A stretch of DNA of 39,708 bases from a bacterium (GTDB lineage Bacteria; Chloroflexota; Dehalococcoidia; Tepidiformales; Tepidiformaceae): contig JAFKFP010000077.1 in NCBI GenBank assembly GCA_017308185.1, forward strand, positions 1-39,708, in the 5' to 3' direction. A model generated the notes under the pieces. The model was not told where the DNA came from. It saw only the letters and a list, made by a program, of their open reading frames with translations, and searched no databases. Below are positions 1-39,708 of the stretch, piece after piece (the stretch's first letter is position 1; each line of letters begins with the position of its first letter). A program made the position numbers and the translations under genes.

Positions 1-1250
1 GTTACCAGGAGGTGTACGCCGCCACCGGCGACGAGCAGTCGATCGAACAATCGCTTTCGACCTTCTCATCACACATGCGCAACGTGATCGGGATCCTCGA
101 GAAGGCGGGGCCGCGTACGCTGGTCCTGCTCGACGAGTTGGGGGCCGGTACGGACCCCACAGAAGGCGCCGCGCTCGCGCGGGCCGTGCTCGAAACACTG
201 CTGGACCGTGGCTGCACCGTGATCGCAACCACGCATCACGGGGAGTTGAAAGCGTTCGCGAACAGCGACCCACGACTCTGCAACGCGAGCGCCGAGTTCG
301 ACCTGGAAACGCTCAGTCCCACTTACCGCCTCACGCTGGGGCTACCGGGCCAATCAAATGCTCTTGCAATCGCACGGCGGCTCGGGCTCAGAGACGATGT
401 GCTCCACCGGGCCGAGGCGCAGCTTGCTCCCGAGCACTTCGAGTTCGAACAGCTCCTCGAACAGGTGCGAGAAGAACGGGACGCGGCGGCGACCGCACGC
501 CAGGAGACCGACGAGGCCCATCGTGAGAGCAAGGCGCTGCGCGCACAGCTCGCTGCCCGGCGTGAAGAGATCGAAGAGGAACGCGCTGCCATACTCGAGG
601 ACGCGCAACGGGAGGCGGAAGATGCCGTGTCGGCGGCCCGCCGCGAGCTCGAAGGCCTTCGCCGCCAGGTGGCGCACCGGGATTTCGACCTCCATGCGGC
701 GGAGGCGACATTGCGGCGCATGGACGCGGGTTTGGCGAACGTTTCGCGAAAGGCACGCGTGGCGCGGCCGCCGGCTCCGGAATTTGCGTCCCCTCGCCAG
801 GAGGTTGAGGCAGGCGACCGGATCCACGTCCGCGACATCCCGCAGGTGGGAGAGGCACTGAGCGGCGTGGGCGAGGATGGCCGGGTGGACGTGCAGTTTG
901 GCTCTATCAGGATGAAGGTATCGGTTGACCGCATCGACCGCATCGAGATGCCAGGGCGGCAGGGAGAGCAGGCGCCCAAGGTGCTCGTGCCGACGGGGCC
1001 GCCGGTCAATGTGGAACGGGACCTGCGGGGTAAGCGCGCCGAAGAGGCCCTCGAGAGCTTTGAGAGCTATCTCGACGGAGCGTTTCGGGCCGGGCTCCCC
1101 TTCGTGCGCATCATTCACGGAAAAGGCACGGGCGTGCTCCGGGCGGCGATTCGCGAGGCGCTTCGGGGCCACCCACTCGTGCGGGAGTACGAATCGGCGC
1201 CGGCGAACGAGGGCGGGGACGGCGTCACCATTGCAATGCTGGCGGGGTAG
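1..1250 (+). CDS. mutS2: Endonuclease MutS2, C-terminal part (5' truncated by window)
   Basis: MutS2 is a MutS-like ATPase with a C-terminal Smr nuclease domain. It is linked to suppression of recombination and, in Bacillus, to splitting of collided ribosomes. The reading frame is open from the first base, so the N-terminus, clamp region and Walker A lie outside the window. Visible are the ABC-type signature region (DEQSIEQSLSTFSSHM), Walker B with D-loop (LVLLDELGAGTDPTEGAA) and the H-loop (TTHHGELKAFA). A long charged coiled coil rich in E, R and A follows at about 440-740 nt, then a basic linker. The Smr domain in the last 80 residues has DLRG and HGKGTG motifs. The stop lies 4 nt before rarA, so the two are probably co-transcribed. 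The Smr domain and MutS2-type ATPase separate it from MutS1. Confidence 0.95.
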   Translation, partial: YQEVYAATGDEQSIEQSLSTFSSHMRNVIGILEKAGPRTLVLLDELGAGTDPTEGAALARAVLETLLDRGCTVIATTHHGELKAFANSDPRLCNASAEFDLETLSPTYRLTLGLPGQSNALAIARRLGLRDDVLHRAEAQLAPEHFEFEQLLEQVREERDAAATARQETDEAHRESKALRAQLAARREEIEEERAAILEDAQREAEDAVSAARRELEGLRRQVAHRDFDLHAAEATLRRMDAGLANVSRKARVARPPAPEFASPRQEVEAGDRIHVRDIPQVGEALSGVGEDGRVDVQFGSIRMKVSVDRIDRIEMPGRQGEQAPKVLVPTGPPVNVERDLRGKRAEEALESFESYLDGAFRAGLPFVRIIHGKGTGVLRAAIREALRGHPLVREYESAPANEGGDGVTIAMLAG

Positions 1251-1254
1251 GCCA

Positions 1255-2607
1255 ATGAGCACGAGTGCATTCCAGCCAGGCTTTCCCGAGCCCGAAGAGG
1301 CCGTGCCTCACGATGCCCCACTGGCGGCACGCATGCGCCCTAGAACGCTCGAGGAGTTCACCGGGCAGACGGCCGCGGTCGGGCAGGGCACGATGCTCCG
1401 CCGGGCGGTGGAGCGGCGAAGTCTGCCGTCGATCATCCTGTGGGGGCCGCCGGGCTGCGGGAAGACGACGCTCGCGCACATCCTCGCGCGGCAGACAGAT
1501 GCGACGTTCGTCGCCGTATCGGCCGTGTCGTCGGGCGTGGCCGACCTCCGAAAGCTGGTTGCCGAAGCGAAGGCGCGCCGTGGGGCGGGCCAGCGTACGG
1601 TGCTCTTCATCGATGAGATCCACCGCTTCAACAAGGCCCAGCAGGATGTGATCCTCCCGCACGTCGAGGACGGCACGGTGACGCTCATCGGCGCCACGAC
1701 GGAGAATCCGTCGTTCGAGGTGGTGGCGCCGTTGCTCAGCCGGGTCCGCGTCATCCGGATGGCATCGCTCGCGGCCGTCGACCTCGCAGCTATCGTGAGC
1801 CGTGCGCTGTCGGATGAGGAGCGCGGACTTGGCGGCCGGGGCCTGTCGTTGGAGGAGGATGCCGAGAGTGCGCTGCTCGATGGCGCACAGGGAGATGCCC
1901 GGGCCGCGCTTACCGCGCTCGAGATCGCGGCGGTGAACGCGGAGGGCTCGAACCGGACGATCATCACAGCCGGCGACGTACGCGAGGCGCTGCAGGACCG
2001 CCGGCCGTATTACGACAAGCAGTCGGACTTCCATTACGACACGATCTCCGCGTTCATCAAGTCACTGCGCGGGTCGGACCCGGACGCGAGCCTGTACTGG
2101 CTGGCGAGGATGGTGGAGGCAGGAGAGGACCCTCTGTTCATCGTCAGGAGGATGGTCATTCTCGCGGCCGAGGATGTTGGCCTGGCTGACCCGCACGCGC
2201 TAGTTATGGCAACTGCATGCCAGCAGGCGGTGCATTTCATTGGCATGCCGCAGGGGTGGATACCGATGGCCGAATGTTGCGTCTACCTGGCACTCGCGCC
2301 AAAGAGCAATTCCGCGTATACAGCATACGGACGCGCGAGCGAGGATGCCCGGCGAACCGCGCATATGCCCGTGCCGATGCATCTCCGAAATGCAGCTACC
2401 GGGCTGATGCGGGAGATGGGGTACGGGCAGGGGTATCGCTATGCGCATGCCGAGCCAGACCATTTCGCCCGGGGCGAGAGCTATCTCCCGCCAGAGCTGG
2501 GTGAGCCACACTATTATTCACCGGGGGAACTCGGGTTCGAGCACGACGCTGCCCAACGGCTCGCCTTGCTCCGCGATGAGTCCCACGAGGGGGAGCACGA
2601 CGAATGA
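1255..2607 (+). CDS. rarA: Replication-associated recombination protein A (RarA/MgsA AAA+ ATPase)
   Basis: This is a clamp-loader-like AAA+ ATPase of 450 aa that acts at stalled replication forks and at single-strand DNA/SSB sites. Walker A is GPPGCGKT at residues 64-71, Walker B is FIDEIHRF around D120-E121, and the sensor 1 block is GATTENPSFEV. The C-terminal MgsA region (DKQSDFHYDTISAFIKS, then SLYWLARMVEAGEDP) is characteristic of the family, and the length is normal. The ATG at 1255 was chosen because it follows the mutS2 stop by 4 nt and gives the usual N-terminus with the PLAARMRPRTLEEF box. The longer open frame back to 925 lies entirely within mutS2. The end overlaps the next gene by 4 nt. 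Confidence 0.96.
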   Translation: MSTSAFQPGFPEPEEAVPHDAPLAARMRPRTLEEFTGQTAAVGQGTMLRRAVERRSLPSIILWGPPGCGKTTLAHILARQTDATFVAVSAVSSGVADLRKLVAEAKARRGAGQRTVLFIDEIHRFNKAQQDVILPHVEDGTVTLIGATTENPSFEVVAPLLSRVRVIRMASLAAVDLAAIVSRALSDEERGLGGRGLSLEEDAESALLDGAQGDARAALTALEIAAVNAEGSNRTIITAGDVREALQDRRPYYDKQSDFHYDTISAFIKSLRGSDPDASLYWLARMVEAGEDPLFIVRRMVILAAEDVGLADPHALVMATACQQAVHFIGMPQGWIPMAECCVYLALAPKSNSAYTAYGRASEDARRTAHMPVPMHLRNAATGLMREMGYGQGYRYAHAEPDHFARGESYLPPELGEPHYYSPGELGFEHDAAQRLALLRDESHEGEHDE

Positions 2608-2930
2608 GGATCGATTTCCTGTACTCGAAAGCAACAGGCCGGAGCGCCGAAGCGGAAGAAGCGGTACGCCTCGCCATCGAGGCGACGGACCCAAACATTG
2701 AAGTGTTTTACACCGAAGTCGATGGCATGGAAGATGCCCGCGACAAGAAATTCCTCGGGTCGCCGTCGATCCGTGTCGATGGCGTCGATGTCGAATATGG
2801 CGAACGGGAGCCGGACGAATACCAGGCCGGCGTGCGGTACTACAACACGCCCGAGGGCTGGAAGCCGTATCCGCACGCGCGGCTCATCGCAAACACGATT
2901 GTGGAGATGCAGCACCGCACGAAAGCGTAG
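2604..2930 (+). CDS. Thioredoxin/glutaredoxin-fold-like small protein lacking cysteines
   Basis: A 108-aa soluble protein whose start overlaps the rarA stop (ATGA), so it is translationally coupled to it. The pattern is a beta strand (MRIDFLYS), a long helix, a second strand (IEVFYTEVDG), then FLGSPSIRVDGVDVEYGE. That last segment resembles the cis-proline strand-turn of thioredoxin-like proteins that share the GSPTIRVNG motif. The position where relatives carry a CPxC or CxxC motif reads YSKATGRS here. The whole protein has no cysteine, so redox catalysis through a dithiol is excluded. It may be a binding or scaffold derivative. The fold assignment comes from motif resemblance only; the function is unknown. 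Confidence 0.75.
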   Translation: MRIDFLYSKATGRSAEAEEAVRLAIEATDPNIEVFYTEVDGMEDARDKKFLGSPSIRVDGVDVEYGEREPDEYQAGVRYYNTPEGWKPYPHARLIANTIVEMQHRTKA

Positions 2931-3031
2931 TGAAGCGGTCCGATGTGCGACGCAGGGACAGACGGATGGTCGGTCGTGTCTTCGCTGCGGATAGTGCCAG
3001 TACGGTGCGCTCAACCACTAAAGTGCAGGCG

Positions 3032-3658
3032 TCAGCCGCGGTCCACGCGAGTCGTTAGTCCCTGCAGGTGGCATGTGTCGTTGTGGCGTTCGATGACTAG
3101 CCGGCCCATGCGGTCAGCCGTTATCTCCGTGATGGAACAATTCGCGACCTGGAACACGCCGGGCCGAAACCGCTGATCGAGACCGATCGCTACGGAACAG
3201 AGAAGGCTGATAACTCCGCCGTGGGCCACGGCCACGGTGGTGCCGGGCAACTCGCGGAGATGGGCCACGGTCTGGAGGACGCGCTCCTGGAAGGCGTCGC
3301 GGCCCTCTTCGCCCGGGAAGCCCGGACGCTCGCCGCGGCGGTAGGCTTCCATGACGTGAGGGTAGCGCTCTCGAATCTCGGCACTGGTGAGCCCGCTTGC
3401 GTCGCCGATATCGTATTCGGCGAGGCCATGGTCGCGTACCACTTCGAGGCTGTGGGGTGCGGCAACGGCGTTCGCCGTCTGATAGGCGCGCAGGAGCGGG
3501 CTGGATACGACGCGGTCGACTTTGGTAGACGCGAGGCGGTCACCGGTCGCGCGGGCCTGTTCTTCGCCGAGCAGGCTGAGGCCGAAATCGACGCGGCCCT
3601 GCACAACGCCCGCGGCGTTGCCTTCAGACTGACCGTGACGGACGAGGATGAGTCGCAT
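3032..3658 (-). CDS. Histidine phosphatase family protein (phosphoglycerate mutase-like)
   Basis: A 208-aa phosphohistidine phosphatase. The N-terminal RHG motif (LILVRHGQSEGN) carries the catalytic histidine, and the second active-site histidine lies in VAVAHGGVISLL. The arginine of VVSSPLLRAYQTA is the usual phosphate-binding residue. The family includes cofactor-dependent phosphoglycerate mutases, alpha-ribazole phosphatase (CobC) and broad phosphatases; the substrate cannot be read from sequence. The ATG at 3658 puts the RHG box at the N-terminus as in the family. A longer frame exists but extends into the VWA gene. The start lies 5 nt after the stop of the VWA gene, so this is the last gene of the minus-strand operon. 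Confidence 0.9.
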   Translation of the reverse strand: MRLILVRHGQSEGNAAGVVQGRVDFGLSLLGEEQARATGDRLASTKVDRVVSSPLLRAYQTANAVAAPHSLEVVRDHGLAEYDIGDASGLTSAEIRERYPHVMEAYRRGERPGFPGEEGRDAFQERVLQTVAHLRELPGTTVAVAHGGVISLLCSVAIGLDQRFRPGVFQVANCSITEITADRMGRLVIERHNDTCHLQGLTTRVDRG

Positions 3659-3663
3659 CGTGG

Positions 3664-6600
3664 CTACTCGGTGAGGCGCCGGTAGAGTTGCGGCAGGCGG
3701 CTCGGCAGCGACTCGATATCGGCGACGACTTCGTAGCCCATGTCTTCGCACATGGTCTTGAGGTAGTCGTGGCCAGCGCGGTCGACCGTGAGCGCGAACG
3801 GCGTGATGCCCTCGCGCTTGGCTTCGTTCAGCGCCTGCTTGGTGTCGTGGATGGCGTATTCCTTCTCGGTGCGGTCGCGGCCATAGCCGTGGTCCTGCGG
3901 GCGACCATCGCTGAGCAGGAACAGGATCTTCACCTTGGCATCGGTCAGATTCAGCTTGTGCGTCGCGTGGCGGATGGCGGGGCCCATGCGGGTGGAGCGA
4001 ATTGGCGCGATCTTGTCGAGCCGCTTCTTGATCGGCTGATCGAGCGTCTCATCGAAATCCTTGATGACGAAGAACTCGACGTTGTCGCGGCCATAGCCGC
4101 TGAAGCCATAGATGCCGTATTGGTCTCCAATGGTCTCGAGCGCGGTCATGAGGAGCACGGTGGACTCCTTTTCGAGGTCGATGATGCGCTTGGGCGGCGC
4201 CGTCAGCTCCTGGCGGCGCTTCGAGACCCACCAGCTGAGGTACTTGCGGGGATCGTCGTCGTAATCATCGTCGTCGTATTTCTTTTCGCGCTTGTTGATC
4301 TCTTCGTCGGTGCTGGCAGACATATCGATGAGGAACGCGACGGCGACGTCGCGCTCGATCTTGTTGCGCCGCCAGTAGATTTTTTCGTTCGGGCTTGCAC
4401 CGGCTCGCTTTTCGACCATCCATTCGATGGCGGAGTCGATATCGATGTCTTCGCCGTCGGCGAGGCGCTTGAGTTTGCGGAACATCTCGGGCTTCATTAG
4501 TTCGAACTGCTTGCGCGTCTGGCTGACAAGGCCGGCGTGCTCGTGTAGCGCGTTCTCGTAAAAGTTCTCTTCGCCCTGTTCGAGCTTGGATTCCTTCACA
4601 GCGCACCAGCGAGGCTTGTAGTCCTGGGCGCGGAAGTCCCACTCGTCGTAGTAGTAGACGGTCACGATAGGCTGGAGCGGCTCTTCGCCGGCATCTTCGC
4701 CGGTGCTACTGTCGCTCGTGGGCTGGCCCTTCTGGGCTTCGCTGGCCTGCTGGCCGGCTTCCTTCATCAGATTCTGCATGAACATGCCGGTGCTCGCGTC
4801 GAGGTCACCCTCCATGAGCGCATCGAGGTCGATCTCGACGCTCTTTTCGAGGAGTTCGGCGAGCTGTTCGGGCGTGAGGGGCACTGGCGATTGCTGGCCA
4901 GCGTCGCCGCGCATCGCGTCCTGCTTGAGCTTCATGAGGAGTTCGACGAGTTCGGGCTTGAAATCGCCGCGGAAGTCGACCTGCTCGGGACTTTCGTAGT
5001 CCTGCTCACCCTCGCCCACATCGCCAAGCTGCATCTGGTTGCCTTCGCCGCCCATGTCGCCGGAGCTATCCATGGGGAGCGCCTGGCCGGGCTCCTGCGA
5101 CTCGACCGAGTCCCAATCCGTCTCGGGCATCTCGGCCGGCACGTTCGGGATGGCGATCGCGGCCTGGTAGAGGCGGATTGTCGCCTCGGCCGTGTCCTCA
5201 ACCAGGGCTTCCTCACGCGCGAGGACTTCGAGCATGCCGAGCGACTCGGCCACGACGTTGCTGTCGGGGCGGGACTTGGGCCACTTCACGGCATCGGCGC
5301 CATCCAGGCTGGCGCGGAGCAGGTTCTCCACGAAGGCCTGGCGGAGGGGGAGTTTCGTCACGTCGCCGCGGCGGTCGAGTTCGGCGCGTTGCATGCGGCG
5401 CAGGGCGCGGCGAATGCCACCATATTCGCGCTTCACGGCGCCATCGATGCGGGCGTCTTCGGCGATCGTGTACAGGTCAGCGGCTAGCTGGCGCTCGGGA
5501 AAGAGGTCGAAGAACCGCTCCATGTTCGTCACCGCGGAAGCGTCATCCGCTGTGACGAGACGCGACCGGCTATTGCCAAGCAAGTTGCCAGGCCGTTCGA
5601 AAAGGAAATCGAAGCTGCCAAATTCGATATGCGCCGCCTGGTGTGTCGCGAAGACCTTGTATGAGGCGAAGTTCTCATCCTTCTGCGGGTACCGTTCCAT
5701 TACCTCCGGCAGGAAGATCGTGGTGCCTTCGGTGCTGGCGCGATGCTCGTCGATCCAGCCGATGCCTTTCTCAGCCAGTGCTTCGGTCGATTGGATGCTG
5801 ACGTTCTGGCCGGTGAGCGCCTTGCAGTAGAGGCGGAGGATTTCGCCGATGCGGCTCAGCTCGACACGGGCTGAGAGCGTTTCGAGGATGTCTTCGCCGC
5901 GCGTTGACTGGAGGCGGAAGTACGCCTCACCGCCATCGTGGCTGCCCTGGAGGATGCGCAGGCCAGCAGCGTGCCACGGCTCAAGCTCATCGACGCGCAC
6001 ACGGTCGAGCACGGTGGGGACGTTTGCGATGAAATCCATTGCCGCATACGGCGAGTAAGGCGCCAACTGCTCGGCAAGTTCGATGATCTGATGATGGTCA
6101 TCTGGCTCGAGCTGGCCGAGGGCTGCCGCGGCTTCTTCGAAGAACTGGAAGGCGGATCGGTTATGGCCCCGAGCGACCTGTGCCGAGAGCAAGAGGAAGC
6201 GTTCGCGGAGCGGCGCATGCACCTTCTGGAGCAGCGGTGCGCCGCGTTCGAAATAGAGGCGGGAGTCTGCCCAGCTCGACTGGGCGAGTTCGACCGCGAA
6301 TGTGAGGAACGGGAGCCGGTCATCTTCTTCGAGGCGCGCGAGGACATCCGGGGAGGATGCGAGGCACGCAGACGCGAGTTCGTAGCTGTGGCGCGCCAGC
6401 TCATCGATGAAGAGGACGAGCCGGGCCGCCTGGCCGATGCGGAGGACGCCGAAGACGCTGGCGCCAGCATCATAGAACTGCGCAGCCAGCGAAGAGCTTT
6501 TCCAGTTGCCTTTGTAGAGGCGCCGGCCGAGATCGGCCCACTGCCGGACGTGGCTGGGGCCGATGGCCTGGATGGCGGCAGGTGACGAACGGAGGAACGC

Positions 6601-6903
6601 CACGGCAAGTGGCGCGGAGTCAGCCGCCATCGTCAACGATTCACGGCCGAGCGCTTCCATGGAGTCCCACGTAGCGTTGGATGGCAGGTTCACGCCGGCC
6701 CGGAAGTACTCGAGCGCGGCCTCCCAGGACCGCAAGCTGAGGCTGGTGAGTTCAACGCCCGTTTCGGCCCACGACTGGAGTTGGTTGGGCGAGAAACGCG
6801 AGGAGAGAGCGCGCAACCCTTCCTCGAATTGCTGCTCGAGTGGCGCCGGGAACCCCGAGAGTCGTTCATGGTTGCGGGCGACGAGGTCGGTAACGATGCT
6901 CAT
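3664..6903 (-). CDS. NorD/CbbO-like VWA domain protein (partner of the NorQ/CbbQ-type AAA+ ATPase)
   Basis: A large protein of 1079 aa. Residues 1 to about 560 are mostly helical and look like an alpha-solenoid. About 600-720 is a low-complexity acidic and Gln/Ser-rich linker. The C-terminal 225 residues form a von Willebrand A domain with the MIDAS DxSxS motif (DMSAS, D860) and the downstream LLSDGRPQD. In the NorD and CbbO families such proteins bind a hexameric MoxR-class ATPase and remodel a client enzyme (nitric oxide reductase or Rubisco) to insert or free a cofactor. The matching ATPase is encoded upstream in the same operon at 8046-8939. No Rubisco or NO reductase gene is nearby, so the client is unknown. 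A strongly acidic stretch (YDDDDYDDD) lies inside the VWA domain. Confidence 0.9.
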   Translation of the reverse strand: MSIVTDLVARNHERLSGFPAPLEQQFEEGLRALSSRFSPNQLQSWAETGVELTSLSLRSWEAALEYFRAGVNLPSNATWDSMEALGRESLTMAADSAPLAVAFLRSSPAAIQAIGPSHVRQWADLGRRLYKGNWKSSSLAAQFYDAGASVFGVLRIGQAARLVLFIDELARHSYELASACLASSPDVLARLEEDDRLPFLTFAVELAQSSWADSRLYFERGAPLLQKVHAPLRERFLLLSAQVARGHNRSAFQFFEEAAAALGQLEPDDHHQIIELAEQLAPYSPYAAMDFIANVPTVLDRVRVDELEPWHAAGLRILQGSHDGGEAYFRLQSTRGEDILETLSARVELSRIGEILRLYCKALTGQNVSIQSTEALAEKGIGWIDEHRASTEGTTIFLPEVMERYPQKDENFASYKVFATHQAAHIEFGSFDFLFERPGNLLGNSRSRLVTADDASAVTNMERFFDLFPERQLAADLYTIAEDARIDGAVKREYGGIRRALRRMQRAELDRRGDVTKLPLRQAFVENLLRASLDGADAVKWPKSRPDSNVVAESLGMLEVLAREEALVEDTAEATIRLYQAAIAIPNVPAEMPETDWDSVESQEPGQALPMDSSGDMGGEGNQMQLGDVGEGEQDYESPEQVDFRGDFKPELVELLMKLKQDAMRGDAGQQSPVPLTPEQLAELLEKSVEIDLDALMEGDLDASTGMFMQNLMKEAGQQASEAQKGQPTSDSSTGEDAGEEPLQPIVTVYYYDEWDFRAQDYKPRWCAVKESKLEQGEENFYENALHEHAGLVSQTRKQFELMKPEMFRKLKRLADGEDIDIDSAIEWMVEKRAGASPNEKIYWRRNKIERDVAVAFLIDMSASTDEEINKREKKYDDDDYDDDPRKYLSWWVSKRRQELTAPPKRIIDLEKESTVLLMTALETIGDQYGIYGFSGYGRDNVEFFVIKDFDETLDQPIKKRLDKIAPIRSTRMGPAIRHATHKLNLTDAKVKILFLLSDGRPQDHGYGRDRTEKEYAIHDTKQALNEAKREGITPFALTVDRAGHDYLKTMCEDMGYEVVADIESLPSRLPQLYRRLTE

Positions 6904-6967
6904 GGCTTGTTTCCCCTGTCTCGCTCAATGAGCCGGAAGCGCAGCGCCACGCACTGGCGCGGGCCCG

Positions 6968-7579
6968 TCACAGGAGCCCCGAATGCGCGACGAATGAACG
7001 CGTCGGATCTGGATAATCGTAAAAGATGACTTCATCGCTTGTCGTGTCCCACACCGCGCACGAGAGTTGGAAGTCGTTGCGGGAGTCGCGCGGGTCGCCG
7101 GCTGAGCCGGGGTTCACGACGAGCGTCGTGCCGTGCCGCTGCGCCATCTTGAAGTGGGTGTGCCCACCGCAGACGGCATCGTAATCGAACGCAGCGGCCC
7201 GAGCCCAGATGGCCTCGGGGGGGTAGTGATACTCGTCCCACGGCTCCCAGGGCGAGGCGTGCGTCATCATGATTTTCTTGCCATCGACCTCTGCTTCGAG
7301 GCGGTACGGCTTCTCGCGCATCCAGGCGACGAGGTCCTGATCTATCTTGGGCGACGAAAGGGCGCGTTCGCCGTCGCGGCTGAGGATGGTCTCCTCGTGG
7401 TTGCCAAGCACCACGTGGGCGCCAAGTTCGCGGAGCAGGCCGACCACTTCGTTGGACCACCGAAACTGGAAGACGCTATCGCCCGCGCAGAACAGCTCAT
7501 CGATTTCGCCCATGCGTTCGAGGCCCTGCCTGAAGCCGGCGATGTTGCATTGGATGTCGGAGATGATGCCGAGCTTCAT
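6968..7579 (-). CDS. Metallophosphoesterase (YfcE/MJ0936-like) with altered first metal motif
   Basis: A 203-aa calcineurin-like phosphoesterase. The metal and active-site motifs are SDIQCN (D8), AGD (D34), GNHE (N60, H61), THASP (H107) and GGHTH (H140, H142). The first motif is normally DxHGN; here the histidine is glutamine (Q10) and the glycine is cysteine (C11). One metal site may therefore be altered while all other ligands are kept. Relatives of this size hydrolyse phosphodiesters, and no specific substrate can be named. The start overlaps the stop of the four-helix-bundle gene by 4 nt. The gap to the VWA gene downstream is 64 nt, so it belongs to the coaE-VWA operon. Confidence 0.88.
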   Translation of the reverse strand: MKLGIISDIQCNIAGFRQGLERMGEIDELFCAGDSVFQFRWSNEVVGLLRELGAHVVLGNHEETILSRDGERALSSPKIDQDLVAWMREKPYRLEAEVDGKKIMMTHASPWEPWDEYHYPPEAIWARAAAFDYDAVCGGHTHFKMAQRHGTTLVVNPGSAGDPRDSRNDFQLSCAVWDTTSDEVIFYDYPDPTRSFVAHSGLL

Positions 7580-7977
7580 GAAGCGCCTCGCCGAATGGGG
7601 TCCCCGGTCCTCAGTCCCCGGTCCCCGGTGGTGCGGCGCAGGCCCGCAACAATCCTTGCGGTGTCATCCGCGAGGGATAGTAGGCGCACGAGCTCGGATT
7701 CCGCGATGTGGCCAACGTCGTGAGCAATGTAGAGGTGCGACTTCACCTCGGCACAAGAACCCTTGGCGATGTCCAGGAAGCGCGCGAACTCGATGGGTCG
7801 ATTGCGGTCGAATCCTTCGGCGATATTCGCCATAACCGAAACCGCCGAACGCTGGATCTGGTCACGCAGGCCGAAATCACGCGTGAGATCGCCCGCGCGT
7901 GTGAGTGCATAGACCTCGCGGGCGAGCACGCGCGCACGCTGCCACGCCACTAGGTCCTCAAAACGTTCAACTGCCAA
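7576..7977 (-). CDS. Four-helix bundle protein (S23 / 23S rRNA intervening-sequence protein family)
   Basis: A small helical protein whose core (ERFEDLVAWQRARVLAREVY ... SVMANIAEGFDRNR ... EVKSHLYIAHDVGHI) matches the S23/avd-like four-helix bundle family. These proteins are encoded inside intervening sequences of some 23S rRNAs and also occur as stray genes. The function is poorly known; the related Avd protein binds RNA and a reverse transcriptase. The TTG at 7977 is preferred because GAGGAG precedes it with 6-nt spacing and it gives the family N-terminus. An alternative GTG at 8016 lies in the flanking repeat and has no Shine-Dalgarno. The last 18 codons or so run through the left inverted repeat, giving the low-complexity tail TTGDRGLRTGDP. 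It overlaps the next gene by 4 nt. Confidence 0.85.
   Translation of the reverse strand: MAVERFEDLVAWQRARVLAREVYALTRAGDLTRDFGLRDQIQRSAVSVMANIAEGFDRNRPIEFARFLDIAKGSCAEVKSHLYIAHDVGHIAESELVRLLSLADDTARIVAGLRRTTGDRGLRTGDPIRRGAS
7600..7630 (-). repeat. Left inverted repeat of the four-helix-bundle insert (heptamer array)
   Basis: Thirty-one bases made of four 7-nt units (GTCCCCG, GTCCTCA, GTCCCCG, GTCCCCG) plus GTG. Its reverse complement matches the 31 bases at 8014-8044 at 25 positions. All mismatches are in the first three bases of the second to fourth units. The repeat encodes the C-terminal tail of the four-helix-bundle gene. Confidence 0.85.
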
Positions 7978-8013
7978 GCGGTTCTCCTCACGTATCCCAT
8001 CGTTCCGGGATGT

Positions 8014-8044
8014 CACCGGGGACTTGGGACCGGGGACTTGGGAC
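8014..8044 (+). repeat. Right inverted repeat of the four-helix-bundle insert (heptamer array)
   Basis: CAC followed by four 7-nt units (CGGGGAC, TTGGGAC, CGGGGAC, TTGGGAC). It is the inverted partner of 7600-7630 and lies 1 nt from the stop of the AAA+ ATPase gene. In the minus-strand transcript the two arms could pair over most of 31 positions, including a perfect inner 10-bp stem, looping out the whole four-helix-bundle coding region. Confidence 0.85.
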
Positions 8045-8045
8045 T

Positions 8046-8939
8046 CTATTCGAAGATCGACGTCACAACCTCTTCGATGCTGCGCTGGACTTCCTGGTCA
8101 TCGGTGAGGGACCAGGTGACGGCCACCTGGCAGGCGCGGCGGGCGCCGACTCCGTTGGCGATGAGGCGGCCGGCGTAGACGAGGAGGCGCGTGGAGACGC
8201 CTTCGCCGAGGCCGTGTTCGCGGAGGTTGCGGACCTTTTCGCCGAGCCGGGCCAGGTCCATCGCTGTCTCGCGCGTGCAGCCGGATTCGTGAGCGACGAT
8301 CTCGGCTTCCTGCTCGCGCGGCGGATAATCGAACTCGATCGCGATGAACCGCTGGCGCGTGGAGTGCTTGAGGTCCTTGAGCGCACTCTGGTAGCCGGGG
8401 TTGTAGGAGATGACGAGAAGAAAGCCGTCATCGGCTTCGATGACCTGGCCGAGCTTTTCGATTGGCAACAGGCGGCGGTAGTCGGTCAGGGGGTGGATGA
8501 GGACCGTGGTGTCTTTGCGCGCCTCGACGACTTCATCGAGATAGCAGATAGCGCCAGCCTTGACGGCGCGGGTGAGGGGACCGTCAATCCAGCGGGTGCC
8601 ATCGGTATCGAGCAGATAGCGGCCGACAAGGTCGCTCGCAGTGAGATCCTCGTGGCAAGCAACAGTGATGAGCGGCATGCGGTGTTCGGACTTTTCGCCG
8701 GTGCCCGGAGCTACGCGGGTGATAGGGCGGCCGAGCTTATAGGCCATGTATTCGACGAAGCGAGTCTTGCCGGCGCCGGTAGGGCCTTTGAGCAGGACGG
8801 GGATGCGCTGGGCGTATGCTGTTTCGAACAGTTGCACTTCGTCGCCGATGGGCAGGTAGTACGGCTCATCGTGGACGGCGTACTCTTCGACATCATAGAC
8901 GGCGGACCTTCGTTCCTCGGTTGCTTCAACCACTGACAT
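8046..8939 (-). CDS. MoxR-class AAA+ ATPase, CbbQ/NirQ/NorQ type
   Basis: A 297-aa ATPase. Walker A is GPTGAGKT (residues 52-59) and Walker B is ICYLDEV (about 131-137). The [16 protein letters not shown] and [20 protein letters not shown] blocks are diagnostic for the CbbQ/NorQ/GpvN branch. Such ATPases form hexamers that act with a VWA-domain partner to remodel an enzyme; the partner here is the 3664-6903 product. The ATG at 8939 overlaps the coaE stop by one base (TAATG) with AGGGAGG just upstream, which fixes the start. A longer frame to 8984 is inside coaE. The gene is separated from its VWA partner by the four-helix-bundle insert and the phosphoesterase gene. Confidence 0.93.
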
Positions 8940-9556
8940 TACCTCCCTGCGGCCTGGGCCAGGCGGCCCTGAAGTTCGGACCACGCCTCCTCGATGCGGC
9001 TGTTGAGGGCCTCGAGGGAGCCGTTGTTCTCAATCACGACGCCGGCGCGGCTTACACGCTCGGCATTCGAGAGTTGCGAGTTGATGCGGGCGCGCGCGGC
9101 CTCGGGATCGAGCCCGTTGCGCGAGGCGAGCCGTTCGACGGCGAGGTCTGGTTCGACGACGACGACCCAGATCTCATCGCAGAGGTCCTCCCACCCGGCC
9201 TCGAAGAGGACAGCCGCTTCGAGAACAGCGAGGTTATTGCCGGCGGTCTCGAATTCGGAGAGTTCTTCGCTGGCGAGCCTGCGGATGCCGGGCCATACGA
9301 TATCGGTGAGACGCTTGAGTTCTTCGGGTTTGCCGAAGACTTTGCCGCCGAGAATGCGGCGGTCGATGGTGCCATCTTCGGCGACGAGATCGTTGCCGAA
9401 GGTGCGCACCACTGCTGCGAAGGTGTCGGTACCGGGTTCATAAGTCCGGTGGCCGAGCAGGTCGGCATCGATAACAGGGACGTCGTGATTGCGGAAGAAG
9501 GCAGTCACAGTGGACTTGCCGCTGGCAATCCCGCCGGTCAGGCCAATGACGTGCAA
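8939..9556 (-). CDS. coaE: Dephospho-CoA kinase
   Basis: CoaE phosphorylates the 3'-hydroxyl of dephospho-CoA with ATP, the last step of coenzyme A synthesis, in the cytoplasm. The 205-aa protein has the P-loop GGIASGKST near residue 8, the [14 protein letters not shown] block and the LVFEAGWE-type lid region seen in CoaE ([13 protein letters not shown]). The length is normal for the family. The start is TTG (9554-9556) with GGAG upstream, giving the canonical N-terminus of a beta strand leading directly into the P-loop. It is the first gene of the minus-strand operon, with a candidate promoter 45 nt upstream. Confidence 0.95.
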
Positions 9557-9600
9557 ATAGGACTCCGGGCCGGGTGGCGCTTGTGATGGATCGAACGTTT

Positions 9601-9630
9601 AGTTTACGGCGAAGGGGAGAGGGGCGGCAA
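9601..9630 (-). promoter_or_regulatory. Candidate sigma70-type promoter for the coaE operon
   Basis: On the minus strand a TTGCCG hexamer (9630-9625), an 18-nt spacer and TAAACT (9606-9601) match the -35/-10 consensus at 4 of 6 bases each. Transcription would start near 9594, about 38 nt before the coaE start codon. The prediction rests on sequence pattern alone. Confidence 0.4.
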
Positions 9631-9650
9631 ACGGCGGTGGGGGCGAGTGA

Positions 9651-10079
9651 TCATGCGGTGGCAGACCCAGTAAGCCTGACTCGTCGGCGCGGGGATTCTC
9701 GCTGGCAGGTCGGGCAGTGGTAGACGACGTCCAGGCCGTGGCCGCATTCGCCATCGACCAGCGAAAGGTCGGATTCCGCGTACTTCTCGCCCCAACTTGC
9801 CAGCGCCCCGACGACTACCCCCAGGCCGTGGCCCTTGGCGGTCAGGATGTATTCAGCACGCGGCGGGTGCTGGCTGTAAAAGCGCCGCCGCACGATGCCG
9901 TGCTCTTCGAGCAGCTTGAGCCGGCCTGAGAGAATGCTGGGGGGGATTCCTTCGACTGACTCGCGAAAGTCAGCAAAGCGCGTCCGGCCCCGCAGCAGGT
10001 CGCGGACGATCAATAACGTCCAGCGGTCGCCGACGACATCGAGTGAGCTTGCCACAGGGCATCGAATTTGGCGCGTCAT
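9651..10079 (-). CDS. HxlR-family winged-helix transcriptional regulator
   Basis: A 142-aa DNA-binding protein with the HxlR/MarR-like winged helix. CPVASSLDVVGDRWTLLIVRD at the N-terminus, then RTRFADFRESVEGIPPSILSGRLKLLEEHGIV, is typical, and the first cysteine is the redox- or ligand-sensing position in several relatives. The C-terminus adds a possible metal-binding knuckle with C, H and two C (CGHGLDVVYHCPTC). GAGGAG lies 9 nt before the ATG at 10079. It is divergent from the FO synthase gene, and the 126-nt shared intergenic region is the obvious operator candidate. The effector is unknown. Confidence 0.9.
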   Translation of the reverse strand: MTRQIRCPVASSLDVVGDRWTLLIVRDLLRGRTRFADFRESVEGIPPSILSGRLKLLEEHGIVRRRFYSQHPPRAEYILTAKGHGLGVVVGALASWGEKYAESDLSLVDGECGHGLDVVYHCPTCQRESPRRRVRLTGSATA

Positions 10080-10083
10080 AGGG

Positions 10084-10112
10084 TTGGACTCCTCGGGTGG
10101 TTGCAGTATGCT
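10084..10112 (+). promoter_or_regulatory. Candidate promoter for the FO synthase gene
   Basis: TTGGAC (10084-10089), a 17-nt spacer and TATGCT (10107-10112) form a plausible -35/-10 pair, leaving an untranslated leader of about 87 nt. It overlaps the ribosome-binding region of the divergent hxlR gene, so one bound regulator could affect both. This is pattern-based only. Confidence 0.35.
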
Positions 10113-10205
10113 ACGCGAGAGAGCACTTCGCTCCAGTTTTCATACTCACTCACGTATTTTACATCAAGTCCCACGGGATGCCACTCGCCCGCCAGGAGGC
10201 GCCTG

Positions 10206-12533
10206 ATGCTCGACACGACTCGCACCACGATTGGACTTGCTCTCGATGGGACGAACCCATCAGTGGACGCGCCATTGGCGCTGGCCGACGAGACCGACCT
10301 CGCGGCGTTGATGGAGGCGGCCTCTGCTCTGCGCGACCGCGGGCACAGGAACGTCATCTCGTACTCGCGCAAGGTGTTTATCCCGCTGACGCAGCTCTGC
10401 CGCGACGTGTGCCACTACTGCACGTTCGCGAAGCCACCCGTGCGAGGCCAGCGGGCGTATCTCACGCGCGACGAAGTGCTAGAGATCGCGCGGGCGGGGG
10501 CTGCGGCAGGCTGCAAGGAGGCGCTGTTCACGCTCGGCGACAAGCCGGAGCTGCGCTACAAGGTTGCCAAGCAGGAGCTCGCGGAACTGGGTCACGAGAC
10601 TACGATTTCGTACCTGACTGAGATGGCCGAAGCTGTCTACCGCGAGACCGGGCTCTTTCCGCACGCCAACCCGGGGGTAATGACGCGCGACGAGATCGCT
10701 GCGCTACGACGCGTCACGATTTCGCAGGGCATCATGCTCGAGAGTGCGTCCGAGCGGCTGAACCAGAAGGGCGGCGTGCACTACGGTTCGCCGGACAAAA
10801 AGCCTTCGGTACGGCTCGAGACGATCCGCATGGCGGGCGAGCTCCAGGTGCCATTTACCTCCGGCATCCTCATCGGCATCGGCGAAAATCGCCGAGAGCG
10901 CATCGAATCGCTGCTGGCGCTGCGGGCGCTGCACGAGGAATTCGGGCACATCCAGGAAGTCATCGTCCAGAACTTCCGCGCGAAGGCCGATACGAAGATG
11001 GCCAACGCCCCTGAACCGGACCTGGAAGACCTGCTCTGGACGATCGCGGTGGCGCGCATCGTGCTGGGTCCGGAGATGAACATCCAGGCGCCGCCGAACT
11101 TGAGTTATGGCGAGTATCCGAAGCTCGCCGCGGCCGGCCTGAACGACTGGGGAGGCGTCTCGCCTGTGACGCCGGACCATGTGAACCCCGAAGCTCCGTG
11201 GCCGCACCTTGAAGCGCTGCGCGAGAACACTGCGGCCTGCGGCAAGGTGCTTACCGAGCGTCTCGCGATCTACCCCACGTACGCGCTCAATGGCGAGCGG
11301 TGGCTCGATGAATCGCTGCGAACCCCTGTCATCCGCGCGGTCGATAGCGACGGTTTCGCGCGCGTTGAGGAATGGTCTCCGGGAGACTCGCACGTGACGC
11401 CGCCTGCCATGGACATCCCACGACTACCTACGCCGAAGACGGCGACTCCCGAGGTATCAGCCATCCTTGGCCGCGCTGAAGCGGGGCAAGAGCTAAGCGA
11501 GGGCGACATCGTGCGGCTGTTCCAGGCGCGGGGCGATGACTACCACGCCGTGTGTGCAGCGGCAGACGCACTCCGGGCTCGCACGAACCACGAAACGGTG
11601 ACGTACGTGGTCAACCGGAACATCAACTACACGAACATCTGCTACTTCAAGTGCCAGTTCTGCGCGTTCGCCAAAGGCAAGCTGAGCGAGAGCCTGCGCG
11701 GCACGCCTTACGACCTTGGGGCTGACGAAATTGCGCGCCGCGCCCAGGAAGCCTGGGACCGAGGCGCGACCGAGGTATGCATGCAGGGCGGCATCCACCC
11801 CGAGTACACGGGCGCCACGTACCTCTCGATCATTCGCGCGGTCAAAGACCGCCTTCCAAACATGCACATCCATGCGTTCTCGCCGCTGGAGGTCTCACAG
11901 GGGGCGGCGACGCTCGGCATCTCTGTGCCGGAGTTCCTGCGGCAGCTGAAGGAGACGGGCCTCGGGACGCTTCCCGGGACGGCAGCGGAAGTGCTCGATG
12001 ACGAGGTGCGGCGGACGCTCTGCCCCGACAAACTGAGCACGCAGGAGTGGCTGGATGTGGTCGAAGCCGCGCACCGGACAGGCTTCACAACGACATCGAC
12101 AATTATGTACGGCCACATCGATGGCCCACGGAACTGGGCGCGGCACCTGATAGCGCTGCGAGACCTCCAGAAGCGTACGGGTGGGATCAGCGAGTTCGTA
12201 CCGCTGCCGTTCGTACACATGGAGGCGCCCATTTATCTCAAAGGGAAGGCGCGGCAGGGGCCGACCTTCCGCGAAGCAATCCTGATGCACGCCGTCTCGC
12301 GGCTGGCACTGCACCCGCACATCAAGAACATCCAGGTCTCGTGGGTAAAGATGGGCGAAGCCGGGGTGAAGGCGTGTCTCAACGCCGGCGCCAACGATAT
12401 GGGCGGCACGCTCATGAACGAGAGTATTTCGAAGGCCGCGGGCGCGGAATTCGGACAGGAGTCACGGACATCGGGCGAAAGCCGAAGCAGCGCACCACGC
12501 TCTACGGCCTGGCGCCGGAGGATCGGCAGATAG
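10206..12533 (+). CDS. FO synthase, fused CofG-CofH radical SAM protein, 3' end frameshifted
   Basis: FO synthase makes the deazaflavin core of coenzyme F420 from tyrosine and the flavin intermediate 5-amino-6-ribitylamino-uracil. Both radical SAM halves are present. The CofG half has CRDVCHYC (C65, C69, C72) and the CofH half has CYFKCQFC (C479, C483, C486), each a CxxxCxxC [4Fe-4S] motif. The ATG at 10206 has AGGAGG 6 nt upstream. After FGQE (gag at 12459-12461) the frame runs into an unrelated tail and stops at 12533. The expected C-terminal block (DIGRKPKQRTTLYG) sits in another frame at 12461-12613. Compared with FO synthases of my recollection, about ten residues are also missing at the junction, so this looks like a deletion of roughly 31 nt. 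The radical SAM cores are untouched; activity is uncertain. Confidence 0.9.
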   Translation: MLDTTRTTIGLALDGTNPSVDAPLALADETDLAALMEAASALRDRGHRNVISYSRKVFIPLTQLCRDVCHYCTFAKPPVRGQRAYLTRDEVLEIARAGAAAGCKEALFTLGDKPELRYKVAKQELAELGHETTISYLTEMAEAVYRETGLFPHANPGVMTRDEIAALRRVTISQGIMLESASERLNQKGGVHYGSPDKKPSVRLETIRMAGELQVPFTSGILIGIGENRRERIESLLALRALHEEFGHIQEVIVQNFRAKADTKMANAPEPDLEDLLWTIAVARIVLGPEMNIQAPPNLSYGEYPKLAAAGLNDWGGVSPVTPDHVNPEAPWPHLEALRENTAACGKVLTERLAIYPTYALNGERWLDESLRTPVIRAVDSDGFARVEEWSPGDSHVTPPAMDIPRLPTPKTATPEVSAILGRAEAGQELSEGDIVRLFQARGDDYHAVCAAADALRARTNHETVTYVVNRNINYTNICYFKCQFCAFAKGKLSESLRGTPYDLGADEIARRAQEAWDRGATEVCMQGGIHPEYTGATYLSIIRAVKDRLPNMHIHAFSPLEVSQGAATLGISVPEFLRQLKETGLGTLPGTAAEVLDDEVRRTLCPDKLSTQEWLDVVEAAHRTGFTTTSTIMYGHIDGPRNWARHLIALRDLQKRTGGISEFVPLPFVHMEAPIYLKGKARQGPTFREAILMHAVSRLALHPHIKNIQVSWVKMGEAGVKACLNAGANDMGGTLMNESISKAAGAEFGQESRTSGESRSSAPRSTAWRRRIGR

Positions 12534-12613
12534 CCTCGTTCCACGCGCCAGAACTTGCGCCCATCGTGCTGACGCCCGTGAAGAAGTACCAGCGCAAAGC
12601 CGTTGAGGTGTGA
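12462..12613 (+). other. Out-of-frame C-terminal remnant of FO synthase
   Basis: This reads TDIGRKPKQRTTLYGLAPED and continues to a lysine-rich end with a TGA stop at 12611-12613. It is the expected CofH C-terminus but lies two bases out of register with the upstream frame. No start codon or ribosome-binding site makes it a separate gene. The brnT start GTG overlaps its stop by 4 nt, which shows that this frame was the original 3' end of the gene. Confidence 0.8.
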
Positions 12614-12900
12614 GCGAGGAGCGGGAGTTCGACTGGAACAACGCCGAGGCTGCTCACAGCCGCCAGAAGCACGATCTTTCATTGCGGGAAGCCGCAACCG
12701 CCTTCTCTGACGCCCACGCGGTGATTGGGTTTGATGCCAGACATTCGGACGGCGAGGAACGGTGGCTCCCTCTCGGGCGGTCGGCGAGCGGACGCCTTGT
12801 CGTGGTAGGCTGCGCGGAGCGAGGGTCGCGAATTCGGGTCATCAGTGCTCGACGCGCAACTCGGCTGGAAACGAATGAATGCGAAAGACGATGCGGCTGA
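12610..12900 (+). CDS. brnT: BrnT family toxin (type II toxin-antitoxin)
   Basis: A 96-aa protein with the BrnT core. It has FDWNNAEAAHSRQKHDLSL at the N-terminus, the central GEERWLPLGRSASGRLVVVG strands and the terminal IRVISARRATRLE. BrnT is a RelE-fold RNase that inhibits translation and is neutralised by BrnA, which also represses the operon. The GTG start overlaps the FO synthase remnant stop (GTGA), so translation may be coupled to the gene before it. No independent promoter stands out. The last codons overlap the antitoxin start by 26 nt. Confidence 0.87.
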   Translation: MSEEREFDWNNAEAAHSRQKHDLSLREAATAFSDAHAVIGFDARHSDGEERWLPLGRSASGRLVVVGCAERGSRIRVISARRATRLETNECERRCG

Positions 12901-13096
12901 CGAACTGGACGACGACATCCCCGAAGAAGTGGACTTTAGCAACGCCGTGCGAAGCAAGCACGCGGATTGCTTCGACCGCAATACGGTAATGGTAGTGTTG
13001 GCGCCCGACGTGGCGCGCGTGTTCCCGGATGCCGATGCGGTGAACGAGGCGCTGCGCCTTCTCATTAGGACGAGCGAACACGCACGAGCGTCGTAA
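12875..13096 (+). CDS. Putative BrnA-like antitoxin of the BrnT toxin
   Basis: A 73-aa acidic protein directly downstream of and overlapping brnT. After an acidic N-terminus (DDAADELDDDIPEEVDF) it has SNAVRSKHADCFDRNTVMVV, then LAPDVARVFPDADAVNEALRLLI. This resembles a group of small proteins encoded next to BrnT-like toxins, ending in a short ribbon-helix-helix-like DNA-binding segment. It differs from classical BrnA, so the assignment rests on position and this resemblance. The ATG at 12875 avoids an upstream start inside brnT; there is no clear Shine-Dalgarno, as expected for coupled translation. Confidence 0.75.
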   Translation: MNAKDDAADELDDDIPEEVDFSNAVRSKHADCFDRNTVMVVLAPDVARVFPDADAVNEALRLLIRTSEHARAS

Positions 13097-13105
13097 TCGG
13101 CCAAG

Positions 13106-13882
13106 TCAGGCGCGGCGAATCGATAGCCCGCCATCGACCGGGAGCGCCACGCCCGTCACGAACGACGCTGCAGGCAAGGCAAGACTGAGGGTCATATGCG
13201 CGACCTCCTCCGGGTCACCGTATCGGCGTAGCGCTGTGCGACGATGCGCGTACTGAGCCTTGGCGTCTTCGGGGATGGCTTCTGTCATGCCTGTACGGAT
13301 CGGGCCCGGGCAGATGCAGTTGACGGTGATGCCCTCGCGCCCCAGTTCGACAGCGAGCGAACGCGTAAGGCCGATCACGCCATGCTTCGCCGCCGTGTAA
13401 GGGCTGATGCCGGGGGTCGCACCCATGCCCTCCGTCGACGCGATGTTGATGATGCGCGGACTCTCAGAGAGTCGAAGGTAGGGCAACGCGGCACGTACGG
13501 TGTAGGTGTACGCCGTGAGATCCACCTGCAGCGTCTCCGCCCACAGCGCTTCGTAATCCGGGCCATCGATCGCTGTGGCGCGAGAGATGCCTGCGTTATT
13601 GACGAGGATGTCGAGCCCGCCGAACGCCGCCGCCACTTCATGCACAGCGTGTGTGACGGCATCCCGGTCCGACACATCGAGCGACCACGCTCGGCCCGTG
13701 AGGCCCGCCTGGATGATGGTGTTGGCAACGGTGGCGATGGCCGGGTCGCGGTCCGCCGCGGCGACTTTGGCGCCCTCATCGGCGAACAGGAGCGCGGTCG
13801 CACGGCCCATGCCGCTGGCGGCGCCGGTGACGAGGACAACTTTGCCCGCGACAGAGCGGTTCAATGTGGTGTTTCGTGTCAT
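13106..13882 (-). CDS. SDR family NAD(P)-dependent oxidoreductase
   Basis: A classical short-chain dehydrogenase of 258 aa. The cofactor motif is GAASGMG, the structural motif NNAG, and the catalytic residues are the Ser in NIASTEGMG and the YTAAK Tyr/Lys. The C-terminus FVTGVALPVDGG is typical of the 3-oxoacyl-ACP reductase/glucose dehydrogenase-like branch. The acidic residue after the second strand (AAADRDP) suggests NAD(H) rather than NADP(H). The substrate is not predictable. It stands alone, convergent with the brnT-brnA pair and 41 nt from the methyltransferase gene, on the same strand. Confidence 0.92.
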   Translation of the reverse strand: MTRNTTLNRSVAGKVVLVTGAASGMGRATALLFADEGAKVAAADRDPAIATVANTIIQAGLTGRAWSLDVSDRDAVTHAVHEVAAAFGGLDILVNNAGISRATAIDGPDYEALWAETLQVDLTAYTYTVRAALPYLRLSESPRIINIASTEGMGATPGISPYTAAKHGVIGLTRSLAVELGREGITVNCICPGPIRTGMTEAIPEDAKAQYAHRRTALRRYGDPEEVAHMTLSLALPAASFVTGVALPVDGGLSIRRA

Positions 13883-13923
13883 GCAGCGAGTTATACGCTG
13901 CCGGGAGCGCGGGAGGCAGCCCG

Positions 13924-14760
13924 CTACGAAGGCGCCCAGGTGACAACGCCCAGCGGGATTGGGTCTCCGCCGTAGACAACGCCCTCCTGCGCGCCGCCGA
14001 AATAGTCATCGGCGAGTTCGACCAGGCGGGCATCTTTCGCGCCGCCGGGCTCGATGAAGAGTTGCTGCCGTAGCCCTCGCAGCGCCATTTCGCGGTCCCG
14101 GTAACGCGAGGGCGCCCGCTCGGAGAGCCAGACCGAACAGAGCTTACCGCGGGCCAGTTGCAGTGCGACGAATTCGGCGAGCGCCGGCAAAGGGATACGG
14201 TCCTCGCCGTGAATTGGCGGCCAAAACGGAGCTGCCACCTGTGCTGGCGACTCCGCGAGCAGGACAGCCACGCAGAGGCGTTTGGCGGAAGCCTCCATGG
14301 CATCGAGGAACGGGCCAATGTCCTCGATGTCGTAGCCGACGTGCGCGATAAAGGCCACATCGGCGGGGGGTGGCGGGTCCATAGGCCATCGCGAGTTGAT
14401 GATGCGGATATTGGTGATGTCGTGCTCGGCCATGCCCTCGCGCAGCACGGACAGCATCCCGTCCGACGGCTCGACCGCAATCACCTCGCGGGCGAGGCGT
14501 GCGAGCGGCAGCGCGTAGCGTCCACCGCCTGCGCCGATATCGAGCCACGTTTCGCCAGGTTGGACCAGTGCCCGCAGGTAGTTGAGCGCGGGTTCGTCTG
14601 TGCGGTCTGGATCAGCTTTGAAGGCGCTGGCTACGGGAGCATAGAAGTCCGGGCGCTCCGGGCGTTCGCGGAATCGTTCCGCCTGCTGGCGATTGCCGCG
14701 CACGCGGACAGCCCACGCCACGAGAGCGGCATCACGAGTAAGGGCAAGCACACCATCCAT
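13924..14760 (-). CDS. Class I SAM-dependent methyltransferase
   Basis: A 278-aa protein with a Rossmann methyltransferase domain. Motif I is WLDIGAGGGRYALPLA, an acidic residue ends strand 2 (VIAVEPSDGML), and motif post-I/II is in DVAFIAHVGYDIED. About 65 N-terminal residues precede motif I. The C-terminal half contains an unusual proline-rich stretch (AAPFWPPIHGEDRIPLP). The substrate is unknown; the domain is of the small-molecule methyltransferase type (Methyltransf_11/25-like). It is divergent from the rhodanese gene with 111 nt between the starts. Confidence 0.85.
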   Translation of the reverse strand: MDGVLALTRDAALVAWAVRVRGNRQQAERFRERPERPDFYAPVASAFKADPDRTDEPALNYLRALVQPGETWLDIGAGGGRYALPLARLAREVIAVEPSDGMLSVLREGMAEHDITNIRIINSRWPMDPPPPADVAFIAHVGYDIEDIGPFLDAMEASAKRLCVAVLLAESPAQVAAPFWPPIHGEDRIPLPALAEFVALQLARGKLCSVWLSERAPSRYRDREMALRGLRQQLFIEPGGAKDARLVELADDYFGGAQEGVVYGGDPIPLGVVTWAPS

Positions 14761-14871
14761 GCGGCGAGTGTGACGCGGAGGGGACGCCCGGGCAAGCGCG
14801 ATGCGGATTCGCAGACCGGCGTGCTACGCTGGCTGCACCACCATCCATAGATGTTCGAACGGGAGTAGCCA

Positions 14872-15222
14872 GTGGCCACCAAAGATCCTCGTGAGCCCTT
14901 CACACGCATATCGGTTTCCGAAGCGAAGGAGATGCTCGACGCCGGAAATGCCGTCCTCGTCGACGTGCGCGAACCAGACGAATATGCCGAGGTCCACGCC
15001 AGGGGCGTTCGTCTCATCCCGGTGAACACCGTCATCAATGAAGCCCAGCAGATCCGTGACTACTCGAACGGCAAGGACGTGCTGTTCATCTGCAAGTCAG
15101 GCCAGCGTAGCGCACTCGCGGCGGAATTTGCGACGGCCGCCGGTCTCGACGATATCCCGCTGTTCAATGTGGAAGGCGGGACGACTGCCTGGGTCGCTGC
15201 GGGGCTACCGACAGGCGACTGA
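14872..15222 (+). CDS. Rhodanese-like domain protein
   Basis: A 116-aa single-domain rhodanese. The CH2A-like DVREPDEYAEVH motif precedes the active-site loop CKSGQRS (C74), so the catalytic cysteine is present. Such proteins carry persulfide sulfur for thiosulfate detoxification, thiolation or sulfur trafficking. The start is GTG at 14872 with a GGGAG 8 nt upstream. The alpha/beta hydrolase gene begins 37 nt downstream and the sortase-like gene follows, so the three may form a transcription unit. Confidence 0.9.
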   Translation: MATKDPREPFTRISVSEAKEMLDAGNAVLVDVREPDEYAEVHARGVRLIPVNTVINEAQQIRDYSNGKDVLFICKSGQRSALAAEFATAAGLDDIPLFNVEGGTTAWVAAGLPTGD

Positions 15223-15259
15223 TTCCGTCAGCGCCAAAGACGCGCTAACCTCCCCTGCG

Positions 15260-16093
15260 ATGAGCGATGCACCCCGAGAAACGACATACAACCTGACGGC
15301 GGGCCGGTTTCGTGCGCTCGAGTGGGACGGGACCGGCGAATCTGCGGTGTTCCTGCATGGACTGAGCGGCGTGGCAGACGTGTGGCTGGGGACCGTGGAA
15401 GCGTTGGGCGCTAGCAGGCCTCGGTGCATCGCCATAGACCAGCGCGGGCACGGGCACAGTCCCAAGCCGGGCGACTACCGCATCGGCAGCTATGTGCAGG
15501 ATCTTGCTGACCTCGTGCGGGCTCTGGGCGGCCCGGTGCGGCTTGTCGGCCACTCGATGGGTGCGCGGGTTGCCCTCGTAGCGGCCGCGCGCCACCCCGA
15601 GCTGTTTTCATCGGCGGCGATTGTGGATATCGGGCCGGAAGCATGGAAAGCGAACATCGACGACACCGTCGCTGCATTCAGCCGGCGGCCAGAGCGCTTC
15701 GCAGACCGCGAGGAGGCCATCGCGTTCGGGTCACGGGGCCGCAGGGGTTCACTCGATGCAGAGCGGTTCCTGCTGCCGCGCCTCAATGCGGAGCCGGATG
15801 GCAGCTATACGTGGCTCGCGCCGGCGCAGGGGCTGGTGGAGACGGTGCGGGCACACCGCAGCCGGAACTTCTGGAAAGAATGGGATGCAATCAGTATCCC
15901 CGCGACGCTGGTGCGTGGCGAGCGCAGCAACGAACTCCGGCCATGGGTCGCGGCGAGGATGCGCGAACGAAACCCGCGCATCGAATTCCATGCGATCGCG
16001 GAGACGGGCCACAATATCCCGCTGCTCGCACCCAAGGTGCTGGCGGCAGTGTTGACCGAGTTCTGGCGCCGGGTCGGGACAAGCGCGACGTGA
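15260..16093 (+). CDS. Alpha/beta hydrolase
   Basis: A 277-aa alpha/beta hydrolase fold protein. The oxyanion segment is FLHGLSG, the nucleophile elbow GHSMG (S99), and the histidine is near the end in AETGHNIP; a lid region lies at about 130-200. Motifs such as DQRGHGHSPKPGDY are typical of the esterase/epoxide hydrolase/haloperoxidase-like group. The reaction is not predictable. The ATG at 15260 was preferred because an upstream extension would run through the rhodanese gene. Its stop overlaps the GTG of the sortase-like gene by 4 nt. Confidence 0.9.
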   Translation: MSDAPRETTYNLTAGRFRALEWDGTGESAVFLHGLSGVADVWLGTVEALGASRPRCIAIDQRGHGHSPKPGDYRIGSYVQDLADLVRALGGPVRLVGHSMGARVALVAAARHPELFSSAAIVDIGPEAWKANIDDTVAAFSRRPERFADREEAIAFGSRGRRGSLDAERFLLPRLNAEPDGSYTWLAPAQGLVETVRAHRSRNFWKEWDAISIPATLVRGERSNELRPWVAARMRERNPRIEFHAIAETGHNIPLLAPKVLAAVLTEFWRRVGTSAT

Positions 16094-16779
16094 AGAACGC
16101 CCTGTCTGCATGCCTGTTGGCCATCGGAGTGGCCGGGCTTGTCTCGGCGGCTACGGCTATGGGGTTTGGCGGGGATCGAGGACAGTACAAGTATCACGCG
16201 TATGCGCCACAGGTGGCGTCGGGAGACAAGGCGCCACCCACGCCGACGGCCACTGCGACACCAACGCCGCCGCCACCACCGTATGACGGACCCGTAGCGG
16301 CGCTCTACCTCGGCCCGGCGGGCATCGATTCAGGCGCGATCGAACAACTCGACACCACATGGGCGAGTGGCGTGGAGACGTTGCAGGACCCGGCATACCC
16401 TGGGGACATCGCCTGGTATCCGCGCTTCGGGCATCCAGGATATGGCGGCGGCACGAATAGCCTGTTCGCCGCCCACATCAACTACTACCAGTACGGGAAC
16501 GGGCCGTTCGCGTATCTCACATCGGCCCAGCCTGGCGACGCACTCTACGTGACGATGGCCGACGGGGAGGAGTTCTCGTACACGGTCGTTTCCGTGCAGG
16601 TGATACCACTCTCCGACCTTCGAGCCGGCGGCATGCAGGAGATTGTGTATCCCGCGCTGGACGAACACACGGAACGCGTGACGTTGATAAGCTGCGGCGG
16701 CGATTTCGTGCCCTACGCGGGCGGTGGAGGCGAATACACAAGCCGGGTGGTACTGACGGCGGACCGCTGGGTGCCGTAG
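16090..16779 (+). CDS. Sortase family protein (class E/F-like)
   Basis: A 229-aa membrane-anchored enzyme. An N-terminal hydrophobic segment (about residues 4-24) is followed by a Thr/Pro-rich linker (PPTPTATATPTPPPPP) and a sortase beta-barrel. Catalytic candidates are H129 (AAHINYY), C202 (LISCGG) and R219 (YTSRV), in the correct order and spacing. Sortases cleave sorting signals and attach proteins to cell wall or pilin partners. No LPxTG-type substrate is encoded in the window. The GTG start overlaps the hydrolase stop (GTGA). The sequence AAHINYY differs from the common GHR form. The Pro/Thr linker and anchor fit an extracytoplasmic location. Confidence 0.85.
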   Translation: MKNALSACLLAIGVAGLVSAATAMGFGGDRGQYKYHAYAPQVASGDKAPPTPTATATPTPPPPPYDGPVAALYLGPAGIDSGAIEQLDTTWASGVETLQDPAYPGDIAWYPRFGHPGYGGGTNSLFAAHINYYQYGNGPFAYLTSAQPGDALYVTMADGEEFSYTVVSVQVIPLSDLRAGGMQEIVYPALDEHTERVTLISCGGDFVPYAGGGGEYTSRVVLTADRWVP

Positions 16780-16783
16780 GAAC

Positions 16784-17398
16784 TCACGCCTGGCGAACTC
16801 GGGCGCCCACCGCGGACATGAGCGCGAGTGTGTTCCCGTCGGGGTCGGTGAAAAAGACCATCCATTCTTCGACGCCAGTTTCGGGGTGACGATAAATCAT
16901 GTGCGGTGCTCCAGAGAACTCGAGTCCGCGTGCGCCGAGTGCGCGACATGCTCGCGCCTCGGGAAGCGCATCGAGCATGATGCGCGTGCCATCGGCGTCG
17001 AAGAACGCGAGTTGGCCGGCAGTGAAGAGGTGGGGCAGCCGTAACATGTCCCGATAGAAGGAGACCGAGCGTTCGATGTCCGAAACCGTCAACGAGACCT
17101 GTCCGACGTGTGAAAGAGCAATGTCGGCCGGGGCGACTTCGTCGGGCATAATGTCTCTCCTCAGGTGACTGGTGCGCGGTACACCGGGCCAATGCCGGAG
17201 CTGCTCACGCGTGACGCCACCGAGCTTCGTCCGCGCGTGTTCGACGTGCGTCTTTGCGGCATCAAGCGAGGTGTGGCGCAACTCGGCAATGCGCCGATTG
17301 GTGACGCCGTGACGAACGAGGTCGACGACCTCCCACTCGGCCGGGGTCAAAATGTCGGGGTCGGCTGGACGTCCTCGCCCTGTCATGGCGGGCATCAT
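16784..17398 (-). CDS. LuxR-type HTH domain fused to a VOC (glyoxalase-fold) domain
   Basis: A 204-aa two-domain protein. Residues about 15-70 (LTPAEWEVVDLVRHGVTNRR ... AAKTHVEHARTKL) are a LuxR/GerE helix-turn-helix. Residues about 90-200 form a vicinal oxygen chelate domain (VGQVSLTVSDIERSVSFYRD ... FFTDPDGNTLALM). The arrangement suggests a one-component regulator whose VOC module senses a small ligand, or an enzyme tethered to DNA. A GAGGAG at 17162-17157 lies 7 nt before an internal ATG at 17149, exactly at the domain border, so a free VOC protein may also be made. It ends 4 nt from the convergent sortase-like gene. Confidence 0.82.
   Translation of the reverse strand: MMPAMTGRGRPADPDILTPAEWEVVDLVRHGVTNRRIAELRHTSLDAAKTHVEHARTKLGGVTREQLRHWPGVPRTSHLRRDIMPDEVAPADIALSHVGQVSLTVSDIERSVSFYRDMLRLPHLFTAGQLAFFDADGTRIMLDALPEARACRALGARGLEFSGAPHMIYRHPETGVEEWMVFFTDPDGNTLALMSAVGARVRQA
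17157..17162 (-). promoter_or_regulatory. Internal ribosome-binding site before the VOC domain
   Basis: A GAGGAG motif 7 nt upstream of the in-frame ATG at 17149 (product starting MPDEVAPADIALSHV). It falls between the HTH and VOC coding parts. This would allow a short VOC-only product of 121 aa in addition to the fusion. Confidence 0.45.
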
Positions 17399-17477
17399 AG
17401 CAACCGCCAGCGCGAATTACGCTCCCCCCGATAAAGCCGGTTTGCAGACTAATCGCTCTGCGCTGATAGTGGAAAAG

Positions 17478-17547
17478 GTCCTCCACGCGGGCCGGGAAGC
17501 GAGAGGTACAGAGCTTCCTTTGAGGAGAGGCGCCCAGCGTGGAGGAC
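17478..17547. other. Strongly foldable 70-nt element (possible structured RNA)
   Basis: The 305-nt stretch 17399-17703 holds no convincing gene. Within it, GTCCTCCACGC (17478-17488) is exactly complementary to GCGTGGAGGAC (17537-17547). The stem continues after a one-base bulge with GGGC/GCCC (17489-17492 with 17532-17535). An inner hairpin GGAAGC/GCTTCC (17495-17500 with 17513-17518) closes a 12-nt loop. The nested arrangement can form on either strand. It does not match SRP RNA, 6S RNA, tmRNA or a riboswitch consensus I recognise. It lies downstream of the small zinc-finger gene (minus strand) and upstream of the LuxR-VOC gene, so it could be a leader element of the latter. Confidence 0.5.
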
Positions 17548-17655
17548 GAATGCGGGTGGTACGTGACCCACACATTGACGCTATCGCGAGATGAAGTGTG
17601 GGCGCCACCGGCCGTGCCAGGGCTTTTCGATATCTGAACGTCGAGGGAACGAGAA

Positions 17656-17676
17656 GGCCCGGGATGTTACCGGGCC
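17656..17676 (-). terminator. Candidate hairpin terminator downstream of the zinc-finger peptide gene
   Basis: GGCCCGG (17656-17662) and CCGGGCC (17670-17676) form a perfect 7-bp GC stem around a 7-nt loop, 27 nt past the stop of the 17704-17793 gene. On the minus strand it is followed by TTCTCGTT, a weak T-rich stretch. The poor T tract means it could instead be an mRNA-stabilising hairpin. Confidence 0.45.
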
Positions 17677-17703
17677 CTCGGAAACCCATGGCGCCGAGAC
17701 AGG

Positions 17704-17793
17704 CTATGCGTTGCAGCTCTGGCGATGCTTCTGGTAGTCGTCCTGGTTGTCGAACTGTGCGCCACAAGCGCATTGATAGGCTTTGTCTGCCAT
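17704..17793 (-). CDS. 29-aa zinc-finger-like peptide
   Basis: A very short gene supported by an excellent ribosome-binding site: GGAGGT at 17806-17801, eight or so bases before the ATG at 17793. The product is MADKAYQCACGAQFDNQDDY followed by a QKHRQSCNA end. The residues C8, C10, H23 and C27 give C-x-C-x12-H-x3-C, a compact C2H2/CCHC-like zinc-binding pattern with an aromatic residue after the first pair. Eukaryote-like single fingers of this kind are rare as free bacterial peptides. The GC-rich hairpin downstream and the isolated position suggest a monocistronic unit. The function is unknown; protein or nucleic-acid binding is inference. Confidence 0.72.
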   Translation of the reverse strand: MADKAYQCACGAQFDNQDDYQKHRQSCNA

Positions 17794-17898
17794 AAGAGGC
17801 ACCTCCTACTGTTTGGTCTGTCCACGGTAGGCGGCGCCGCATATGCGGAAGCCTAAAAGGTGCGATTGAGGATGTTTCGCGCACGTGACAGTGCGCGA

Positions 17899-18552
17899 CT
17901 AGCGGAGGCGGCCAGCGAGTGCGGCCCTGGCGGAGGGCCATTCCGATTCGAGTAAGGAGTACACGGCGGTGCTGCGGATTGCCCCATCGCTCGCTGGTTC
18001 GGCGGCACGCAGGATACCATCCAGGTGGGCCCCGAGCCGTTCGATAGCGGTTCGCGAGCGGGCGTTCCGTTCGTCCGTGCGCAGGCAGGCACGATGGACG
18101 TGCCACGTTTCGAAGGCGTGCGTCAACATGAGCAGCTTGGCCTCGGTGTTGACCGCAGTCCGCTGCACCGAGGCGGCGAGCCATGTGCCGCCAATCTCGA
18201 CGGCATCGGGGACGCCTTCGCCGCGCTGATTGGGATTGCCGGCAGGCCATGGCCAATATTCGATGCGCAGGAAGCGTGTGGCGCCCACCACGCGGCCGGT
18301 AGCACGGTCCCGCGTGGCAAAAGGGAGCGCCGTACCACGTTCCTGCTCCTCGAACCGCGCCGCCGCCCACTCCTGCATCGCTTCATTGCCATCCGGCACC
18401 CAGGTCCACTGGTAATTTTCGCGGCTCTCAGAGGCGGCAGCGACGAGCGCGGGGAGGTGGCGCTCCATGAGGGGTTCGAGGCGCACGAAGCGGCCCTCCA
18501 GCGTGACCGGGACAACGGCGCCATCGAACATGTGCGGGTCTCCGTGGGACAA
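17899..18552 (-). CDS. GNAT family N-acetyltransferase (RimJ/RimL-like)
   Basis: A 217-aa acetyltransferase of the RimL/RimJ ribosomal-protein-alanine type. The N-terminus VTLEGRFVRLEPLMERHLPAL and the middle block EIGGTWLAASVQRTAVNTEA (acetyl-CoA region) are typical, as is the downstream NARSRTAIERLGAHLDG segment. Whether it acts on a ribosomal protein or a small molecule cannot be told. The ATG at 18552 was taken; a second ATG at codon 8 (MFDGAVV) is possible. It is followed on the plus-coordinate side by another GNAT gene on the same strand, 90 nt away. Confidence 0.88.
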   Translation of the reverse strand: MSHGDPHMFDGAVVPVTLEGRFVRLEPLMERHLPALVAAASESRENYQWTWVPDGNEAMQEWAAARFEEQERGTALPFATRDRATGRVVGATRFLRIEYWPWPAGNPNQRGEGVPDAVEIGGTWLAASVQRTAVNTEAKLLMLTHAFETWHVHRACLRTDERNARSRTAIERLGAHLDGILRAAEPASDGAIRSTAVYSLLESEWPSARAALAGRLR

Positions 18553-18642
18553 ATGGTCAGTTGCGGATCGTGGGGCACCGCGCGATTGCGCTATAGGGCC
18601 AGTCCACGCGATCCTGACCAGCCACTCGGCACCGAGCGGCCA

Positions 18643-19158
18643 CTAGCTGCCGGGCCGAAGGTCATGCGTCATATAGATGGTGTCTCGCCACGCATCGAAT
18701 TTGTAGCCCGAGCCGCGAAGCTGCCCCGCGAACGTGAAACCGAGAGCTTCGTGAAGCGCAATGCTCGCGGCGTTATCGGATGAGATGGTGGCGACGACCA
18801 GGCGGACATCGAGGGCCCGGGCCCTGTCCAGAAGGTCGCCCAGCAAACGCCGGCCGATGCCCTGGCGGTGAAAGGCGGGGTCGAGGTAGATGGTGTCCTC
18901 GCGGGTAAAGCGCCAGCCGGACTTCTGGCTCATGAGGGTCAAGTAGGCGAAGCCGGCCACCGCGCCATCCACCTCGGCCACGAGCACCGGTGTGGATGGC
19001 CCGTGTTCTGCGAACCACTCGCGGCGCTTTTCGTCGGTCCATCGGACTTCGTCCCAGGTCGCCGTGGTGGTTTCGATGGCGTCGTTGTAGATGCGGTTGA
19101 TCGCAGCGAGGTCGGCCCCGGTCGCGTCGCGAATCCACAGGCTGGTTGCGGCGGTCAT
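18643..19158 (-). CDS. GNAT family N-acetyltransferase (phosphinothricin/methionine-sulfone acetyltransferase-like)
   Basis: A 171-aa protein resembling the Bar/PAT/MnaT branch. It has IRDATGADLAAINRIYNDAI at the N-terminus, then TTTATWDEVRWTDEKRREWF, the acetyl-CoA loop HRQGIGRRLLGDLL and NAASIALHEALGF. In that branch the acetyl acceptors are amino acid analogues such as methionine sulfoximine or phosphinothricin, which makes a detoxification role plausible. The ATG at 19158 gives the standard N-terminus. It is a separate subfamily from the other three GNATs in the window. Confidence 0.88.
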   Translation of the reverse strand: MTAATSLWIRDATGADLAAINRIYNDAIETTTATWDEVRWTDEKRREWFAEHGPSTPVLVAEVDGAVAGFAYLTLMSQKSGWRFTREDTIYLDPAFHRQGIGRRLLGDLLDRARALDVRLVVATISSDNAASIALHEALGFTFAGQLRGSGYKFDAWRDTIYMTHDLRPGS

Positions 19159-19192
19159 GGCTCGACCGTAGCACGGACAGATTTCGAGCCGG

Positions 19193-19450
19193 TTACGGCG
19201 CCGAAGCATCCACCGCCGAGAGGCCGTTGACGATGGAGGCGCGGATGGAGTCGGCGGTCGGCAACCCCTCGGAAGGCGTGAACAGGCACACCAGCTTCAG
19301 GTCGCCGACGCTGGATTCGGCATCTCGTGGGCCAGTCACCGACCCATCGCTCCAGACGTAGATATCTCGCCAGTTGTCGGGCGCTTCGACATCGAGGAGC
19401 GCCATAACCTGCGTGATAATGGCGTCGATTGGGAAATCGGAGCTTTCCAC
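19193..19450 (-). CDS. Hypothetical 85-aa protein
   Basis: A small acidic protein beginning with GTG at 19450. GGAGG at 19461-19457 lies 6 nt before the start and supports it over much longer readings of the same frame that begin far upstream. The sequence (ESSDFPIDAIITQVMALLDV ... WRDIYVWSDGSVTGPRDAES ... LKLVCLFTPSEGLPTADSIRA) has no signal peptide, membrane segment or motif I recognise. The WSDGSVTGP turn suggests a small beta-containing domain. It ends 35 nt before the upstream coordinate neighbour GNAT start on the same strand. The function is unknown. Confidence 0.6.
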   Translation of the reverse strand: MESSDFPIDAIITQVMALLDVEAPDNWRDIYVWSDGSVTGPRDAESSVGDLKLVCLFTPSEGLPTADSIRASIVNGLSAVDASAP

Positions 19451-19627
19451 TGGCGTCCTCCGTGGCGTGGGCGTACTTCGATAGTGCACACGCCGCGGTG
19501 CGTCTCCAAGTCTCGCACAGCCACTTCGGCAGAACTGCGAGCGGACTGCAAGATAGCGGCGTCGCGGGCGGCACGGAGCGATGGTTGACCGGCGTGTGTA
19601 GGATTGGCCCGGGATGAGGAGGCTCTC

Positions 19628-20425
19628 ATGGGCGAACGCGTGAAAGACAAAGTGGCGATCGTATTCGGCGGCGGGCAAACGCCGGGCGAGACGATCGGCA
19701 ACGGGCGCGCGACGGCTATCGTGCTGGCGCGCGAGGGCGCACGGGTGATGGTCGTGGACAGCCGGGTCGAATCGGCGGAGGAGACGGTGGCGATGATCGC
19801 AGCCGAGGGTGGCGAGGCGCAGGCGGTGGCGGCGGACGTCACCCGCGAGGACAACGTGCGGGCAGCGATCGAGGCTTGCCGATCGCGGTTCGGGCGGATC
19901 GACATCCTGCACAACAACGTGGGGGCGAGTCTCGCACTCGGGGACGCTCCTGCCACGGAACTCGAGGCCGATGCGTTCGATCGGATCGTCGCGGTCAACC
20001 TGCGCGGGATGTGGTTCGCGTGCAAGCATGCGCTGCCCGTGATGCGCGAACAAGGGGGAGGCTCGATCGTGAACATCTCATCGATGGCTGTGCGGCATTC
20101 CTATCCTTATGTCGGATACAAGACGACGAAGGCGGCGGTTATCGCGCTGACCGAGAACGTCGCAGCCGCCAACGCGCGCTACAAGATCCGCGCCAATACG
20201 ATCCTGCCCGGGCTAATGAACACGCCGATGGCGATCGAGGCTCGCGTGGCGACGGGCGTGCCGCGAGAGCAGGTGATCGCCGAGCGAGATGCCCGCGTGC
20301 CACTGGGCCGCAAGATGGGCACGGCGTGGGACATCGCATTCGCGGCGCTTTTCCTGCACTCGGATGAGGCGTCGTTCATCACGGGAGTGTCGTTGCCGGT
20401 CGATGGCGGGACGGCAGTCGGGTGA
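19628..20425 (+). CDS. SDR family oxidoreductase (atypical glycine motif)
   Basis: A 265-aa short-chain dehydrogenase. Instead of the usual GxxxGxG it reads GGGQTPGETIGNG, with an insertion in the first glycine-rich loop as in one divergent SDR subgroup. NNVG replaces NNAG, and the active-site Ser (NISSMAVRH) and YKTTK Tyr/Lys are kept. The C-terminal FITGVSLPVDGG is typical. The acidic residue after strand 2 (MVVDSRVES) suggests NAD(H). GAGGAGG precedes the ATG at 19628 by 7 nt. The substrate is unknown. It is followed by the S9 peptidase gene after 96 nt. Confidence 0.9.
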   Translation: MGERVKDKVAIVFGGGQTPGETIGNGRATAIVLAREGARVMVVDSRVESAEETVAMIAAEGGEAQAVAADVTREDNVRAAIEACRSRFGRIDILHNNVGASLALGDAPATELEADAFDRIVAVNLRGMWFACKHALPVMREQGGGSIVNISSMAVRHSYPYVGYKTTKAAVIALTENVAAANARYKIRANTILPGLMNTPMAIEARVATGVPREQVIAERDARVPLGRKMGTAWDIAFAALFLHSDEASFITGVSLPVDGGTAVG

Positions 20426-20521
20426 CAGGCATGCGTGATGACGGATAAGTAATGAGCAGGCTACGCAGCCGCACGAACCTGTCGCAGCGACACGACGACG
20501 AGTTTGGTTTGGAGGATAGCG

Positions 20522-22336
20522 ATGCGCGCGATGACGCCGGATGACCTTTATGCGATTACGTGGGTGGGCGAATGTGCGATCTCGCCGGATGGCGCGCATG
20601 TGGCGTTCGTGGCAACGAAGATGGACCGCGAGACCGACAGCTACCAGTCGGCGATCTGGATGGTGGGCACAGATGGAGGCGAGCCGTGGCAATTCACGGC
20701 AGGCGCGAAGCGTGATAGCGCGCCGCGCTGGTCGCCGGATGGGAAGTGGCTGGCGTTCACGAGCGAGCGCGGGGAGGAGAAGCCACAGATCGCGGTCATG
20801 CCGGCCGACGGCGGCGAGTCGCGGTTGACTACCAAGTTCCCAATGGGCGCCGGCGAGCCAATATGGTCGCCAGATGGCGCGCGCATCGCCTTCAGCGCGA
20901 AGACGGGCACGCCGCCCGACCCCGACCCCAAGAAAGCCAAGCCGTACCGCCGCATCACGAGCTGGTCGCCAGACGGCCGCGAGATCGCGTTCGTCTCTGC
21001 GCGGCACGACGGGCGCGAGTTCGATTCGTCGTCGGATGTGTTCGTTGTGCGTGCCGAGGGCGGTGAGGTGCGCCTCGTGACGGGTGGCGGCCAGGGCGGG
21101 TGCAGCGCGCCATCGTGGTCGCCGGATGGGCGCACGATCGCGCACATCCATCATCCCCTCTGGCCGTCGAACGGGGTGCTGCGCCTTGCGGATGCCGCGG
21201 GCGGAAACCTCCGGGCGGTGGACCCGTCATTCGACCGCGAGACGGGCGCAGGCTCGGCGCCGGGCTCCGTCGCGCGGCCTGCATGGCTGCCGGATGGCGT
21301 GATCGTTTCGATTGCCCAGGACCGCGGGACGGCGGCTGTTATCGTCGCGAAGGAAGGCGAGGCCACGCGCTGGCTTGGCCGCGGTCCTCGGATGGCGTCG
21401 TGGTATTCGGTGTCGACGGGCGCTGGCAAAGCCGCGTTCGTGGCGTCGAGCGTGACCGCGCCGTCGGAGGTGTTCGTGACAGACCTTGCCGGCGCCGAGC
21501 CGCGGCGCCTCACGCAGATGAATGCGTCGTGGCTGGGAGCGGTGGCCCCGATCGGTGCCGAGCACTTCATCGTGCCGACCGGTGAGGGCGTGGAACTGGA
21601 CTGCTGGATCATGAAGCCGGCCGGGTTGGAAGAGGGCCGCGAGTATCCCGTGGTGCTGAATGTCCACGGCGGGCCGTTCGGACAGTACGGGGAGACATTC
21701 TTCGATGAGTTCCAGGTATACAGTGGCGCTGGGTACGGCGTGGTGTTCTGCAACCCGCGCGGGAGTTCGGGGCAGGACACGGCGTTCGCTCGAGCACTCG
21801 TGGGCGACATGGGCGGGCCGGATTACCGTGATGTGATGGCTGCATTCGACGGCGCGCTGGAGCGCATGCCGTGGGCGGATCCAGGGCGGCTTGGGATTAT
21901 GGGCGGCAGCTACGGCGGTTTTATGACGACCTGGGCGATCGGCCACACCGACCGCTTCAAGGCCGCCATCAGCGAACGCGCCGTGAACGACTGGTACAGC
22001 ATGCAGGGCGCGAGCGACATCGGCGGGACGTTCAACCGTCAGTACCTGGGTGAGGCTGCAACCATCCAGGATGACCTGGATCTGCTCCTGCGTCAGTCGC
22101 CACTCACCTACGCGAAGGATATCGAGACACCGGTGCTCATCTTGCATTCGGAAAGCGACCTACGATGTCCGATATCGCAGGGCGAGCAATTGTTCGTCGT
22201 TTTACGCCAGCGCGGCAAGGATGTGGAGTTTGTGCGCTTCCCAGATGAGGATCATGAACTTTCGCGCGCGGGAAGGCCTTCGCACAGAGTTGACCGCTTT
22301 ACGGTCATCCTCGACTACCTCGCGCGTAAACTGTAG
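20522..22336 (+). CDS. S9 family peptidase (acylaminoacyl-peptidase/prolyl oligopeptidase-like)
   Basis: A 604-aa serine peptidase. The N-terminal beta-propeller is built from PD40/WD40-like repeats with recurring SPDG/WSPDG turns (about residues 20-330), which gate access to the active site. The C-terminal alpha/beta hydrolase carries the triad S463 (GGSYGGF), D546 (SESDLRC) and H578 (DEDHELS). The family releases blocked or free N-terminal residues from short peptides. No signal peptide is seen, so it is probably cytoplasmic. GGAGG lies 7 nt before the ATG at 20522 and fixes the start over one 18 nt upstream. DinB follows after 24 nt. Confidence 0.95.
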   Translation: MRAMTPDDLYAITWVGECAISPDGAHVAFVATKMDRETDSYQSAIWMVGTDGGEPWQFTAGAKRDSAPRWSPDGKWLAFTSERGEEKPQIAVMPADGGESRLTTKFPMGAGEPIWSPDGARIAFSAKTGTPPDPDPKKAKPYRRITSWSPDGREIAFVSARHDGREFDSSSDVFVVRAEGGEVRLVTGGGQGGCSAPSWSPDGRTIAHIHHPLWPSNGVLRLADAAGGNLRAVDPSFDRETGAGSAPGSVARPAWLPDGVIVSIAQDRGTAAVIVAKEGEATRWLGRGPRMASWYSVSTGAGKAAFVASSVTAPSEVFVTDLAGAEPRRLTQMNASWLGAVAPIGAEHFIVPTGEGVELDCWIMKPAGLEEGREYPVVLNVHGGPFGQYGETFFDEFQVYSGAGYGVVFCNPRGSSGQDTAFARALVGDMGGPDYRDVMAAFDGALERMPWADPGRLGIMGGSYGGFMTTWAIGHTDRFKAAISERAVNDWYSMQGASDIGGTFNRQYLGEAATIQDDLDLLLRQSPLTYAKDIETPVLILHSESDLRCPISQGEQLFVVLRQRGKDVEFVRFPDEDHELSRAGRPSHRVDRFTVILDYLARKL

Positions 22337-22360
22337 GCGTGGCGGCCCTCAGGAGGCGAC

Positions 22361-22888
22361 ATGGCGATAGGCGACGAGACGTGGGTGCGGTTCCTCTGGG
22401 CGTTTCAGACGTGGGCCACCGAGCGTGTATTCGCTGCGGCTGCCAGCTTGCCAGACCTGCGCATCGCGGGGGTCATAGCTGGCGGCCAGGGCGATGGGTC
22501 ACTGCATGAAACGCTGGCACACATCGAGGCCACGGAGCGGCACTGGCTCCGGCGCTGGGAAGGGGATGCGCTCTCGCAAATAAAGCACGGGGCGGACTAC
22601 CGTGACCTTGCGGCGATCGTGGACGAGTGGCGTGTGACGAACGGCCGCCGTGTGACCTGGCTCGGGTCACTGCCGCCGGGAGGCCTGGAGGCGGAGGTAC
22701 GGTTCGTACGCTCGGACGGCGCCGAGGACGCCCAGGTGGTATGGCAGACGATCCTGCACGTGGCGAACCACACGACACACCATCGCTCGGAGGCGTGCGT
22801 CGCGTTGACGGCTGCGGGCGCGCCTCCCCAGAGCGTGGATCTTGTCACGTTCATTCGCTCGGGCGGGCCAGGTGCGGACGGGGTTTGA
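22361..22888 (+). CDS. DinB family protein
   Basis: A 175-aa four-helix DinB/YfiT-like protein. The metal-binding histidines are in HETLAHIEATERHW and in VANHTTHHRSE, the spacing expected for the divalent-metal triad. Many members are thiol-dependent S-transferases (bacillithiol or mycothiol), but the substrate is not predictable. The start has AGGAGG 5-6 nt upstream. It lies between the S9 peptidase and two GNAT genes on the same strand, with short gaps, so it is probably in the same transcription unit. Confidence 0.9.
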   Translation: MAIGDETWVRFLWAFQTWATERVFAAAASLPDLRIAGVIAGGQGDGSLHETLAHIEATERHWLRRWEGDALSQIKHGADYRDLAAIVDEWRVTNGRRVTWLGSLPPGGLEAEVRFVRSDGAEDAQVVWQTILHVANHTTHHRSEACVALTAAGAPPQSVDLVTFIRSGGPGADGV

Positions 22889-22893
22889 CGGGC

Positions 22894-23469
22894 ATGACCG
22901 AAAGGATTCACAAAGGCGACACGCAGATGCCGGAGGTCTTCCAACTCCGGAACGGGCGCGACATCCTCATCAGGCGCATCCGCAAGGACGATGCACCGCG
23001 GCTGTCCGAGCACTTCTCACGGCTCTCGCCGTACACGAGGCGGCTGCGATTCTTCGCTCCCATGCGCACGCTCCAGGTATCGTTCGCCGAACGCCTCGCC
23101 GATGTCGACTTTGTGGAGCGCGCGGCGTTCGTCGCCGCGTATCCCGGTGAGGCCACGCTGCGCGGGGTCGGACGGTATGCACGCGAGACCGATGACGCAG
23201 TCGAGGTTGCCTTCGTCATCGACGATGACATGCACGGGCTCGGGCTGGGCACGGAGTTGCTCTATCACCTCGCGGCGCTCGCCCGCGAGAACGGCTACAC
23301 AGCCCTCACAGCACAGGTACTCGAGGAGAATCACGAGATGTTGGCCGTGTTCCGCGGGTGTGGATTTCCGTACCAGGCCTGGGGCGACGGGACAGTGATA
23401 CACGTGCGGCTGGACATCGCGGGTGAAGACGCAGAGGGTCAACCTTTCCCCTCGGACGACGTTCAATAG
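22894..23469 (+). CDS. GNAT family N-acetyltransferase, tandem copy 1
   Basis: A 191-aa acetyltransferase with RPIR-type entry (ILIRRIRKDDAPRLSEHFSR), LSPYTRRLRFFAPM, strand 4 VEVAFVIDDDMHGLGLGTEL (acetyl-CoA loop) and the C-terminal NHEMLAVFRGCGF. This is the architecture of the acetyltransferase domain of Pat-type protein lysine acetyltransferases, here as a free domain without the acyl-CoA synthetase part. The ATG at 22894 gives a slightly longer N-terminus than the alternative at 22927. It is paralogous to the gene immediately downstream. Confidence 0.87.
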   Translation: MTERIHKGDTQMPEVFQLRNGRDILIRRIRKDDAPRLSEHFSRLSPYTRRLRFFAPMRTLQVSFAERLADVDFVERAAFVAAYPGEATLRGVGRYARETDDAVEVAFVIDDDMHGLGLGTELLYHLAALARENGYTALTAQVLEENHEMLAVFRGCGFPYQAWGDGTVIHVRLDIAGEDAEGQPFPSDDVQ

Positions 23470-23484
23470 CAGGAATCGTCTTCC

Positions 23485-23504
23485 TTTGTGCATTCTGTCA
23501 CAAA
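23485..23504. promoter_or_regulatory. CRP/FNR-family-like operator palindrome
   Basis: TTTGTG (23485-23490) and CACAAA (23499-23504) are perfect inverted halves around 8 nt. The core reads TGTGC-N6-TCACA against the CRP consensus TGTGA-N6-TCACA, so nine of ten positions agree. It sits 20 nt upstream of the second GNAT start. No CRP homologue gene is in the window. Confidence 0.45.
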
Positions 23505-23523
23505 TGCGTGCAACAATGAGTGC

Positions 23524-24150
23524 ATGAACGGCACACTCTTGGCATCGGCGCCGGTGGCGGCGCCCGGACGGGTACGCGAACCCGCGGCACCCGCGTTCGA
23601 TGGGGCTGGTCTGCTGAAGACGGGCGCTATCGAACTCGGAGATGGTCTGCGTGTGTGGTTCCGTCCGATCCGCCCGGATGACGCCGTCCGACTGCAGGAG
23701 TTTCACCAGCGGCTCTCGCCCGAGTCGCAGCGTATGCGGTTCTTCTCGCCGATGCGCGAACTCAGCGGCGGCCTGGCGAGGCGGCTGACCCGGCTCGACT
23801 TCCAGCGGCGTGTGGCAGTCGTCGTGTGTCTGCCCGGCGACGACGCCATCCGGGGAGTGGCTCGCTATGAGCTAGTCCGCGACGGCGGGCCCGCAGAGAT
23901 TGCATTCGTGATGGAGGACGACCTCCAGGGCCGGGGCGTAGGGAAGATCATGTTGCACTTGCTTGCACGCTACGCTCGCTACATGGGAATCACGCATCTT
24001 GTCGCGGATGTGCTGCCCGAGAACCAGCACATGCTCGCGATGTTCGAACGCTGCGACTTTCCGCGGAGTGCCGTCTGGGCCGCGGAGTCGGTGACGGTCA
24101 CGCTCGACATCAGCCGCGGGTCCTGCGATAAGCACATGCTCGCCGGCTGA
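23524..24150 (+). CDS. GNAT family N-acetyltransferase, tandem copy 2
   Basis: A 208-aa paralogue of the preceding gene. It shares the blocks RPIRPDDAVRLQEFHQRLSP, RMRFFSPM, AEIAFVMEDDLQGRGVGKIM and ENQHMLAMFERCDF, and adds an Ala/Pro-rich N-terminal extension of about 40 residues. The ATG at 23524 was preferred because an upstream GTG at 23488 lies in the CRP-like palindrome. No Shine-Dalgarno is obvious. In mycobacteria such GNAT domains are regulated by cAMP; here the cAMP link would be transcriptional and is inference. The gene is convergent with the tyrosine phosphatase gene, 8 nt away. Confidence 0.86.
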   Translation: MNGTLLASAPVAAPGRVREPAAPAFDGAGLLKTGAIELGDGLRVWFRPIRPDDAVRLQEFHQRLSPESQRMRFFSPMRELSGGLARRLTRLDFQRRVAVVVCLPGDDAIRGVARYELVRDGGPAEIAFVMEDDLQGRGVGKIMLHLLARYARYMGITHLVADVLPENQHMLAMFERCDFPRSAVWAAESVTVTLDISRGSCDKHMLAG

Positions 24151-24158
24151 TTCGATCT

Positions 24159-24584
24159 TCAGCGGGCCGCCTGCGCGCCCGTATCCTGGTCCAACCGCTC
24201 GCAGATGTAACGGACAACCCTGCCGGTTCGGTCCATGCCAGCGCTGCAGTGCACGACCACCGGTTTCGGCAGTGCCTGGAAGGCTCGCCAGGCCTGCTCG
24301 TACTCTTCAGGCGTGTACGGGTGCGTGAGGCCATCGATAGCTGGCAGGTGGGCTACTTCGAAGCCGGCGGCGGCGTAGTACGCGAGGAGCCCTTCGGGAA
24401 GGGAGCGCCGGTACAGGTAGAATTGGTCGTCAGAGATAAGGCAGATGATGGAGCGGATGCCGAAGCGCAGTGCATCATTGGCCCAGGCGTCTACATCGGC
24501 TCGTGGGACGGAATGCTCGGGGCCGGGGCGGTAGCCGGGCCGCGGGCTGGTGGCGAGGACGCCTTCGATTACCCAGTTAGGCAT
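24159..24584 (-). CDS. Protein tyrosine/dual-specificity phosphatase
   Basis: A 141-aa cysteine phosphatase. The signature loop VHCSAGMDRTGR contains the nucleophile C113 and phosphate-binding R119 (HCx5R), and the general acid is probably D84 in PAIDGLTHP. The protein is close to the minimal size for the dual-specificity class. No signal peptide is seen, so it is cytoplasmic. The substrate may be phosphotyrosine proteins or phosphoinositide-like compounds. The ATG at 24584 gives the natural beginning (MPNWVIEGVLATSPRPGY), which carries the strand found at the start of such proteins. It is divergent from the LysM gene with 121 nt between starts. Confidence 0.88.
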   Translation of the reverse strand: MPNWVIEGVLATSPRPGYRPGPEHSVPRADVDAWANDALRFGIRSIICLISDDQFYLYRRSLPEGLLAYYAAAGFEVAHLPAIDGLTHPYTPEEYEQAWRAFQALPKPVVVHCSAGMDRTGRVVRYICERLDQDTGAQAAR

Positions 24585-24705
24585 GGATTAAGAGTACCTT
24601 CTGGCAAGGGCTAATGGCACGCGGCCCCGAAAACCGTTGCCCGCGCACCGTTAGTCGTGTCACCATACGTGCGGCGGCGGCCCATCCCGGAAGCGAGGAG
24701 CGCCT

Positions 24706-25503
24706 GTGAGCAACGATCCTGGACAGGAAGAAGAATTCGGGGCGGTCTGCCCATATCTCGGGCTGGCCGACGACGCTGACTCGCATGCGACGTATGCGAC
24801 CGATGCCCATCGCTGTTACCGGCTCCCCAACCCCACACGCATCGCAACACACCACCAAGAGACTTACTGTCTCGGCCCGAACCACGTCACCTGCCCCGTC
24901 TATGTCGGCGAGGAGGTACCCGGTGTCGCACGCACGGCAGCCGCTGCTCCGCCGCCCGTGAGCCCACCGCTCGCGCGCGCCGGGGGTGGACCCCCACGAG
25001 GGACGGCGGGTGGGCGGCGGCCCCAATCGACCGGGCAGATGCCGCGGCCGCGCCGCGCGCCTGGCGGCACCCTCGGCCCGCGCCCTCGATCAGGTGGCGT
25101 GAGCATGCCCGTCGCCACAATCGGTCTCTTTGCGCTGGCTGTTGTCGTGGTCGCGATCGCGTTCGGCATCACGCAGCTCACCAGCGACGGCGGAAGCAAC
25201 AAGAACAATCTGAACGGGCTGACCGATTCGACAGCCACGGCCACGCTGCCGCCTCAAACCAGTACCGCGCCGGCTGCCGGCTCTGCGACTGCGCCAGCCG
25301 GCAGCGTGACGCCCGCCGGATCGGCGACCGCGAGTACGACCGCCACGGGCGGCGCCGGCACCTACACGGTGGTGTCGGGCGATAACTGCTCGGCGATTGC
25401 GGCTGCAAACGGCGTCACGCTCGATCAGCTCTACGCGGCCAATGGCGGCCCGGACGGCAAGTGCGCGAACCTGAACATTGGCGACGTGCTGACCATCCCC
25501 TAG
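24706..25503 (+). CDS. LysM-domain membrane protein with N-terminal cysteine module
   Basis: A 265-aa protein with GTG start at 24706 and GAGGAG about 6 nt upstream. Residues 14-65 form a Cys/His module (CPYLGLADDADSH ... HRCYR ... YCLG ... CPVY) that resembles a putative metal-binding motif shared by other bacterial LysM proteins. A Pro/Arg/Gly-rich basic region follows, then one membrane segment (about 137-157, TIGLFALAVVVVAIAFGITQ). A Thr/Ala/Gly-rich spacer leads to a C-terminal LysM (YTVVSGDNCSAIAAANGVTL ... LNIGDVLTIP). The topology suggests a cytoplasmic Cys module with the LysM outside, binding peptidoglycan or a related glycan. The role is unknown. Confidence 0.85.
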   Translation: MSNDPGQEEEFGAVCPYLGLADDADSHATYATDAHRCYRLPNPTRIATHHQETYCLGPNHVTCPVYVGEEVPGVARTAAAAPPPVSPPLARAGGGPPRGTAGGRRPQSTGQMPRPRRAPGGTLGPRPRSGGVSMPVATIGLFALAVVVVAIAFGITQLTSDGGSNKNNLNGLTDSTATATLPPQTSTAPAAGSATAPAGSVTPAGSATASTTATGGAGTYTVVSGDNCSAIAAANGVTLDQLYAANGGPDGKCANLNIGDVLTIP

Positions 25504-25529
25504 TGAACACATCGATTCGGAGGGAGCAG

Positions 25530-26393
25530 ATGCAGGCCGGGACCATCCAGCAACTCTGGCGCTACCCCGTTAAATCGATGGGCGGCGAACAGATCGATTC
25601 GGCAAAGGTGACCGCGAATGGCATCACCGGTGACCGTACATGGGCGGTGCGGGATACGCGCGCCGGCGAAACGACGAGCGCCAAGAAGATCCCGGCGTTG
25701 CTCACGTGCACCGCACGGACGGTAGGACCGCCCAACGAGAATGGGGCCTTCGCCGTCGCGATTGCCGTCCCCGGCGGGGCGACCATTTCAACCGCCGACC
25801 TGGCCGAAGCGAACGACGCGCTGTCGGAGCTGTGCGAACGACCGGTCACCCTCGAGTGGCTGCGGCCCGCGGACGACGTGGACTTCTTCCGGCACGGGCC
25901 GCGCGACGCGGATGCCGCCCGGCCCACCATCCAGGAAATCATGGGCATGGAGCCGGGCGACCCGTTCCCGGACTTTAGCGGCCTGCCGCGCGCTCTTGCG
26001 GAGTTCGCCACACCGCCAGGCACGTTTTTCGACGCTTATGCGTTGCACATCGTGACCACGGCGTCGTTGTCGGAAGTGGCACGACTGACTGCGGCATCGC
26101 GGTACGAGGTGCGGCGTTTCCGGCCAAATATCGTGGTTGAGACGCCAGCGGGCCTTACCGGTTTCTGTGAATTCGAGTGGACCGGGAAGCGACTGGATGC
26201 GGGCGGGGTTGGCATCGGCGTTCATGCACCCTGCGTGCGCTGCTCCATGGTGATGGCGCCGCAACCGGGTCTTGAGCGGGACCGGCCGGCACTGCGTGCG
26301 CTGGTCGAACACACCGGCCAGAACTTCGGGATTTACTGTAACGTCGTGTCACCGGGCGAGATGCGTGTCGGCGATTCAGTAACGGTGGGCTAG
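25530..26393 (+). CDS. MOSC domain-containing protein
   Basis: A 287-aa protein with an N-terminal MOSC_N beta barrel (LWRYPVKSMGGEQIDSAKVT, GDRTWAVRD) and a MOSC domain. The domain contains the conserved cysteine in VHAPCVRCSMV, which in this family can bind sulfur or the molybdenum cofactor. Members include molybdenum-cofactor sulfurase C-terminal domains and amidoxime reductase-like enzymes (mARC, YcbX). No molybdopterin synthesis genes are in the window. GGAGGGA lies about 5 nt before the ATG at 25530. An upstream GTG at 25503 would add 9 residues. The start lies 26 nt after the LysM gene. Confidence 0.9.
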   Translation: MQAGTIQQLWRYPVKSMGGEQIDSAKVTANGITGDRTWAVRDTRAGETTSAKKIPALLTCTARTVGPPNENGAFAVAIAVPGGATISTADLAEANDALSELCERPVTLEWLRPADDVDFFRHGPRDADAARPTIQEIMGMEPGDPFPDFSGLPRALAEFATPPGTFFDAYALHIVTTASLSEVARLTAASRYEVRRFRPNIVVETPAGLTGFCEFEWTGKRLDAGGVGIGVHAPCVRCSMVMAPQPGLERDRPALRALVEHTGQNFGIYCNVVSPGEMRVGDSVTVG

Positions 26394-26448
26394 GCAGAAC
26401 CCAGGCTCCGAGGTTCGAACGTGGCTGGTCCCATCGCTGCCCCTCGCG

Positions 26449-27204
26449 CTACGCCTTCCGCGCCTTCCAGATGTGGTCGCCCGGGTATCTGCGCGCCCAA
26501 TCGAGCGGCGCGTAGCCTTCATAGGTGGTGCCGGCATCTTCGGGTGGGCGCATTTCGATGAGGTCTTCGACCACGAGGCCGTTGGCGCGGAAGAGACGGA
26601 TCCACTCGCCGTAGGGCAGCTGGTAGCTGGTGGCGCCGTCCTCCTCGGCGATCTTCCGGAGTGCGAAGTAATCACCGACCAGCCGGCTGGAGATCGCGTC
26701 GGTGGTCGGGTCGTAGCAGACCTCGCGGATGGGCGTCGAGGCTGCGAACGCGAGCAGGCCGCCGGGCCGGAGCAGGCGGGCAACCTCGGGCACCGTGCGG
26801 TAGGGGTCGCACCAGGACATGGCGCCGTGATCACAGAAGACGATATCGAACGAGGCGTCGGGCAGCGGGACGGACTCCGCGCTGGCGTGGACGAGCGGGA
26901 AATCGAGGCCGGCGGCCGCCATGAGTTCGCAGGCGTGCTCGAGCTGTCGCGCCGAGTTATCGAGCGCGGTCGCACGAGCTCCTGCCTTCGCGAGGGCAAT
27001 CGAAAACTGGGCGGCGCCGCATCCAAGTTCGAGGATGTCCTTGCCGGCGACATCACCCAGCACGTTGAGTTCAGACTCGGGGATACGCCAGACGCCCCAC
27101 GCGAGCGCGTGCTGCGTGAGGTCATCGGAGTGGCGGGCCTGGTACTCATCGCTGTTCCTGTCCCAGGCGAGCCGGTTCTTGAGGGCCTCGGGCGAGATCT
27201 CCAT
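26449..27204 (-). CDS. Class I SAM-dependent methyltransferase
   Basis: A 251-aa methyltransferase of the UbiE/Methyltransf_11 type. Motif I is ILELGCGAAQFSIALA, the acidic strand-2 residue is in ATALDNSARQ, and motif II is DIVFCDHGAMSW, where relatives often have a DxxxxxxxxxW pattern. VARLLRPGGLLAFAAS closes strand 5. The N-terminal helix (LKNRLAWDRNSDEYQARH) is common in small-molecule methyltransferases of this group. The ATG at 27204 was chosen over an open frame running upstream to 27372, which overlaps the divergent gene's start region. The substrate is unknown. Confidence 0.88.
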   Translation of the reverse strand: MEISPEALKNRLAWDRNSDEYQARHSDDLTQHALAWGVWRIPESELNVLGDVAGKDILELGCGAAQFSIALAKAGARATALDNSARQLEHACELMAAAGLDFPLVHASAESVPLPDASFDIVFCDHGAMSWCDPYRTVPEVARLLRPGGLLAFAASTPIREVCYDPTTDAISSRLVGDYFALRKIAEEDGATSYQLPYGEWIRLFRANGLVVEDLIEMRPPEDAGTTYEGYAPLDWARRYPGDHIWKARKA

Positions 27205-27322
27205 GGCGTGAGTGTACAGATGGCACGTGCCAAGGGCGCGCCGAGACGGTCCCGCGTTGCTTACAGCGCCCAAGCAGCGCCTGCGGGAGACTAAGAGTAC
27301 ATCCGACCTGTCGAGGTACCCA

Positions 27323-27853
27323 ATGACCGAACTCCAGGCACGGCCAGCCGCAGCACTGCTCAGCACCGGCACGAGCCGCTCGTATGTGGGGAACGCCGAT
27401 TTCCACCGCTGTTTCTGTGATCTTCTCGATAGCGCCGAGTCCGAAGTTATCGATTATGTCATCCCAGAGACACGGCCCGACGAGCACGACAAGCACATCC
27501 TGCGCGCCTATGGGAACGCCGGCCGGCGCGGCATCACACTCAGGACACTCATCGCGCCGGAACATTTGCACCTCGTCCAATCGACGTGGGACCCCGAATT
27601 CGACATGCGGGATTTTCTCACCAGGTTCCCGCACGTCCGGCTCACCGCCAGCGTGCACGGACCGTTCACCGTTGTCGACAGAAAGAAGGTGCTCCTCAAC
27701 CTGCCTGACCCGTGGGACGCTGCGGAATACACCACGTCCGTCGTCGTGGAGGACGAGGCACTGGCGGGCCACCTCGTCGCAAGCTTCGAACGCTTATGGG
27801 CTGAATCCGAAGGCACGCAGGAGGCGCTGCTCAGCGGCTGGTTCGGCCGCTAA
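27323..27853 (+). CDS. PLD-like / TrmB C-terminal-domain-like protein
   Basis: A 176-aa protein with the pattern found in the C-terminal domain of TrmB-type regulators, which is related to the phospholipase D fold. It shows SEVIDYVIPETRP, a central region GRRGITLRTLIAPEHL, then HGPFTVVDRKKVLLNLPDP and a helix AGHLVASFERLWAES. The catalytic HxK motif of true PLD enzymes is not present, so binding rather than catalysis is likelier. There is no helix-turn-helix N-terminal domain, unlike TrmB itself. A short GAGG lies about 7 nt upstream of the ATG. The flavin reductase gene follows after 23 nt. Confidence 0.65.
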   Translation: MTELQARPAAALLSTGTSRSYVGNADFHRCFCDLLDSAESEVIDYVIPETRPDEHDKHILRAYGNAGRRGITLRTLIAPEHLHLVQSTWDPEFDMRDFLTRFPHVRLTASVHGPFTVVDRKKVLLNLPDPWDAAEYTTSVVVEDEALAGHLVASFERLWAESEGTQEALLSGWFGR

Positions 27854-27876
27854 CGGCGTGTCGTACACTTGGCGGT

Positions 27877-28446
27877 ATGACTGGCAATAAGCCGCCGTCG
27901 CGCGACATCCTGTCGGAGTTCTGGGCGCCGGTCTGCGCCGTGGGTAGCCATGACGGCCGCGGCCCGAACGCCCAGATCTGCGTGTCGGTGTTGGGCGCGA
28001 GTGTTGTACCCGAGAGGCCGAGACTGCTGGTGTCTCTCTGGAAGAGCAACTACACGCACGAGCTCGTCACGGGCAGCGGGACGTTGTCCATTACGGTGCT
28101 CTCGGAGGCGCAGGCCGGGCTGGTCGAAGTGCTGGGCATGCGTTCGGGGCGCAGATATGACAAGCTCGCCGGCATCGAGTTCGAGCTTGATGACGAGGGC
28201 GACCCCACTTTCCCCGGCGCGGCCGGGCGTATGGCCGGGGCAGTGATCGATTCGATGGACATGGGCGACGCCACCTCGTTCCTCGTGGCAGTCCGGGCGC
28301 GCGAACGGGACAGCGCCGTGGCCCCGCTTACCCGCTGGCGTATGAATGAACTCCTGGGTCCTGGGTTCGTCGAGCAATGGGCGCAGATAGCGGCCGCACG
28401 TGCGCCGCACTACCGCACGCAGATGTCCTGGCTCGAAGGCGGTTAG
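27877..28446 (+). CDS. Flavin reductase-like / FMN-binding split-barrel protein
   Basis: A 189-aa protein resembling the flavin reductase domain family (FMN-binding split barrel). It has APVCAVGSHDGRGPNAQICV near the N-terminus, then PRLLVSLWKSNYTHELV, LSITVLSEAQ and a C-terminal helix. Members bind FMN and reduce flavin with NAD(P)H, or act on other substrates with bound flavin. In a possible F420-containing organism such barrels may also bind F420; that is inference. The gene lies 23 nt after the PLD-like gene. The last four bases overlap the stop of the small membrane protein on the other strand. Confidence 0.82.
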   Translation: MTGNKPPSRDILSEFWAPVCAVGSHDGRGPNAQICVSVLGASVVPERPRLLVSLWKSNYTHELVTGSGTLSITVLSEAQAGLVEVLGMRSGRRYDKLAGIEFELDDEGDPTFPGAAGRMAGAVIDSMDMGDATSFLVAVRARERDSAVAPLTRWRMNELLGPGFVEQWAQIAAARAPHYRTQMSWLEGG

Positions 28447-28592
28447 CGAGTCAATCCGAACGCGAGCGCTCCGAGGGCGATGGCCACGAGGACAACGATG
28501 AAGAAGAAGTTGTTGGCGACCTGAATCACGGAGCGAAACGGCCGTTCCTTCTTCTGCGGCTGCTCATCTTTCGGTGGGGCGGCTTTAACCAT
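28443..28592 (-). CDS. Small single-span membrane protein
   Basis: A 49-aa protein: a charged Lys/Pro/Glu-rich head (KAAPPKDEQPQKKERPFRSV) followed by one membrane helix (about residues 27-46, NFFFIVVLVAIALGALAFGL) and a short LTR tail. The ATG at 28592 lies 51 nt after the dapA stop, so it may be the last gene of the dapA transcript. No good Shine-Dalgarno is seen; a TTG start at 28637 would add 15 residues. The function is unknown. A small membrane anchor or stabiliser is possible. Confidence 0.5.
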   Translation of the reverse strand: MVKAAPPKDEQPQKKERPFRSVIQVANNFFFIVVLVAIALGALAFGLTR

Positions 28593-28643
28593 GAGGTCAT
28601 GGTAGCGTCCCACGGCATGCGACGCGAACGAGCGCAAGCGGCG

Positions 28644-29537
28644 TCAGGCTGGCACGCCGACGTCCAGTGCGTGTTTGCGGACTTCGGCCATAACCGTCGC
28701 GCCGACGGCCTCATCGGGCTCGACGACAGGAAGACGCGGCGCGCCGATTTCGAAGCCAAGCTGGCGCAGCACGTAGCGGATGGTGCTCGGGCTCCCGTTG
28801 AGAAAGCATGCATCCGTGAGCGCGCAAAGGCGCCGGTGGATAGCGGCGGCCTCGGCGATCTGGCCCGATTGGATGTGCGCGAGCATCTGCTTCTGCTGCC
28901 CCGCGACGAGGTGGCCGGTGACGCTCACTGCGCCGTATCCGCCGAGACACCAGATGTGGAAATTATCATTGTCGTTGCCGCTCCAGATGCGGAACGTCGA
29001 TGGCGCCTGTTCAATCAGCCTGGCGGTGTGCGTGAGGTCGCCGTTGGCTTCCTTGTCGCCGATGATGTTCGGAATCTCAGCGATCCGCAGCATCGTTTCG
29101 GTGGTGATGTTCACCCCTGCGCGTCCCGGGATGTTGTACACGATGACTGGCAGGCCGGTGCTTTCGGCAACAGCGCGGACATGCTGATAGATCCCTTCCT
29201 GGGGCGGCTTCAGGTAGTACGGGGCAACCACGAGCGTGGCATCGGCAGCCGCCTTTTCGGCCAGCTTCGAGAGATGGATCGAGTGGCGCGTGTCGTTCGT
29301 GCCTGCGCCAGCCACGACGGTAGATTCGCCGATCTCCTGCTTGATCTCGTCCCAGAGGTGGTATTTCTCGTCATCCGTGAGGAGCGGAGCTTCACCCGTG
29401 GTCCCCACCACGACGACACCATCGTTTCCGGCCCGCACAAGGTGAGCGGCCAGGCGACGCGCATGGGCGTAGTCGACTTCGCCGTCGGGTGTGTAGGGGG
29501 TAACCATTGCGGTAAGAAAGCGGCCGATTTCTGCCAT
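28644..29537 (-). CDS. dapA: 4-hydroxy-tetrahydrodipicolinate synthase
   Basis: DapA condenses pyruvate with aspartate semialdehyde, the first dedicated step toward lysine and meso-diaminopimelate. The 297-aa protein has the family's key residues. These are GTTGEAP (T46, T47), Y107 (VAPYY), Y134 (VYNIPGRAG), R139 and the Schiff-base lysine K162 (GDKEANGDL). The length is typical of the bacterial enzyme. It stands outside a lys/dap operon here. Since other members of the N-acetylneuraminate lyase superfamily share this fold, the substrate call rests on the preserved DapA residues. Confidence 0.93.
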   Translation of the reverse strand: MAEIGRFLTAMVTPYTPDGEVDYAHARRLAAHLVRAGNDGVVVVGTTGEAPLLTDDEKYHLWDEIKQEIGESTVVAGAGTNDTRHSIHLSKLAEKAAADATLVVAPYYLKPPQEGIYQHVRAVAESTGLPVIVYNIPGRAGVNITTETMLRIAEIPNIIGDKEANGDLTHTARLIEQAPSTFRIWSGNDNDNFHIWCLGGYGAVSVTGHLVAGQQKQMLAHIQSGQIAEAAAIHRRLCALTDACFLNGSPSTIRYVLRQLGFEIGAPRLPVVEPDEAVGATVMAEVRKHALDVGVPA

Positions 29538-29590
29538 GAGACGACTCCGGGGCTGGTTGGAGGCTTATTGTAACAGTAGACGGCTGCAGA

Positions 29591-29608
29591 GCCGCTCTTC
29601 GCAGCGGC
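29591..29608 (+). promoter_or_regulatory. Hairpin touching the GT9 ribosome-binding site
   Basis: GCCGCT and AGCGGC pair around a 6-nt loop directly before the GGAGG at 29609-29613. An overlapping alternative hairpin GGCT/AGCC (29582-29593) would be mutually exclusive with it. The arrangement could modulate initiation of the GT9 gene, but short GC-rich hairpins are common by chance. Confidence 0.25.
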
Positions 29609-29615
29609 GGAGGTC

Positions 29616-30710
29616 ATGGTGCAAGTCTCGCGGAACGACGCGGCTTACCAGGTGACGGCACAACCTGCCACGGTCGGCAAGATCGCCGTCGTGCGCGTAA
29701 ACGGCCTGGGGGACTTGATGTTCGCGTTCCCCGCGCTACAGGCGCTCCGCGAAACGTTTAAGGAAGCGGAGATCATCCTCCTTGCGAAAGCGTGGCACCG
29801 TGACTTTCTCGAAGGACGTAGCGGCCCGGTTGACCGCGTTGTCGTCGTGCCGCCGACGCCTGGAGTCGGCATTGCCCCTGACCTCCCGGGAGATCCCGAA
29901 GCGAGCGCTGCGTTCTTCCGGGCGATGCGCGCGGAGCAGTTCGATATTGCTATCCAGCTGCATGGAGGAGGCGCCCACTCGAACCCCTTCACAAAGGCGC
30001 TGGGAGCGCGAGTCACCGTTGGACTGCATGACGCCGATGCGGCTCCGCTCGATCGCGGGTTTCCATTCGTGTACTACCAGCCAGAGATCCTGCGTTGCCT
30101 GGAGGTCGTTGGACTGGTGGGCGCCAAGACTGCCGAGATTTCGCCGAAGATCACGGTGACCGAACACGACATTCGCGAGGCAGAGGCCGCCGTCCCCGGT
30201 GGAGACTCGCCGCTCGTGGCACTGCACGCCGGCGCCACCGACCCGCGGCGACGCTGGCCGCCAGAGCATTTCGCGGCGGTGTCACGTGCGATCGCTCGTG
30301 CAGGCTATACTCCCGTCCTGACGGGCATGGATGATGAGCGCGATCTCACGGCGAACATCGCCCGGATCGCCGGTGAACCTGTGGCGGACACTGCCGGCAG
30401 GCTTTCGACGGGAGGGCTGGCGGGCCTCCTGTCACGATGCCGCCTCCTGATTTCCAATGACTCTGGCCCCCTCCACCTCGCAGCAGCTGTCGGCATGCGG
30501 ACAGTCGGCATCTACTGGGTCGGCAACCTCATCAACGGAGGGCCGGTTACCCGGGAAATGCACCGGCCTGTCCTCTCGTGGCGATTAGACTGCCCGGCAT
30601 GCGGGCGAGGGATCGGCCTGCCGCGGTGCGAGCACAATGACAGTTTCGTCGCGGATGTGAGCGTCGACGAAGTCCTCGGGCAGAGTTTCGCGCTACTCGG
30701 CGAGGCGTAG
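29616..30710 (+). CDS. Glycosyltransferase family 9 (ADP-heptosyltransferase-like)
   Basis: A 364-aa GT-B enzyme of the heptosyltransferase family. The N-terminal VRVNGLGDLMFAFPALQAL, the central HAGATDPRRRWPPEHFA and the C-terminal SNDSGPLHLAAAVG loops are the family's donor-site and acceptor-site motifs. Family members add L,D- or D,D-heptose from ADP-heptose to a growing glycan. The C-terminus has a CPACGRGIGLPRCEH cysteine cluster seen in some relatives. The ATG at 29616 lies only 2 nt after GGAGG; the next codon, GTG at 29619, has better spacing (5 nt) and may be the true start. It is the first gene of the heptose cluster. Confidence 0.9.
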   Translation: MVQVSRNDAAYQVTAQPATVGKIAVVRVNGLGDLMFAFPALQALRETFKEAEIILLAKAWHRDFLEGRSGPVDRVVVVPPTPGVGIAPDLPGDPEASAAFFRAMRAEQFDIAIQLHGGGAHSNPFTKALGARVTVGLHDADAAPLDRGFPFVYYQPEILRCLEVVGLVGAKTAEISPKITVTEHDIREAEAAVPGGDSPLVALHAGATDPRRRWPPEHFAAVSRAIARAGYTPVLTGMDDERDLTANIARIAGEPVADTAGRLSTGGLAGLLSRCRLLISNDSGPLHLAAAVGMRTVGIYWVGNLINGGPVTREMHRPVLSWRLDCPACGRGIGLPRCEHNDSFVADVSVDEVLGQSFALLGEA

Positions 30711-30848
30711 TCCCGCGAGCGAGCATCGAGGGCCGGGAAACCGCGGTTGTTACACGGCTGTGACTACGCCGCGGCGTGTACGCGCGCGGACGCGACAGTC
30801 CCGGCGATACATTCCCTCCCAAGAGCGTGCTGGGCAGGAGGAACAGCT

Positions 30849-32316
30849 ATGGACGTGGGTCAGGATCAATCGTTGCTCACGCTTATCGGGAAGTTCGCTG
30901 GGCAGCGTGTGGTCGTATTGGGTGAGGCAATGCTCGACACATACCTCGAAGGCCCAACAACACGCATCTGTCGCGAAGCCCCCGTACCGGTTGTCGATGT
31001 GGAGGCGCGGCGGGATGTGCCCGGTGGTGCTGCAAACAGCGCCGTCAACCTCGCCGCGCTCGGCGCGAACGTCGTGTTCCTTTCGGCGACCGGTGATGAC
31101 GCGGAGGGCGCCATCCTTCGCAGCGTGCTCGAAACGCAGGGTGTGGCCAGCCACCAGGTGCTCAGGCTTGCGGGGCGCAGGACGCTGGCCAAACACCGCA
31201 TTACCGCGGGCGGCCAAATGGTGGTGCGCTACGACCAGGGAAGTACCGGTGCACTCGACCGGCATGGCGAGCAGGCCATCATATCCATGCTCGAACGGGA
31301 GTGGGCCGCGGCTCACGCGGTTATCGTGTCGGACTATGACTACGGTCTGTTGACTGCCGCGGTAGTCACGGCACTGGCGCGCCTGCAATCACGTGATCCC
31401 CGGCCTCTCGTCATCGACGCCCGGCGGCCTGAGCGCTATCGCGCAGCGCGGCCAAGCGTTGTGAAGCCGAACTTCGCCGAGGTTACGCGGATGCTCGACA
31501 GCGAGCCCGGGCCCGAACCGAGGAGCAGCTTCGTCGAGCGCCATCGCCGCGACCTGCTCGATGCCACCGGCGCGCACGCCGTATGCGTGACGATGGACCG
31601 CGAGGGCGCATTGCTGGTGGACGACAGCGGCAGACTCATCAGGACTCGCGCGCCAGCGGCGCGTCATCCAGCGGTAGCCGGCGCTGGCGACACGTTCGCG
31701 AGCGTGCTTGCGGTTGCGCTAGCGGCCGGCGCAGAGCTGCAACCGGCAGCCGAACTGGCATCCGCTGCAGCGGCCGTGGTTGTGGCAAAGGATGGTACGG
31801 CGGTCTGTTCGAGCAGCGAACTCACCTCATACCTGTCATCCAACGGAAAAGCGGCTCCCTCCGCTCCGGCGCTGACGGCGATCGGAGAACGCGCACGGCG
31901 GGACGGCCGCCGCATCGTCTTCACCAACGGCTGCTTCGATATCCTCCACTCTGGACATGTGGGAGTGTGAAGCGGCTGAAGGGCCGGGAGCGCCCGATCA
32001 ATTCCCTCAGCGACCCCGCCTGCGCGTGCTGGCCGCACTTGATTGCATCGACCACGTTGCGGCGTTCGAGGAAGATACTCCGGAGACGCTCATTCGCGCT
32101 TTGCAGCCTGACGTCTTCGTGAAAGGCGGCGACTACACGGAAGAGACGCTTCCGGAAGCTGCACTTGTCCGTTCGCTCGGCGGCGACATCAGGTTCGTGC
32201 CGTTCAGCGACGACCGTTCAACGACGGGCATCATTGAGCGGATTCGCGCATCCGCATCGGGCCGGAGGCGAAGCACTCGCGCGAAAAGCACGCCGCGAAA
32301 AGCGCCCGCGACCTGA
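30849..32316 (+). pseudogene. hldE: HldE-like heptose kinase/adenylyltransferase, broken in the second domain
   Basis: HldE phosphorylates heptose 7-phosphate at C1 (PfkB-fold N-domain) and, after GmhB action, adds AMP from ATP (C-domain) to give ADP-heptose. The ATG at 30849 has AGGAGG 7 nt upstream. The kinase domain is complete, including the catalytic GAGDTFAS. The cytidylyltransferase-like domain starts correctly (TNGCFDILHSGHV), but the frame then stops at 31970. The KRLKGRERPINSL block resumes in another frame after only 2 nt, where relatives have about 21 residues. A second break (two extra bases near 32015) shifts the frame before VLAALDCIDHVAAFEEDTP. The remaining C-domain (LIRALQPDVFVKGGDY) ends at 32316. 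The deletion removes part of the nucleotide-binding domain, so adenylylation should be lost; kinase activity may survive. Confidence 0.85.
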
Positions 32317-32321
32317 CGGCA

Positions 32322-33181
32322 TCAGGTGCCGGAATCGCTGGCAGAGGCCTGGGAATGGCGCTCTTCATCCTCACGGAAGAGCACGGAGTACAGCGATGTC
32401 GCGTTCACCTCGCGGTCGGGGACAGTGGTGGCGAGGCCAGCGTGGTAGGTGCCAGTCGGGAGGATGCCACACCCTCCGTAGCGATTGAGCAACAGCAACT
32501 GCGGCGCGACCTCCTCGCCGGCGTGTTCCACCGGGAGCCGGTCCCAGAATCCGAACCCACCGACATCGAGCAACTTCTCGCGGTCATACAGCAGGTTCCC
32601 CCCACCCACGCCACGCGATAACGAACGATCCCGCCGTCAGGGAGCACGCGCTCCGCGATGTGGAGCGGGTTCGCCGCGCTGTTGACGACATGGCGTCCCC
32701 AGGGGATGGCGCCGGGGACCATGGGCTCCGGGGTGACATGGCCACGCCATGGTTCGATGCATTGCTGGTGCGGCCGCACATCATCGTGATAGCCGAGTCC
32801 CGCAGCCGGACAGCCAACGAACCCGCAGCGCTCCTCTTCGATGACGGCGACCATGCGGCCGATGACCTTCGGCTCCAGGAGCAAGTCATCGTCGAGGTAC
32901 TGAACGAACGGCGCCGATGCCTGCTCGAGGAGGAATTGCCGCTGCTCGGCCAGGCCCCGCCGTGGGACATGCCGTAGCAACGTGACGCGGTGACCGTGAT
33001 AGCGAAGCGCCGCTGCGACCGCGCCGACTTCGATGCTCTCGAGGTAACACTCCTGCTCCGGGGTCTGGTCCGAGATGGTCACGTCGAAATCGGTGAAGGT
33101 CTGCCCGAGCAACGAACTGAGCTGCATGCACAGACTCGTCTTACGGCGATAAGTAGGGATGAGGACGTCGACTTTGGCCAT
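32322..33181 (-). pseudogene. Glycosyltransferase family 2, single-base frameshift
   Basis: A GT-A family glycosyltransferase. The N-terminus VDVLIPTYRRKTSLCMQLSS and the QYLDDDLLLEP acidic motif (DxD) are clear. After RYRVAWVGG the frame is lost; the missing continuation (GNLLYDREKLLDVGGF ... RLPVEHAGEEVAP) is present one frame over and ends at 32322. Adding one G in the G6 run (minus strand, 32603-32598) restores an uninterrupted protein of about 285 aa. The homopolymer position makes a sequencing error as likely as a true mutation. It lies convergent with hldE, only 5 nt away, and divergent from the DUF2171-like gene. Confidence 0.82.
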
Positions 33182-33390
33182 GCTCTGCGCTCCTCGATGC
33201 CGTTATATCCGAAGGACCGCCACTAACTACTCAGCAAGCTCTCGGACACCCTCACAGGCTTGTAACAAGAGGCCTCCGCTGTGGCGGATAGCAGATGCGA
33301 CGGATCTGTAAGGGCGCGCGCCCGGACATTTGCCACGGTATGACGAGCACCCGCACAAGCTGCGATGACTGATGTGCTTGGAGGATGATG

Positions 33391-33801
33391 ATGGCGGCGA
33401 ATGACACCCGTTCGACAGACATGGGCCTGCCCGATAGGTCCGGCGAGAACGCCGCGGGACGCTCTCGCGACGAGGGCGAAGCACACGCGGGGAGCGCCAT
33501 CATCGACGTGGAAGGTGAGCAGGTAGGCACGGTGGTGGCAGCTGAGGGCAAGTACATCGAAGTCGATGGATCTGACGGCGACCACTATTGGTTGAGTGTC
33601 TCGACCATCAAGCACGTGACGGATGGGACGGTCCAACTCAACTTCGGGAAGGCGGCCGTCGAGGGCCTGGCACTCACGGATAGTGAACAGCTTGAAGCCG
33701 GCCTTGAGGCGCCTGTCCCCGCCACCGATGCATCGCTGGACGCAATCGGGAGCGAGCAGGAGGAGGTTGCGAGGCGCAAGAACCTCGTAGAGGACTCATG
33801 A
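33391..33801 (+). CDS. DUF2171/PRC-barrel-like protein
   Basis: A 136-aa acidic soluble protein. The middle has the compact beta pattern seen in DUF2171/PRC-barrel domains (VEGEQVGTVVAAEGKYIEVD, then HYWLSVSTIKHVTDGTVQLN). Such domains occur in stress-related or RNA-metabolism proteins. Three ATGs occur in a row (33385, 33388, 33391); GGAGG at 33380-33384 best fits the third. The N-terminus is polar and unstructured, the C-terminus a charged helix (LEAGLEAP ... EEVARRKNL). It starts divergently from the GT2 gene with about 205 nt between them, where nothing further was recognised. Its link to the glycan cluster is unknown. Confidence 0.65.
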   Translation: MAANDTRSTDMGLPDRSGENAAGRSRDEGEAHAGSAIIDVEGEQVGTVVAAEGKYIEVDGSDGDHYWLSVSTIKHVTDGTVQLNFGKAAVEGLALTDSEQLEAGLEAPVPATDASLDAIGSEQEEVARRKNLVEDS

Positions 33802-33859
33802 TCGCAGTCAGTTCTGCCCGGGCTGCCGCATCCCGCACCCTCTCAGCTGAGACCAAGAC

Positions 33860-35077
33860 GTGAACCGCACATCGCCTGCATCATCGGACATCAATGCCGC
33901 CGCTCCCCGTCTCCCGCGACAGGATAGAGGCCCCGATGACGAGCGGCACCGAAGGCGCATCGAGCAGATGGCTCAACGAGTGGCTCAGCGGGCGTCAGGC
34001 ATCCTGCAGAGGCCGGTCGCCGTCATGCGGGACGGCACCGTAATAGCGCAGAGTCGCGGGAGTTCGGTGCGGCCAGCGAATGCGGCTGTTGTCAGCGTCC
34101 TGTGGGACGAAGAACCGGGCGTCGAAGTCGCCGTTTCGACATCTGCGGCGAGGCTCGATGCACAGCTAGTCCACGACGTGGTGAGCCTCGTTGTGGAGCG
34201 TGAATCGTTAGCCGAATCATTCGCCACGGATCACGACGTGAAAGACCGGCTGCTGCGTGATCTCCTGCTCCAGGGCTCCATCGATGAAGCCAGCGTCCAT
34301 CGCCTCGCGCGCACGCTTGGGCTCAACCTTGAACGCCCTCGCTCGGTACTGCTTGTCGACGCGTCGGATTATGTTCTCGACTCAAGCGGCGGAGCATCCA
34401 GCCATCCGGCCAGTGACACTATCAGCGCGCGCCGCATCCACGACGTCATTGCGGCGATCGCACTCTTCTTCTCACTGCCCGACGAAACCATCTGCGTCCA
34501 CATATCGGGCGGGACCGTGGGTGTCTTGAAGGCATGTACGACGCCGGACCTCCTCGAATGGTCGGATGATGGCCTCGCCGGCGGCCCGGCGTCCTGGGCG
34601 AACCTGGGGGCGCTCAAGCGCGCTGCAACCGGGTTATGCACGCAGATGGAGCGGCAGTTGCACTCGCCGATCGACGTTGCTGTGGGGCGCTACCACCCCG
34701 GGCTCGGAGGGCTGCACGCGTCGTACGAAGACTGCCGGCTCGCGCTCCAACTTGGGCGGGCACAGCGTCCTGGCAGCATGCATTCGCTCGACGAACTCGG
34801 TGTCGCCGCCCTGGTGGCAGCCGACGACGAGGGCATAAAACGCAGCCTGGCGGCGCGCCTCATCGGGCCGCTCAAACAGGAGGCGGAGATGTTGCCGACA
34901 CTTCGTGCTTTTTTCGCCCTCAACTGTAGCAGTCTGCTTACAGCGAGGCGCCTGTGCATCCACCGAAACACTCTGAGCTATCGGCTTGATAAAGTGGCGG
35001 CACTGACGGGTCTCGACCCTCGCAACTTCAACGAGGCCGTCCAGCTACGGATATCGCTCGAACTCACGGAAAATTGA
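33860..35077 (+). CDS. CdaR/PucR-family transcriptional regulator
   Basis: A 405-aa regulator. The N-terminal half has a sugar-diacid-recognition-like region with a helix rich in RRRIEQMAQRVAQRASGILQ. Central residues (about 115-310) form the CdaR GGDEF-like domain (HSPIDVAVGRYHPGLGGLHA). The C-terminal PucR-type helix-turn-helix (TARRLCIHRNTLSYRLDKV) carries the HxNT signature. Family members activate or repress carbohydrate and purine catabolism in response to small metabolites. The GTG at 33860 was taken as the start; there is no clear Shine-Dalgarno. The gene sits between the two halves of the glycan cluster and is the natural candidate for its local regulator; that is inference. Confidence 0.85.
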   Translation: MNRTSPASSDINAAAPRLPRQDRGPDDERHRRRIEQMAQRVAQRASGILQRPVAVMRDGTVIAQSRGSSVRPANAAVVSVLWDEEPGVEVAVSTSAARLDAQLVHDVVSLVVERESLAESFATDHDVKDRLLRDLLLQGSIDEASVHRLARTLGLNLERPRSVLLVDASDYVLDSSGGASSHPASDTISARRIHDVIAAIALFFSLPDETICVHISGGTVGVLKACTTPDLLEWSDDGLAGGPASWANLGALKRAATGLCTQMERQLHSPIDVAVGRYHPGLGGLHASYEDCRLALQLGRAQRPGSMHSLDELGVAALVAADDEGIKRSLAARLIGPLKQEAEMLPTLRAFFALNCSSLLTARRLCIHRNTLSYRLDKVAALTGLDPRNFNEAVQLRISLELTEN

Positions 35078-35247
35078 ACCGTTTCCGCGCGTCTTGGCTA
35101 CCGCTCGCAACGCGGACTTAACGTATTGGGCATCTGCACAGCGTGGCTCACGATGACAGTGTCGATTGGCTGTGCAAACGCATAGTGCGAATTCACCCGC
35201 CGCATTGGTACTTTCTAGACACGCCACTCTGTGGAGGGGGAAAGTGC

Positions 35248-36234
35248 ATGCGTCCACTGAGAATATTCACCTGGCATATCCACGGCAACTACCTCTATTA
35301 GCTGTCCCAGTGCCACGAGGAGTTCTACATTCCTACGGCGCCCGGCGGTAAGAACGGGTATGGCGGCCGGGGCCGCAGTTTCGCCTTTGGTCCGAACGTT
35401 CACGAAGTCCCCGAAGACCAGGTCCCGGACATGAAGTTCGACTGCGTGCTCTACCAATCGCGCTCCAATTGGGAACGCGATCAGTTCACCACGCTTTCAG
35501 CCGCACAACGCGAATTACCGCGCATCTACCTGGAGCATGACCCGCCACGAGAGTCGCCCGTAGACCAGACGCACTGGATGGACGACCCGCGCGTCCTGCT
35601 CGTGCACGTGACCAACTTCAACGCCCTCATGTGGCACACCCAAGGTCCATCGGCGGTGATCGAGCATGGTGTCCTGACAGCCGCGGATGCGCGCTACACG
35701 GGGCACGTTGAGCGTGGGCTGGTCGTCGTGAACAACCTTTCTGAGCGGGGGCGCCGCGTGGGTGCAGACCTCGTGGCAACCATCAACACGGAGGTGCCGC
35801 TCGACATCACCGGTATGGGTTCGGCCGCGTGTGGCGGACGTGGTGAGGTGCCGCCGATGGAGATGCCGTATGTGATGGCGGACTACCGGTTCTTCCTCCA
35901 CCCGATGCGCTGGACGAGCCTCGGGCTCGCCCTGTGCGAAGCGATGATGGTGGGAATGCCGATCCTCGGGGTGGCGGCCACAGAACTGCCCACGGTGATC
36001 CGCAACGGCGAAAGCGGATTTATTGAGACCGACCCGGCGAGACTCGCCGAACACGGCCGGCGATTGCTCGCCGACCAGGGCGAAGCACGAAGGCTGGGTG
36101 CGTGTGCGCGGGAGGTGGCTATGGAGAGGTTCGGGATAGAGCGGTTCGCGCGGGACTGGGAAGCGGTATTCGAGTCAGTGACGGGCCGCGCATCAGATAC
36201 AGCCCAAATCGCGGCGGCAGCAGGTGGCGTATGA
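35248..36234 (+). pseudogene. GT-B glycosyltransferase interrupted by an in-frame TAG at codon 18
   Basis: The frame opens at ATG 35248, preceded by GGAGGGGG, with MRPLRIFTWHIHGNYLY, then TAG at 35299-35301. It continues open in the same frame (LSQCHEEFYIPTAPGGKNGY) to the TGA at 36234. Relatives I know carry Tyr at the stop position (YLYYLSQ), so TAC to TAG is a one-base change. The rest encodes a GT-B enzyme with the donor site FFLHPMRWTSLGLALCEAMM and PTVIRNGESGF. A downstream ATG at 35431 could restart translation but lacks a ribosome-binding site and would lose the first 61 residues. The end overlaps the next gene by 4 nt. Confidence 0.85.
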
Positions 36235-38102
36235 AGCACCTCAAGATTGCGATGATCAGCGAACATGCATCACCGCTCGCTGCCGCGGGCGGGCCGGATA
36301 GCGGTGGCCAGAACGTCTACGTGGCAGAACTCGCCCGTCAACTCGCGGCTGCCGGACACGAAGTGGACATCTTCACCCGGCGCGACGCGAAGCATCTCCC
36401 TGAGATTGAGTGCTGGCGGCCCGGCGTTCGAGTCATTCACGTGCCCGCGGGGCCAGCGCGCGCGATCCGCAAAGAGGCCCTTCTCCCCTACATGGAGGAG
36501 TTCGCGGACTTCATGCTCCCAATGGTGCGGAGGGCGCGCTACGACGTGTTGCACGCGAACTTCTGGATGTCCGGGATGGTGGCACGGCGCATGAAGACCG
36601 AGACCGGCGTGCCGTTCGTTATCACCTTCCATGCTCTGGGGCGTGTCAGGCGCATTCACCAGGGTGCAGCCGATGGATTCCCGGCGGCGCGGGCAGCAAT
36701 CGAAGACGAGATCGTCGCCGCCGCGGACCGCATCATCGCGGAATGCCCGCAGGACGAGGCCGACCTGCGCGAGCTCTACTCGGCGGACAGTGATCGGATC
36801 ACGGTGGTCCCCTGTGGTGTCGATACCGAAGAGTTGCGGCCAATATCTCGCGACATCGCACGGGAAGCGCTGAGCGTGGGTACGGGCGAGAAGGTCATCC
36901 TGAGTCTTGGCCGGTTAGTGCCTCGCAAGGGCGTCGACACGGTGATTGGCGCGATCCATCGTCTAAGGCAGGGCCACGACATCGACGCGACGTTGCTCGT
37001 CGCGGGGGGCGAGCCAGCGGGCATGACGGACGCGGAAGCGGAGCGGCTGTTCCGGCTGGCGTGCGAACTGGGCGTCGACGACCGGGTGCGCTTCTGCGGG
37101 CCGCAGCAGCGCGCGATGTTGAGCACCTACTACTCAGCCGCTGACGCGTTTGTCACCATGCCGTGGTATGAGCCGTTCGGAATCACCCCACTCGAGGCGA
37201 TGGCGTGTGGCACGCCGGTTGTCGGCTCGGACGTAGGCGGCGTGAAGTTCAGCGTGCAGGAAGGCCTGACTGGCTACCTTGTACCGCGAAAGGACCCGGA
37301 GGCGCTGGCCGTGCGGCTCGCGTGCCTCCTTCGTAACCCGCAACTCGCGCAGCGCATGGGCCTCGCGGGCCGGGAACGGGCCGGCTCCCGTTTCACGTGG
37401 GCGGCCATCGCCGGCGAAGTTGCCAGTGTGTACGAAACGGTCGTCTCGGAGGGGAGTCGCGCACGACGGGCCGCAGCTGTGCAGACGTCGCTGGTGCGCG
37501 GTGCGTTCGACGATGCTATCGACACCATGCGGGCCACGCGCGATGAACTCGCCCCAGCGATCGTAGAGACGGCGCATGCGATAGCTGCCACGTTCGCGAG
37601 GGGCGGAAAGGTCCTGGTGTGCGGCAACGGTGGGAGCGCTGCCGATGCGCAGCACTTCGCCACCGAACTCGTGGGACGTTTCAAAATTGCCGGCCGGCGC
37701 GGCCTGCCCGTGATTGCATTGACAGCGGACAGTGCGGTGCTGACAGCATGGTCAAACGACGAAGGCTACGACAGCGTATTCGCCAGGCAAGTCCAGGCGC
37801 TCGGCTCGGCGGGGGACATGCTGCTCGGCATCAGTACGAGCGGACGATCCCTCAATGTCATCCAGGCGTTCGCCATGGCCGAGCAGATGGGGATCGAGAG
37901 GGTCGCGCTCACCGGGTGCGGAGGCGGCGAGTTGGCAGCCATGGCCTGCCGCATGCTGGCGGCGCCCTCGGCCGACACCCAACACATCCAGGAAGCGCAC
38001 GGCGTGGTGATCCACGTGTTGTGCGAACTGGTCGAGAAGTACGTTTCTGGAGAGCACGACGGATATCGGAGCGACGCCCGGCAGCAGGCGGTGGTGGGAT
38101 GA
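36231..38102 (+). CDS. Fusion of GT4 glycosyltransferase and GmhA-like sedoheptulose-7-phosphate isomerase
   Basis: A 623-aa two-enzyme protein. Residues 1 to about 415 are a GT-B glycosyltransferase of family 4 (GGPDSGGQNVYVAELARQLA, then SLGRLVPRKGVDTV and the EPFGITPLEAMACG donor-site motif). Residues about 430-610 are a SIS domain of the GmhA type (VCGNGGSAADAQHFATELVG, C464-S469). It also has SDNSV-like and GISTSGRS motifs that bind the sugar phosphate. GmhA isomerises sedoheptulose 7-phosphate to D-glycero-D-manno-heptose 7-phosphate, the first heptose step. The fusion places heptose production beside a transferase. Start ATG overlaps the preceding stop (ATGA); the end overlaps the SDR gene start. 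Confidence 0.9.
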   Translation: MKHLKIAMISEHASPLAAAGGPDSGGQNVYVAELARQLAAAGHEVDIFTRRDAKHLPEIECWRPGVRVIHVPAGPARAIRKEALLPYMEEFADFMLPMVRRARYDVLHANFWMSGMVARRMKTETGVPFVITFHALGRVRRIHQGAADGFPAARAAIEDEIVAAADRIIAECPQDEADLRELYSADSDRITVVPCGVDTEELRPISRDIAREALSVGTGEKVILSLGRLVPRKGVDTVIGAIHRLRQGHDIDATLLVAGGEPAGMTDAEAERLFRLACELGVDDRVRFCGPQQRAMLSTYYSAADAFVTMPWYEPFGITPLEAMACGTPVVGSDVGGVKFSVQEGLTGYLVPRKDPEALAVRLACLLRNPQLAQRMGLAGRERAGSRFTWAAIAGEVASVYETVVSEGSRARRAAAVQTSLVRGAFDDAIDTMRATRDELAPAIVETAHAIAATFARGGKVLVCGNGGSAADAQHFATELVGRFKIAGRRGLPVIALTADSAVLTAWSNDEGYDSVFARQVQALGSAGDMLLGISTSGRSLNVIQAFAMAEQMGIERVALTGCGGGELAAMACRMLAAPSADTQHIQEAHGVVIHVLCELVEKYVSGEHDGYRSDARQQAVVG

Positions 38103-38845
38103 TGCGAACGGGCAACGATAGGCTCGCACACGGCACGCCACTCGCCGGGAAGGTCGCCCTTGTAACAGGCGGCGCCGGCGGGCTGGGCAGCGCAACCTGC
38201 GAGATGCTCGCGCAGTGCGGCGCGTCAGTTGTTGCGGCGGACATCCGCGGAGATGCGGCATCCACGTTCGCTCACGTGCACACAGGCATAGCGGCGACGG
38301 CAGCGGATCTCACATCAGAGGAGAGCATGCAGTCGGCTTTCGGCTTCGTGATCGAGCGATTTGGAAGACTCGACATACTCATCAACAATGCCGGGATCGA
38401 CGTGACCTGTCCGGTAGAGGACCTGGAGGTCGAGGACTGGGACCGCGTACTGGACGTCAACCTGCGGGCGCCGTTCGTGCTTTCGCGGCTGGCATTTGCC
38501 CACATGCGTGAATCTGGTGGCGGCCAGATTGTGAACATCGTTTCGACCGCCGCAAAACGCGCGTGGGCGAACGCCGCCGCCTACCACGCGAGCAAGTGGG
38601 GCCTGCTCGGGCTCAGCCATGCGCTCCATGCAGAGGGCCGCTCGAAGGGCATCAAAGTGTGCGCCATCGTAAGCGGCGGTATGCGCACGCCGTTCCTGCT
38701 CGACCGCTTCCCTGACATCGACGAGAGCACGCTCCAGGACCCGGCAGCCGTGGCGGAGGCAATCGTCTTCGTGCTGACACGCGCCGAAGCTGTGGTCGTG
38801 CCAGAAATGATGGTCCTTCCGATGAAGGAGACGTCATGGCCGTAG
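38099..38845 (+). CDS. SDR family oxidoreductase of the heptose cluster
   Basis: A 248-aa classical SDR. The cofactor motif is GGAGGLG, the acidic strand-2 end (VVAADIRGD) suggests NAD(H), and the signature NNAG and catalytic VSTAAKRAW ... YHASK are present. Unlike extended SDRs such as HldD, it has no C-terminal substrate domain, so it is not the ADP-heptose epimerase. A 3-ketoreductase or epimerase-like step on a sugar is possible, as suggested by its position between GmhA and GmhB. The ATG at 38099 overlaps the GT4-GmhA stop by 4 nt (38102 is an alternative). The end overlaps the gmhB start by 10 nt. Confidence 0.9.
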   Translation: MMRTGNDRLAHGTPLAGKVALVTGGAGGLGSATCEMLAQCGASVVAADIRGDAASTFAHVHTGIAATAADLTSEESMQSAFGFVIERFGRLDILINNAGIDVTCPVEDLEVEDWDRVLDVNLRAPFVLSRLAFAHMRESGGGQIVNIVSTAAKRAWANAAAYHASKWGLLGLSHALHAEGRSKGIKVCAIVSGGMRTPFLLDRFPDIDESTLQDPAAVAEAIVFVLTRAEAVVVPEMMVLPMKETSWP

Positions 38846-39453
38846 CCCGCCGTGTGGTCATCCTCGACAAAGACGGCACGCTCGTGGAAGACGTGCCGTA
38901 CAACACCGACCCCGAACGGGTGCGGCTGGCGGCGCGTGCTGGCGAGGCCCTCCGGCTTCTGCAGGACGCTGGCTACAAACTGCTCGTGGCTTCGAATCAA
39001 TCAGGCATCGCGCGTGGCTACTTCGACGAAAACGAGCTGGCGGCGGCGTGGACGCATCTCGAGGCGCTCATCGCGGATGAAGGTGTGCGCATGAGCGGGT
39101 TCTTCTGGTGTCCGCACCATCCCGACGGCATTATCCCGAAATTCAGTGTTGCCTGCGGCTGCCGTAAGCCGGCTCCCGGTTTGCTCATCCGCGCGGCGGA
39201 AACCGTTGGCGTTCTACCCGCGAGATGCTGGATGGCCGGCGACATCCTCGACGACATAGAGGCGGGGCGGCGGGCAGGCATGCGTACGGCACTCATCGAC
39301 AACGGCAACGAGACCGAGTGGTTGGCCAGCCATCTTCGTACTCCGGACCAAATTGCGCCGGACATCTACGCAGCGGCGGCGGCCATCATTCAATCTGACG
39401 GCGTGGGGGCGTGCCGCCGCTCCCTTGCGGGGATCGAGGCGGAGCAATGGTAG
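38836..39453 (+). CDS. gmhB: D-glycero-D-manno-heptose 1,7-bisphosphate 7-phosphatase
   Basis: A 205-aa HAD-superfamily phosphatase of the GmhB/HisB-N group. Motif I is DKDGT (D11, D13), motif II the SNQSG serine, motif III K111, and motif IV GDILDD (D136, D140). The zinc loop has C92, H94, C107 and C109 (WCPHH ... CGCRKPAPG), typical of GmhB. It removes the C7 phosphate from heptose 1,7-bisphosphate, the step between the two HldE reactions. GAAGGAG lies 6 nt before the ATG at 38836. It overlaps the upstream SDR by 10 nt and the downstream GT9 gene by 7 nt. Confidence 0.94.
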   Translation: MAVARRVVILDKDGTLVEDVPYNTDPERVRLAARAGEALRLLQDAGYKLLVASNQSGIARGYFDENELAAAWTHLEALIADEGVRMSGFFWCPHHPDGIIPKFSVACGCRKPAPGLLIRAAETVGVLPARCWMAGDILDDIEAGRRAGMRTALIDNGNETEWLASHLRTPDQIAPDIYAAAAAIIQSDGVGACRRSLAGIEAEQW

Positions 39454-39708
39454 GCGCGCCGGCCTGGGGCGAGGCGCGAAATGTCCTCTGTATCCGCCTC
39501 GACAGCATGGGCGATGTGCTCATGACCGGGCCCGCGATCCGCGCCCTCAAAGACGCAACGCCATCGCGGCACATCACGCTTATGACCTCGTTGGCAGGGG
39601 CCGATGCCGCACGCAGGATGCCTGGCATCGATGACGTGCTTACCTACGGGGCGCCCTGGATGAAGGCCGAGCCTACCCGCGCTGCGAGCCGCCAGGCGAT
39701 CGTGCACG
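39447..39708 (+). CDS. Glycosyltransferase family 9, N-terminal part (cut by the window end)
   Basis: The open frame begins at ATG 39447, inside the gmhB 3' end, and runs to the last base. The first 87 residues contain the GT9 N-terminal motif VLCIRLDSMGDVLMTGPAIR, then the second strand and IDDVLTYGAPWM. The pattern is that of heptosyltransferases such as WaaF/WaaC, and it is the second GT9 of the cluster. The C-terminal donor-binding domain is outside the window. GGAG is 3-7 nt before the start, so translation is probably coupled to gmhB. Confidence 0.88.
   Translation, partial: MVGAPAWGEARNVLCIRLDSMGDVLMTGPAIRALKDATPSRHITLMTSLAGADAARRMPGIDDVLTYGAPWMKAEPTRAASRQAIVH

Follow-up and report, generated by a model that had tools for sequence, protein, structure and literature searches.

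In the window analysed here, a stretch of 39,708 nucleotides, a gene of the S23/IVP family lies between the genes for a MoxR/CbbQ-type AAA+ ATPase and a metallophosphoesterase, and is bordered by two 31-nt inverted arrays of heptamers (Table 1). The original prediction, made from the sequence alone, had named these neighbours and arrays, with one array abutting the ATPase stop codon and the other encoding the C-terminal tail of the four-helix protein, and our analysis confirms each of these points. Positions 7600-7630 match the reverse complement of 8014-8044 at 25 of 31 positions, and somewhat longer arms (7592-7630 and 8014-8052) are 79% complementary over 39 nt. This arm pair is unique at its spacing, with none of 943 other pairs in the window scoring as high (maximum 11.5 versus 19.0). 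The likely start codon of the S23 gene is TTG 7977, behind the GAGGAG motif, rather than GTG 8016, and the stop codon of the gene overlaps the phosphoesterase ATG (ATGA, 7576-7579). The array-encoded C-terminal tail shows no conservation, and at locus L051 the stop codon precedes the array. The segment of about 450 bp is referred to below as the cassette. Downstream of the phosphoesterase gene, positions 3664-6903 of the minus strand hold a 1079-aa ORF with a VWA domain; MoxR/CbbQ-type ATPases are commonly partnered by VWA proteins.

Table 1. Features of the cassette and its neighbours in the window, with the S23 copies of the host genome.
Feature	Position	Strand	Remarks
Left arm (gene orientation)	8014-8044	-	Tandem AGTCCCA AGTCCCC GGTCCCA AGTCCCC GGT; starts 1 nt after the ATPase stop codon
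Right arm, inverted heptamer array	7600-7630	-	GGGGACC/GGGACTG type; codes the S23 C-terminal tail
S23/IVP four-helix-bundle gene	7576-7977	-	PF05635, TIGR02436; TTG start likely; longest ORF from GTG 8016
Candidate Shine-Dalgarno GAGGAG of the S23 gene	7984-7989	-	Read from the sequence
MoxR/CbbQ-type AAA+ ATPase gene	8046-8939	-	Upstream neighbour; stop codon (8046-8048) is one border of the insert
Metallophosphoesterase gene	6968-7579	-	Downstream neighbour; adjoins the ATPase gene directly in cassette-free relatives
S23 copy, window			Heptamer AGTCCCA/GGTCCCC
S23 copy, L001			Heptamer GAGGACT; between MerR/HspR-like and ClpB-like genes (names read from the sequence)
S23 copy, L003			Heptamer AGTTGCA/GGTTACA; weakest arms, visible by eye, score just under threshold
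S23 copy, L004			Heptamer AGGGAAC/AGGGAGC

The window protein (gene 7576-8016 on the minus strand as the longest ORF) matches PF05635 (E 5.7e-33; 113.8 bits against a cut-off of 33.8) and TIGR02436 (E 8.5e-31; 106.4 bits against a curated cut-off of 24), and by these profile scores and its modelled four-helix fold it is a plain member of the S23/IVP family, which it matches over its full length. In a Foldseek ranking its AlphaFold model (pLDDT 86) is closest to XCC0516 (2GSC; E 2.7e-06, TM normalised to 2GSC up to 0.92), followed by BT_0352 (2RLD) and, as a weak third, the diversity-generating retroelement (DGR) accessory protein Avd (4dwl, TM 0.64/0.85, E 0.037; 8ub7 was also matched), to which sequence similarity is weak at about 12%. 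The title of a paper cited in PMC3936711 describes 2GSC as five four-helix bundles. In an alignment of 139 S23 proteins, numbered by a 112-residue core, S43, N47 and E73 are invariant and Q36, E50 and S70 reach 99%. The window protein has the conserved Q-R-S-N-E and S-E polar set of the family, and a similar residue set is remarked upon in a passage of PMC3936711. Judged from the alignment, these near-invariant polar residues (Q36, S43, N47, E50, S70, E73) resemble a functional site more than a structural requirement. The S23 gene is under purifying selection, with dN/dS of 0.03-0.18 in most pairs (the near-identical pair L228/L231 is uninformative). In none of these respects does the window protein differ from its family; what is new is the DNA context, which is common to the family. 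Structures of S23-family proteins have been available since 2006 and, to our knowledge, no function has been assigned to them.

Within the cassette only PF05635, TIGR02436 and related S23 models were matched, with no DDE, HUH, Ser or Tyr recombinase found, and it encodes no recombinase, nuclease or reverse transcriptase (RT). Avd resembles S23 in having a four-helix fold in a five-fold assembly, and one may ask whether S23, as a relative of Avd, uses an RT supplied in trans that copies cassette RNA into DNA. The fold match and the strand asymmetry of the arms would suit such a retroelement-like process, as would the single, weak RT hit in the window's genome (G000:C406:3819-4322). In DGRs, however, the RT adjoins Avd, whereas none lies near the window S23 gene, the sole hit of the genome being on contig C406. 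RT hits occur in 7 of 38 family genomes against 28 of 38 for S23, and many S23-bearing genomes have none, so that we regard this process as improbable; dependence of the cassette on an RT was rejected because most S23-bearing genomes have no RT hit.

Heptamer arrays around S23 genes

The host genome, a MAG of 3.14 Mb, carries four S23 genes at four unrelated sites. A search for further array-flanked copies had been proposed with the original prediction, and it was rewarded: inverted heptamer arms border all four genes, and no two of these share a heptamer (Table 1). A scan of 84,980 species genomes for similarity to the window protein gave 80 loci from about 20 phyla, a sample that leans towards relatives of the window protein because the loci were found by that similarity. 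Scan and family loci combined yielded 142 unique elements, of which 140 were testable; most loci come from MAGs. At least one array is present at 125 of the 140 elements, compared with 18 of 245 windows lying about 1 kb from them, with arrays on the left in 86, on the right in 117 and on both sides in 78. The arrays have a median length of 4.4-4.5 units. Period 7 is dominant and periods 8 and 9 occur, the two arms being of equal period in 84 of 88 cases. Comparison of each left flank with the reverse-complemented right flank gave a mean score of 21.4, against 9.1 +/- 0.26 in 2000 re-pairings (n=137), and the inverted orientation outscored the direct one in 122 of these 137 comparisons. Inverted arms are also found at eight S23 loci of a plasmid collection, seven of them cyanobacterial and one from Riemerella, and GATTNNN-type arms occur in the four inspected members (L175, L177, L178, L183) of a divergent PF05635 subfamily (L175-L183) present in many family genomes. 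Carriage by phages was rejected, as no match was found among 50,697 phage records.

The arms share unit and period, and the unit tracks the S23 sequence across unrelated sites and phyla. Among pairs from different sites, the higher the S23 identity, the more similar the repeats (Spearman 0.244; permutation maximum 0.091; control flank -0.041), and cross-phylum pairs with at least 65% S23 identity have a repeat cosine of 0.67, compared with 0.05-0.07 for distant pairs. An exact (GAGTGCT)3 array occurs in 6 of 38 family genomes, at 1-22 mostly gene-less sites per genome. A GAGTGCT-type S23 cassette accompanies it in all six but the window's genome, where a single long solo array is present; one of the five cassettes contains an internal stop. 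The presence of (GGCTGTT)n likewise tends to follow that of its cognate gene (11 of 15 versus 4 of 23). Fisher tests of the two associations, which ignore phylogeny, gave P values of 1.2e-5 and 8.7e-4, and the association could partly be owed to shared ancestry of the genomes. In sampled stretches, period-7 arrays number 0 per Mb in two S23-free genera (480 kb) and 10-17.5 per Mb in S23-bearing genomes, and 15.6 per Mb in one species that lacks S23 although its genus carries it; arrays of other periods show no such pattern with S23 presence. The solo (GAGTGCT)n array of the host genome lies at G000:C273:10945-11021, with no cognate S23 gene nearby. In a filled/empty comparison for a solo array, the flanking gene had no counterpart in the relatives searched.

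These data bear on whether the window simply holds an ordinary gene beside unrelated simple repeats, the arrays being common genome decoration. Heptamer arrays do occur elsewhere in the genome, but the arms match within loci, share their period and track the protein, and far windows lack arrays. We give this explanation almost no weight, and a chance neighbourhood of simple repeats is refuted by the array enrichment, the arm matching and the shared period. A G-quadruplex function of the arrays was also rejected, since many units (GAGTGCT, GTTGCAA) have no G-runs. The original prediction had seen its own undoing in heptamers scattered away from S23 genes together with relatives that all retain the gene in this place without conservation of the repeats. 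Arrays away from S23 genes do exist, but those of a given heptamer are confined almost wholly to genomes with the cognate gene, and relatives have empty sites.

Filled and empty sites

At the window's own site, 30 family loci were fetched by the phosphoesterase, and the ATPase gene stands beside it in all 30. Nine of these loci, the window included, hold the cassette, and L081 is a further filled copy beyond the nine. In 13 cassette-free loci the gap between the two genes is -1 to 26 nt, which is the adjacency in relatives that the original prediction had proposed as a check. Seven loci have a 64-80-nt gap without S23, and L036 (G006) is a relic with a single array and a decayed S23 start. The heptamers at this site vary by genome (GAGTGCT, GAGTTCC, GAGTACC, GTCCCTC and others), with the arms agreeing within each. 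In the S23 tree all proteins of the site fall in one well supported 20-row clade, alongside other cassettes, and other S23 sites are likewise common to several genera. Because of this, the insertion looks old and mostly vertically inherited, with loss in several lineages and both arms drifting together. A recent insertion was rejected on the same grounds of tree and site grouping, and with a single S23 clade at the site there is no case for repeated insertion there.

Here and elsewhere, the cassette behaves as a single unit that a site either carries or lacks. One intergenic site within a single genus has the cassette in G031, G032 and G034, whereas all that G028, G029, G030 and G033 have there is a short array; the flank on one side is about 90-97% identical across G028-G034. 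At this site G031 (L144, G031:C57) and G032 (L008, G032:C8) carry cassettes of opposite orientation and different heptamers, with S23 DNA 77% identical and flanks 94% and 83% identical. The short array kept by the "empty" alleles L204-L210 is CTAGTGGCTGGTGGCTGGTAG, which begins with the same sequence as the filled allele's left arm and may be either a target or a scar.

Cyanobacterial plasmids provide further pairs. At site A the filled and empty alleles have flanks 98.9/97.3% identical; the empty allele (Nostoc linckia NIES-25, Tolypothrix PCC 7601) reads AAAGTTAAAAAGTAATTAACAAATAAATATGC, while in the filled allele (Trichormus variabilis, Scytonema) AAAAAGTAAT precedes the cassette and GTAATTAAC follows it. 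The insertion is accompanied by a 5-bp target duplication, GTAAT, at a TAA stop codon. Such a duplication is clear at site A and probable (TTCTA-like) at site C, and none is clear at sites B, E and F. The site-A cassette of T. variabilis ATCC 29413, on plasmid C, has an array of GGAGTCA/TCAGAAG units. Nostoc C052 has an internally deleted cassette remnant at site A. Cassettes of one heptamer family, with genes 77-82% identical, occupy the unrelated loci A, C (spot 1) and E, each of which also has empty counterparts. Site E lies within the last codons of a gene, where the cassette end provides a new stop. In L226, compared with L249 and L250 (also cyanobacterial plasmids), the upstream protein is shortened by roughly its last dozen codons and takes its stop from the cassette. 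Two neighbouring operon gaps in Nostoc plasmids (L224, L241, L243, L245) each hold a different S23 cassette, in different plasmids, and are an insertion hot spot. In Brasilonema octagenarum pBOCT2 (L236, CP030123.1 4423-6074) a gene-less heptamer hairpin replaces the cassette at site A, as expected of a non-autonomous derivative.

Cassettes settle in operon gaps, in both orientations and usually with a stop codon immediately beside them. Among 72 two-array cassettes the left array starts at a same-strand stop codon in 47 and the right array lies at an opposite-strand stop in 26; one side or the other does so in 58, against 9.7% of random positions, although this adjacency may partly reflect the shortness of operon gaps. 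Placement at gene junctions near stop codons, along with scattered cognate arrays, might be taken to indicate a host regulatory module in which S23 binds heptamers in mRNA and controls translation or stability, the arrays forming its regulon and the cassette being autoregulated. A post-transcriptional role has indeed been proposed for the TAACTGA arrays of Beggiatoa (PMC4679880). The patchy presence of the cassette among close relatives and the unrelated contexts of related cassettes argue against such a module, as does the lack of an apparent common function among the flanking genes in an informal look, and we consider it quite unlikely.

The original prediction had foreseen a long stem in the mRNA and offered an RNA-processing insert or a mobile cassette as alternatives. 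For an RNA-processing insert, the arms would pair in mRNA under selection for pairing, RNase III would cut, and the S23 segment would leave the operon transcript. The predicted fold of the window RNA does pair the arms (z -5.5), the arms co-drift at orthologous sites, and RNase III cuts the Coxiella 23S rRNA intervening sequence (IVS), which has an S23 ORF, tandem heptamers and terminal inverted repeats (PMC4990558). However, the two arms do not keep their units in register (32 cases scored above the shuffled mean and 29 below it, P 0.11), and with this negative result we make no claim of strict selection for a perfect stem. Cassettes antisense to the host operon also occur (L225, L144), site D being one between nrdA and nrdB, and single gene-less arrays are common. 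RNA processing as the main explanation seems unlikely, although more credible than a regulatory module, and the empty sites, the armed copies and the related cassettes at unrelated sites lend good support to mobility.

A probable minimal mobile cassette and its relation to known systems

Taken together, the data are best explained by a minimal mobile cassette consisting of one S23/IVP gene between inverted heptamer arrays, with S23 probably recognising the heptamers, and we assign this reading a probability of roughly 70%. The co-variation of unit and protein suggests that S23, which forms a five-subunit ring in a solved relative, recognises its cognate heptamers, probably with the nucleic acid wrapped on the ring. 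S23 would target both the cassette that encodes it and, in trans, arrays lacking a gene, and may bring about the insertion, multiplication or maintenance of arrays with host enzymes or through an activity of its own that has gone unrecognised. The median of 4.4-4.5 units per array would fit one unit per ring subunit, a correspondence that is suggestive only. A further-reaching proposal, which we advance tentatively and hold at somewhat less than even odds, is that S23 is the recombination or propagation factor of a distinct class of mobile element, with the heptamer read one unit per subunit and intergenic arrays as gene-less offspring. Excision at the RNA level, as in 23S rRNA, is possible alongside the mobile cassette and compatible with it.

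The cassette shares with transposons and MITEs the occurrence of filled and empty alleles at one site, but no recombinase-type domain was found in it, S23 models being the only matches. Like RAYT/REP and IS/MITE systems, it consists of one gene and has gene-less dependants whose occurrence goes with that of the gene; unlike them, it has neither HUH nor DDE domains, and its ends are tandem arrays rather than fixed palindromes or terminal repeats. Should movement be driven by S23 itself, the protein would be a mobile-element factor of very small size that lacks any known recombinase domain.

The closest known systems are the IVSs in 23S rRNA of Coxiella and Leptospira, which share with the cassette an S23-family ORF, terminal inverted repeats, a similar size (about 430 nt) and a sporadic spread; the Coxiella IVS also has tandem heptamers upstream of the S23 ORF (PMC4990558). 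The IVSs differ in lying inside an rRNA gene, whereas the window cassette lies between the ATPase and phosphoesterase genes of an operon. In the cassettes described here the arms are heptamer arrays, the unit tracks the protein and many copies occupy many sites. The Coxiella IVS is known as RNA cut by RNase III, and the cassette from DNA sequence and a predicted fold. The original prediction knew of no description of such an insert in a protein operon. This has to be narrowed, as S23 genes in cas loci had been noticed with regard to a possible function in PMC3936711, where the passage concerned does not mention arms, but it holds for the cassette: in the literature searched, which covered few subscription journals and no preprints, the IVSs of 23S rRNA were the only described elements of this form, and no link of heptamer arrays to S23 genes outside rRNA was found. 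The S23 genes in 23S rRNA and in cas operons may be insertions of one kind of cassette.

No other intergenic tandem repeat is reported to be as abundant in prokaryotes as heptamers, and there is "no clear clue" to what they do (PMC6344855). The link to S23 offers a first candidate partner for these widespread, unexplained bacterial repeats, and a candidate explanation for both repeat and protein. Intergenic, head-to-tail period-7 arrays with units similar to those found here are known as cyanobacterial STRRs and from Xanthomonas, Nostoc and Beggiatoaceae. The reported units include GGGAATC in Xanthomonas (linked here through the literature) and GGGGA(C/T)T in Nostoc (PMC4692102), as well as TAACTGA in Beggiatoaceae (PMC4679880), and among 186 heptamer arrays in X. 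campestris there were 70 cases of convergent pairs (PMC4692102). While the STRR-like arrays are intergenic, one arm in the window overlaps the coding end of the S23 gene.
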